A stretch of 64,000 bases of DNA from Cucumis sativus (Eukaryota; Streptophyta; Magnoliopsida; Cucurbitales; Cucurbitaceae). Within the stretch, counting starts at the first letter, position 1. The number at the start of each line of letters is the position of its first letter. This document shows, one piece after another, positions 1 through 64,000 of this stretch. The position numbers were made by a program, and so were the translations under genes. The stretch spans positions 9,176,001-9,240,000 of the forward strand of contig NC_026657.2 of assembly GCF_000004075.3 (NCBI RefSeq). The letters run 5' to 3'. The notes below the pieces were generated by a model. The model was not told the origin of the DNA and ran no database searches. It was given only the letters and a program-made list of their open reading frames with translations.

Positions 1-506
1 TTTAAGGTATATATTTTAATTTTTATAAACTTAGTACGATTTTTTTATAAAATTTTTTAAAGTATGTACACATAAATATAAAGATTTTAATTTCTCTGAT
101 TTCATGGATAAAAATATATGTTAATTATGGTTGAATTATGATGTTAAATTGATGGAGTTGTTAATGATAAATAAATAAATCCATGAATATACATTACATC
201 AAATTGTCTATTTTTGTGTATTTGTATTAAAAATAAAAGTAGTGATACGACTCATATTAGAACTTCAATTATAAAATCGAAGATATCTTTTTGGTTTGAT
301 CAAAAGTAGAACTCGACATCCATATTTAAATAAAGATAACTCGAGGTCTTTTTTAATATGGATAAAAATCGCTCTATTTAGCTTCCTTTTTTCTCTGTAT
401 ACATGAAAACAATACTACACAATATACATCCATTATTTGAAATTATATGCAGGGGAAAAACACAAGGGAACAATCTACAACTTGAATGGAATCTTAGCTT
501 CATATT
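1..506. other. AT-rich flank, no gene seen
   Basis: No coding exon was recognised. The right-hand part should contain the 3' UTR of the minus-strand transporter gene that ends at 507. The sequence is AT-rich and otherwise featureless. Confidence 0.6.
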
Positions 507-3500
507 TCAACCTGTTTGTTGGAGGCCCTTTGATTTCTTCTTCTTTAGTTCATCAGTAAGAACTTGAATGGAATCAGAGACTTCAGCTTTGTAGATATAA
601 AATTTGGAAATGAGCAAAAAGATGAAGAGGTTAACAGAACTCATAACTGCAAGTAAAGCATAGAAATAATCAAGATGAGAAGCATTCAAGTTGTTCAAAA
701 TCCATCCATTGCCCTGTCTTTTGGTAATCTCAGAAACTTTTGAAAGAATAAAACTACTGAGGAAGTTCCCAATTCCAAGTGAGGTCATAAAGTATGAACT
801 GCCAAGACTTTTCATGTTTTCTGGTGCTTGATCATAAAAGAATTCATTACTGGCTATTTGAAGGAATGCATCAGCAACTCCTGTGAGGATGAATTGAGGG
901 AGGAGAATGAAAATGGTCAAAGGAAGTTCTTTTTGCACTTCTGCTGATGACCCATATTTTGCTGCAATATGAAGTCTATGCTTTTCCACTTGAGATGCAA
1001 CTGTCATTACTAAAACATGGCAGATCATTCCAATTCCCATTCTTTGTAACATTGTGATTCCCCTTGGATTTTTGGTCACTCTCTGCATTATCTTCACAAA
1101 GATTCTATACCAAGAAATGGAAATGAATGTTTTAGCTAAGGATCATTTCTTACTTTTACCTTTCTAGTTCATGAGGTTTTTTGGCACTTATTCTAAACCA
1201 AAAGACCATCAACATCAAGCAAAAACAGAAACGACAAAGTCAATGATATAAAGACTTCGGGTTATAAATGACAACTTAGGACCAAAATGCATGGGCTAGA
1301 AAAGGGGTTTGACTTGGCCCAAGCCAACATATTCGACCTCAACCAAGGCCGAGGCTGAGGCGAAGATCAAGGTTGAGGCCGAGGTTGAGGTTGACGCTAA
1401 CAAAATGTCAAATGTGGCATGCCTCAACCTATTGAATCAAAAGATAACCGTAATGCAATTCTGAAACTCTATCAGAAAAGACTTATGTCAACTATACGTA
1501 TAAATACAGCATGATAGTTCATGAGAGAAAGTAAATTCATTTTTATACTCAAATTTTCAACTGGTTGCGTAGATATTATTTATAACTTAAGCATCATAAC
1601 TTCTGTAGCAAGTACCACGTAAGTGTATAGATATAAATTTACGAATCGTTATCACATAAATATCAAGTCTATTTTTCTAATTCAAATTTTGACATCAACA
1701 AAGTTTGGACAACGGCATGTGCTCAAATTCGTGCAGTCTTAACCAAGTTTAGAAGATACTCAATTACCTGTCATAGATGAGAATGGTGAGAAGCATGGAG
1801 ATGGTGACAAAAGCATATAAACTAGCAGGAGGGACTTTGAAGTGGCTGCCAATGCTTCTATCCAAAGTGGTGCCTTGTTTGATAAAAAGGGTGTGTGACT
1901 GTGCCACCATTGTGCTTGGTAAGAAAGTGCATACCATAATTGGTATCATTCTCACCATTTGTTTTGTCTCCTCCACTTCTGTCACTGTGCATATCCTCCA
2001 TGGATCACTTGAAACTCCTCTTAGAGCTGCCTTATTCAGAAACCTACATATTATACAATTCTGAATGTATTAAAACCTTGTTAAAAGAATTGTATTGATA
2101 GAATTATCAGATAAATTAAACATAGCATTAATTCAGCTCAAAATTACCAATTGACGATAACAAGAGTAATTGAGATACTACAACCTCAAATACTCGTTTG
2201 GGTTTTACAAGCTCTGGTGCCATACTAGAGAAACATGATATTCTAAAGTGGTGAAACCTCCCTATCTTTTCAACTTGGGATCTTCACCAGAAACGAAGAC
2301 TAAAGGAAATCATTGGATTTCATCATTATAAAAAACACATTATCAAGGCTTAAAAAATCAAACAAAACAGACTTTAAAAGTAGTGATTAACGTCATCTCA
2401 CCTCAAGGAAGGAGTGGAATCAATCTTGAAAGTTCCATTCTTGGAGTAATGTTGAAGGTCAAGCTCATATAATTGATTTGGGTCATTAGGAAGAGGAAGC
2501 CTCCAATTCCAAGTAGCAGCAACAATGACATTAGCCATTTTAATGAAGGGACTTCCACTAGGAAGCTTATGCCTATAAAAGGGAGTGCCAACAACAAATA
2601 TAAGAATGGCAACACCCAACCCAATAGTGGGAATTCCATATCCTAAGCTCCACCCAACGTTGTCCTGAATGTAAACCAAAATAGTAGAGGCAAAGAGAAT
2701 GCCAGAGAACACACTAAACAACCACCAGTTGAAGAAGGACAGCTTTTGGGCCTTCTCCTTCGGATCAAAATCGTCGAATTGGTCAGCTCCCATCGTCGAG
2801 ATGTTTGGTTTGGTCCCGCCCGAGGCAATTGCCAACAAGTAGAGAGAGCCAAAGAACATGGCTAACTGTAATTTAGAGGCTTGCTTGCAATTTTCTTTAC
2901 TAATGGCTGTTGAACATGGCGGTGGTTTTAGGCTTGGGATTGACACTGTCAGTGTTAGAAGAGACATTGCCTGTAGTTATGTCAAAATATAGTTTTAATA
3001 TAGACAACAACAAATATAACAATATGTCTTAAGTATTAACATATAAGACACTATGTAAAAAAATTCATGAAATATCTATAAAAAAATGTCAATTTCGATT
3101 AATGTTTTTATTTATGTTATATAATTTTATGAATTTTTGTACAATAAAATAAAAATATCAATTCATTACATATATCGATATTGGACTCATTTTAATTGGA
3201 AATTGAGAAAGTTATTTTTATTTTTATTAGTATTGAAATCTATGTACGTCAAAAAATTAAATAAAATTAAAACCAATAATTATGAGGTAGAAGTTTTAAC
3301 AAAAAGGAAGGAAAAGCCTTGGAAAAATAAAATAAAATATAAAGAGTTGGTGGCACGTACACGTTGTTACCTTAACAGTTAACACCCATTGTTTATATTG
3401 TATCCTAAGTTCCACTTGGATCTCAATTCCATACCCTCATCTTCACTTTTCTCCAATTAAATTTCTTTTCCAAGTTTAGGAGTACTTCAAATATAATCCT

Positions 3501-3954
3501 CACATACAGTACATACCATAAAGCAAACGAGGGAGGAGATGAAGAAGGTGCGATAGCGACCAAGATGAGCATCCGCCACATAAGCCCCCAGGATAGGCAT
3601 AATCCAAACGGTTCCCGTCCAATTCGTGACATTGTTCGAGGCAGTGAGAGTTCCTTGATTGAGCTTAGTAGTCAGATATATAATGAGATTGGCAGCAATC
3701 CCATTGAACATCATTCTCTCGATCAGTTCGTACCCTGAAAAAAAAAAAAAACTTAGTTACCATCGGGTGAAGTCAACGGCGGAAATTTAACTGAAAAAAA
3801 GAAAGTTATATATACCGAGGATGAAAGAACAGGCTTTCCACCGCCCGGTTTTGGAGCGGAGAACGGCGTTGCCCTTCCAATCGACGGTTCCATCTTTCGT
3901 GTAGTTGTCTACGTCGAGTACTCCTGCTTCCTGATCTGCTGCAGCATCCGCCAT
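507..3954 (-). CDS. NPF5.2-like: NPF5.2/PTR3-like NRT1/PTR-family transporter, copy 1
   Basis: Proton-coupled transporter of the NRT1/PTR (NPF) family. Members carry peptides, nitrate or other small solutes across membranes, and the substrate here is unknown. Exons, in order of transcription, are 3954-3816, 3734-3517, 2970-2402, 2043-1768 and 1104-507. They close in frame to 599 codons plus TGA. The start is the first ATG, giving MADAAADQEAG. Visible landmarks are the ExxER motif as ELIER in the first membrane helix, LGAYVADAHLGRYRT, GGTKPNISTMGADQFDDF, KLSFFNWWLFS, and FFYDQAPENMKSLG near the C-terminus. The length is normal for the family. It is the most downstream of three same-strand tandem copies and lies closest to the left edge. 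The first helix (ERMMFNGIAANL) differs from the ERxAYYG of copies 2 and 3. Intron 4 (1105-1767) is larger than in the sister copies and holds a repeat-derived segment. The NPF5.2 assignment rests on remembered resemblance to Arabidopsis PTR3. Confidence 0.9.
1230..1720 (+). mobile_element. Probable degenerate LTR-retrotransposon LTR in intron 4 of NPF copy 1
   Basis: This intron is 663 bp against 370 and 104 bp in copies 2 and 3. It contains a GAGG/GTTGAGG-rich minisatellite (about 1330-1395), then TATAAATA at about 1500, then AACTTAAGCATCATAACTTC and GTACCACG near 1585-1620. The order TATA box, ACTTAAGCATC, GTACCAC recalls the R/U5 part of plant Ty3/gypsy LTRs as I remember them. No primer-binding site, coding region or target duplication was identified, so a solo or truncated LTR is an inference. 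Confidence 0.4.
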
Positions 3955-5801
3955 TACTGGAGAAGGATAAGAAGCTGTAGTGGCTGTTTTTATTTGCTCT
4001 ATGAAGCAGCTCCAAACACAAGGAGTATTTGTTTATGAAACGTTAGACCACACATCACCATTGCTTCTCTTTTATTTTTTATGATATGATTTAAAATACT
4101 ACTTTCCTCCACTATTTTTTATTTTTAATTTGTAGGTTATTTGTATCTATATATAACCAATAATCATTTCCATTATTTTTACTTTTTAAAAAATAAAGTC
4201 ACGTCCATACTCGAGTTCGTTTATTATAGTCCACTTACATAATCAAACTAAAAATAATTTGCATCTCAATACTTCAAAATATCTTTATCCTTCACTGTTA
4301 ATGGAAATGGAAGGTGTAGAATAATAATGTTAGTATGTAGAAAGTATTATGCTTATGAATTAAATATGAGTTTGTTTCTCTTCCTCACGAGGCCTTAATG
4401 AGTATTATATTATAATTGGTGTTCATATCATTTAACATATTTAATCTTTTTTCTTAAGTATATTTAGTCAAATTGAGGGCTATTATATAGTTAATATTTG
4501 CATCTGATGTTTGACATTTGGGTTTCCTTTTAACTTTAAACAACATGCAAAATAGTCATAATTCCAATAATTAATTTACATTTCTATATAACATATCTTT
4601 GACTAACTAATTTCAAACAAAATAAAAAAGTATTTTAGGGGTTATAATGATAAAAGTTGATCTAATTCATGTATATTTTTAATGACAAAAATTAGAGATA
4701 GGTGAATGACGTTAATTATACATAAAATATAGTTTTATAGTATCATTAACAATATCTAGTAGGTTAGTATATTAATTGATATTTACAAGTGGTTTCATAA
4801 ACAAATGCATTAAAACTTAATTTGAGTTTAATTCAATATTGTGATAATTGATGTATTGAGTACAAACATTTTTATGGTTTTTGTATATCAAAACCCTAAT
4901 TTTAATTTGGATTTAAAATTCAAAATTATATTAAAAGAATCAAATGTTAATAAATATAATATTATAAACTTAATTATGTTTTTTTTTTCTCTAAAATTAA
5001 GACATGTACTATAAATTTTATTATATTACCAAAGAATAATAAATTTTATAAACATAAAACATAGTCATAAATAATTAATTAACAATAGTTTCTTGAGTAT
5101 GGATACAACTTTATTTTGATTAATAAACTAATTGTTTTAGAACTACCTAGCTATTTTTTCTATATTTTTAGTAAATTTATCATTTGAAATTGCTTTCTTT
5201 TTATAGAGTACTATAGTGAAATTTTTATTTCGGTCAAAAATGTCATTGTAAAAATTGTTGACCATGGGCATGATTAGTGGGAAGAAGAATCTTAATCTCC
5301 CAACTTCGTCATGGCAAACGTACTTAAATTTTAATTATATTTTATTATTTATAGTTCCAATTATAGATTTTAAATTAACATTAACATTAAAATTTTATTT
5401 TTCTATATAATTACTTGATATCAAAATATCTAAAATAAATATATCTCTCGATGCCTACGACAATAAAAAAAACGATCAGTCGATAAAATATGATAAAATC
5501 AAATTCCAAATTTTATTCTTTTCCTTTTCTTTTATATCTAAAAGCAATGTTACAACACACCCTTAGAATATTTAGTGAATGGAAAAAGAAAAATACTACA
5601 TACATATGTCAAAACACAACAAAAGTAAAGCTTCCTAAGTATACATATATATGTCTATATATATATATATAGTAAGAAATACTTACCTAATTCGCTTGTA
5701 CTTATCTTCTTACTGACCACCATTAAAACTTTGACATCTATATTCATCTTTGTTGATCGTCAAAAACATAATGGTGGTCAGTAAGAACAATGGCGATTCA
5801 T
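3955..5801. other. Intergenic spacer between NPF copies 1 and 2
   Basis: No coding exon was recognised. The left end is the promoter side of copy 1 and the right end is the 3' side of copy 2. The stretch is AT-rich, with a TA microsatellite near 5644-5672 and a strong foldback at 5707-5787 that is listed separately. Confidence 0.6.
5707..5787. repeat. 81-bp foldback with perfect 19-bp arms, in the 3' UTR of NPF copy 2
   Basis: The left arm TTCTTACTGACCACCATTA (5707-5725) is the exact reverse complement of 5769-5787. Inside a 4 x 4 internal loop a second stem pairs TTTGAC (5730-5735) with GTCAAA (5759-5764), leaving a loop of about 23 nt. It begins 14 nt after the stop codon of the minus-strand transporter, so it should be transcribed in its 3' UTR. 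It could be a small MITE, a mRNA stability or processing element, or a small-RNA hairpin. Confidence 0.85.
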
Positions 5802-8800
5802 TCAACCCTTAAATTTCTTGTCCTTGAGTTCATCGGCAAGAACCTTAATGGAAGTAGAAACTTCGGCTTTATAGACATAGAGTTTGGAGATGATCAAGAA
5901 AACAAAGAAATTGATGGTACTAAGAACAGCAATTAAGGCATAGTAGTAATCAAGATGAGAAGAATTGAGGTTGTTGAGAATCCATCCATTCCCATTTTTG
6001 ATAGTGATGTGAGAAACTGTTGAAAGAAGGAAAGTACTAAGGAAATTCCCAATGCCAAGAGAAGTCATTGAGAATGAAGTGCCTAAGCTCTTCATTGTTT
6101 CGGGAGCTTGGTCATAGAAAAACTCAATCTTTGCTACTTCCATGAAAGCATCTGCTGTTCCCATGAGCATGAATTGTGGGAGGAGTGTGAAGATGGTTAA
6201 GGGAAGAACTTGTGGTGATCCATTTTCTCTAGCTACTTTAAGTCTATGAGTTTCAATTCTTGATGCAATTGTCATTATTAAGATGTGGAGAATCATTCCA
6301 ATTCCCATTCTTTGTAGTAGTGTGATTCCTCTTGGATTTTTTGTTATTCTCTGCATTACCTTCACAAATACCCTGTTGATTCAAGTGGAGAAGCATATCA
6401 AACATCTGCTTATTTTGTTGAAACAAAACAGAGTTATTGAAGTTGCAACTGAGAAATTTGAACAATATAACTACTTAGTTTAGTTTGTTATGTAATATGA
6501 TTCAAAACTCATGTTTAAGTCAACTCTAATATCCCTATGTACTATATGCATACATTTTTTTTTAAAGTTCTCCACTTCGATTTTACTGTGTCTACGAGTG
6601 GGAGCCCCTGATTTACAGTAACAAAAAGTGGGGTGCACTGTAGACAGAAATTGAGGATGCATGATCAAGACACATCAAAATATAAAAAGAACTTTATGAA
6701 GTAGTGTAGAAATTGGGGTATCATAATTACTTGTGGATGTACCTGTCATAGATGACAACACTGACGAGCATGGAGATGGTGACAAAAGAAGCTAAACTTG
6801 CAGCAGGGATTTTGAAGTGGCTACCAACACTTCTGTCCAAAGTGGTGCCTTGTTTTATGAAAAGGGTGTGTGTTTGAGCCAACATTGTGCTTGGGATGAA
6901 TGTGCATATTAGAATTGGTATCATTTTTAGTATTTGTTTTGTTTCTTCCACTTGGGTCACTGTGCATAACTTCCACGAACCTCTTCTTACAGCAGCCTTG
7001 TTCAAGAACCTACACAAATATATAAATGCACATATATATTATATTTTGTCTCACAAATTCAATCATTAATGAAACATGAAGCTTAAAAAGGATATTAAAA
7101 GCAAAATTTCAAGAACTTACATCTAAAAGTTGAATTAATATAATTGCATGAGATCATACAGCAGGAAAAGTGAAAAGTGCAAATAATGCAAAGAAAAAAA
7201 AAAAAAAGAGAGATCACCTAAAGGATGAAGTGGAATCAATCCTAAAAGTTCCTTGCTTGGAATATTCTTCAAACTCAAGTTCATGAAGTTCTTTAGGATC
7301 ATTAGGAACAGGAATCCTCCAATTCCTAATAGCACCAACAATGACACTAACCATTGTAGTGAAAGGGCTTCCATTAGGTATCTTGTGCCTATAAAATGGC
7401 GTCCCAGCAAGAAATATCACAATTGAAATGGCAAGGCCAATTGTTGGAAGTCCATACCCCAAGCTCCATCCCACATTGTCTTGAATGTAAACCAAAATTG
7501 TGGTGGCAAATAGAGTCCCAAAGAATATGCTGAACATCCACCAATTGAAGAATGACAACTTTTGGGCCTTCTCTTTCGGATGGAAGTCGTCGAACTGGTC
7601 CGCTCCCATTGTCGATATGTTTGGCTTTGTGCCCCCGGTCCCAAGCGCTAGCATGTAGAGGGCGCCAAAGAACACTGCAAGCTGTAACGTCGAGGCTTCC
7701 TTGCAGTTTTCTTTGTTCACGTCTGAACATGGTGGTGGTTTTAGACTTGGCAATGATACTGCTAGTGTTAGAATTCCCATTCCCTGTCAAAATATCAATT
7801 ATACCTTAATACTACGTTTTACTGATTAAATAAGTTTAGAGGTAAAGAATCAAATTATATGTAATTACCAAATTTGGATTTTTATTTTCAAGATTGATAA
7901 AGCAACTCAAGCTTTATCTAAGACCAAAAAATCTAGACCTTTGAATACAACATGAATATTAAGAAATTTTTTATGTATGTGGATACTTACAATACCATGC
8001 ATGTGTCAAATTTCAATTACCACTTAATTATGCTATGGTTAGTAACTAAATCAATATTAATGAAATAATATTTGAAAAAATTGGTTGCAACCCAAAGTAC
8101 CCAAACAAAACATTTCCATGTGCCATTTTTTTTTAAAAAATAATTATTTATTAATTCATATATGTATTTTTTAAAATATTTTCAAATATAACAAAACTTT
8201 AAATTTATTAATAATATTGATAGATTGAAGTCTATCGATAGTTATATTAAATTTTGATATTTTAATTCCTCTATGCATTCTAAACATTTGAAAAGTGAAA
8301 TTGTAAATTATCATAATTTGACCTAACGATAAAAAAGAGATATAGTGTCGTTAACTAAGTAAGAGGTGAATTATCACATATATTTTAAAAAAAATAAAAG
8401 GGTAAGGACAAACATTGTGGGAATACATAGAAATGATCAAGTTGTATTACTTTTTAATAATGGACAAAAGCATTCATCCGTCCCAAGAAATTGATACCCA
8501 TTTCTTGACTTTCAGCCCCCATAATTTAAGACCACAGATGACTACTACTACTACTTGCGCCGAGCCATAGCACACAACACAATATTTCTCTCCAAATTCA
8601 TTTTGAACTTTTTTGTTTGTTTGTTTTTATCTTGTTTCCATTTCTCAAAATATTCAAAGCTCCAACATCAATTAAATGTATATAGCCTTATCCCATATTC
8701 CAGGCATCAATTATAACTTTTATATTATTCCCTTCTCATCTTTTTTTTCTTCAATTCTAAACTTTAGTTTTACCCTCCCAGTTTGAATTATTTGATTTTA

Positions 8801-10465
8801 TTTTAATCCCAAGATTCAAGATCGTAAACGTATAAACATTAATTTTGAAATACAAGTTGGTAGATAGATAAATGGTGTCTCGATATTCCTCCTCGTGAAA
8901 CCCAAAACTCATCGGAGAAATTAATCCTCGTTTCCATTAATTTTAAGGAATCTGTTTAGAAGATACTCTCTTACCATAATTAAACACACACACACATATA
9001 TGATTCCCTTCTCAAAGATAATACTACAAAATTATTTTACTCCACATGCCATTATTTTCTTTTTAATTTTTTTTCCATATCTAACATATATTATATAATG
9101 AAATTTAACCATGGATATATTTATTGGTATTTATAATGACGTATATATATCATATCATGTTGATCTGATCTCAAAATATTTTAACTCCGATCTAATTTAG
9201 AAAAGAGAGATTTAACTATGATTTGTTTTATACTTTATCTTACCTATAAACATATATTACACATATATTAAGTTTACGTTAATGTTTTTTAAAAAGATAG
9301 TTGGTTATACAATACTTTAGATAATTGTATGTCTCCTCTCAGGAAACACCGTATAGTGAAAGCTTAACATTCGGATTAATTAGAGTTCTTTTAGACATTT
9401 GAAAGAAAAGTTTTTTATCATTAGACTTTTCTCTTATATTTAGTTGATTTCTAAAAGTTTTTAAGCTATATATGTGTCTATCACTTAATACTTGTGTTTA
9501 TTTATGTTTTATATCTTAAAATTGTTCTCACCAATTTCGATGTTTTCAAATTTGTTTTTATTTGGTTAATTTGGACTTTCAAAATTTTATATATTTCTAA
9601 GAATATCTAACATGTTCATATATAAAACCTTCATTTAACTTGCATATATCTAACAATTTTGTGCAACTAATTAATAATTAAGTCTATCAATATAAATTTA
9701 TATGTCATCGTTATATTATCATGTGTATTATATATATGATCAAACCTTCCTTCAGTGTGTTCAATTCAATAATTAAAATGAACTGAAACACATTATCTTT
9801 GGAAGTGTGAACATGAACATCCAAGGTGGTGGGTAAGAAATTAATTTTGCTGTCCCTTCCATATTTAAGAAGAGAAAACAACTCAAAATAGACAGCTTAA
9901 GGATTTCAATGGATAAACACCAATGAAATTTATGAGACTCATTACTTTAGGTCTGCAGCCTGAAAGTGATAAGAAAACATACCGTAAGGCAGATGGCCGA
10001 GGCGACGAGAAAAGTCCGGTAACGGCCGAGATGAGCATCGGCAACGTACGCTCCCAAGATCGGCATAATCCAAACTGTTCCAGACCAATTGGTGACATTG
10101 TTGGCCGACGTGACGGTTCCTTGATGCAACTTCTTCGTTAAGTATATAATTAAATTCGTCGATATCCCATAATATGCCATCCGTTCAAACACTTCGTATA
10201 CTGTCACATATAACACTCCAGATTATCATACTAAACCCTAGAACGAATTATGACGTACGTGACAAAATAGTTGAATTTTGTTCATCTTAAGTGCTTGAAG
10301 AAGTTGAGTAAAAATCTAGAAGGGAGTGAGAGAGTTACCAACGATGAAGGAGCATGCTTTCCAACGGCCTCGTTGGGAGCGGAGGACGGGGTTGCCTTTG
10401 AGATCAACAGTTCCATCTTTGGTATAGTCATCGAGGCCGGTTTCTTCAGCAGCAGAGGCAGCCAT
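5802..10465 (-). CDS. NPF5.2-like: NPF5.2/PTR3-like NRT1/PTR-family transporter, copy 2
   Basis: Second tandem NPF transporter, predicted as a 12-helix proton-coupled carrier of small solutes. Exons, in order of transcription, are 10465-10339, 10200-9983, 7783-7218, 7009-6743 and 6372-5802, giving 582 codons plus stop with all phases consistent. The start is the first ATG (MAASAAEETGLDDYTKDG). Landmarks are the ExxER motif as EVFERMAYYG, LGAYVADAHLGRYRT, GGTKPNISTMGADQFDDF, KLSFFNWWMFS, TKNPRGITLLQRMGIGM and FFYDQAPETMKSLG. Intron 2 (7784-9982) is 2.2 kb, far longer than in the other copies (546 and 1177 bp), and I found no coding sequence in it. The gene order and splice phases match copy 1, so the two arose by duplication. 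A clear TATA box precedes it and a perfect foldback lies in its 3' UTR. Confidence 0.92.
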
Positions 10466-10588
10466 ACGGTTACTACTAGTTGTTGGGTACTTTAGAGAAT
10501 AATATAATTTGAAGGCTTAGCTTTAGTTCAGTTCATCTTCAAAAGACTCATAAACTATATAAGTAAACACCCAACTCTCACTTCATCC

Positions 10589-10597
10589 TTTTATATA
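10589..10597 (-). promoter_or_regulatory. TATA box of NPF copy 2
   Basis: On the minus strand this reads TATATAAAA, 124 bp before the ATG at 10465. A W-box-type TTGACC lies just upstream on the same strand (near 10630-10636). PTR3-type genes are known to respond to wounding and stress, which would fit, but no regulation can be shown from sequence alone. Confidence 0.6.
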
Positions 10598-12530
10598 CTA
10601 CAAAACATATCCTCTCTCTCTCTTTTGTTGGTCAACCCGAAGTGCAATATGGAAAAGTTAAACATTTAAGAAAAAAGATCAAAATTTCAGTGTATGTTGA
10701 GCTGTCCACGTTATTGTGTGTAATGTATATAAATCTAAGACGTTTCTTTATTTCTTTACATCAAACAGTGAAAAAATGTCATGTATATCGTTCTAATTAA
10801 CTGATATGGAAATGGATTTATTATTATTAATTTAGTTTCCAACGTATAATGGAGTGAGAGAATTGTAGAAGATTATAAATATTATCTTGTCTATGTTTTA
10901 TGTCTATTAAATTTAAATTATATAAAGAGAATCCAGACTAAATTTAAATTATAGGAATTAAAACATATGGAAATTAAAGTTTTTCTCTACTCCATATTTT
11001 TTAAGTGAAAAAATAGAAATTAAGAAAAAGAAAGAAACTTTTCAAATTTATATATAGATTTCAATTTTATTTTTTACTAAGAAAATAATTTGGCAAGAAT
11101 TGAATTTTTTGGATATTTTTTATTGGGGAAGGATCTCCTACCTTTGATTAACATGTAAAGGCATTAAATCTATAAGGTTAGGGTGGTTGGACTACCGCTA
11201 TGTTAATTTATTTATTTTTATTTTTATTCACATTTTTTGGGGAATATTTTAATTCAGTTATTGGTATTCCATCGAAAATAATAAATTAAAATGTTATACA
11301 CCAATAGTTTTTTTAAGAATTATTTTAATATAACTAAATATTAGTACATTTTAGTTTATATCATTTACTATATTTTAGTTCATTTAATTATATTTAAAAG
11401 AATATTTCAAGATATGTAAATTTGGTATAAAATCATAACAAAATTTAAAATTTGACAATAAGATTGTAAGATTTTCTAACATAAAGACTTTTGTTATAAA
11501 ATGTAACATCTAGGGATAAAAGTGTATTTTCTATATCATATATATGTGTGTGATAGAAATTGTGTAGTTGATAAGTAAAAGGGAATGGAAGATTGTTATG
11601 TGACATAGGGAAGAAAGTTGACTATTAAAGTCTAAAGACAATATAGAAAGTAAAAGTTAGACTGGTCAATGACTAAGACCTGTTGCCAATATTCAGTGCT
11701 TTTATTGAATTTCCAAACCTGCCTAATTAATTAGTAATTACTACTCATATCATGAAGAATACTATTAATAATAGTACTCCTCCCCATCTACAATTTTACT
11801 CACTTTTCATTTCACACCACCTTCAATTTAATGTTACAACAATCACAATAATGTAGCTATCGGATTCAACTTTGACTTCATACACAATGTATGTGTTAGA
11901 GCTCATTTCGTGTTACTATTTAAACTCCAATTCTTTTACTTTTAAATTATTGAAACAAATACCTACTTTTTCTTTGTTCTATACCAATTCAATTTTCAAC
12001 CTTATATTGGTATCAGTTTTTGTTCTTAGATGATCTTCCTTTAAACCAAAATTATAAAAGAAAAAAAATATATAGAATTTTCATGGTTTTGGATATAGAA
12101 AACAAGATGTCACAGAAGTATGTGAGTATAATATAAATATTTATAAAGAAAAAAACTAACACATAGTGGAGGAAAATAAACAATAATACATAATACCCTA
12201 AACATTGTAATTAAGAAAAAAAACCTAAGCTCACTAGCTATCACATGAATATATAAAAAAATGTAATGATATATGTTACTAGAACATGAATGATCGTTGG
12301 AAAAAAAAAAACATTCACGATTATGAAAATTTTAAATTGTGAAAATCAAATTGAAATTAGGTTTAAACCCTAAATTAAGACTCATTCTTTATTGATAACG
12401 GAGTTTACACTCTAAAAAAATCATTCTTAACTTAATCCTAAAAGTAATAGTAAAATAAATTAAAAACCATTATATTTTGTATTTACAAAAACTTCGTCTT
12501 AATTAATTTTAAAAAATGTTCTTAATTTAC

Positions 12531-12571
12531 AAAAAAAAAAAAAAAAAAAAAAAAACAACAACAACAACAAA
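12531..12571 (+). repeat. Poly-A run followed by (CAA)n
   Basis: An A tract of more than 20 nt runs directly into CAACAACAACAACAA. Such A-rich tails end SINEs and processed retrocopies, but no RNA polymerase III promoter boxes or coding relic were recognised upstream, so it may be an ordinary simple repeat. Confidence 0.6.
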
Positions 12572-14597
12572 CAGTTTATAGCAAGGAAATCGATTTTAGT
12601 TTTAAAAAATTATTTAATCATTTTAACTTTTATATTCTTTATTTTAAGAATTTTACTTCTCATTAATTTTTATATATTTATTCATAATTCCCAAAAATAT
12701 ATATATACATATTACATTTTTCTCTTCTCAATATGACAACGGTCAATATCTTTGTAGTCTTTGTCAAACAATAATAATAGTAAATGGCAGACTTTATGAC
12801 TTCCAATGTATTCAAGAAATTTTATATAAATGTTTATATATATATATAAGAAAGACATTTTTTTCTTTGAGCTTTCCACATTAGAGACTTAATTGGGAAA
12901 AGGAGAGCTATGAGTTTTTTCCTAAGAGATGATACAAAAGTGATTTATATAGAGTGCTATTGTCAATATTAAACTTTAATTCATCCACTAAAGTTTGATT
13001 GATACTTTATTAAGCTATTAAAACATTTTTTTATATTTGAATCTTCCAGTAATGTTATATTTAAAATTCAAACAAACTAACATATATGAATAAAAGAATG
13101 CACATTATACGATATTTCGTCCAAAGGCATGTGATTTGCAATTTGACATTTAAAAATCCTTATTAGGAAATTAAGAGGCTATGGTCCCATTGAGTAGAGG
13201 TATAAAGATGGACTTTTTGTAACCCTAAGTTAGTGCAAAAGTCATATATAAACGTAAGAATATATACCTAAGTTTCTTAAATACTGTTCTATATGCATTT
13301 ATGCATGCTTGACTAATTGCAAAAATATCTTAGATTAAGTACTATGTAGTTCACTTTATGTGAATAAAAAACCATATGCTTTAGATTAGAGTATGTTTGT
13401 GAGTGATAGTTGGAGTAATGATTTTTTTCTAAGAAGTAGGAACAATCCGTTTTTAAACTATTAAAAGTAGTTTTCATATATTTAGAATTGATTTTTAATT
13501 ATTATGTTTGATTTCTATTTTTTCACTTTTAAAAATATTAAATTAAATAATTATGGTAAATATTCATTTCTATCTATTTTATTGTTATTACAAGGGCGCT
13601 TTCAAAAATAGCAAAAAAAATATTTATGATAATATGACTCATGTCACTCCATTTTCTAAATTAACGTTTTTATTATTTGATGCAATTTTTTTGATTCTAT
13701 ATGCTTGTTTTTGTAAGTAAAGTGAGTTGGGAAAGGACGGCTTACAAGTCTTTCCTCTCAAAGCAAAGATATGGAAAAAGTAAGTAATGGAAAGCTCCAA
13801 AATTAAGTTAAGACTATTAGTTAGAGTAGTTTTGAAGCTTCGAAAATATATATTTCTAAGCACCTTTCTTTTTTCTTTTTTCTTTTATAAAAATATATAA
13901 AATTTCTCAATCCTTCACGTAATTGTATGGTTAAAAAAATCAATATTATAAATAAATAAAATAAATTTAACTACAGAATTTATCTAGAAAAATTATTACT
14001 AAATTGAAAAAAAAAATGTTTTTTTTTTCTTCTCTCTTTTGATGAGTGTTTAAAAAGAGAAGAGAAGAATAGCAAAAAAGAACCCATTGGAAATTTTCTC
14101 CTTTAATGTCACATCTTATATGACCAACACAATTTCCACACACCACCCACGAGAGAGAGTGAAAGATGGATAATGAAATATTTGGTTTTTGCTACTTGTA
14201 AAAGAAGTATGAAAGTTCCATCCATTTTGACCTTTTTTTTTTTAGGGTTTGTCAAAGACAGGATATCTATAGTTTAGGAGAAAAGTAAGAGAAAGTTAGT
14301 ACAACTAATACAACGACAAATGTAATGTTCTTTTATTTTGTCAAAACTACTCTTACCAAATTAATAAAAAGGTTGTTCTTACTAATATATCGTTAATTCT
14401 TGAAATGGTATAAATTAAATTTTATTTTAGCTATGAACTTCCTAAGAGTGTTGATGTTTAAAATAGCAAAATAGTATTTAAAACTTTACATTGTCAAGAA
14501 AAAAGATATATTCCTATAGTCTTTACATTCCCAAATTTGAAAGGTGTCAAGGCCAGGGAAAACTATAACCTCTGTTTTTCTAGCTAAAATTTTTAAT

Positions 14598-17500
14598 CTA
14601 CAACAAATTAAAGGGGGGCAAGTGCCCTCTTCCTTCATCAGCTCTGCCTCTCATCATAGCTGGTTTTTCGTTTATGTTGGAGGCCTTAAGTTTGTCACTC
14701 AACACTTTTATTGAATCAGATACTTCTGCTTTGTACTCATACATTTTGGACATGACCAAAAAGAAGAAGAAGTTGATGGCACAAAGCACTGCCAAAAACG
14801 CATAGTAGTAGTCAAGATGAGAAACGTTTAGGTTGTTCTCAATCCATCCATTCCCATTCCCATTCCCATGTTTCTTTGTAATGTGAGAAACTGTTGAAAG
14901 AAGAAAACTACTTAGGAAGTTTCCGATTCCGAGCGAAGTCATCGAATACGAAGTGCCTAAACTCTTCATGTTTTCTGGTGCTTGATCATAGAAGAATTCA
15001 ATCTTTGCTACTTCTGAAAATGCATCAGCAACTCCCACAAGCATGAACTGAGGGAGGAGAGTGAAAATGGTCAGTGAGAGTTGTTCTTCATTTTTTTCCA
15101 ACCCATTTTTTCTAGCAACATGAAGTCTATGCCTTTCAACCAAAGATGCAATTGTCATTATCAAGATATGGAGAATCATCCCAATTCCCATTCTTTGTAG
15201 CAGTGTGATTCCTCTTGGATTGTTAGTTAGTTTCTGCATTATCTTGACAAAGAACCTTCCAGAAAGAAAACACCAAGTTAATGGTATCACAAAAAATCAA
15301 TCTTCAAGGCTTCATATATGACTTGACTTGTAGCATTGTACCAATAAGTTTTACCAAACCTGTCGTAGATGATGACACTGATTAGCATGGAGATGGTTAC
15401 AAAAGCAGTTAAACTTGCAGGAGGGATTTGAAATTGGCTACCAACACTTCGATTTAGCGTCCTGCCTTGCTTGATGAAAAGGGTCTGCGCCTGTGGCAAC
15501 ATTGTGCTTGGAATGAATGTGCATATCAGAATTGGGATCATTCTCAACATCTGTTTTGTTTCCTCCACTTGGGTCACTGTGCATAGCTTCCATGAATGAG
15601 TTGAGCCTGTTCTTATGGCAGCTTTGTTGAGGAACCTGCATTTGCAGTCAAGAAATCCCATATATTGTACTCAATACATACACCAATCCAGGAACTCCAA
15701 GATTTTCTACATTCATAAACACTTCAAAACCAAGTTCAAACTAATTACTAGGATTCATACATATTGATTTTTATATGAAACATAACTACTAGGACAATAG
15801 CTTCCATATTTCATATTTTTACTTGCGTAGATATCTATAGTATACTTTTGCTTTTGGTTTCACCTAAAATGGTTCGTTGACAAATGAAGTAGTTGTGATT
15901 TATATACCATGAATCTTTTCTACCTTTGATCACTGTGTGACTGTGTAATTTGGATCCGAAAACAAACGAATGTTGGGTATGACAGCATATGCAAGTGATT
16001 CTAATTTTAGAGATAGTGACCTTAAGGATGGAGTGGAATCAATCCTGAAAGTTCCTTGCTTACTATACTCCTCAAGCTGAAGCTCATAGAGTTGCCTAGA
16101 GTCATCAGGAATATCCTGCCTCCAATTCCAAGCAGTAGCTACAATGACTTTAGCCATCCTGATGAAAGGGCTTCCAGTGGGGAGTTTGTGCCTGTAAAAG
16201 GGTGTGCCAGCAGCAAATATGAGAATGGCTATTGCAAGGCCTACAGTGGGAATGCCGTATCCCAAGCTCCACCCCACATTCTCTTGTATGTAAACAAGAG
16301 TGGTGGTGGCAAAGAGAGTGCCAAAAAAGATGCTGAACATCCACCAGTTGAAGAAGGATAGCTTCTGGGCCTTCTCTCCGGGATGGAAGTCGTCAAATTG
16401 ATCGGCTCCGATTGTGGAGATGTTTGGTTTGGTTCCGCCCGTGCCGAGAGCCAATATATAGAGTGCGGTGAAGAAGATGGCAAGATGTAGCCTGGAGGCC
16501 TGCTTGCAATTTTCTTTATTCGTGTCCAAACATGGAGGGGGCTTCAAGCTTGGCATGGACACTGCCAGTGTTAGAAGAGACATTCCCTGTGAAATTAATT
16601 GTGTGTTTGTTCCTATTAGAGTTTAGAGTAATGTTGTTATCGAAATGCAGCTCTTTCTTTGTGATTCGTTTTGAGTTTTGGCAAATTGCTCATCAACTCT
16701 GTTTTTGCCATTGATTCTATATCAGATTTACTTATGTCAATACTGTCATTTTGTGTATCGGTTCCTATTGGGATATGAAAAACAAGTACTTCGTTCAAAA
16801 AACAGAAAACAATTACATTCTTTTCTAGCTTCCTGATCAATGTCATGAAACTTCGTTCATTTTTCTCACCATCTTCCTTTTGAACTCTTTTGTCTCTACT
16901 TTTCCTTCCCTGCACTTCATTTTCAATATATTTCTTTCCTCTCTCTTTAAACCTCAACATCAGAAACTTCTTCGTTTTTTACATTGGCAAATTCTTCATG
17001 CATGTGTTTATCATCACACAAAGGAATCTAATGGACAAAATTCTTAATTCAATCACAAATACTATCCTACTTTTAAATTCAACAAGGCACCACTTATCTT
17101 TATGAAATAAATATTAAATTGTTTTTTCTTCTTTTTTTTTTTTTTTGTATAATTACAATAAATGAGAATAGTGTAAGATCGAAAGATACCTAATTATCGT
17201 CTAGAAACAACGGTAAAAATTTTAGTTATATTTACTTTTTGTTTGGTTACTATTTTGTTTTGTAAAATTAAGTCTATAGATACTACTTTTAACTCTCAAC
17301 TTTTTTTCTCTCTTTATTATCTATAGTTTACCCATATTTTAAATGCAAGTGATGTAACTTTTTTGTTTTTAATTAGGAATTCAACTATTTTACTTGAAAA
17401 ATATGCAAATTCTTCTAAGAAATAGGTAGAGAAAAGACATAATTTTTTAAAACAAAAATAAAATGATTATCAAACGAGACCTTGAAGATTTCAATTTTAG

Positions 17501-18135
17501 TTTTTTATTTTTTTTTTAAACTTAGCTTGTTATCTCCAAAATTTCATAATTTGATTTTCACATTTCTACAAAGGTTAAAACACATCCTATTACTTCACAA
17601 AGTTGTAATTGTAATATATATCACACACTCAACTTTTGATGAATATTTAGTATAATTGTGATTTAGAACTTGGTTGTAGTAGTGTTGTGGTCTCAATTTC
17701 TTTATCACAGAAATGCATTAAATTGTTGAATATAATGAGACTGCTAGAATAGAATATACATACAATTAGGCAGACGAGGGAGGCGACGATGAAGGTGCGG
17801 TAACGGCCGAGATGGGCGTCAGCAATGTAAGCGCCAAGGATGGGAGTGATCCAAACAGTTGCAGTCCAGTTGGTGACATTGTTAGAGGCTTGGACAGTTC
17901 CTTGATGGAGCTTATCCGTCAAGTAGGAAATAAGATTGGAGGAGATGCCGTAGTATGCAGTGCGCTCGAATACTTCGTAAACGATGATGAAGAAGCAGGC
18001 CGACCAACGGCCTCTGTGGGAGCGACGGACGGGATTGCCTTTCAAATCTACGCTTCCATCTTTGCTGTAATCGTCTTCAACCTCACAGCTAATTTCTTCT
18101 GCAAAGAGAGATGATGATCTTTGGGTTACTCTCAT
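14598..18135 (-). CDS. NPF5.2-like: NPF5.2/PTR3-like NRT1/PTR-family transporter, copy 3
   Basis: Third tandem NPF transporter. There are four exons instead of five: 18135-17764, 16586-16021, 15635-15360 and 15255-14598, giving 623 codons plus TAG. The start ATG gives MRVTQRSSSLFAEE, an N-terminus unlike the Ala-rich starts of copies 1 and 2. Landmarks are EVFERTAYYG (ExxER), LGAYIADAHLGRYRT, GGTKPNISTIGADQFDDF, KLSFFNWWMFS and FFYDQAPENMKSLG. Intron 1, present at the same codon in copies 1 and 2, is cleanly absent, and the reading frame runs straight through FIIVYEVFER. The C-terminus is about 30 residues longer than in copy 2, ending in a basic, proline-containing tail. A CCCATT hexamer repeat adds Gly-Asn units (HGNGNGNGW) in a loop near the C-terminus. 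Confidence 0.92.
14848..14872 (-). repeat. Coding hexamer repeat (Gly-Asn) in NPF copy 3
   Basis: On the plus strand CCCATT is repeated in tandem, encoding GNGNGN on the minus strand where copies 1 and 2 have only one GN(G)W. It is a length-variable microsatellite inside an exon. Confidence 0.8.
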
Positions 18136-20662
18136 TGTTATTATATTCTCCCTTTCTTTTTGCCGCTACAAATCCATCAAAATAATACCCACAGCCCACA
18201 CACATATATACAATAATATTATGGCTTACGGAAGAGTGCTTAATTCTCATAATTTTGGTCAAAGTTTTACCAATTCAATCTTTTCATTTTCTTTTGTTTT
18301 CTTCTCTCCACAGTCAACCAAATTACTATTGTTTTTCTTTGGGTAATTAAAGAGAGGTTGGAATTTAGATACTATAAGCTCTTAATTATTCTTTTAGTAT
18401 ATACACATTCAAAATTATATATACACAATTTTGATGATCTCCCATGCATATTTTTATGAACCAAAACATTTTTAGCCATTGGCACCAAATAATGGTGCTA
18501 CACAAAGTTTTCAATTTTGTCCATCGTTTCTATGATATATCACTAGCTAACTAATAAGGTTATACATACTTTGTGTTTAATTTTGTGGGTTGTTATATAT
18601 ACATATACATCTCTAGCTTTGATTTCCCTAGTGGTTTATTCTCCTTTAAAACAACACATATTATAACCCTAGGTATGATATGTATATATCAAAGAGATGT
18701 GGTCTCATTTGAGAACCTAAGTTGTGTAATAGTGTTGATTTTTACATTATAACTTGTTCTATCTCTCCCCCTCTTTTTTTGGGAGGGGGTGTATCATTGG
18801 GTATACATGGAAAATAATGATTGACAATTTCAAATATTCAAATAGACTTTTTCCTTGATATATATATATATTAATATAGATGTATTATGTGTAATTTTTA
18901 ATTTATAAACAATTGAGATCAACATTATAATTAAAGCACAGAAGACCAATGATGATGTAATTGTATTTTGAATCTCTACAAACCCACATAATTGATCTTC
19001 TTAGTCAATATGAACTAGCGATCCTTTTTATATATACTATTCTAATTTCAACTCTCCTTTCATATACACTAAGATCAAGATGAGTATAATTTAATAGTTG
19101 TCAAATATATGTGTTACTTTTTTTTTATCCTATATTAAGTTGTCCAATTATGAGCTCTATTTTACTGTCAGTGCATATTTTAAAATTGTTTGTTGATTAA
19201 ATTAATACAAAGACTAATAAGTCGTTGAAACTAAAAATTTGAAAACGTGATACAATACAGTATTTCTCAAACAATAACATAAGGAGAAAATCATCGGATG
19301 CCATCCATAAAAATCACCAAAGACACATGCTATTCTTGATCAAGTTAACGCTTAAGATTTTAAGAGATTCATTTAATCTAAAGCGTTTGTTCTAATAATT
19401 TGTAAAGTGTAAACAAGTTAAGATGAACACCTTGTCCGATTGACTTTTGAACCGTAAGTTACCTTTAATACTAATTGTCAAATAACGTTGACATAGGTGG
19501 GTGTATCCATCTTAATACCGTCCATTTTCATCTCCTTTACATTCTTATTGCATGTCGCATTCCAAGCTATAGTTGACATTTGAAAATTAAACATTTGATT
19601 CTATCTAAATGAACGTTTTATTTGTTAAGATGTAAGCATGTTAAGTTAATGATTCACATGACTTGACTTTTCGAACTATACGTTTACATGACATAAATAT
19701 ACCTATAACCATTCAATGCCATGCATTTTCGTCATTCACATCTACATTCTTTTAAATTGTTCTTTTATTTTTTGTCTAATAGTTTGTTGGATGGTAAATT
19801 CAAACTTCTAGCTATTTAGACGATGGACTATATATAATATATTTATATTATATGGTGAGTTATACGTGTATTGAATATGTTTTTAAAATGTATTAATATT
19901 AATTTGTTTAGCATAAAAGGAAAGACGACTATGTCTTATAGTATACCATTGACTTGTTTTTATTTTATATACAAGAATTTAGGGTTTAGGTGGTGTTTTC
20001 CGGCCAGCTGGCTTGACTAATGACAGTGTTAGAGGCCAAAGAAGACATTGAAGAAGGGGAAAAAACAAAAGTCCTAAAGAAATTAAATGTACTAAGAAAA
20101 AGACAAGAAATCACTCAATTCTTATTCATGTTTATATGATGGTTCAATATCAATATCAATCTCATATTCTTATCTTTTAGAAAAAATGATACACTTACTT
20201 TCATGGAAGCTGCCTATCAATAATGGTTCAGTCCTTAATTGTATTCAAATATTTATACTGTTATGGACAATTTTATAAAGAAGGAGTCCTAAGGCATCAA
20301 AATGAACGAAAATGTGAAGTTTGGGCCACAAAGTACATATTAGGACAAAAATAAGTCTTGAGAAAGTTAATACATTTGGGCCAAAGCCCAAAATAAGTTG
20401 CCCGCGAAGCCCACCGGTGGTTTTTGCAAGACTCACTGTCACAGAGTGCCGACGATGAACGTAAGAAGGAAAAGGCAAAACTGAACTTTGCTTGATCGAA
20501 CGGTAAAGCCCCACTACTATGATCCAACGGTGGTAATAAATCCGTGATTTATTTTTTTAAAAATTATATAATTACTCGTAACCTCCACGTGGCGGCAGTC
20601 CTCCATCCATCATCTTCCTTCCTTCCTCCGTTACAGAGAGATATCCAGAAAGTTCCATTGAA
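18136..20662. other. Divergent intergenic region, NPF copy 3 and CYN promoters
   Basis: The minus-strand transporter and plus-strand cyanase diverge from here. The left part carries TATA-like ATATATA near 18203 and a W-box-like TTGACTG (reverse of about 18312-18318). No gene was recognised between 18.2 and 20.3 kb. The right end carries the site II cluster of CYN, listed separately. Confidence 0.6.
20322..20413 (+). promoter_or_regulatory. Site II (TGGGC/GCCCA) cluster upstream of CYN
   Basis: TGGGCC occurs at 20322-20327 and 20377-20382, and GCCCA at 20386-20390 and 20409-20413. TGGGCY elements are TCP-factor sites typical of plant housekeeping and organelle-related genes. They lie 250-340 bp before the ATG. 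Confidence 0.6.
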
Positions 20663-22550
20663 ATGGAAGAGAGTAGCAGAGCCACCGTAGTCCGCCAGCT
20701 GCAGAACGCCAAGTGCTCATCCGGAAAATCTTACAACCAGATAGCACAAGAGACTGGCCTCACCAACGTCTATGTCGCTCAACTTCTTCGCGGGCAAGCC
20801 CAGCTTAAGCCTGATACTGTCCCTAAGTTGAGGTCCGCCTTGCCTCAGCTCACCGATGATCATATTCAACAGATGATGCGGCCGCCAATGAGGTCTTACG
20901 ATCCTTGTTTGATTCAAGAACCCACAATTTACAGGTTGTTTGTTTGTTCGCTTTTATTTCTCCTTTTTTTTTTTTTTTTTTTGTGAAACCTGTTCTAGAT
21001 TTTAATCGCTTTGAAATTTGAATGCGTTTTTTATTTACCTTCTTAATTAGTTGATACTTGAATTCCTGTATATGCTGTTTGGATAATCCCAGCTATCTGA
21101 TCGATTAATTAGCCTCTAATTTCGATGAATGCTTGGGATTGAGTAATCGGTTGATTTAGCTTACTTCCAGTGGATTTGTTCGTTTCTACTGACTTGTGAT
21201 CACATCCATGCACTTAGATTGAACGAAGCAGTTATGCATTTTGGCGAGAGTATCAAGGAAATTATTAATGAGGAGTTTGGCGATGGAATGTAAGTTCATT
21301 TGTTTTAATTTTTTTTTTTTCTTATCAACCTGAAATCCGTAATAGTTGGTTTTTATTTGTATAGAACTTTAACGTTTGTAAGTAAATCCTGAAATCTCAA
21401 GTTTGATAACAACCTTGTTCTAATATGGCTGTTTACGAATACATAATGTTCTGTGTTCTACTGTCTTACGTAACGAATCAGGCGTTGATTTCTAGTTCTT
21501 AATATCTTGCTAGAAAGAAAAAATAAGAAATAAGCTTGCCTTGTGAAAGCAAAAGAACTAAAACTAAAATAGCAATGAATTAACAAAAGGAAAAGAAGCA
21601 CAAAACAAATTCTATTCCTTTTTCCAAGAATTCTTCGTCATGAAAAGTTGAGAATCAATTACATGACAAACATTAATAATTCAAGGACTTAAGACCCTTC
21701 AACTGATGCAGGAACAGAAACGTTCTGATATGATTAGTTTGAATTGGTTCCTGGTGGGTAGCACATGAAACGGCATTAAGAAATGTAGAGGTCCACTGAA
21801 TGTTAGGATATGGAAGTATTGAAATTTTAAACTTATTCGAAAATTTGAAAGTTACCAAACGATGATAGTATAGCTGTTTGTTGCTCATGTTAGTCATCTT
21901 GTCAGACTCAGAGGTCTTCAACTGTTCTTTCAGTTTGATGATAGGAATATCAAATCATTATGTAACTTGTGTCTCAACTTCTCGCATATAACAAGTTACC
22001 AGTCAAGATTTTCATGTGATTCCTTGTGATTTGTGAATAAGATTTTTTAATGATTCTTTACATGTTTATAAGACCAAACACTTCGTTATAAAACAACCTG
22101 TTGTCCTTCAATTCCATAAGCCTCAATACACGTTTCAGCCTAAACCAATGAGCTTTAATTTTTTTCACAGTAGTGGAGACTCTGTTGAAGAAGCTAGTAT
22201 ATTTAACATAACCATTTCGAGGACTAATTTATGTTTATTAGTATGTCAGCCATAGACTTCTACTGCTCAGTTGACAAGGTCAAGGGTGTTGATGGGAAGG
22301 ATCGTGTCGTGATTACGTTCGATGGTAAATATTTGCCCTACAGTGAGCAGGTTAGTTTACCTTTCAACATCCATGACCATTATTACCCTTAATATTTTTC
22401 ATGAAATGAGTAAACAACAGAATAGCATCAAATACCTGTCTGTGTTAACTTCTCATGGATTCTCGTTCTAATTTTACCCATCTTGCAATTGACATGAACT
22501 TGTAGAAGGTAGAGCACATGGCTTCCAAACGACCGACGCAGGAAAGCTGA
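20663..22550 (+). CDS. CYN: Cyanate hydratase (cyanase)
   Basis: Catalyses bicarbonate-dependent breakdown of cyanate to carbamate and CO2; carbamate then decays to ammonia and CO2. Exons are 20663-20934, 21218-21289, 22242-22350 and 22506-22550, giving 165 codons plus TGA, close to the usual size of about 160. The N-terminal helical domain runs to about residue 80 ([20 protein letters not shown]). The catalytic domain follows, with [18 protein letters not shown]. By alignment to the E. coli active site Arg96, Glu99 and Ser122, the residues here are Arg91, Glu94 and Ser117. The spacing is identical, so the enzyme should be active. The first ATG of the frame was chosen, with an open GC-richer leader before it. 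A possible poly(A) signal AATAAA lies at 22849. No targeting peptide is evident, so a cytosolic location is likely. Confidence 0.96.
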
Positions 22551-23673
22551 ACAAGATTCTAAAGCTGGAATCTGTATTGTAATTGCTTTACACCTTTCAT
22601 CTGAAAATCTTGTATGATTAAATGTGAAGCTGCTTGTTTTTGAGTATTAAAACCGCGCGTCCATGTTTCTTTTGGCTTCCAAGTGTTTGTATGTGATCGA
22701 GTCATGACCAAGTTTGTCCTGGGTAATTTTCAGGTCTGCTTGTGCTCGGTGAATAACATGTATTTCACCATCTTTATTTACGTTGTTAGCTCCATAAATC
22801 GATTGCCTATCAGGACGTAAGACGTGCAATTGTCTCTTCTACCAAGTCAATAAAGTGTCTTTAATTGTTTAGTAGCTTTGTTCTTCGTTTCTCTAGTTTT
22901 TGCCTTCAAATTGTATCAAACAAGAAATGAGAGGGTTATTTAGATCTTGTTTATAAGAATTCAACATGTGTCTCAACTTAAGAACAAGTGGTTATTATTT
23001 CCTTAAAACAGTTAATATTTGTAGACAATATTTTTAAATTTAACCTTAATAGTTTAATAACTTTTACCATCTCCCTTACACCTAATCAACTTTGAAAACT
23101 ACACTAAGAGAGAGATATTATCATTTACCACTGTTGACTTATTAGAATATATGAAGACAATCGACAATACTAATAAACAAATCCAAACAAACAACTTCAA
23201 TTGTAATGAAATTTTGTGATTTATAAATCATCCTTTAATAAAAAAGTTCATTACACTTAACTAATTTTAAACATGAATCTCTGCTCAAATATTGAAAGAA
23301 CAATTATAAATAGTTTATAACAATTATATTCAAAATACTTAAAAGAATGGTAACATTTTATAAAAATTGGAAATATAGTTAAATATTGATCTATGACTAG
23401 TAACCCACGACTTAATTATATTTGCAATTTTATAAAAATGTTACTGTATAATTAATAATTATTTCCAAAACTACTAGAGAATATTTAATCCAAATATAAA
23501 TAATTAAGTGAAAATTAAACAATATTGGGCCGTGAAGGTCTGAAAGACAGGCCCAATAAAAAGCAAAGAAACTCCTCACAAGGAGACGGAGCCTTCATCT
23601 ATTAAAACCCTCGAAACCCCATAGCTTCATCCACATTTCCATTTTCATTAACCCTTTCTCTCTCTCGCCGGCT
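22551..23673. other. CYN 3' region and MORF promoter
   Basis: No coding exon was recognised. The left 300 bp are probably the CYN 3' UTR (AATAAA at 22849-22854). The rest is AT-rich up to the site II elements before MORF. Confidence 0.6.
23526..23555 (+). promoter_or_regulatory. Paired site II elements before MORF
   Basis: TGGGCC (23526-23531) and GGCCCA (23550-23555) form an inverted pair about 120-150 bp before the ATG. This element class also sits before CYN and RPL28 in this window. Confidence 0.6.
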
Positions 23674-26138
23674 ATGGGGTTATCCCTTCTACGAGCCATG
23701 ACCTCCGCCTCCGTATCCACCTCCGCCGCTCGCCTCTCTATCCTTCCCAGACGCCTCTTCTCCTCCTCGTCTACTCTTACACATCCTACTTCGCCTTCTT
23801 CTTTCACTCTCCGCCGTCGATCTCTCCCTCTGCTTTCCCATGCCGTTCGATCTATCCCTTCCACCTCCAGGTTCGACTCGTTGCGTTGCTTTTCCTCTAG
23901 GCCTGGTAACTCCTCTTACTCTCCCCTTAACTCTAATTCCAACTTCAATGAACGTCCTCCCACTGAGATGGCGCCTCTTTTCCCTGGATGTGACTACGAG
24001 CACTGGCTCATTGTCATGGACAAACCTGGTGGTGAGGGTGCCACCAAGCAGCAGATGATTGATTGCTATATTCAGACTCTTGCTAAAATTGTTGGCAGGT
24101 ACTGTTTTTTTTTTATTATTATGTGATGATTTTATTCTTCCTGACTTTTTTGCGCGTGGGTTCTGATTTGATTTTGTCCCTTTTTGTGTTTTGAGCAGTG
24201 AAGAGGAAGCAAAGAAGAGGATTTATAATGTTTCTTGCGAGAGGTATTTTGGATTTGGCTGTGAGTTGGATGAAGAGACCTCCAACAAGCTCGAAGGTCT
24301 GTGTGATGTTTTGAGGTCAAGTGTAGACAGTTTTCTAAGGCATTGATAAGTATTTGATGTTTTTTGTTTCAATCTTTCTGAACAGGTTTGCCAGGTGTTC
24401 TGTTTGTTCTTCCTGATTCTTATGTCGACCCAGAGTATAAAGACTATGGGGGTAAAAATCTTACTAAAATTTTTCATTGTGGAGATGAAACATAATTCCA
24501 TTCCGGCCTATACTACACTAACATTCATTTGAACATACTATGTTATATTATATTGGCCTGTTTACGCATTGTTGTAACCGTAAAGTCCATCTTGGCAAAA
24601 CTATTTCAGTCTCTTAGACTATGTTTAGTTTTGAATGCTAATGGACTGACAATAAATGTCACTCTTGACTGTCCTGCACTTTATATTTTTTCTGGAGACG
24701 CAGGTCAGTAGAGTTGAAACATTATTTATGTTTAGCACTGCATTGAGATGTGTGTTCTAACTATAATAGTCCTTCTCCTTATTATTGTGTTCATATTTTG
24801 TATATATTATCTTGACATGTTAAAAGGTGCAAGAAGCATGAACTGTGGATGCAAACAGGACAAGCTAGGATAAAATCCATCTTAGCATAGGCAAATCTTT
24901 CATTTAGGCAGTATTTAGTTTTGAATGCTAAAGGACTCGCATCAACTGCACTGTAGACTGTTGTGAGTCTTACTTGTATTGTGGGGATTCAGGTCAATAG
25001 AGACATACATTGATTATGTGGATATTAATGAAAGGGTTACAGTCCATCTTGGCAAATCTAAATTAGTCCTATGGACAATGTTTAGCTTTGAATGCTAATG
25101 GACTTACAACAAATGTCTCTCTAGACTGTTCTGTGCTCTTTAATTCTTTGTGGAGATGCAGATCAGTAGAGATGAAACATTAATGTCCGAGTACAATGTC
25201 TTTGAAGAATATATAATAATTTACTGTGACAGTATGGAAAAGTTTTTGAAGATAAGTGATTGATTGTTGAACGTGTACAGTCCATCTTGGCAAAGCTAAA
25301 CTAGTCTTTGACAATGTTTAGTTTTGAATGCTAATGGACTTACATCAAATGTCTCTCTTGACTGTTCTGTGCTCTTTTTACTTTGTAGAGATGCAGATCA
25401 GTAGAGATGAAACATTAAAGATCGTTTAAGTCTATATTCACAGTGTTTAGTTTTTATCTAAATTATGCCAAATACAGTTGTTTTCTTGCATGGCATATTC
25501 GTTAGTAGTTGAAGATGAAGCTTGTGGTTGAAAGTATGAACGAGAATGAGATCTTTTTCTCCAACTGGTTATTTAATTAATGTATATAGTCCATCTTGGC
25601 AAACCTAAATCAGTCTTCAAGACAATGTTTAGTTTTGAATGCTAATGGACTTACAGCAAATGTCTCTCTTAAACTGTTCTGTGCTCTTTATACATTGTAG
25701 AGATGCAGATCAGTAGAGAAGAAACATCCAATCTTTCTAATAATGTTTTAAAGTTTTATGATTGCAGTGATTACTTTTCAACGCTGATGAATTGTAACAA
25801 ATAGCTTTCTAGTACATCTTATATATTTGGTGGAGTTGGGAATATCTTTTTCACCTAATACCATGATTTCGTTCATAGAAACCATCTCAACTCATGGACC
25901 CTAATTTTGATTGCTCATATTTCCCTTTGTTAGTAGTTCATATATGATAAGTGTCCTAATGATTATGCTAACCCCATTGATTATGCTGGGTGCAGCTGAG
26001 TTGTTGGTGAATGGAGAGATTGTTCAAAGGTCACCGGAGAGACAGAGAAGGGTGCAGCCACAGCCTCAGAGAGCTAATGATAGACCAAAATATACAGACA
26101 GGACCCGCTATGTGCGACGCAGAGAGAATATGTCTTGA
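23674..26138 (+). CDS. MORF: Mitochondrial-type MORF/RIP RNA-editing factor
   Basis: Multiple organellar RNA editing factor (DAG-like/RIP family). These proteins bind PPR proteins and are needed for C-to-U editing of organelle transcripts. Exons are 23674-24098, 24199-24296, 24386-24451 and 25996-26138, giving 243 codons plus TGA. Residues 1 to about 75 are rich in Arg and Ser with almost no acids ([19 protein letters not shown]), as in a mitochondrial presequence; dual targeting cannot be excluded. The MORF box spans about residues 99-215, with [58 protein letters not shown] and [10 protein letters not shown]. The tail ([17 protein letters not shown]) is basic. The length suits the short members (MORF3, 5 and 6 type), but the exact orthologue is not settled. 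Intron 3 (24452-25995) is 1.5 kb and hosts an array of H/ACA snoRNA-like units. Confidence 0.93.
24584..24724 (+). ncRNA. H/ACA snoRNA-like unit 1 (MORF intron 3)
   Basis: This 141-nt unit has hairpin 1 closed by AGTCCAT/ATGGACT. Its pocket is CTTGG on the left and AATGCT on the right, the upper stem is CAAAACTA/TAGTTTTG, and the apical stem is AGTCT/AGACT. The hinge is ACAATA (ANANNA). Hairpin 2 contains CCTGC/GCAGG. The unit ends in ACA plus 3 nt. The pocket matches 18S rRNA AGCAUU-U-G-CCAAG. Pseudouridylation of that U is inferred. Confidence 0.75.
24874..25012 (+). ncRNA. Degenerate H/ACA unit 2 (MORF intron 3)
   Basis: Recognisable by ATCCATCTTAGC, TTTAGTTTTGAATGCTAA and GTCAATAGAGACATACATT. 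The lower stem has two mismatches, and the left guide is changed to CTTAGCATAGG, so the pocket no longer fits the 18S site. Probably a decayed copy. Confidence 0.55.
25041..25182 (+). ncRNA. H/ACA snoRNA-like unit 3 (MORF intron 3)
   Basis: This 142-nt unit has lower stem AGTCCAT/ATGGACT, pocket CTTGG and AATGC, upper stem CAAA-T-CTAAA against TTTAG-C-TTTG, and apical stem GTCC/GGAC. Box H is ACAACA. Hairpin 2 ends before GAAACATTA, which supplies ACA plus 3 nt. The same 18S pocket as unit 1 is retained. Confidence 0.78.
25279..25417 (+). ncRNA. H/ACA snoRNA-like unit 4 (MORF intron 3)
   Basis: The cleanest copy. The lower stem is 25279-25285 with 25334-25340, and the left guide CTTGG is 25286-25290. 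The upper stem of 11 bp (one G-U) pairs 25291-25301 with 25316-25326. The right guide AATGC is 25327-25331 and box H ACATCA is 25342-25347. Counting from the end of the upper stem, 15 nt precede box H, within the 14-16 nt rule for H/ACA guides. Hairpin 2 pairs TCTGTG with TGCAGA and CTCT with AGAG. ACA is at 25412-25414. Confidence 0.8.
25588..25729 (+). ncRNA. H/ACA snoRNA-like unit 5 (MORF intron 3)
   Basis: This 142-nt unit has lower stem AGTCCAT/ATGGACT, pocket CTTGG and AATGC, upper stem CAAA-C-CTAAA with TTTAG-T-TTTG (one mismatch), and apical stem GTCT/AGAC. Box H is ACAGCA. It ends GAAACATCC, so the ACA box has 3 nt after it. Confidence 0.78.
25755..25850 (+). ncRNA. Eroded sixth copy of the H/ACA unit
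   Basis: The stretch around TTTTCAACGCTGATGAATTGTA aligns with TTTTGAATGCTAATGGACTTACA of the good copies. It is followed by ACAAATAGC, TTTCTAG and TTTGGTGGAG in the matching order. The stems are lost, so it is read as a relic. Confidence 0.4.
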
Positions 26139-27376
26139 TGCACTTGAGACATTGAGGAAATGTGCACATATGACTTAAGGGAAAGGGAATGTCGAATATC
26201 TGGGAAGGCGAAAAGGACAACTTAATACAATTAAAAACATTAAACTGAAAGTTAAAGTAATTTGGTACGTGAAAGAGTGGTGTTCAGTAGATGTTAACTT
26301 TTGTGTTAATGAACTGCATAAATGTGTATGTGGGCTTGTCGCAGTCTACCTAGTTAATGTTCATCGACTTTGGTGTAGTTGTAAAACCGTGCACATCTAA
26401 ATTTGATAAGAACCAATCTTGTTATTCTTTGGCACTGTATGTTTTTCTGTAGTGGGCTTTTGATCCTTTAGGGGAAGGTTAGACATAGCCTAATTCAAAG
26501 GCTTTGTACTTCCAGTTTTATTTTTGGTCAAGCTACAATCTAACCTTCATGAAAATTTAATAACGAAATTGTCTTTTATCTTTAGTTTTGAAATTGTCTT
26601 TTATTTTAAATCTATTCCCAAGACTATCTTTTTAAGTTACTGCCCCCAAATTTCAATAGTTTTTTTTCTATTTCATATGAAAGATTTGAACCTTTTTTCA
26701 TTATGTGAGAATAGTATATCTGCCCATGAATTTGACAACCCAAGTAATTCACATTATAGAAACTAAAATAGTTGGATTGGGTTAATCTTGTTCAATGTCT
26801 AATGCCATTTATCATAAAATATTGCATAAACCTAAAATTAAAAGAAATTTGGATACTTTTAAAAAATGGCATAAAGTAACATAAAAAAGACTTAACACTT
26901 ATTTGATGAATATAAACCTAAAATTAAATTTCATGTTAGTTATTTAAGAGCATAATTTGACCTAAAAAGATAAGATAATATTAGTATAGCTAAAATCACT
27001 TGCTTCCAGATTCTAATTTTCTTTTTTCTAAGAAAAATATAGAAATCAAAAGTAAGCATAAAATATTGTAATGGAAAATTATCAAAATTAAAAAATTTGA
27101 GAAAATATTTACGATAAAAAAATTTCAAATCCAAAATTTTGGTCGTAAATATTTTGTTTTATTTTCTTATTTTAAAAAATGCTCCTTAATTAATCCTTTT
27201 TCATTCTATTGAAAATAAATAAATAATAAAATAGGTGGGCTTTTGTGGGCTTTTACTCAGCCCAAACACTATTATCCAGCTCAAGCCCAACAGCAAAAGA
27301 AGCTTATCCCCTTCTCCTCACAAAAACTCAACCAAACGCTCTTCCCATTTTACAAAGATAAACTCAATCGGTAACA
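26139..27376. other. MORF 3' region and RPL28 promoter
   Basis: No coding exon was recognised. The left few hundred bases should be the MORF 3' UTR. The middle is AT-rich. The right end carries site II elements listed separately. Confidence 0.6.
27236..27289 (+). promoter_or_regulatory. Site II cluster before RPL28
   Basis: TGGGC at 27236-27240 and 27246-27250, with GCCCA at 27260-27264 and 27285-27289, lie 90-140 bp before the ATG. This density is typical for plant ribosomal protein genes. Confidence 0.65.
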
Positions 27377-28062
27377 ATGGCAGCTTCTGTTGTCTTTGGC
27401 TTCACGCCGGCGGCCACTTGTTCCGGTGTAATGACAACCTCCTCAACCAAACTTCACTTCAGAACTAAACCCAATTCCGATCTAGGGTTCCTCACTTCTC
27501 AATTGAGCGGCATCAGAATCTCCTCCAACCACTCACTCATCTCCCCCGCTTCCATTTCTACTGCTCCTCTCAGGCCTTCCCTTCAACCTGTTGCTCGTAA
27601 TATCTCCCTCTCTTGTCTCTCGTTTATTGTTTTGCTATATTTCATTTGTTTAACTTCAAGCTCTTTTTGGGCTCTATTTGAATTAATTGTATGGCTATGG
27701 CTGAAGCATTTTCTATTTCAATTAGGTTTCCTAATTCACCCATTATTTTCTGATTCCATTTTGGGCTATTTATAATTTCTGAATTGGGAACCTTCTCAAA
27801 CCTTGTGGATTCATTATTTGTTGTTTCAGGTAGAATTTGTCCATTTACTGGAAAGAAAGCAAATAAGAAGAACTTAGTTTCTTTCTCCAACCACAAGACC
27901 AAGAAATTGCAGTTTGTGAATCTTCAATACAAGAAGGTTTGGTGGGAAGCTGGTAAGCGTTTTGTGAAATTACGTTTGTCAACTAAGGCTTTGAAGACTA
28001 TTGAGAAGAATGGACTTGATGCTGTGGCTAAGAAGGCTGGAATTGATCTTCGTAAAGAATGA
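27377..28062 (+). CDS. RPL28: Plastid 50S ribosomal protein L28 (bL28c)
   Basis: Component of the chloroplast large ribosomal subunit, encoded in the nucleus and imported. Exons are 27377-27596 and 27830-28062, giving 150 codons plus TGA. Residues 1 to about 73 form a Ser/Thr-rich, acid-poor transit peptide ([17 protein letters not shown]). The bL28 domain follows from about residue 74, with [34 protein letters not shown] and [19 protein letters not shown], and it is strongly basic. The splice junction restores Arg-Arg before ICPFTGKK, as expected for the family. The length is a little above the roughly 143 residues I recall for Arabidopsis. Its neighbours CYN and MORF share the same strand and promoter element class. 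Confidence 0.96.
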
Positions 28063-29246
28063 TATGGTAATTCATGACACTCAATCTTAACTCATTTAGA
28101 ATTTGAGGAAGATTTGTTTGTATTCCTGCTGTTTTTGCCTCTTCTTGTTGTTAGTCATCTGTTTATTTTTCATGGTCACAGTATTCTTGTATCTTTGCTT
28201 TCCTTCCTCCATTTGTCAATGAAGCTGAAAAATCCATCCTCTTTCCCTTCTGGGTTTTCTGAATGTTACATTTTCTTAGAAGTTCAGCTAAAATGATCTT
28301 ACAATTTTCATAGAAAGCTATGAGAAGCCAAGAATTTTAAACTTATTTAAGAAGATACAAAAAATTGTTGGTTCCTCATCGCTTTCTCGAATCATCTCTA
28401 TGGCTGAAGAAAGGGATTAGGCAAATTGCTGCACTTTATATTGATGTGTGATAATCTAAGAATTGAGAGTTCTTCAAGCAAACAGTTTTATCATTTCTAA
28501 TTAGGATTTTTTTTTTCTTTCTATTTTTGAAGAAGTCCTCCTTCTAAATGGTTAAATAAATATTTTCTTAAAAAAAGAAAATTCATTCCAAACATGCTTA
28601 ATAATTGCTTAAGAAAACGAGTTGGAGTTGGATCCAACATTTATTATGTGTATTTTAATGAAATTGAGAGTAATTACGTAAACTAGAGATTAGTAAATGA
28701 AAAATATTTAGTATGTTAGATGAGCATAGTATAGTTTAATAGTAATTAGTATGTAGTTCCGTAGTCTCGTTCTTCAAAATAATTGAGCACTACTCCATAT
28801 TTTGATTATCTTATGTCAAAATGAGTAGGTGTTTTAGGATGGTTAGTTCAAAACTTCACTCAATTTGTTCTACTGATTTTCTTTTTACAAAATTATAATT
28901 ATCATAAGAAAAATACTAATGTTCGAATCCACAATTGAATTGAGCTTCTCCTATTTACATTGTCAACTTAGGGTATAATATTTCACAAATTCGTGTTACA
29001 GATCAAACTACTAAGTTTTAATGTTTATATTTCTATAAAAGAAAGGGGAGAGAAACACAACAGAAGGTCAGCTACAAAAATTTGTTAATATATTTTTGCT
29101 CTTATATTTACACACTATTTTGTGAAAACCATCTAATTAATGTCCCTAATCCTGAAAAAAAATGCGGCAATCAAGATGTTGAGTAAAAACTTAGAATTAG
29201 GATCGCAAATTCCCAATTATCTATATGTTGTAAAGAAAGCAAGTGT
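28063..29246. other. Tail-to-tail spacer RPL28 / NPGR1-like
   Basis: Both flanking genes end here. No additional coding or RNA gene was recognised. A lone GTTCGAATCC at about 28922 resembles a tRNA B box, but it has no A box or cloverleaf. Confidence 0.6.
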
Positions 29247-32200
29247 TCATCTTCTGAAAGGTTCAACTGGTGCCGACTCTTCAAGTAGAGTTGCAGCTTC
29301 AAAGCATTCAGCAACCTCCAATGCCGATGCTCCAGCGTCAGCTTTATATAGCATCCCAAGACTGTACCATGCAGATGGATTTGCTCGATCTAGTCGAAGG
29401 GCATCGGTTAGCAAGCTTCTTACCACAGGAAATGACTGACTACCACCTAGCTGTTGGAGAAGACGGGCAGTGGATATCAAGCTGGGAACATGGCCAGGAT
29501 CAATGTCCAATGCTTTGTTGTATGCTTGCAAAGCATCTCGTGGAAGACCCTTCGACTCGTAGAGTAAACCTAGCAGATTCATCATTGAATATAGATATCA
29601 CAGGCTCGATTACATTCTTTATTAACACACTTCAACGGGGCAATTTGAACCAAAACTAAATTGATTACCCGTAATGAATCAAAAAAGGAGAACCAACTCT
29701 ATGATGTATCAATTTAATTCTTGGTAAATTTCTACGCATCATGGAGAACGTGAATGGAGCAACTGATCTAAAAGTTAACAAATTGTGTGCACGCCAGAAA
29801 GTGAACGGAAATAATGTTTTACCTGTGGAATGCCACTTGGAAGCAGAATACGGATCGATTGCTTGCAATTTTGACAGACAGATCTCAGCATCCCGCCACT
29901 GAGACAAGCCTGTGTAAATATTGGCTAAGTCATGCCATGTATCTACTTCTAAACTTCTATCGTATTTTCTTACATCCTGCATGAAGGTGAAACAAAAGGA
30001 ATAAATGAACTAATTACTAACTCAGCTTGATGGTCATAGTTTCTGAAGCATGGATATGGATACAATTTTGTATGGATAAGGGATATGATACATAGATATG
30101 AAAGAAACATGGTGACAGCTTCGTTTTTTACAAATCTATGATAAAGATACGTTTGTTGAAATGAGTTTTTAAAGTATACATCATTCTTATACAATCTAAA
30201 AATTCAAACTCACTAAGTTCATGGATATACATATATGCTTAAAAAAGAGATTTATGTATTCTAAGCTTAAAATTTACAAATTTTGTCCTCATAAATGTTA
30301 ACATTAATACGATTTTGTACAACTAATATCTAACTCATATTAATTGTACTACCAAGTGCTCAATTTGTGGCCAACAAATGTCCGAGTGTCTAACAAGTGA
30401 TTTGTCAACCTAACCAACTAAATTATGGTATAGTTATTAATTCACAAGAACTACAGTGAGATGTTTCTAGACTCTAGATAGAAATCACTAGACTGTGATA
30501 TCTCATTCAAATATTTCACTTAATAAGATCAGAAGAAAAGGGTCCTAAAAGCCATTACCTTTGGAAGCATCTTTCCACTACTTTTGTTCTGGACTTGAAT
30601 TATAGCAAGAAGATGACTATATGTTTCTATACCGTTTTTTAACTGGCCTTGTGCAATCTGGAGCTTAGCTTTAGTTCGTAAGAGCTCGCCCTGTTCCCAC
30701 TTCCCTGTCTGCTCAAGAGCAGCATTGAGAACAGTCTCCGCATCCACAAACCATTTTTGGGCAGACAAGATTCTCGCCAACAATACATAAGATTTCAGGC
30801 TAGAGCCTGCCTCGAGTTTCACTAGTTGTTTTGCATAATATAGCGCAAAATCCAGCTTCCTCTGTTCGGCATATTCGATACAAAGATGATATACAATGAA
30901 TGGATCTCTTTGTCTCATCAGTTGCTCAGCAGTTTGTAGTGCCTTGAGTGCTTCAGATTGCTTCAAAGTTTTCTGAGAATCTGAAGCAACTAACTTGGAC
31001 ATAGCTGACAATAACACACCAAGTAAGCAATTAGCAACAGAAGCCAATTGGATGCATTTTCCATGCAGCTGTGAAAGAACTCTCATTGTGTAGGCCACTC
31101 CCTCATCAAGACAAACCAAATTTTCTCCACAGAGCTTAGAAGCCAGCAACAGTTCCAACATGCAGTCCACATTCTCTATGTTACTCAAGAAGTTCTTCAA
31201 AAGATTCAATGCAACTAAGCTTTTACCTTCCCCATAGTAACAAAGTGCTAGGATACAGTACTTTTCTTTTCTTCCTATAATTCCAGGAGGCAATTGTTCA
31301 ACCTCACTAGCTAGAGCTCCAAATTCCCCTGATACAGAAAGTGCAAAGGAGAGATGTTCTATTATTGATGGATCCCATACAATCAATCCAAGTGTATATT
31401 TTCTCATCAGATCCATTAACAAAAGAATGGCCTCTTCCATATTATTTCTTGGCACGAACGAGCTATCCATCTGTGAACGAAGATTTGGAGGACTTGCATC
31501 ACAACCACTATAGAGAAGGAATATTGCGAACTCTTTTTCTATTCTTGCTCTGGCTTCCATTTCTAGATTCCATTGATAGAGAAGCGCACGCCTATACGAC
31601 AAGATAGATTCTTGTGGAGAACCAGCAGATTTCCACAATTCTGGAAGTAAATCAACAGCCTTCGTTAGTGTCTCTTGCAATTTACAGTCATTAGCAAAGT
31701 TTTCAGGTAAGCCTTCTGGGAATGAAGATTCAACAGTGTCTAAAATTAGCTTGCACGATTTTGCGGCCTCTGCAGATCATAGACAAAAAGGAAAGATTAT
31801 GAATACAGGTTGGGGAAGAAAGGGTGTTTTGAAAACGTTAAATCAGAAGGGGAGAAGAGAAAAGAGAAAATACCGACATATCTTCCTAAACCGTGCAATG
31901 ATTTTGCTTTCAGAAAAATAGCTTCAAGAAGTAAACTAATGGCATGCATGGACATAGTAGGCACAACATTGCTTTGTGATTGGCGCCTATTTTGTTCATA
32001 TCTGGTTGAAAAGGAAGCTTTTATCCTGGAAATTACAGCAGCGATATCTATTCCTTCAAACACATGAAGAGCAGCTTCTATGTTACCCTTTTGATACTCC
32101 AGCCTTCCAAGTAAAGCACGAGCTTCCTAGAAAATTAAAAGGTGCTGTGGCTCCTCAGTTTCGTCAATACCATAAATCACATTTCAAATATCACCCTCTA

Positions 32201-32774
32201 CAATTTGTTTAGTATTTTCAAGCACTTCAAAATTCATTTCAAACAAATCGTGAACATATCACTAATTTCGAAAACTTCTCCGGATTAACTTTTAGTTGAG
32301 TTAATATCTCAATCTTCAAAAACGTGAATACGTAGACATAAATCTTCCAAATGAAGACATATTAATTCATCAACACATCTGCCTCGTGAAAGGACCTTTT
32401 CCTGGTGATACCCTCAACACGAAATAACACAATGGGCTAATCCTATACCAAGAACACAAGTGAGTTTCTTGCCACTTTACTTAAAAAAGTAATTCCATAA
32501 TTGAAGATAGACAAACCTCATAATTCAAATAGCCACTCTCACGAAGAGATGATTCAGCTTCTTCAATGTTCCCATTATCAACCTTTTGTTCCACCTCGCC
32601 ACCTGTTCGGGATGAAAAACCACTCGCTGAATAGTCTCGAGTTGCCAAAGAATCTGATGAATGAGCCATTTCATCCACTCTTAACTGATCCCCTGAACGA
32701 ATACAATTTATCATCTTCCTGAATTTACTCTTGAGCAAAAAAATTCGTTCGTCAATCCAGTCTTTTGCTCTCAT
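29247..32774 (-). CDS. NPGR1-like: NPG1-related TPR calmodulin-binding protein (NPGR1-like)
   Basis: Member of the plant NO POLLEN GERMINATION family. These are TPR proteins that bind calmodulin and, in Arabidopsis, act with phosphatidylinositol 4-kinase at the plasma membrane. Exons, in order of transcription, are 32774-32517, 32126-31874, 31769-30559, 29976-29823 and 29569-29247, giving 732 codons plus stop with consistent phases. Visible parts are the family start segment SGDQLRVDEMAHSSDSLATR, then NYEEARALLGRLEYQKGN, MSMHAISLLLEAIFLKAKSL, and repeated TPR-like helices. The last exon carries YESKGLPRDALQAYNKAL, HVPSLISTARLL, LRLDRANPSAWYSLG and the family ending EESAPVEPFR. The MSMHAISLLLEAI segment made me favour NPGR1 over NPGR2; this is from memory. 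The first ATG of the open frame was taken, and a later Met (MINCIRSGDQ) is the alternative. Further non-coding 5' exons probably exist up to about 34.1 kb. Confidence 0.9.
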
Positions 32775-34859
32775 GCTGACTCATTCCACCTGAAGAACTG
32801 CAAAAACAGAAGGAATAAAAGATGGGAAAAAAACAAAAGATTTCCACTTCTGATAAACAAAAAGAAGGCACGCAGCTCGAAATTTGAGCAAATTACAAAA
32901 ATAGGACGCCCAATTCCCAATCAGTAAAACCTTGCACCACAAGAATCAATTTGAAAAAATGAAATGGTTTAGGAGTTGAGAAGAGTCGACTCAATTGTTT
33001 CTCCTAAACTCCTACTAGCATAGCTTATTGGAACCCATCAAATTTAACTACTCCATAAATACCTGTCAAACAACAAATACTGAGAAATGAAGCAAACCCA
33101 TAACATGGAAAGAAGAAGGATATAATGAGAGTTGGGGAGGAGAACCATAAGCAGTGACAAAATGAAATAGAACTCACTATAAGTAGACATCATAATGCAG
33201 GAAAATTCTATGATTACTAAAGGTAAAGAAGATGAAAAAAGTAAGAGAAACACACAGGAGCATCATGAAAGAGAGGTAATGCGATGAGAGCAAACAATCA
33301 ACAAAAGAAAAAAAGGTTAAACCTTTAACTCAAGAAAAGTCATCGAGTGAGCCCACAAAACATCAACTCCACCGTGCATTCGCCAATTCTCTTAAAAGAA
33401 AGAACCCCATCAAACTTATCTTCTTCACCAAGAATCCAAAGTCTCAATGACTAGACTTTCTTTCTGGGGTTTCCTTTTTACACTTTTTAAACTTTGTTTT
33501 CCTTACGATACAGTGCAAATTTGTATTCAAAGTCAAACCAAAGACCTGGATTCCTGACAATACACATTAAATCTCCCATCAACGTGTGAACACGCATGGT
33601 TTTGTTCTTAATTTTATTAAACCAGTTCAAAATCTCACAAATTTATACCAAAAAGTATTAAAATAATAAGCAAGGGCAACTTCCAATGAGAATTAGTATA
33701 CAGAGCAGGGCCCAGTATGAAAACCCATTTCTTACAAGTCAACAATTGCCCAAATACAGAAGATATACGAACAAAAATTAAGAGAAAAAGAGAGAAATTT
33801 AGGGGGATTGAAAGTAAAACTTAGATAAGTTACTTACGAAAGTGGAGGACAAGCTGTTTCCCATTGAAATGATTAAATGAAAGTAGAGAGAGATGAAAGG
33901 GAAGGACATTTGATTCAGACATAGCTACTAAATGCAAAAGCGCTTTAAACAACCCAACTGCTGCCACTGTCATTATTGAATTGAATGCCAATTGAATTCG
34001 ATTGAATTCGGTATTTGCAATGCTTGTTTGTTTGGTTGCTTTCGAACGGCAGCCAAAACTGAGACTCGGACGAGTGGAATCGGACGGAGTAGAGCCAAAA
34101 TTCATATGGATTATTCATCTTCTTTTTTTGGTCCGTCTTTTTTTCTGGTACCTTTTGTCTTTTACTCTGAGTTTTAGCTTTTCTTGTTTCTTTGTCTTCA
34201 ATGGTGATCGTAACGGTGGGAACCAATCCCGATTTGATGCTGCCGCCTCCATTAATTCAAACTTCATTCCAAAAAGCAACCGCTTTCTTTTTCTCAAAAA
34301 GTACTTCTATGGATTAACTTACATTCTTAATTTTAGTTTCCATTTTTATTTTAGCTACAAAACTGAACAACTACATTGCTCAGATAATAACAACCAAAAC
34401 CACTTTCCATCTACTTTTCAATCTATTATGCTCACCTCTAGTTTTTCATTTGATTTTTAAACTTATATCATTTTATCTTTAGATGTGTACTCATGTTCCC
34501 TCTTTGATTTTGTTTGTTAATTAATTTCAATTAGCTAACATGTGGATTTGTATAGATTAGGCTCGTTAACTTTTGGGATGAGATGTCAAACAAATTTAGA
34601 GATTCGTTAGACACAAACTTACAAGAATGTATTAAACACTCTCATGAATCTATTAGACTCAAATAAATTGAAATTCAAAGCCCAACCGATCTGAATTGTT
34701 CAAGATTAGACAATTTCCATATCCTAATCCTCAAGGTTAAGATGAACCCTAACTAGATTTGGGTAAATGAACAAATTAATTAGTTGAAACAATAATTTAA
34801 GAGATAAACAATACACACTTTCTAAAAAGAAAAAAGAAATGCCCGTATAGGATCACTAT
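32775..34859. other. Probable 5' UTR and promoter region of the NPGR1-like gene
   Basis: No second gene was recognised. Purine/pyrimidine-rich stretches up to about 34.1 kb look like a leader with introns, but no boundary can be fixed without transcripts. Confidence 0.4.
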
Positions 34860-34890
34860 TTGCAATTGTACTATTATCCAAATGGGAAAA

Positions 34891-34992
34891 TGGGCTTCTG
34901 GAGCTCTTCTGACTCATGGGCCTTTATCGCCTGTTGGCCCAACATTTATTGGGCTAGCTTCAGTGTCATCAAGACTGTAATGTTTAGGCCCA
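34891..34992. promoter_or_regulatory. Site II cluster, gene not assigned
   Basis: TGGGC (34891), TGGGCC (34917), GGCCCA (34936), TGGGCT (34950) and GGCCCA (34987) occur within about 100 bp. The nearest known gene is NPGR1-like, whose leader probably starts near 34.1 kb on the minus strand. The cluster may be its distal promoter or belong to an unseen transcript. Confidence 0.5.
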
Positions 34993-35048
34993 TTATATCC
35001 CTCGCTAAATCCATGATGCAATATTGCAATGCAACTTTGATTTATTAA

Positions 35049-36331
35049 GAAATTAGTCGAATATTACCTATATATATTTTTATCCTCATCACCATCTTAT
35101 ATAACCCATATAAATATTGTTCAAATAGTTTGGTGACAATTTAAATGTAGGTTGGAAATTTATATCCTTCTATCTCATTTATTTACTTAAAAAATAAGAA
35201 AATAATTCAATTTTCTTCTTTCTTCTCCAAAAGGAAAAACTAGGATCACACTGGTGTTGTCTGATAAATGTAAATTAATAATCGGTATATGTGTATAAAT
35301 CTAAGATACTTGTTTCATCATAAGATAATGTGACAGTTCAGATTAACCTTTTTTCTTTTAATTATGTATAATGAAATATAAATTTAATCTTTCCATTTTG
35401 GGTTTGTGTCTAATCTATTGTTCAACTTTTTGAAGTTGAGTTATTGAATTTTGATCTTTTATAAATTTTATAGATATTTCAAATACAAAATAAAAAATTC
35501 ATAAATTTATTGGATACAGTAGATGAAAAAACCTCGATAAAAAAAATGCACATCACCGGCTCAAAATTATTTTGCATTGAAGGAAAAAAAAAACATAGAA
35601 TACAAAAAGAGAAAACCTACAAACGAATGTGTGACTTATTTTCCACGCTATAGTGCTTAAGTCATAATAAAAGAATGTGAACGTAAGGAGTTGAAGAGTA
35701 TGATTTAAGTTACCTTATATAAATCTGAAAAATATGTGTTGGAAGACGTTACCTTAAATTAAGAATTACCTTGTTTTCTTTCATAATCAAAACATTTTAA
35801 TAATTTGATTAGATTATGTGTAGGTTTTAGGCTCCAAACCAACTGAGTGTAATATGTTAATTGGTCATTCTTCCACGAAGGATAAGGTTATCCTCCAACC
35901 CTAAAGGTCCAATTCTCCTTTCTTAATCCATCACAATCTTTTCTTAGTATCTCAATTCCATTTATTTTCCATCGTTGTTTAAACTTCATATTTGTGATTG
36001 GAGTTAATGTTTGATTGTTAATAATTGAAGAGAGAAATAAGATGATGGTTTTTAAAATAGAAGAAAATAGAAATTTAAAACAAATAGTAAATCTAAAATG
36101 GAAAGACCAAAAGAAATAAGAACAAAGAATAGGTCACAGTGGTCACTCATTACGTAAAAAGACGTTCAAAACAATAAAAGTTGTAAATTATTATACGGCG
36201 CCAGCCGCCACCCATGCTTTTATATTTGTTTACAAAAAAAACTCCTTCCTCCTGCTTTCTAGTTTCTAATATGTAAAAAAATATGCCCTCCATGATTTCT
36301 AAATAGAAAAGGCAAAAAGCTCCAGCAGGCG
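35049..36331. other. AT-rich spacer
   Basis: No coding, RNA or repeat feature was recognised beyond simple AT-rich sequence. Confidence 0.55.
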
Positions 36332-36625
36332 TTGTCCTTCGCTGAACATCCAAGTTTTAGGCAAAATCCAACGGTGGAGGCCTCACTAACATCGCCTTGG
36401 TTCTTACGTGGCATCAACTCTCACAAATTCTCTCTCTTTTCAACAATCGTCCTACTTCATTCATCCCACGTGCCCGTTATTCATTGGGTTGACTACTCAC
36501 CTTCAAAGCCCAAGAATTATTTTTCCATGCGTCTCGTGCGCATCAGATGGCGTCTATAACTATGACACGTGGAAATGCTTCGGATTTTGCCCAACAAACT
36601 GCCGACGCATACTCCGGTAAAGCTC
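36332..36625 (+). promoter_or_regulatory. GC-richer island with three ACGTG/G-box elements and a possible first exon
   Basis: TACGTGGC near 36404, CCCACGTGCC near 36465 and GACACGTGGAA near 36565 are G-box/ABRE-type elements (ACGTG core). An ATG at about 36547 opens MASITMTRGNASDFAQQTAD, which reaches a GT at TCCGGTAAAG that could be a splice donor. No downstream exon was found, so this may be a promoter relic, a non-coding transcript or a gene with undetected exons. Confidence 0.35.
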
Positions 36626-39600
36626 ACCAATTTTTCCTTTTTTTTTTTATACCACAAAATTTATGTTATTCTCTTCATTTTCAAAATTAATATTGAATTA
36701 TAAAAACCAATCCCTCAACTTTCTTTTTCCTAAAAAAAAATGATAATGATTTATACTAATGAAGCATAATGCAAACTAGTGGAAATTGACCATCTACTTC
36801 TCTAAACATTTTTTTTTAAAAAGGAATAATTTGATATTGGATTCATCAAACAATAACACATAGAGAGGCAGTTTAAGTGGTAATTAACATATGTGCACTA
36901 TAGATTAATATATCTATAGTAAACTAATTATGAATATGAGAATTAAATGTCTAACTTTCAAAATATATAATATAGGTAATTTTGTGGGTGTTTGTGTTTG
37001 TATTTTGTTGCTTAATGAAGTTATTATTTTGAAAACAATCACATAGCTAAAAAAATGAAAAAGACAAAAGTTACTTATGGATTATAATTGAAAGATAGCG
37101 TTTGAGTAATGACATGTCATGTATTGCTAATCCACCACCATACATGCGCGTGGTGCTTCGTTGAACGTGAAAAGACGTTGAAGTCGACACGACTGTCTCT
37201 ACAAACCTATATTTGGTAATTGTAAAATGGAATAATAGTAAAGGGTATTATGGTCTTTGAAGCAAGCAATTAAGGCAAAATATTTTATTTATTAAGGTAA
37301 TTAAATCCAATTAAACACAACCTCTCTACTATATTTAGCATCTCGGTTTCGTTTACTACTCTCTTTAATCCTTTTCTCTTTCTTCTGCCAAACAATCTAA
37401 TTGCATCAAATCAAATTATTACATTTTAATATCAACCAAAATTATGGAGTGTCAATTTCAATATTATAGAATCTCAACATCAATACATGTTTTTCTTTAA
37501 ATATATTTAAATTAACAAATATATATTTTACGTATAAACAAATATTATAATTATATAAATGACATAATTTTTGTTGCTTATTTTATATATTTCATACATT
37601 TTTTGTTATGATATAATATAAATGTTGAATCAACTACTAAACTTGTAACAAACAAAAATTGTGAAAGTTAAATTGACAAAAAAAAAAAAAAAAAAAAAGC
37701 AAAAATCAAGTAATAATCCCGCAAACTATCTATAAAATGTGTTATGATATCTTTTCGATAATAAAATATAAATCGTAAAACTCAAATAGCTTTTTCAATA
37801 TGAAATTACACATATGGGGATCTAACACTCGATTTTCAAGAAAAAATGTCATCCAAGAGTAATTTAAAAAAGATTGAACCTCAGTAGCAATAATGTGTGT
37901 GACTTAATTTAAATATATTACGAACGTCTGTTTCTATGTGTGTCATAGTATATGAGTAGTATTAATTAAGATTAGTGTTAGAATGTAAGTTGTTATTGTT
38001 GGTAGAGTATTCTAAATTTCTAACAACAACCTATAAATTAAGGTAATTCTAGATTTCTAATTTTGACGTATAGATTGTGATATTTATAATTTTTTGCATT
38101 ACTAAAATTCCTAAAATCAAATCTATATAATTCAAACTTTCTTTTTAAAAAAATTCTAAAAACAAATCTCTATAATTCTAACTTTCTTTTTTAAAAAATA
38201 ATTATAATTTTCTTCTTCATGGGATATTAAGCACACAATGTTGATGAAAAAAAAAGGGAATAATTTAACCTCACAATTATATTTATGACTAAGTTTCTTT
38301 CTTTTAAGAGAGAAAAGGAATTGGGCAGTACTTTAGTCGTAATATTCTCCTTTTTCCGTTTCCCCCTTTATTTGTAATGAATATTAGCTTTATTCCTCGA
38401 TGGCCGATTTGGTAAAAAAAGTTGAATCTTTTGGATTAAATGGTAAATTCGTAGCGATTGTGACATTTACATAATAAAGACACTGCCTTCTATTCTTTAT
38501 TCGTACACGATTTTCTCTTCTACTCTAATCTATCAATTCCCTTTTTCTTCTTTCTTTTCTTTCATTTTTGCAAGAGTTTTTTTTTTTATTATTTATTTTT
38601 TGTTATCTATTAGGTGTAATTATTGGGTAATTAATGTATTCATTGTTTGCTTTTTATATCCCAAAATATATCAAAACACATTCAAATTTCCAATTTTATC
38701 CCTAATTTATTCTACAATCTCAATTAGATTTTATTCCTACAGAAATTATTTTAAATTTGACAATAAAAAGTGAAGATATTGTTTTATTTTGTTAAATCGC
38801 TCGAATTTAACTTAAAAATAAAAATTGAATATTTACGCACAAAATCTTTTTTTTAACTAAAGAAAATTTTATCCTTCAATAGAAAGCACCATTGATACAT
38901 AATATTTGGTTTAAGATAGATTTATTATATAAAGTATACGGTTGAAATATTTTTTATTTGAATTATATAAGAGATTATAAGCTAGACTTAAAAGATCTAA
39001 ATGCTTTTTATCAATTAAACTATATATTTGTTGGGTTGGAAAATAAAATTTAAATGGATTAAATTAATATATAGATTTCAATCCATAGGTATCATCTTAA
39101 TTTTATTAATAAGCATGGCAAACAAATCAATTGGAAGCACAAATCTCTCAATTCGAAATTGTCTTTTTAACAACCAACCAACAATCATTTAAGTTTTGAT
39201 TTCTAAACAAACAATTGTCCAACCAAATCCTCGAGATTGTCTAACTATTAAATCTTAATTGGATTTAAAAAAATTGATCAATCTTAATTTATACAAAGTC
39301 TCAAATTTCGAATTGTATTTCTATCCAGCGAATTCAGTTTGTAAATCTCTCCATGATTAATCAAATAAATAATTTAAATAAATGAAACGTCAATAATTAA
39401 AGTAATGAAAATGTCAAAATTGGAGAAAGTTGTCAAATTTAAAATAATAAAATAGCCAACATATTTTATAGGGAGAGAAAAGAAATGTTTTGGTCCCTAA
39501 AAGTTTGTTTTCCTATTTGATATTATAGATTATGCTAATATACACTGTTCAATATATAACCAAAAGAGATATAATAACAAATAAATGCATTCTGTTTTTA

Positions 39601-41583
39601 ATGTTGAGGGAACAAAGTCAAATCGTATAATTTTGATCAGAAACATTAAATTTAATCCAATTCTGATTCTAATTTTAAATTAGATAAGCTTCCAAATGTT
39701 TGTTTTTTTATTATTTGAATTAAGTTAATTTTCATAGTTTAATTTAGAAGGGAAAAAAAGTAAAAATCTCTCGTTAACTCATTAATTTCATAGAATGAAG
39801 TTCTGTATAAATATATTTTAGACTAATGCATAAACTTAATTAAAAATAATACGTCAAGTAACGATACAATTAGCTTCGCATTTATCAAGGCATTTATCTA
39901 TGAAATCATATCTAAACAATATTTATATTTTACAAAAACATTGAACAACCCCAAATTATCTAAATAAAATCATTTGAATATGTTTGATTAAAAATTGTTA
40001 CATTTTGGTACTGCACTTTTATGAAATTAAAAGTGAAATAAAAATTTATACTTTACTAGGTGAAGTGCAATGGTTAGTTTTTTGAGAAATTATCATGAAT
40101 GAAGAAAACTGAAATTAATTTTGCATGTACATATATATATATATATATAAACCTTGAACGAAGTAATAAATTTTACTTTACTTTTAATTGTTAAATAAAT
40201 TTACTAAATTGAATATAATTTAACCATAGGTAACATGTACTTTACTTCAAGTTCAATATTCGAAATTTCAATTTGTTGGAAAATAATGAAATATTGTCCG
40301 ACTAATTTTAGTAAAACAATTGAATGAAAGTGGAGTAAGAAGAGTTATCTAATCTCAAGAAACAACTCCAAGTGAGTATCTGAAGAGGAAGGGTGAAAGA
40401 GCAATTGGGTCGGACTAACTCAATTTGAGAGACTGAAGAGAAGGTCAACAAATCTTCTAAGAGAGACCTATTTTCAATGGTAACCAAATCATTCCTAGCT
40501 TTATTGTTTACAAAGTAGTAAAGGAAGAAATAGTTTAATCCTAAAAGGAAGAAGTAGACGCTGATTGGAAATTAGATTATTAATGGAGTATGAAAACCTA
40601 ATAGAAACTAAAGTTCTATCTTGTTCATTAGATTATCTGTTGAGGTCTAATTGGTGAGTTTTTATTGATCAAAGTATGTATTTTGTATTGAATTGTTATT
40701 TATTTATTTTGAAATCAATAGAACCAAAAGGTTCAAACTTCTAAACGTTTTTGGGCTGAATTATTGGGGTGAAAAATGAAGCACAACAAAAAAATCATAA
40801 TTATTTTGTAAGAAAATAAAAAAGGGAGTGACAGTTTCGAAGGGTGTTTGGGGTATTTCATTGTAAATGAAGGGGGCATAACTGGAAATATGCACCAGAT
40901 AAAAACAGGGAATTCGCCTTCGCCTCATTTTCTCCCTTCCCTACTCTCTCTCCTCTCTTTCTTTTCTTTCCTCTCTTCTTCTGATTTTTTTGAACGGTCT
41001 TTTTTTTTCTCGCTCCGTCGTATTCCGCCGCTCGCCGGGTGGCGCCACTGGTAAAACATCCCTCCGTACGCCGATCCAATCAGTGTCCTCAGGTTCCATC
41101 TGCCACCATCTGGATCCGATTTCACTTAAACATTGACCTCTTTTTTTCTCTATTTTCATTCTCAAACTATTATAAAAAAAACCATATTTTTCTTTCTTTT
41201 TTTTTCGTTTCTTTTTTTTTTCCTCTTTCTTTTCGTTTAAAAAATTTAGTCGCTTTCAATCCTTTTCCCTTTTAGCCTTCACTTACGTTATCCCCATTCT
41301 TAAACCTCTCCTCTTTTTATTTGTGTTTATTTTTTTTTACCATTCCCCCACTATCACTCATTATTTTTCTTTTCTTTTTTTTCCATTTTTACCCTCTTGC
41401 CAAATTCTTCCCGTAAAAGTGGGAAAAAAAAAAAGAAAAAAGAAAATACAATTTCTCATTGGACGATTTTACCCCTAAGAATATCAACTTTCTACGGTTT
41501 TGCGACCGAGGAATCCGAGTGTTCGTTGGGGCCTAGCTTACGTGGCATTTAAGAAAGGGCCAAGAAAGAAAAGAAAAGGGCAG
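36626..41583. other. 5-kb AT-rich spacer and EDA6-like leader
   Basis: No gene was recognised from 36.7 to 40.8 kb. There are simple repeats, including a poly-A run at about 37679-37698 and (TA)n at about 40133-40148. From about 40920 to 41400 the plus strand is strongly CT-rich, as in plant 5' leaders, and probably belongs to the EDA6-like gene. An intron there is possible. Confidence 0.5.
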
Positions 41584-41976
41584 ATGAGTTTTCATTTCCA
41601 CAGCCGTGGGCTGTTATCGGCTGGACCGTCCAAAAAGCGTAAGGAGCCATCCACGCCTTCGGCTTCTAAAGCCGGTGAGCCTTCGGTTTCATCTAACCGG
41701 CTTCTAGCCGGGTACATGGCTTATGAGTTTCTAACAAAAGGGACTCTATTTGGGCGGAAGTTCGACCCGCCTCGAGACGAAGCAACCCCATCCGCCGCCT
41801 CCGCCGCCGTCATCCAGTGGAAGAAGCCGAAGTCGGATGCCGCACCGCCCGAGATCTTGAAGAAAGAGCATCAGATTCAGAGTTACGCCGAGGTGGCAAA
41901 CATCCTCAAGACTACTGGGTCCCACATATCCGGAATCGTTAACCCGACCCAACTGGGTCGGTGGCTTCAAAAGTGA
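41584..41976 (+). CDS. EDA6-like: EDA6-like small plant protein
   Basis: A single exon of 130 codons plus TGA, starting at the first ATG of the frame (MSFHFHSRGLLSAGPSKKRK). The open frame extends upstream without an ATG. The N-terminus is basic and Ser-rich with a KKRK nuclear-type signal. The conserved-looking core is LLAGYMAYEFLTKGTLFGRK, then an Ala/Pro-rich linker, then SYAEVANILKTTGSHISG and IVNPTQLGRWL. This layout recalls the plant-specific proteins annotated after Arabidopsis EMBRYO SAC DEVELOPMENT ARREST 6. The molecular function is unknown. It stands alone between two long spacers. Confidence 0.7.
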   Translation: MSFHFHSRGLLSAGPSKKRKEPSTPSASKAGEPSVSSNRLLAGYMAYEFLTKGTLFGRKFDPPRDEATPSAASAAVIQWKKPKSDAAPPEILKKEHQIQSYAEVANILKTTGSHISGIVNPTQLGRWLQK

Positions 41977-42134
41977 CCCAACAAACGGAAAAAAAAAAAA
42001 CGCTGTCCACATGGCGAAATCCTATTGGCAGTGCTAGCGTGAATTGCTTCCTCCACGTCATATTTTGACCCAGTCTTTGAGGTTTCTTGACCTTTTAGAA
42101 GACACGCGGCTCTCACTGAAAAACTCTCCCTTAT

Positions 42135-42165
42135 GATTTTCCGATTGTCGGCGGCCCGGAAAATC
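42135..42165 (+). repeat. 9-bp inverted repeat downstream of the EDA6-like gene
   Basis: GATTTTCCG (42135-42143) pairs perfectly with CGGAAAATC (42157-42165) around a 13-nt GC-rich loop. It lies 160 nt after the stop, so it is probably in the 3' UTR. Confidence 0.6.
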
Positions 42166-44092
42166 TTAGGAGCGGCGACGATAGATTAGTTAGTTTTGTT
42201 GGATCAAATTTATCTATGTTGCGTTCTTCTGTTTATTTTTGTTGCGTTTTTTCTTTTTAGAATAAACGAGGATATAATTATAATTATGAGCTGTGTGGTG
42301 TAATTACATTATTTATAAATCCTTCTTCTTTCTCTTTATATAATATATATATGTATGTAAATAGTTTTATATTTGATTTATAATGTGTGGAAATTTGAAG
42401 GGTATCTCTTATTTGCATGGATGACAAGCGGCAATTGTTGATGACAAATACAAGCAGATGGACATATATATATTTTAGGAATATATAAAATAAAAAGTGA
42501 AGCAAAGAGTTGGGTTTTTGTCGTTATGTAGAATGGAACAACGGAAGAACATGCATGCATGGTGAATCTCTGCCTGTCGCTCTTTTCTTCTTTTTCTTTC
42601 TTTTTTTTTTTTTTTTTTTTTTTTTGCTTTTGAATTTTTCTTCTTCTACCAAAACCCAGTCTTTTTCCATCTCTCACAAATTTGATCTGAGGAAGTAGGA
42701 AATCTTATAACAATATTTTGGATCTCAGGTCAAAATTTAATAAGTTTTTTCTCCTATTATCTATGTTTGATGTGAAAATCTAACCAGAAGAAAAGACTGT
42801 CCGCGTAAATGTATCCATAAATCTAAGAGTGAGAATTGACTTCTTTTCTTGTCAACATGATCAAGGTTTCGAAATAGAATTAGAATTACGCTGGATGTTG
42901 AGTGTCCATTTACCAAAATGTGAGCCTATGTATGAATCTAGTTTCAACGTAGGTCTTACTATTTTCTTGGTTTAATTGCTTCTAAACTTGGCAATTTGGC
43001 TAAATATGTGATTATTGAACTCAATTGAATTGGAGTACTTGAATAGAAGCCTTTTCATTGAAGCTTTATTCTAAGGATCATATTCGATTCGGGCCATGAA
43101 TACGTTAGAGAGAAAGAAAAAAAAGAATCACCAAGTTTATATTTCAAAATGAGTAGCCCTCCAAATAGAAACCATATGATGTGAACAATTATTACACACT
43201 ACATGGAATATTCTCCCCAACCCCATCACCTCCTCGAGATATATTCCCAATAATATCTCGATAATACGATATTGTATATTTCATATATGAATTCTCAAGG
43301 CCTTGTTTAAAAAACCACTCAAAACGTCTTAACCAAATTAGATAATTATTGTTAGTGTGCTATAAGTCTCTTTTTTTTTTCTCTCTCTCTCTCTAGATAA
43401 TTTATTCCTTAATTTTCTTGAGATGGAATTGGATAGTCAAATAAATATGATTTGGTAAATGGGTAGATTTAATTGCAAGAAAGATCATATTATAAAGAAA
43501 AAGACTCGGATATTAATTGTGATGAAAAATCTATAATTGAAAGAGAGAAAATACTTGAGAATTTTATTTATGTTTTCTAAGTTTCATAGTGTTGTAAAAA
43601 GAGATATATGGTTCTAATTCTCCAATCCAATCGACTAAAGAAGCGAGAATAAAAAAAGACTCAGTAAAATCCTTGTTTTAAAAACATTTTTGTTTGAAAT
43701 AATTTACATAAATAATTTTGAGTGTGTAGATTGTGCAAATCAATTATAAGTAGATAGCGTTTTCCTTACTCATATTATAACTAACTAATTGTTATAATTG
43801 CAAATCTTGTAGAATATCATTATACGTTCTTTCATTAATTAAGCTTCACCTATCTTCAACTCACTAATCATATTTCCCATGACCAACCATTTGCTATTTA
43901 TAAAAAAAAATCTACAATTTATATACATCAAAATAACCCCTTTTTAATGATAAACTAATAATATACATCTTGATTAGACATTTTTAAATAAGTGTATAAA
44001 GACATTTTAAAAGAATTACAAATATAACTAAATTTATGTTCTTTATGCATCTAATTTCTATATTTGCAATGATTAGAATTGAAGGCTTTGTG

Positions 44093-44199
44093 TGGGCTAT
44101 TTGTATTAAGAAGCCCATAATGAAGCCCCCATAGAGTACTGGGCCGTCATTAAAATTGGGCCATTAATATCACAATAACACATGGCTCGCCCAAGCCCA
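44093..44199. promoter_or_regulatory. Dense site II cluster in the gene-poor stretch
   Basis: TGGGCT 44093, GCCCA 44113, TGGGCC 44140, TGGGCC 44157, GCCCA 44189 and GCCCA 44195 are six elements in 107 bp. This is denser than at the CYN, MORF or RPL28 promoters, but no coding gene was recognised within several kilobases. Confidence 0.5.
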
Positions 44200-45232
44200 C
44201 GTATATGAAACATTACATTTCAGTCTCCACTGATGCTCATCATTTGCCATTTAATAAGAACAACAATGAACAAACAACCCACTATATAATATATGTATAT
44301 ATTTTAAAACAAAGTATCTATAAAATTAAAACTGCATAATTAAAGTTCAAAGTTCAACTATTTTGATCACATCATGATTACATAATTATTATGTATGCCC
44401 TTCACATTATGAATGAAAAATATGAAATTGAAGTATATACTCAATGAATAAAGCTCAAAAGAAAAGAAAGATGTATATATATATACATATATATGCGTGT
44501 GTGTGTAGAAGAGGAGATGCTACAATGAGTACCACTGATTAAAGTTGTAGAAAAAATTGAATGGAATGCACTATTAAGTTGATTTATGTTATGCTTTTGA
44601 TATCATCACCACATCCAAGAGTATTGGTTTTTAATTTTCAACTGTTCTTGAAACCATAATTGGAAATCATCATTTTCTTCTTTAAATACCCAATCATCTT
44701 CTCGTTTCATTCGCCATCCCTCCTTTTAATTTTTCCTTTTAGAGGGTTGAGGTTTCAAAAGGATATCTTATAAATCATATTCATTGAACTATATATGTAT
44801 ATATCATAAAATTTGAATCCATGGATGGATTAACAAATATAGATCCATTGAATGAAGTTCTATTAAAGCATTTAAGTCCAAAGAGAGCATATAATTCTTT
44901 TTTCTTCTATTTTTGGAATATAATGACATAAGAGATTTTAATGATTCTTGATGATAATAGACATACCGTATATATATATATATAAAAGATGAATGGTGGT
45001 TATCAGAGAAAGTATGGAAGTGCACTCACTAAATAAATTTAGTAATATTAATGCATAAAAGCACACCAAAATTTTCCAATTGTGTAATGAATGAATTGTG
45101 TAATTGGGCTTCAATTATTTGCCACAGCTCATATTTTTTTCAATGTTCCCCACTAAACACTTTAGTTATCAAGTTTTTGTATGTATCAAACTTTTAATTA
45201 ATTCCTTCTCTTTCTTTTTTGTTTTTGTTCTC

Positions 45233-45247
45233 AACCCTAAACCCTAA
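45233..45247 (+). promoter_or_regulatory. Double telo-box
   Basis: AACCCTAAACCCTAA. Telo-boxes often accompany site II elements in promoters of translation-related genes. A second single copy (TAAACCCTAATC) lies near 45446. It may equally be chance in AT-rich DNA. Confidence 0.4.
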
Positions 45248-48200
45248 TTGGTTCTTGCTTTGATTTTAAAAAACTTCAGCTAAAATAGAGTATAGTACAC
45301 AACCCACTTCTTTCAATTGTCCATAAACTGCCCCACTTCATTTCATCTTTCCCTTAATTATTACCATTTTTTGGCTAACAAGTATTTGACATTTTCAGTA
45401 ACCCTATCCTTTGCTAAACTTTAGTTTATAAGACATTCAAACCTAAACCCTAATCATGTAAATTGATTGAACTAAAAAATATAAAAAGAAATGCTTAAGT
45501 ACTTTCTACGAGTACTCAACCGATCAATCCATAATTTGATCGAGGTTCTAACTTTTTTCTTTTGGAACTTGGATTTCTCCATGTTGCCTCCCAATTGTAT
45601 TTTGCTTTGAGTCGATCGTAGGCTTTGAGACTTGTTTGGGACACCCTTTAACATACTGTATTCCCATTCAAAAGTCAAATCATATTAGATTTAGACTAAG
45701 AATAGTATCACATATACACTATATCTATATATTATTGTTGTAATGATATTAAAAGTTGTATGTGTACTGAGATTTTGAACCATTGAAAGGGGAAAATATT
45801 CTTTATGCTTTTAGACCACACTCAATTGGAAAACATTATTCAAATGATCATTAACCATTTATTATCCTCTTTTGATAATGTGTTATATATTACTAGCAGC
45901 CCTTTGTCATGTCGTTCAATATACTTTCTCCATATTTCTCCCTTACTTTCTTACACAAAAGAATCCAATATGTTCTTGCCTTCTTCTTCAATATAGTTCT
46001 AATTTAATTAAACTTAATCCAACCATTGTTTTCCTCTTTTTTTTAGCTTCATTCTTTTTTATAAAAAAGCTAGCCATCCTTAGTTTTTCCTTATGGAGCC
46101 ATCCTAAAAACATTGTGCACAAAATGGGGCAGCTGTAGTTTGTAAAGTGATTGAAAAGGATATTGTAAAGGCATTAATGGATATGGGGGATTAGTCAATT
46201 AACAACATATAATTAATCCTTCCATTATCAAATGTGGAAGACATTATGCAAAAAAATTGATCATATTATAAATATATAATAAGATTACTCAAATCAATTA
46301 TTGGATATTTGGAATGAAGTTTCTATTGGAGATTAAAAAGACGAAAAGAAAAGGTTTTGGAATTTGAAAATGAGTGTAGCAAATTGAAATCCAAGAATAT
46401 GGGGATGTTTGTACAAATGGCTCAATAATATGGAAATGCATAATCTTTTTCTTGAGAAAAAGAGGGGTGTGGCTTCCTACTAATTTATTCACCATTCAAT
46501 AATAATCTTATTTTATTTTACATTATTTCTTTTGAGCTAAATGAGGTTTTGTTTATGACCCTTTGGGATTCCAAAAGCCTTCTAAGATTTTGTTTGAAAG
46601 AAGTCAAATATGTTATTATGGTTTAATGTGTCTCTTATTAATCATCAACACCCCCTTACTATACTATTCTTCTTTCATTATACACAACATAGGTATAATA
46701 ATGTGTGTATTAGAATTATAAACTTATGAATATTTTGTGGTTCCAATGGGTTATTATGCTATTACATTATTCACATTTTTCCTAATATCGTTATCTACTC
46801 AATTGACTTCTTTTAGTGAAAAACATATATTTGATTTTGAAATGTGACTAAAATTTAAAATTGGTTATGAATTATGGAAATGTAGGTTTCAATTATGTTT
46901 TGAAATCTATTTTAATAACTTATTTTGAATAAGATAAATGATAACAATATATTATGATGTAAACCTTAGCTTCTATATATAATTATAGATAATGTTATGT
47001 ACACACATGCACCTAATTTCCTTTCCTGTCAATTTTCATAAAGAGAAAATAAATTGAAAATTTTGAAGAAAATGTTTGAATTATTTTCTTCGTACTTTCT
47101 ATTTTTAAAGACATAAGACAAAAATATATCACAAATCAAAGGAAACATATTGGTTGCTTATTGAACAAAATCTCATAAAATAATGATCACTATTGGACAT
47201 CCCAAAAAGATATTTGATTAAGTGATATAATTAAACATATTCAAACTACCATACTTCTCCAGCTTTCATCTCATTCTCTCTTAAAAAAAAACTATATAAA
47301 GTTAAATCCAAATCTGAAAGAAAGACAAGAAATAACCTAAGTATATGGTTTTGGGCTGTAAAGTTGATGGAGATGACTGTGAAAGGCAAAACTTATCTAA
47401 TTTTAATGAATAACATTATACAATTATATACCCATAGGCTCTCCATTTTGACTGTTTATTCAAGTCAAATACTATTTATTATTCTCTCTCTCACAACTTA
47501 TCCCATATTTAATATTTATCAAAACAAATATTCACAAATCACCTCTCTCTCTATATATATATATATATAAACTTATAAAATATACCTTTCAAAAGTTGAT
47601 GATTCCATTACCATATCTTAATCTTAATTGTGTTAAACTCAAATTTTTAAAAAAGATAAAAAAAAAAAATACAACTCTAAATTATTCATTACTTTTTATT
47701 TTTTAACAAACAAATCAATCTATTCATACCAATTTGAAATTTAATTGATCTTCTCAAAACATTCTTTTTATGTATAGGTGTGACAGTGCATTATTAATTG
47801 TAAACTAAAGCCATCCTCTACTATACCAATAAATCAAAAGGAGATCAATGGGCTAAAAACCTATTTACATTTCAACCCATGGAGAATATACAATGCCTTT
47901 GTGACAAAAAGATAACAATACATCAAATTAAATTACTTATACCACATGTCCCATAAGATCATAGTAATTTGAGAAATTTTTATTTAATAAAACCCAACAA
48001 ACCCCAAAACTTTGAAGTGATTTTTATACACTTCCATGATATCCAACATAATAACTACTAGATATAAACAATACTATTATTTCTTTTTTGATAGTTTTTT
48101 TTTTTAAATTTTATTTTGGAGAAGATGTGAATATTAAGAGACCAATGAAAGAAGAGATGGGAAATTTGACACCCACTAACCAATACAAATGCAGCTTTAT

Positions 48201-50351
48201 GTAGATAATGAAACATATAATATATAGATATATAAATAAGTGTTAGATAGTGGAATACACCAAATATATATTGGTATGAAGAAAACAGTGGGTTAGCCTT
48301 AGGGTTGATAATGTGTTAAATTAATAATTAATCCCAATCTAAAAACAAGATTAAATTAAAAAGAAAAAAGTTAAACCAAAGAAAGGTTAAGTAAGAGGGG
48401 AGTAGTGGAGAATGCATTATATTTTTGATTGGTTAGTCCTAAAAGTAGAGTTCAAAATGGAATTGTGACAAAGAAACAATTCCCCTCTCATCTCTACCTT
48501 TATTAATGCAATTCCCTCTACCACTTTTTTTTTTTATGTGTCTTAAACTATTTTCATATACACCAAATAAATAACTCTCAAGAGTACTTCTTTTTTATTT
48601 TTTATTTTTTTAAAAATGATATTTCTTTCATATGTCTATGAACATAAAATGAAGTTTTTAGGTCAAATTTACAAGGATTTGCTTATAGTAGTCTTATATA
48701 TATATATATATATAACTTTAGTGTTTTAATATATAATCTAATTTTATTTTATTTTTTCTGTGCTTCAATTAAGAACGATATTTTCATTTAATTTCTTAAT
48801 ACACGACACAAAAAAGATTATGTTTTTCTCTCCAAACCTAGCTTAGATTTTTTTTTTTAAAGTATTAATCTAGAATAGATGACAAAACACATAAACTTAT
48901 AGGTACGTATAAGTAATGTTTATCAAACTAGACATTGATTTGTTTTGGCCTCATTTTTTTAATCATTTGGTCTTGAGAATTAATACTTTAAACACTTATT
49001 TCACCTATATTTTTTTATTTGTAAAATACTTTTTAATCGTTGTTTTAAAAAATCAAGCAATTTTTTTTAAAACTATAAAAAAACAAATTTAAAAATTTGT
49101 TCATATTTTTGGAATTTGGATATAAGAAACTCAACTATTTTGTATATATAAAAAAATTTAAACTATGGTAAGAAATTGATAGCCTTAATTTTACAAAACA
49201 AAAAAAAAATGAAAGTTTTTGGATTTTGATATTTGAAAAATTAAGCATATATTTGCTTTTAATTTCTTACCATGATTCGAATCTTTCTAAAGTACAACAA
49301 AGTTGAATTCTTAGTCAAATTTTAAAAATACTAATAAATATTTCAAAACGACTTTTTAAGTTTTCAAACTTGGCTCGATGTTTGAAAATCTCGATAAAAA
49401 GTAGCTAGATAAAAAAAACAAAAAGTATATAAGTAAAAAAGATGTTGGGAGACTTAATATTTAAAAATAAAATATTTATGTAATGAATACCAAACAAAAC
49501 TATCTAAAATGTGGAGAATTATGAACATGTACCCATAAAAAAAAAGAAGAGAGAAAGGTCAGAGTGTACATCATTTCACTTCTCATCAAGGGAAATAGTA
49601 GAGTGTGATTGGTGACAAATGTTTGAGTCACATTTCCAAAAACGAAAAACAAAAAAGAAAGAAAAATAGGTTATGAAGATATTGGAGAGGCCTGCAAGTT
49701 GAGAGAAGATATAGAATAATTGAAAAAAATTGTTGGTTGTGATTTCATGATTCCATAACATAACATAACAGTGTAGATCTGAATGATAATAGATTCCCCC
49801 AATTGCATGCACACATTGTACTTTGAGATTCTCATCCACTTCCTCCCCTATAACCCTAATTAAACCCACAATTTTTATTTAGGGTATCCCTTCATTTTAA
49901 GCCTTATTTTCCCACAACTTCCCACTTTCTTTTTTCTCTCTTTATATATTTATCAACACACATCTCAATAAAGTTTTGTTACATAATAATCGTTTGACTC
50001 TCTTTCCTGCTGCTAGACGTTTGGTACATTATACCTTGTACTTTTGACTACCAACAAAATGCCTAAATTATGTTTCAATGGTTTTTAAAAGTATTAAATA
50101 TTTAAATAATAATGGTTGTAATTTCCTTTTTGTTTTTGGATAGATTGAAAAATCCAATTCCTAAATGGAGTTGGGTGATTGATTAGATTTTGAGAGTAGT
50201 ATATATATATGGAGAGAGTGATTTTAAAAAGTACTAAAATGAACTTTGTTATATTTTCAATCACCCAATTTCAAACCATTATTGATTAAATTTGATCAAA
50301 ATTTGGAATGAACGAATTAATTAGGGAAGAAAGCCGATTTGAATAGAAACA

Positions 50352-50377
50352 AAAGAAGAAGAAGAAGAAGAAGAAGA
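50352..50377 (+). repeat. (AAG)n microsatellite
   Basis: About eight uninterrupted GAA/AAG triplets in non-coding DNA. Confidence 0.85.
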
Positions 50378-53300
50378 GATAGAAGAAGTAATGTATTGTT
50401 TGGAGTGTGTGTTAGTGGGTGAACACAAAGAGGGAGCATATATCCAACGTCATCCACACTCACATCCAAAAAGGTAATGTATATATGGATAAATTAGATC
50501 CACATTTCTTACAACCACACCATACACACCTCTTCTCCAATATGCATATCATCTTATGCCACCTTTTCTTTTTTTCTCTCTTTAATTTAATAGGAATGAA
50601 CAAGTAAAGAACACCCAAAAAATACTGTTGGTTTTGTAGGGTTAGGTTTTCCCTTCAAACCAATTGTCAAGGTCTTGGTTAGTATCATTTGTTGGACCTT
50701 CAAGAATTTTTTAAGCCACAAGTGGGAGAAGTGCTATAGTATATATATGTGTGGATATAATATTAAATTTAGGTAGAACCCTCATGTTTAAGCTTTTTGG
50801 TTGTTTGTACGTGTTTTATTTGGTAATCATTTTGGTTTTTGTAAATTTAAGTCTATTTCACTCAATTTCTTACTATTGCTATAGCTAGTAGCATAAACAA
50901 GGGTTGGAATTTTAACCAAAGTTACAAAAGAAAATAAAAAAAAGGTTAATAAGAGCTATTTTTTTAGGTTTTAGAATTTGACTTGATTTGAATAAGAATT
51001 GATTAGAAAAATGAGAAAAGAAGAAATTTAATTATAAAATAGAGGTGGAACATAAACCCTAAAATTTAAAAATAATAAAAATAAAATAGTTACTAAACAT
51101 GAAGTTAATGAATTTTCAAATCAGTAATTTATCTTCCGTAGTATACAAACAATACTTCTAAATAGTCTTCTTTCACATCCCACCAAATCAAAAGGTTCCT
51201 TTCACCAAAAACATGTTCTATTTTAATTCGTTGTCAAACGCTTTTTTAATCCTCAAATTAAGATTCGAATAAGTTGTAAGTTAAATTAATTTTAAATACT
51301 CCACAAAATGTTTAATTAATTATTGTCCTTGTTTAGATTCCTTGTTATCAAGATGTAGTCATGTTTATATCATAATTAAATATAAACACATACACATTCT
51401 TCTTTCTCTTTTTCTTTTTCTTTAAGCCATCAAAGAAATATATTAATAAATAGTTGCAAAAACCTTAAGTTGTTTAAAATACACGACTTTGTTGTATTAT
51501 AATAATTATATCTCAAACCTAAGTGGTTAATTAGGTTATCTTAAGAGATGTCTATTTGAGATTTAATCTTATCATAAAAATCATATAATTAATCATCCTT
51601 TTAAAGAAAATGAAATTGAACTCCACATTGTAATCCACATTCATATTTTTTTAAATTTATTTCTTACCATTTGTAATCAACCTATAATTTATCAACACAA
51701 TGATGTAACTATATATATATTGAAAAAAATAATCTGTAATATGAGTTTTCTTCTAGTTAATTTTTAGGGTTAAATTGAAATTAAAGGGGTTAATTTGCAG
51801 TCGTAGAAGCTTATATTATCCGTTCATTATTACGTCATGAGTTAATTATCTTATATATTAATCTATGTTGCTCTTGCAATGATTAATTAATTGTTTGATT
51901 ATTTTAGGTAAGTGAGCATATTATTATTGTCGTCTAAATGTTCATGTTTTTCATAAAATACTAACCTAATCTAAATTTATGATATAAAATAATTTAAACT
52001 ACAAAAGTTGTGTTATAAATTTTGAAGTTTATATTAATTAGTTCTTAAACATTCAGTTTCTTAAATTTTAATTTTAAATTTAATACATTAATTAATTTTT
52101 AAATATTTCAATTTTCTTAAACAGCATATTAAATAGTTTAAAATTTTACTATAACTTTTAAAAATCCAAAAATTCAAAGGAAATTAAACTTTGTAATCTA
52201 ATTTATAAATTATGATTACTCTCAGAAAGTCTTTCATTTTGTTTTCCTTCTTTAATCAAATTTCCACTCATACTAACAAAAACTAAACCGATTGATTTCC
52301 TTCTTTTTAGTTTATCGATGATGATACTTTCTACGAGGCTTATGCCTTAAATTCTCATACTTTCATCTTTCTAATCGTATTAATTAAAAAATATCATATA
52401 TATATTTCTTTCGAAATCGAAAGTTTCGAATTTCTCTGTAAAATTACAATAAGAAAAACATTAAACTATTCTACTTCCGTGGTTATAAATAAATCTTCAA
52501 GCCATTTTTTTTTTCCTTTTGGGGATAATATACATATATATGAGTGATATAATTAAGCTATGACGATTAGCATCTAATTTATTAAAATTGTACTTACTTA
52601 GAGTGTACAAACATAACTGTAGGTAAATGTCAAAAAGATTTTTTTTTTTTTTTTTTGTGTGATTGAAATAACATATTCTTATTCTATTTTGAAGTATTAT
52701 TAACTCTATTTAAAGGGTATATTTGCATATCTTTTTACATTCAATTCTTAAGTAGTAATACTGTCTCAAGGAATTTTTTTTTTCTAATAAAAGTATCATC
52801 TATCATATCAATCCTACTGCTACCTTGAACCCATAAAAATTAATAAACAATTAATAAATGGTGCTAATTACTAATGTTTATCAACATTATTCTCAACTAG
52901 AAATTATATTTTCAAATGTAGTAAAGTAATAAAATGACTATATATATGTGTGTATATGTAAGATAAGTGTAAACAATCAAATCTTTATTTTTTTTAAAAA
53001 AAATTAAAAACTATATTTATTTTTTTGCACGATTTTTAATCATAATTAAACTATTCTAAATAAACACTTAAAATTCCTATCTATTAATTTATATGTTTGG
53101 TATACGAAAATATTTATGGATATATGGAGACTTTTAAAGATGGAGCATTGATTTTTAATTTAGTAAAATGATGCGTATGAGTCAAGATTGATTTCGAAAC
53201 CCATTTGTAAATATCAATAAGTAGTTAATGACAACCTAAAATAGAAATGAATAAGTGGAAGTATTTTTTTATTTTTTTGACAAATTTCAATTCTCTAATT

Positions 53301-56300
53301 AAGATAAAATCAAAATGTTACCATAAATTAAAATGTAATACAAGGAATTATTCTTTCTGCATCTCCTTCTAGGTATTAAATAATTCTTCTTGAACAAGGA
53401 TTATTGAACATAGAGATGACAAAGTTGATTTTTTTCAAGTTTTAATACTGCCTCCCTTTACTTGTATCCTTCAAATTCTTTTCATAACTTTTCATGAGAT
53501 TTACCCATTTATATTTCTTTTTCTTTCAAATTATTAAATTAAACAATATTAAATTTACTTGCAATTTAAAAAATAAATCAAAATAATTGAGATTTTGGTC
53601 TAATCTCACGTATAAGTGGAAATATTCAAACCACAAAACTCTTAGTTAACGTTTACTTTGGCAATGCATTTCACCTCATTTTCCTTTTTAATGTATACAT
53701 TTATGATGCTCTTTTTTTTTTTGTTGACCTTAATCATCATAATTTACTCAATTAAATGACACATTTTGTATGACATTAGTACTTGTTGATTAGTCTAAAA
53801 AAGAGTATTTGTTGATTATTCCTCATCTATTGTTTTGTAAGAAGTACATGCATGGTATCATCATATCAAAATTAATGATTAGGATATGATAGGGTTGATG
53901 ATAGAACACATCACATCACAATTTTATTAAAATTTAATAAAGATCTAGTAATATGAGTTTGATACAAACTTCTACAAGAATAGATAGACAAATTATAAAT
54001 CTGAACTCAATTAATTTAGGTAAAAATCTTCAATCAAGTTGTAGAAATTTTGAATAATGCAACTCACGTAAGTTTGAAAAAAAAAATGTGTTTATAGTCT
54101 TCCTAGTTTCTAGTTGGTAAGGTCTACATATTATATGTATTTTGGTCTTTATATATTTCATTTTTTTTTGTACATAAAATGTTCATTTTTTCATTATATT
54201 TTTTTCATTCTTTATGATTTCAAAATGTAAACTTTTGGTCTCATACTTCTAAAAACGACCACACTTCTAAAAGCATTGATGGAGAAATTTTATATCAAAG
54301 AAGAAAAAAAATACATAAGATGGGACTTGAACGTTGATATAAAAATATCGAGACATGCATTTAAATTATCACTATGCTAACTATAATTATTGATTTTTCT
54401 ATATATACTATGTTAAGAACATAAAGTTGAAAGGGAGACCCGAACTCCATTGGACCCATACTAAATCCGTTGATGACTATAATGAAAATGATTTTTTTAA
54501 AAAAATACAATAATAATAAAAAAATAGTTAGATAAGTTAAACAAGTTGAGATAAAAATTTGGAAGAATTTACATAGCATTTATGTCACATTAAAGCAAAA
54601 TGATGGCAACATATATAGGAAGGTGCGAAACTATATGATATATAACTCTAATAGGGTTATGTTAAAAATAAAATTCATCACATGTGTTTGTCATCAACAA
54701 ATTACTACTCAAATCTATTTAATATGATCAATCTTCAGTCCACATGTGGAGTGACAATCGAAATATATTTAAAATATAATGCTTTTAATTACGTAAAATC
54801 AATTTTTATCTGATTTTCATAGGATCAAAATTAATAATAATAAAAAAACAGTTTCGAGAAATTTTAAAACATAATAAAATTTATGATGTTAACATGAAAA
54901 ATTGTTTTGAAATATTATTTTTTTCCCTTTTGTAGAGGTTAAAAATAAAAATATTGAATGATTAATAATCTATTTTGGTTCCAACTAGAAGAAAAAAAGA
55001 TATAATTCCTTTTGTCAAAAGAAATATTATTTCTGTCAAAAAGTGGGATCCAGTTAAGAGATTTATTTTGTATAGAATTTACCTTAGTTAAGACCTTTTG
55101 TTTGTAATACATAATTAATAAGCCATAATTTGTGGGTCTCCAACTTTTAATTAATTCCAATTAAGAAAGTTAAAATAAAAAGATTAGAAAGAGAAAAAAG
55201 TGAATTTTGTTTGAATATCTAAAAAAGCAATATGAAAATAAAAAAGATTATAAACACAATCAAATTCTTAAGAACATGATCTGGAATCACTATTAACTTT
55301 TTTTCTCATGAGATAATAATTGCAAATAACAAGATTTACAGCTTGAATTAATTAAAGAAAAAAGTATTTTTTTAAAATCAAATTTTTATTTAAATCCTTT
55401 TATTAAAAACGATTTTGAATTATTGCAAAAAAAAAAAAAAAAAAGAAAAGAAAACACTTCAATCTCTTTCACAAAATGGCTTTACTTTTAAAATTAAAGA
55501 CTTAAATTCCAAAATTAGAAGAAAAAAGAAAAGTAAAACAAAATCATTAGTTTGGATGTACCTCAAACTTTTCATTTTCTTTGCAATACAAGGCTATGAA
55601 TTTGCATAGTAATTACTTATAATTTCAACTCAATTCAAATCCACAAAAACAAATCAATTTGCATAGTAACTTTTAATTTCAACACAAATCCACTAAAGAA
55701 GGAGGAAAATATGGATTAGTTGCACAACTTGCACTCTTTTCTCTTCCCCTCTTTTTTCATTCTAAACGAACTCAAGCAAAACAAATGGTAAAGCTAAGTT
55801 TTCTAATACTAAGTACAAATCAAATAAAGTCTCAATTAATTATTATCACCCATTCTATTAATCCAAGACCACTCTAGAAATTTAAAAAACAAAGTCATGA
55901 AATGAAATGAAAAGTAAAAAAATGGAATAAATTGTGAAAATCATCCTAGGTTATAATATTATATAGTGTTGCAATTATATAGTGTTTAGTAGTCGATCGA
56001 AGTCATTGTTATGTTGGACTATGGGGTTGGTATGAGTGAATTGAGTTGATTTTTGGGTTCATGGAGTGGATCTCGGTAGCTGTAGAAGTGGTGTTGGGAG
56101 GAGGAGGAAAAACTTCTGATAATTACAAGGGTTGAAAAGAAAGAGAGAAAGTGGTATATGTTTGCAATATTGAGAAAGGTGATTAAGAAAGAGGGAAAGG
56201 GTTATTTATGTTAAAAATTTGTCCCTTGCACGCTTCCGATATAAATTATGAATTATAAAATATAATAAAAAGAAAAGAAAAGGGGGGTTTAGATTATTTT

Positions 56301-56326
56301 TCCAAAAAGGCGAAAATCAGAAAGGC

Positions 56327-56333
56327 TATATAA
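56327..56333 (+). promoter_or_regulatory. TATA box of PHO1
   Basis: TATATAA inside GGCTATATAACC, 122 bp before the ATG. It predicts transcription starting near 56360 and a leader of about 90 nt that contains a (GA)n repeat at about 56401-56420. No P1BS (GNATATNC) was spotted nearby by eye. Confidence 0.65.
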
Positions 56334-56448
56334 CCAAACCCATCTCCATTTCCGCGCATTCTAATCTCTCTCCATTTTATTTCTCTCTTTTCACATAATA
56401 AGAGAGAGAGAGAGAGAGAGTGAGAGAGTATTTATTAAAAAAAGAAAA

Positions 56449-59400
56449 ATGGTAAAGTTCTCGAAAGAGCTGGAAGCTCAACTCATTCCTGAATGGAAAG
56501 ATGCGTTCGTTAATTACTGGCAACTCAAAAAACTGGTTAAGCGAATTAAACTCTCTCGAATCCCTAAATCTCCTCCCCCCTCCGCTACCTTCCCCCTACT
56601 CTCTTCTCTCGCCGATAACTTCCGCCGCCGCCGACGATCTATCTCTCAGGTACCATCACCGATCATCTCTTTTTTCTTTTAAACGCCTTTTGTTTCCCGT
56701 TTCCATTCATTTTACGATATGTATCCAATATTCATTATAATTTGTTCCATTTCATTCATTCATTAATGCTTATACCGAATTCCCGTATATCTTGGTTTCC
56801 GTTTTCCTTTTTTTTTTTTTTTTTCTTTTCTTTTTTGTGAAATTCCCTAACAGTACCCAAACTTTACTTCGAAGAATATATAATAACTTTTAAAAGAATA
56901 AGGTTATTAAAAAAAAATGAGTTATATCAGTTGGGTTTTGGGCTCCCATGCTTTTTGTATTTTGCTACTCAATCCACGTATTATAGTTTGTTGTTTTAGT
57001 TTTGAATTGAATTGAATTGAATTGGAGTTGTTAATTAATGGTCAATTTTCATTGTGAAAACGGTTTGTTTGAAGTTCATGCATGTCCACGGAACCATCGT
57101 GATTCATTGGAAAGAAAAACCAAAAGATGTATCAGATACTATTTGAAAACGACGTTTTTGTTATTATAATGATAAAAATTAAACCCTGGCCAATTAGCCA
57201 TCCTAACAAATGAGGCTTCTTTTCTCTAATCACTTCTTTCTATATTTGTTTTTCTAAATTAAGAAATTCAATCTTATTTTTGATTTGTAGGTGAAGAAGA
57301 ATGAAAGCCTTGAGGATGGGAATAGTAATAATGAAGATCGTCAAACCGAACTTTCTCAGTTTTTCTCCGAAGAAGACGAAGTACAATTTTCAATTTTATT
57401 ATTCTCTTGTCTAAAAAATAATGAATGAATGAATTCGAATACAATTGCATGTTGTGGGGGAAATTATCTTTATGACTTTAATTTTGGTAACTTATTTATA
57501 GGTGAAGATATTCTTTGAGACTTTGGATGAAGAATTGGAAAAAGTAAATGAGTTTTATGGAAGTAGAGAGAGTGAGTTTGTAGAGAGAGGGGACAGTCTA
57601 AAGGAACAACTAGCGATTTTGGTTGAATTCAAACGCATTCTTGAAGATCGCCGCCGTAAATCTTCCCCCTCCTCCGCCCCCACATTCTCCCGCTCCTCCT
57701 CCTTCTCTCCCCGTCACTCCAACTTCTCCGGTAACCCTTCCCTTATTTATTTACACGTAATTAAAATAAAATAAAATATTCTTGAAATTAAATTAGTGTT
57801 TCATTTTTAATTAATAGCAGGCTATAAATTCTAAAAACATAATGGTGTATTTATTTAATCAGTTTGGATAGAAATTAAATATAAAGTTTTATTATTTGAA
57901 ACGATATGAATCAAAACGGAACCTAAATGGATTGGAGGCTAAACTAAAAATGTTATTTTAGGCCAAAATGAATTTAGAAAGAGAGGGAGATCTAATTTTG
58001 GTTGCTTTGGTCAATTACGTCACTCTATGCTTTGCATTTTCTCCTGCCAATTATTATTACTTTTTGTATCTTTTTGTTTATGGTTGACAAGTGCTCCATG
58101 CTGATTCGTCATTTTTAATTTTATATAGTCAACTATTTGTTTTCTAATTTCTATTTCTAATCCAATGAATTTTACCATAGTATATTTTTCCACTAAACTA
58201 TCTTATTCACACAAATTAATTATTTTGGTCCTTCCTAGTTTTAGTTTAATTTTAAAGAGCTGCTAAAATCAACTTTGTCTTATGTATTAAATCTTTTGAG
58301 CTAATAATTTTTATTTCTTAAAAAAAAAGAAAAAGAAAATTAGATTAAAGAAATTAAACTAAAATAATTATAATAAGCCTATATGTGTTGAATGCAGAGA
58401 GGTCGGAATTAAACGAAACGTCGGCCGAAGTATCGGAGACGGATGAAGCAATAGCGGCATTGGAGAGGCACGGGGTTACGTTCATAAATGCGGCCGTGAG
58501 AGGGAAGACAAAGAAAGGGAATAAGCCCAAAATGGCACTAAGAGTGGATATTCCAGCCACCACTCCGTCGAGGACAATCTCTGCCGTGATGGGAATGCTG
58601 TGGGAGGATCTGATCAACAACCCCAAGAAAGATGTCTCCGGCGACTCCATTAGCCGGAAGAAAATACAGTGGGCGGAGAAGATGATCCGAGGCGCCTTTG
58701 TTGAACTTTACAAAGGCCTTGGCCTACTCAAAACCTTCAGGTTCTCACTACTTTTTTTTCAAATATGAAATTATGTCTATTTACTTTATAATATATATTT
58801 TTTGAAGTACACAAAGAATATAAAAGTTTGCAATATTTGATATATCTAAAATTGTCCTTTTCATCATATAATTTACTATGTTTTTCTTTAAAATCAATGA
58901 TTGTATTGTGTAAGGACTAATTAAGCTCAAATTGGATGGTCAAATAATCCTTAAATAAGACACAATTGTTTTTCTTGAAGGAAAAGGAAAAAAACTGTTT
59001 TTTTCCTCCCTTTTTACACTTTATTAAGGAAATAAAAGTTTAAAATTAATTGAAATTTGAATTTTTTTATTATTAAATGATAAATGAATAGTGAAAAAAG
59101 CTAATTAATTACAGTTATTTTAATTCTCTTAATTTTCATTACTGGCATTAAAACCAAATGACTAAAAATGTGTATTTAGTGAAACCTACACCTAAAATCT
59201 AGGGACAAAACAGTATTTTTTTTTCCTAAGTAGAAAATAATACTTATGTTTCTTAAAGATTAAAACTAAAAGTTAAACAGCAAGTAAATGTTGAAATGAA
59301 TGAAGACTCATAACCACAGATGAAACTTATATTAATTAGGTAATTATGTTATTAATGCATATTAACAGCAAAGCTTATGGGTTTGATTTCTTTATGAGCA

Positions 59401-62400
59401 GTTCACTGAACATGAAGGCATTCGTAAAGATTCTGAAAAAATTCGACAAGGTGATGAAAACATTAAATTATTAGTTAAATAACAATGTTAATTTTGTAAG
59501 ATTAAAGCAAAAACAATGTTTGATAGTAACTAATATGGTTGTTTTTGGTGAATTAAATAGGTGGCGAACCAAAAATCGTCGGTGAGTTATCTTCAAGAGG
59601 TGAAACAGTCACCCTTTATCAGCTCCGATAAGGTACGCATTAGTTAAAGAATTAATTAATTAAAAGATTAACTTAAGCCATTTAATTAAGTAATTCAAAT
59701 TTCTTCAAATATTAGAAAATATTTTATGAGACAACGATTTCCTGGCTGGCATGCATAAACACAATAAGAAGAATAAAATGAAGAAATTTAGTGGATTTTG
59801 AACTTTTGTAGAAAATGGGTGAAAATTAGAAAAGGAATGAATGAATGAATTAATATTAAATTTTTAAATTTGGGAAAAATGGTTTGTGTAATGAAGGTGG
59901 TAAGATTAATGGACGAAGTGGAATCCATATTCACAAAGCACTTCGCCAACAGTGACAGGAAAAAGGCTATGAAATATTTGAGGCCTCAGCAGCCTAAAGA
60001 TTCCCACATGACCACCTTCTTTGTTGGTAATTTTTCTAATTCTTAAATCTACCTTATGTTGTCTTAGTTCGGTTCGACTTTTCAAATACTTAAAAATATT
60101 CATATATGTGCATTATCTATCTATATATGCATGCATGCATTTTTTTTTCTTCCAACTTTAATTCACCTAATATTCAAGGTTGTGTTTTGACCTAATTTTC
60201 TTGGTTAAGTTGTTGAGAGGTGATAAAAGTGGTGCTGTTGGCCACTAATAAAGCTGACTTTTAGGAGTGAATTTAGATTATTGAATACACAAATAAAGTT
60301 TAACACAAACTCTAGAAAATAAAAAATAAATAATTAGTCTAAGTAATCATAATTTATTTGTTAAAACGGACATGATATCTTAGCTTTTTCTTTAAGTTTA
60401 GTGGCTTGAATCTCCACTTTCACGTTTTGTATTTACAAATATTGTACCTACAACCCAAAAAGTAGATTACAAGAATGGTTGATTATAATCTTACTCAATT
60501 GAATATATAAACATTGGTCAAAATGAATCAATATGGTTGTATTTAAAGATATAAATAAAGTCATTTCGTTCAAAAATGAATTTGATGTTCAACACAAGGC
60601 GCCCACCATGGTCAAAAAGTTTTTTTTTTTCTTTTCTTTTTGATCCTTAAGAAATTTGAAATCAAAGTGGTGTTTATTTTCCTTTTCTTTCTTTAGGTTT
60701 GTTTACAGGATGCTTTGTATCATTGTTTATTGTATATGCAACTTTGGCCCATTTGTCTGGTGTCTTTTCTCGTCCAAATGAAGTCTCTTACATGGATGCT
60801 GTTTACCCTATTTTCAGGTACTTTTCCATATTACTAATAAAAAAACTCTCTACTTGTTTTTTTTTTTAATCTTAATTTTACCTTAATTCACTCTTCTTTT
60901 GCAGCATGTTTGCATTGCTAAGTTTGCACATGTTCATGTATGGCTGCAATCTCTTCACTTGGAAGCAAGCAAGGATCAATTACAACTTCATTTTCGAGTT
61001 TCATTCGAGCACCGCACTCAAGTATCGCGATGCTTTTCTTATATGTACGACTACCATGACTGCTGTGGTTGGAGCACTCGTCATTCACTTGATTTTAGGA
61101 CTTACCGGTTTCTCACCTGTCCAAGTTGATTCCATTCCTGGTCTTCTCCTTCTTGTTAGTTCTTCAATCCCTTAAATCACATTGCATCATGTTGGATTTT
61201 ACATAACTTTGACAATGATGGTTTGAACTTACTTCTTTCAGATCTTTGTTGTCCTTCTTATATGCCCATTTGACATATTCTACCGACCTACACGCTATTA
61301 TTTTCTCCGCGTGTTCCGTAACATCATTTTCTCTCCTTTTTACAAGGTAGGCATCAGCAGTGTCTTTATTGATACATTATGGGATTGCATTGTAAGATTT
61401 GGTTTGTTAACAACTTCGAAATGTGTTGTTTCTTCAGGTTTTGTTTGTTGACTCTTTCTTGGCAGACCAACTTACAAGTCAGGTATATGATATTACGTAT
61501 ATGCACACATTGAGGGGGAAAAAGCTACTATTGATGCAAATTCTTAATCACTTTTGGCTTGTTTATGTTCCCAGATCACTCTGTTGAGGCTTGTGGAATC
61601 TGCCGTCTGCTACTTTACTGCAAGTTTCTTTGGAATGCATCGTGGCGATCTTTGCAAATCCGGGACATTGTACTGGGAGTTGGCTTACCTCATTTCATTT
61701 TTGCCATATTATTGGCGAGCAATGCAGGTGATTTTTGAAGTTCAATCATCATTCTGCTTTTCGATTTTTACGGCAAAAGGCCATATGTTAGATCAATAAT
61801 TCGACGTACTCAAACTGACACGTGATCTTACATGTTCTATGCTCTGCATTCTCAAGTGTGCAAGAAGATGGTTTGATGACAATGACATAGACCATTTGGC
61901 TAACATGGGCAAGTATGTATCAGCCATGGTAGCAGCTGGCGCCAGGCTTACATATTCTCGGCAAGACACCCGCCTTTGGTTTGTAATGGTCTTGGTCACT
62001 TCCTTTTTAGCGACAGTATATCAGTTGTACTGGGATTTTGCCAAGGATTGGGGAATCCTCAACCCAAAATCTCGAAATCCATGGCTCCGAGACGAGCTCA
62101 TCTTGAAGAACAAAGGCATCTACTACATGTCAATGGTGAGTTCTATTAGCTATAAGATTAGAAATCTATATTAGCCAAAAGAGCACTAAAAGTGATAAAT
62201 GAAATTATTTTCAGGTTCTGAATATGATCCTGAGAGTTGCTTGGGTGGAGTCTGTGTTACAGTTGCATAAATTGCACATTAGAAACGTCGAGTCGAAAAT
62301 GCTAGACTTCTTGCTGGCATCATTGGAGGTTATCCGACGAGGGCATTGGAATTTCTACAGGTATAGCATCTATCTTGTGTCCAACCATCTTGAAACATCA

Positions 62401-62579
62401 GTCTCAAGAATTTCATTCATAGGCTTCATCTTTCATATTTGACTAACCACATATTTCTCTATTATTATAATTCTCGATTACACTACAGATTGGAGAATGA
62501 ACAACTACACAACGTTGGAAAGAATAGGGCTGTGAAGACAGTTCCGTTGCCATTTCGTGATGCTGACTCCGATGGCTAA
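56449..62579 (+). CDS. PHO1: PHO1-type phosphate exporter (SPX-EXS)
   Basis: Exports inorganic phosphate, in Arabidopsis for xylem loading in roots; it acts at Golgi/endosomal and plasma membranes. There are fifteen exons: 56449-56649, 57291-57380, 57502-57730, 58398-58740, 59402-59450, 59561-59632, 59897-60026, 60697-60817, 60905-61154, 61242-61346, 61438-61482, 61575-61727, 61857-62135, 62215-62360 and 62489-62579, giving 767 codons plus TAA. The SPX parts are [20 protein letters not shown] at the start, [18 protein letters not shown] near residue 100 and [16 protein letters not shown] near 300; these lysine-rich helices bind inositol pyrophosphates in the family. Membrane helices begin near residue 375. 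The EXS domain includes [38 protein letters not shown] and [14 protein letters not shown]. The end, [15 protein letters not shown], resembles PHO1 itself and PHO1;H1. Which PHO1-clade member it is remains open. Confidence 0.96.
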
Positions 62580-63361
62580 GATCGATTCTTGAAAGTACAG
62601 GTCTGGTCCATAACAAAACTGACCTGAAAGAGAGGATGATGATGATCAACATAATACTACTAACGTATAATTTGAGATCTTTCTCATTCATCCGATTGTT
62701 CCAATTCACACTTGTGAAAGTACAAAGTGTAATTTCCGACGCATGGTCCCAAGCGACGACACTCTCGCTCGGCTCCTCTGACACGTAGTGATTCGATTGG
62801 TAAAATGTAACGTAATCCTATTTTCTCAAATTGTAAGGAATGCTTATTTCTAGTGAAGAATTAGTTGCTTGAATAGCAGCCAAATCGAAGCCTCCACAAA
62901 ATTTGCCCGTGTGTGTATAGTGTACGTGCTCATGATTACTCCAGAACATACCAAGATACAGTTAGCTTACAATTGCATCATCCTTAACAACAGTACCCAT
63001 GTACCTTGGAGAGTGAAATTAAAAAACAACGAACACCAATTTGGGAACACTGTTTTCTCCTAAATTTCTTTCGTTCTCTCTCATTTACTTTGTATACAAA
63101 TGGAAAGTTGAAACCATCGCATGACTAGTTTGAAAAACTTGCTCAGATCATTAGAGAAAAGTCACAAAATCTCGCAAGATTAATCACAGGGTTGTTGAGG
63201 AAAGAGTAAAAAAAGACCGAACAAACAAATAAAAAGCATATCAGGAACCAACTTCACTAACAATGGATGATCTTAACCTCTAATCAAACTTGTAAATACA
63301 TCACCACTCTTGTGTAAGAATACAAGACTACAAACAAGTAAACAATAAACATCTTAGGAAC
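62580..63361. other. Tail-to-tail spacer PHO1 / FAO
   Basis: Contains the 3' UTRs of both flanking genes. No further gene was recognised. Confidence 0.6.
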
Positions 63362-64000
63362 CTACTTCCTTAACAATGCTGCTATTCTGTTTGAGATACA
63401 GTAAGCAGTGGATTGGATAGTAATCATGGGATTGACACCAACAGCAGTTGGAAGAACACTAGCATCACAAACAAATAGCCCTTCAGCTTCCCAACTCTCT
63501 CCATTTTGGTCGATTGCGCCTTCTGTTTCTGAAACTCCAATTTTACAGCTCCCCATCTGATGAGCTGAGGTATAGACATTCCAATCTTTGGACAATGATA
63601 GTAGGCCACCCTCTGCAGATACACTATCCAAGAACTCTTCCAATTCCTCCTTCCCAATCCCTTTACATTCAAGTCTCTGTCCATCACTCCTATGTGTGCC
63701 AACCTCAGTAGCTCCTGCAGCAACCAAAATTCTCAATGATTGTCTCAACCCCTTCTTGAGGTTTTCTCTGTCTTCTTCACTCAAATTATAACTCACCCTT
63801 CCCTCTGACCTTACTGCCCCGGATCCCGAATCCCGGACTATCGTTATAAAATGGGCAGTTCTTGAATACTTGAGCATTCTTTGCTTGATGTCAAGTCCAG
63901 ATACCCAAGGAACCAACACAGCACATGATCCTGGTCCTAATAAAGGAGTCTCTATGATGGTTTTGGGATTTGATTTGGATTCTTCAGAAACAACTTTGTG
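63362..64000 (-). CDS. FAO: Long-chain fatty alcohol oxidase, C-terminal part (cut by window edge)
   Basis: FAD-dependent GMC-type oxidase that oxidises long-chain fatty alcohols to aldehydes, usually microsomal. Only the last exon, or part of it, is inside the window. The frame is open from the right edge to the stop at 63362, about 212 codons. Visible are [35 protein letters not shown], the active-site region [11 protein letters not shown] with the catalytic His, and [20 protein letters not shown] with the partner Asn. These match the C-terminal GMC domain of plant FAO1-4 proteins. The 5' exons lie beyond 64000. Confidence 0.92.

Follow-up and report, generated by a model that had tools for sequence, protein, structure and literature searches.

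The array described here lies within a gene of the MORF (multiple organellar RNA editing factor) family in the window, by which we mean the whole 64,000-nucleotide stretch of Cucumis sativus DNA that was analyzed. Reading of the spliced frame gives a host product of 243 aa with no inner stop and with GT..AG introns, the start codon being assigned as the first ATG of the open frame, and the joined host exons match the Pfam MORF domain (PF21864, MORF_dom) at 138.1 bits. The third intron carries five related blocks, c1 to c5, four of which are referred to as good copies. The gene, the copies and the proposed pocket strands of c4 are as follows.

23674..26138, plus strand: host gene of the MORF family, recognized by its spliced frame and Pfam domain
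23674-24098, 24199-24296, 24386-24451 and 25996-26138, plus strand: the four host exons, 243 aa
24452..25995, plus strand: intron 3, 1544 bp, GTAAAA...GTGCAG, with the whole array inside
24584..24724, plus strand: H/ACA snoRNA-like copy c1, 141 nt, H box ACAAUA, tail ACAUUA, z -3.75, 162.9 bits
24874..25012, plus strand: diverged copy c2, probable pseudogene, 61.5 bits, z -0.20
25041..25182, plus strand: H/ACA snoRNA-like copy c3, 142 nt, H box ACAACA, tail ACAUUA, z -4.38, 167.5 bits
25279..25417, plus strand: H/ACA snoRNA-like copy c4, 139 nt, H box ACAUCA, tail ACAUUA, z -4.77, 170.6 bits
25286..25290, plus strand: predicted left guide arm CUUGG of c4, identical in c1, c3 and c5, pairing with 18S CCAAG
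25327..25333, plus strand: predicted right pocket strand AAUGCUA of c4, identical across the five copies, with AAUGCU pairing with 18S AGCAUU
25588..25729, plus strand: H/ACA snoRNA-like copy c5, 142 nt, H box ACAGCA, tail ACAUCC, z -3.76, 164.6 bits

The preliminary description of this DNA had placed four blocks of 139-142 nt in sense orientation in one 1.5-kb intron of a MORF gene. All four blocks were recovered with exactly the boundaries first assigned, the intron measures 1544 bp, and the MORF domain is present. The arrangement, with several H/ACA-like copies in sense orientation in a single host intron, is by its sequence that of an intronic snoRNA cluster, the processing of which is predicted. 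Elsewhere in the window, three adjoining PTR2/POT-family transporter genes, each with two exon-size open frames, occupy 507-7786 and 14598-16622 on the minus strand, and a 415-aa open frame (stop to stop) lacking a Pfam match at E 0.001 lies at 30529-31776, also on the minus strand. A tRNA scan of the window found none.

First, we evaluated where the similarity between the copies begins and ends. Pairwise identity among c1, c3, c4 and c5 is 81-91%, and that of c2 to these copies is 69.5-74%; a covariance model built from the four good copies matches c2 with an E value of 3.5e-11 (61.5 bits). The spacers of the array measure, in order, 149, 28, 96 and 170 nt; the range of 28 to 170 nt proposed earlier is correct, but it fits only when c2, a fifth copy that had not been listed, is counted. 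That the blocks are alike and the spacers are not was borne out in a comparison of the four between-copy spacers and the two intron ends, in which matches between spacers did not exceed 10 nt at E 1. When the flanks were anchored on the blocks, identity was 27-57% in every bin from the first outside base. The abrupt loss of similarity at the block ends and the unrelated spacers suggest that the similarity is confined to the would-be mature RNA.

The box motifs are those of the H/ACA class. A hinge box of the form ANANNA is present in four of the five copies, and the H boxes of c1, c3, c4 and c5 vary at the fourth and fifth letters only, both of which are free in ANANNA. Each good copy also ends in ACA followed by 3 nt. 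The exception is c2, in which the hinge reads GCAUCA, the left guide reads CUUAG rather than CUUGG, the base stem is mismatched and the 3' end is ACATTG; c2 is probably a decayed copy, i.e. a pseudogene. Predicted folding agrees with the boxes. Fold z values, from 200 shuffles each, are -3.75, -4.38, -4.77 and -3.76 for c1, c3, c4 and c5, and -0.20 for c2 (folded as 24875-25012). All four good copies share a 7-bp base stem, AGUCCAU/AUGGACU, above which follow an upper stem, the hinge, the second hairpin and ACA plus 3 nt. The predicted folds of c1, c3, c4 and c5 show two hairpins and a single-stranded hinge, and that of c2 does not, so that the hairpin-hinge-hairpin-ACA layout proposed for the four blocks stands, with the boxes found in all four. 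In the minimum-energy folds the 5' pocket is largely closed, with paired hinge letters in c1 and paired ACA letters in c3 to c5; as judged by constrained folding, opening the 5' pocket costs 1.0 kcal/mol in c1, c3 and c4 and 1.9 kcal/mol in c5.

These observations bear on the possibility that a formerly functional snoRNA has left an array that now consists of intronic pseudogenes. Such a history would account for the plainly decayed c2, and expression of the copies is at present a prediction; against it, boxes, arms and stems are kept in four copies while the spacers have diverged past alignment, and the fold z is -3.75 or lower in all four. We therefore regard an array of pseudogenes as very improbable.

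Covariation adds little to the structural argument. Copy c4 served as the template for the drawn structure. Two registers of the 3' base stem were compared before one was adopted; the first gave five mispairs in c1 and was dropped in favor of one shifted by two, which gave three. In the four-copy alignment, 96.5% of the cells of the drawn 36-pair structure are standard, compared with 28-47% for slid versions. Two pairs are changed on both sides (UA to AU and UA to CG), both in c1 and both in the 3' hairpin; the choice of register, made after the c1 mispairs had been seen, partly accounts for the double change at columns 78/133. Of 500 column shuffles, 78 equal the alignment in double changes, 99 in percentage paired, 155 in covariation score and 394 in pair types. 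Because many shuffles do as well and there are four sequences only, the covariation is at most suggestive.

Second, we analyzed the genomic distribution of the block to evaluate whether it could be a tandem or dispersed repeat, or a transposon fragment, with an incidental hairpin. The blocks are indeed repeated, and the minus strand folds too, with z values of -2.59 and -4.26 for c5 and c4, the two copies tested. However, a search of the whole genome (226.6 Mb, 88 contigs) with c4 gave at least five matches, all inside this intron, and wide genomic dispersal, set beforehand as the observation that would count against an snoRNA array, was not seen. With five places only (a lower bound), all at one locus, a dispersed transposon is unlikely, and we rejected this assignment. 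A minus-strand RNA was likewise rejected: the minus-strand blocks fold, yet they end in GGACT or GGATT without an ACA tail. Moreover, the block ends coincide with snoRNA ends, and the ACA tail is confined to the host sense strand. Taken together, a repeat or transposon origin of the structure appears extremely unlikely.

Third, we compared the copies with known RNA families. A scan of the window against Rfam returned no match at the gathering threshold. The best sub-threshold match is to snR5 of S. pombe, an H/ACA family, at 30.1 bits (E 0.0075), which we did not accept as an assignment against a threshold of 80; SNORA2, at 17.5 and 16.7 bits against 70, was likewise rejected. The covariance-model check put forward earlier thus has a mixed outcome, in that all Rfam families stay below their gathering scores while the fold resembles that of H/ACA RNAs and the best match is itself an H/ACA family. 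The array shares with the box H/ACA class the two hairpins, the ANANNA hinge, the ACA 3 nt from the end and a pocket 15 nt from box H, and it differs from the box H/ACA families of Rfam in falling below every family threshold. Matches to microRNA families, also sub-threshold, reach 16-18 bits and could point to another structured intronic RNA such as a miRNA precursor or a splicing-regulatory structure. The thresholds of those families are 70-80 bits, however, and a layout of two hairpins, hinge and ACA occurs four times, which makes another kind of structured RNA hardly credible. The scaRNA mark is a CAB box, UGAG, in the apical loop; UGAG is absent from c1, c3, c4 and c5 and occurs once in the decayed c2, and the good copies thus do not qualify as scaRNAs by this motif.

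The 5' hairpin offers a candidate target. We scanned the uridines of 18S, 25S and 5.8S rRNA against every allowed pocket located 13-17 nt upstream of box H. A search of the assembly for intact rDNA found degenerate copies only, and provisional Arabidopsis rRNA sequences were therefore used; the 25S sequence is off in length, and the 18S sequence fits in length and shows 94.4% identity across 878 nt with a degenerate copy from the cucumber genome. A degenerate 18S plus 5.8S rDNA fragment lies on C2 near 12.84 Mb (positions 4561-5733 and 5968-6129 of stretch L009); it would pair incompletely with the guide because its target stretch reads AACATTTGCCAATGATG. Further 18S-like copies, on C5 near 12.41 and 12.92 Mb (L007 and L008), are 80% and 76% identical to the provisional Arabidopsis 18S and are probably rDNA pseudogenes.

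For each of the four good copies the top target is 18S U951, at -19.55 kcal/mol with 6+6 bp and a distance of 15 nt, and the runner-up over all allowed pockets is 5.8S U134, at -16.25 kcal/mol. In c4, the right pocket strand starts 15 nt upstream of box H, a distance within the roughly 14-16 nt ahead of box H or ACA that is usual for the class. With the loose choice of pockets, 34 of 300 shuffled rRNA sets match or beat -19.55 for c4. When the single stem-defined 5' pocket is used, the next real site reaches -8.64 and 5 of 1000 shuffled sets reach -19.55, a figure that is optimistic because the match was spotted by eye before the pocket was fixed. On these provisional rRNA sequences, and with the loose null of 34/300 in mind, the 5' hairpin thus presents a bipartite pocket directed at 18S U951. 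The 3' pocket behaves differently: its best value, -14.5 in c4, is reached or surpassed by 272 of 300 shuffles, and two fixed 3' pockets reach -10.46 and -6.51 at best on the same rRNA set. The 3' hairpin is an orphan pocket with no convincing rRNA target.

Conservation among the good copies is concentrated where the predicted pairing lies. The base stem and pocket strands of the 5' hairpin are invariant in 26 of 26 columns, compared with 106 of 143 overall, and the apical loops are invariant in 9 of 16 and 5 of 12 columns. The enrichment of invariant columns in the 5' stem and pocket has a hypergeometric P of 0.00016, the columns having been grouped after the target was seen.

The target position is one that is modified in human. 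We take Arabidopsis 18S U951 to be equivalent to human 18S U1004, since a working human sequence places GCAUU[U]G at 1004. This sequence agrees with all 54 of the modified positions up to 1004 in Table 1 of Taoka et al. 2018 (PMC6182160), where human 18S Psi1004 is listed as modified to 97%. Parts of PMC8522698 identify SNORA57 as the guide for human 18S Psi1004 and describe the yeast equivalent, 947, as lacking Psi; in an excerpt of PMC9886955, SNORA14A guides 18S U966, a different position. Under Arabidopsis numbering, which may differ by species, modification of plant U951 is not named in main-text parts of PMC8351944, PMC10743738, PMC10281867, PMC9483110 and PMC7464842.

As described in the same parts of PMC8522698, SNORA57 resembles the array in that the pocket of its 5' hairpin aims at the equivalent 18S uridine. 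Its pocket is non-canonical, with three unpaired nucleotides, whereas the pocket proposed here has two, and its 3' pocket acts on 18S 1045/1046, whereas no target was found for the 3' pocket of the array (PMC8522698). SNORA57 is absent among the nine Rfam matches up to E 10, a set in which only the best of related families is retained, and a common target with SNORA57 does not show common descent.

The copies could also be real H/ACA snoRNAs for which the match to 18S U951 is fortuitous, being either orphans or guides of another RNA (snRNA or mRNA). The loose-pocket null of 34/300 leaves room for this, as do the 3' pocket without a target and the restriction of the scan to rRNAs. On the other hand, conservation is highest in the base stem and guide strands, the four copies agree on a top target that coincides with a known human Psi position, and none of them contains UGAG. 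Based on these observations, we consider a fortuitous match unlikely; the 18S target is plausible, and the array would most likely guide a single modification of the small-subunit rRNA.

Arrays of this general kind are known from other plants. In maize, Zm-19 resembles the array in that a single intron holds several copies of the same snoRNA (five tandem repeats in a second intron); Zm-19 is a box C/D RNA with a 138-nt interval, whereas the copies here are box H/ACA RNAs separated by spacers of 28 to 170 nt (parts of PMC6172812, which also cite other work in which half of rice snoRNA families grew via tandem duplication). Rice clusters conserved in other plants likewise contain neighboring snoRNA genes, some with two or three members of the same family (U15a-U15b, U36), but nearly all mix families, whereas the array is of a single family (sections of PMC5122169). 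No MORF host is named for the rice clusters in those sections, and open-licence papers on MORF plus snoRNA describe no such array as judged by title and the start of the abstract. Since tandem and also intronic plant snoRNA arrays are in print, the array is another case of a documented plant pattern.

Nothing points to a role for the identity of the host. The genome contains 29 MORF-domain matches, two of them within the host gene. At other MORF loci, no related RNA was found in nine stretches (48,509 bases) that cover 26 of the 27 remaining matches, the best score being 11.9 bits (E 1.1); the comparison omitted C3:8693301, and long introns may extend past the stretches. Rfam gave no match on the same stretches. 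Clusters of MORF-domain matches at 24.742-24.766 Mb on C5 and at 15.815-15.818 Mb and 3.614-3.615 Mb on C6 are apparently tandem MORF copies. The suggestion that an organelle-editing host carrying rRNA guides is a meaningful pairing gained no support, as the predicted target is cytosolic 18S and the stretches around 26 of the 27 other MORF matches hold no related RNA. No finding favors a functional connection between the host and its guide. It is doubtful, and in our judgment improbable, that this array represents the first plant guide assigned to the equivalent of human Psi1004, amplified four- to five-fold, and that it ties expression of a cytosolic-ribosome guide to organelle gene expression.

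The H/ACA snoRNA-like identity of the copies is supported by their structure, boxes, boundaries, pattern of conservation, one-locus distribution and plausible 18S target. We propose, with good confidence, that the locus is an H/ACA array made by local duplication, with a 5' pocket directed at 18S U951 and one copy decayed. Repeated local duplication within one intron would have given rise to a homotypic box H/ACA array, of which one copy, c2, would since have decayed. Transcription would yield the array as part of the MORF pre-mRNA, from whose intron the RNAs would presumably be cut or trimmed; each good copy, from its sequence and predicted folding, would consist of two hairpins with an ANANNA hinge and ACA plus 3 nt. 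Box H/ACA snoRNAs are stable species of about 120-160 nt in complex with dyskerin/NAP57, NOP10, NHP2 and GAR1, and by analogy with the family a dyskerin/NAP57 core would bind the RNA. The 5' pocket, with CUUGG on the left and AAUGCU on the right, is predicted to pair with 18S AGCAUU-[U]G-CCAAGG over 6+6 bp, and the 18S U held there (Arabidopsis U951, the human Psi1004 equivalent) would be converted to pseudouridine.

With this array, the plant H/ACA RNAs gain a candidate family that goes unrecognized by Rfam and has a specific, testable target. The array also illustrates how a plant H/ACA gene missed by a model library can be revealed by simple inspection of repeats. The predicted target uridine is one that is pseudouridylated in human and not in yeast 18S rRNA, according to parts of PMC8522698. 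If confirmed, the array would (i) name a plant guide for the site equivalent to human Psi1004 and (ii) provide a system for varying the number of copies of one guide within a single intron, so that the effect of dosage could be asked.
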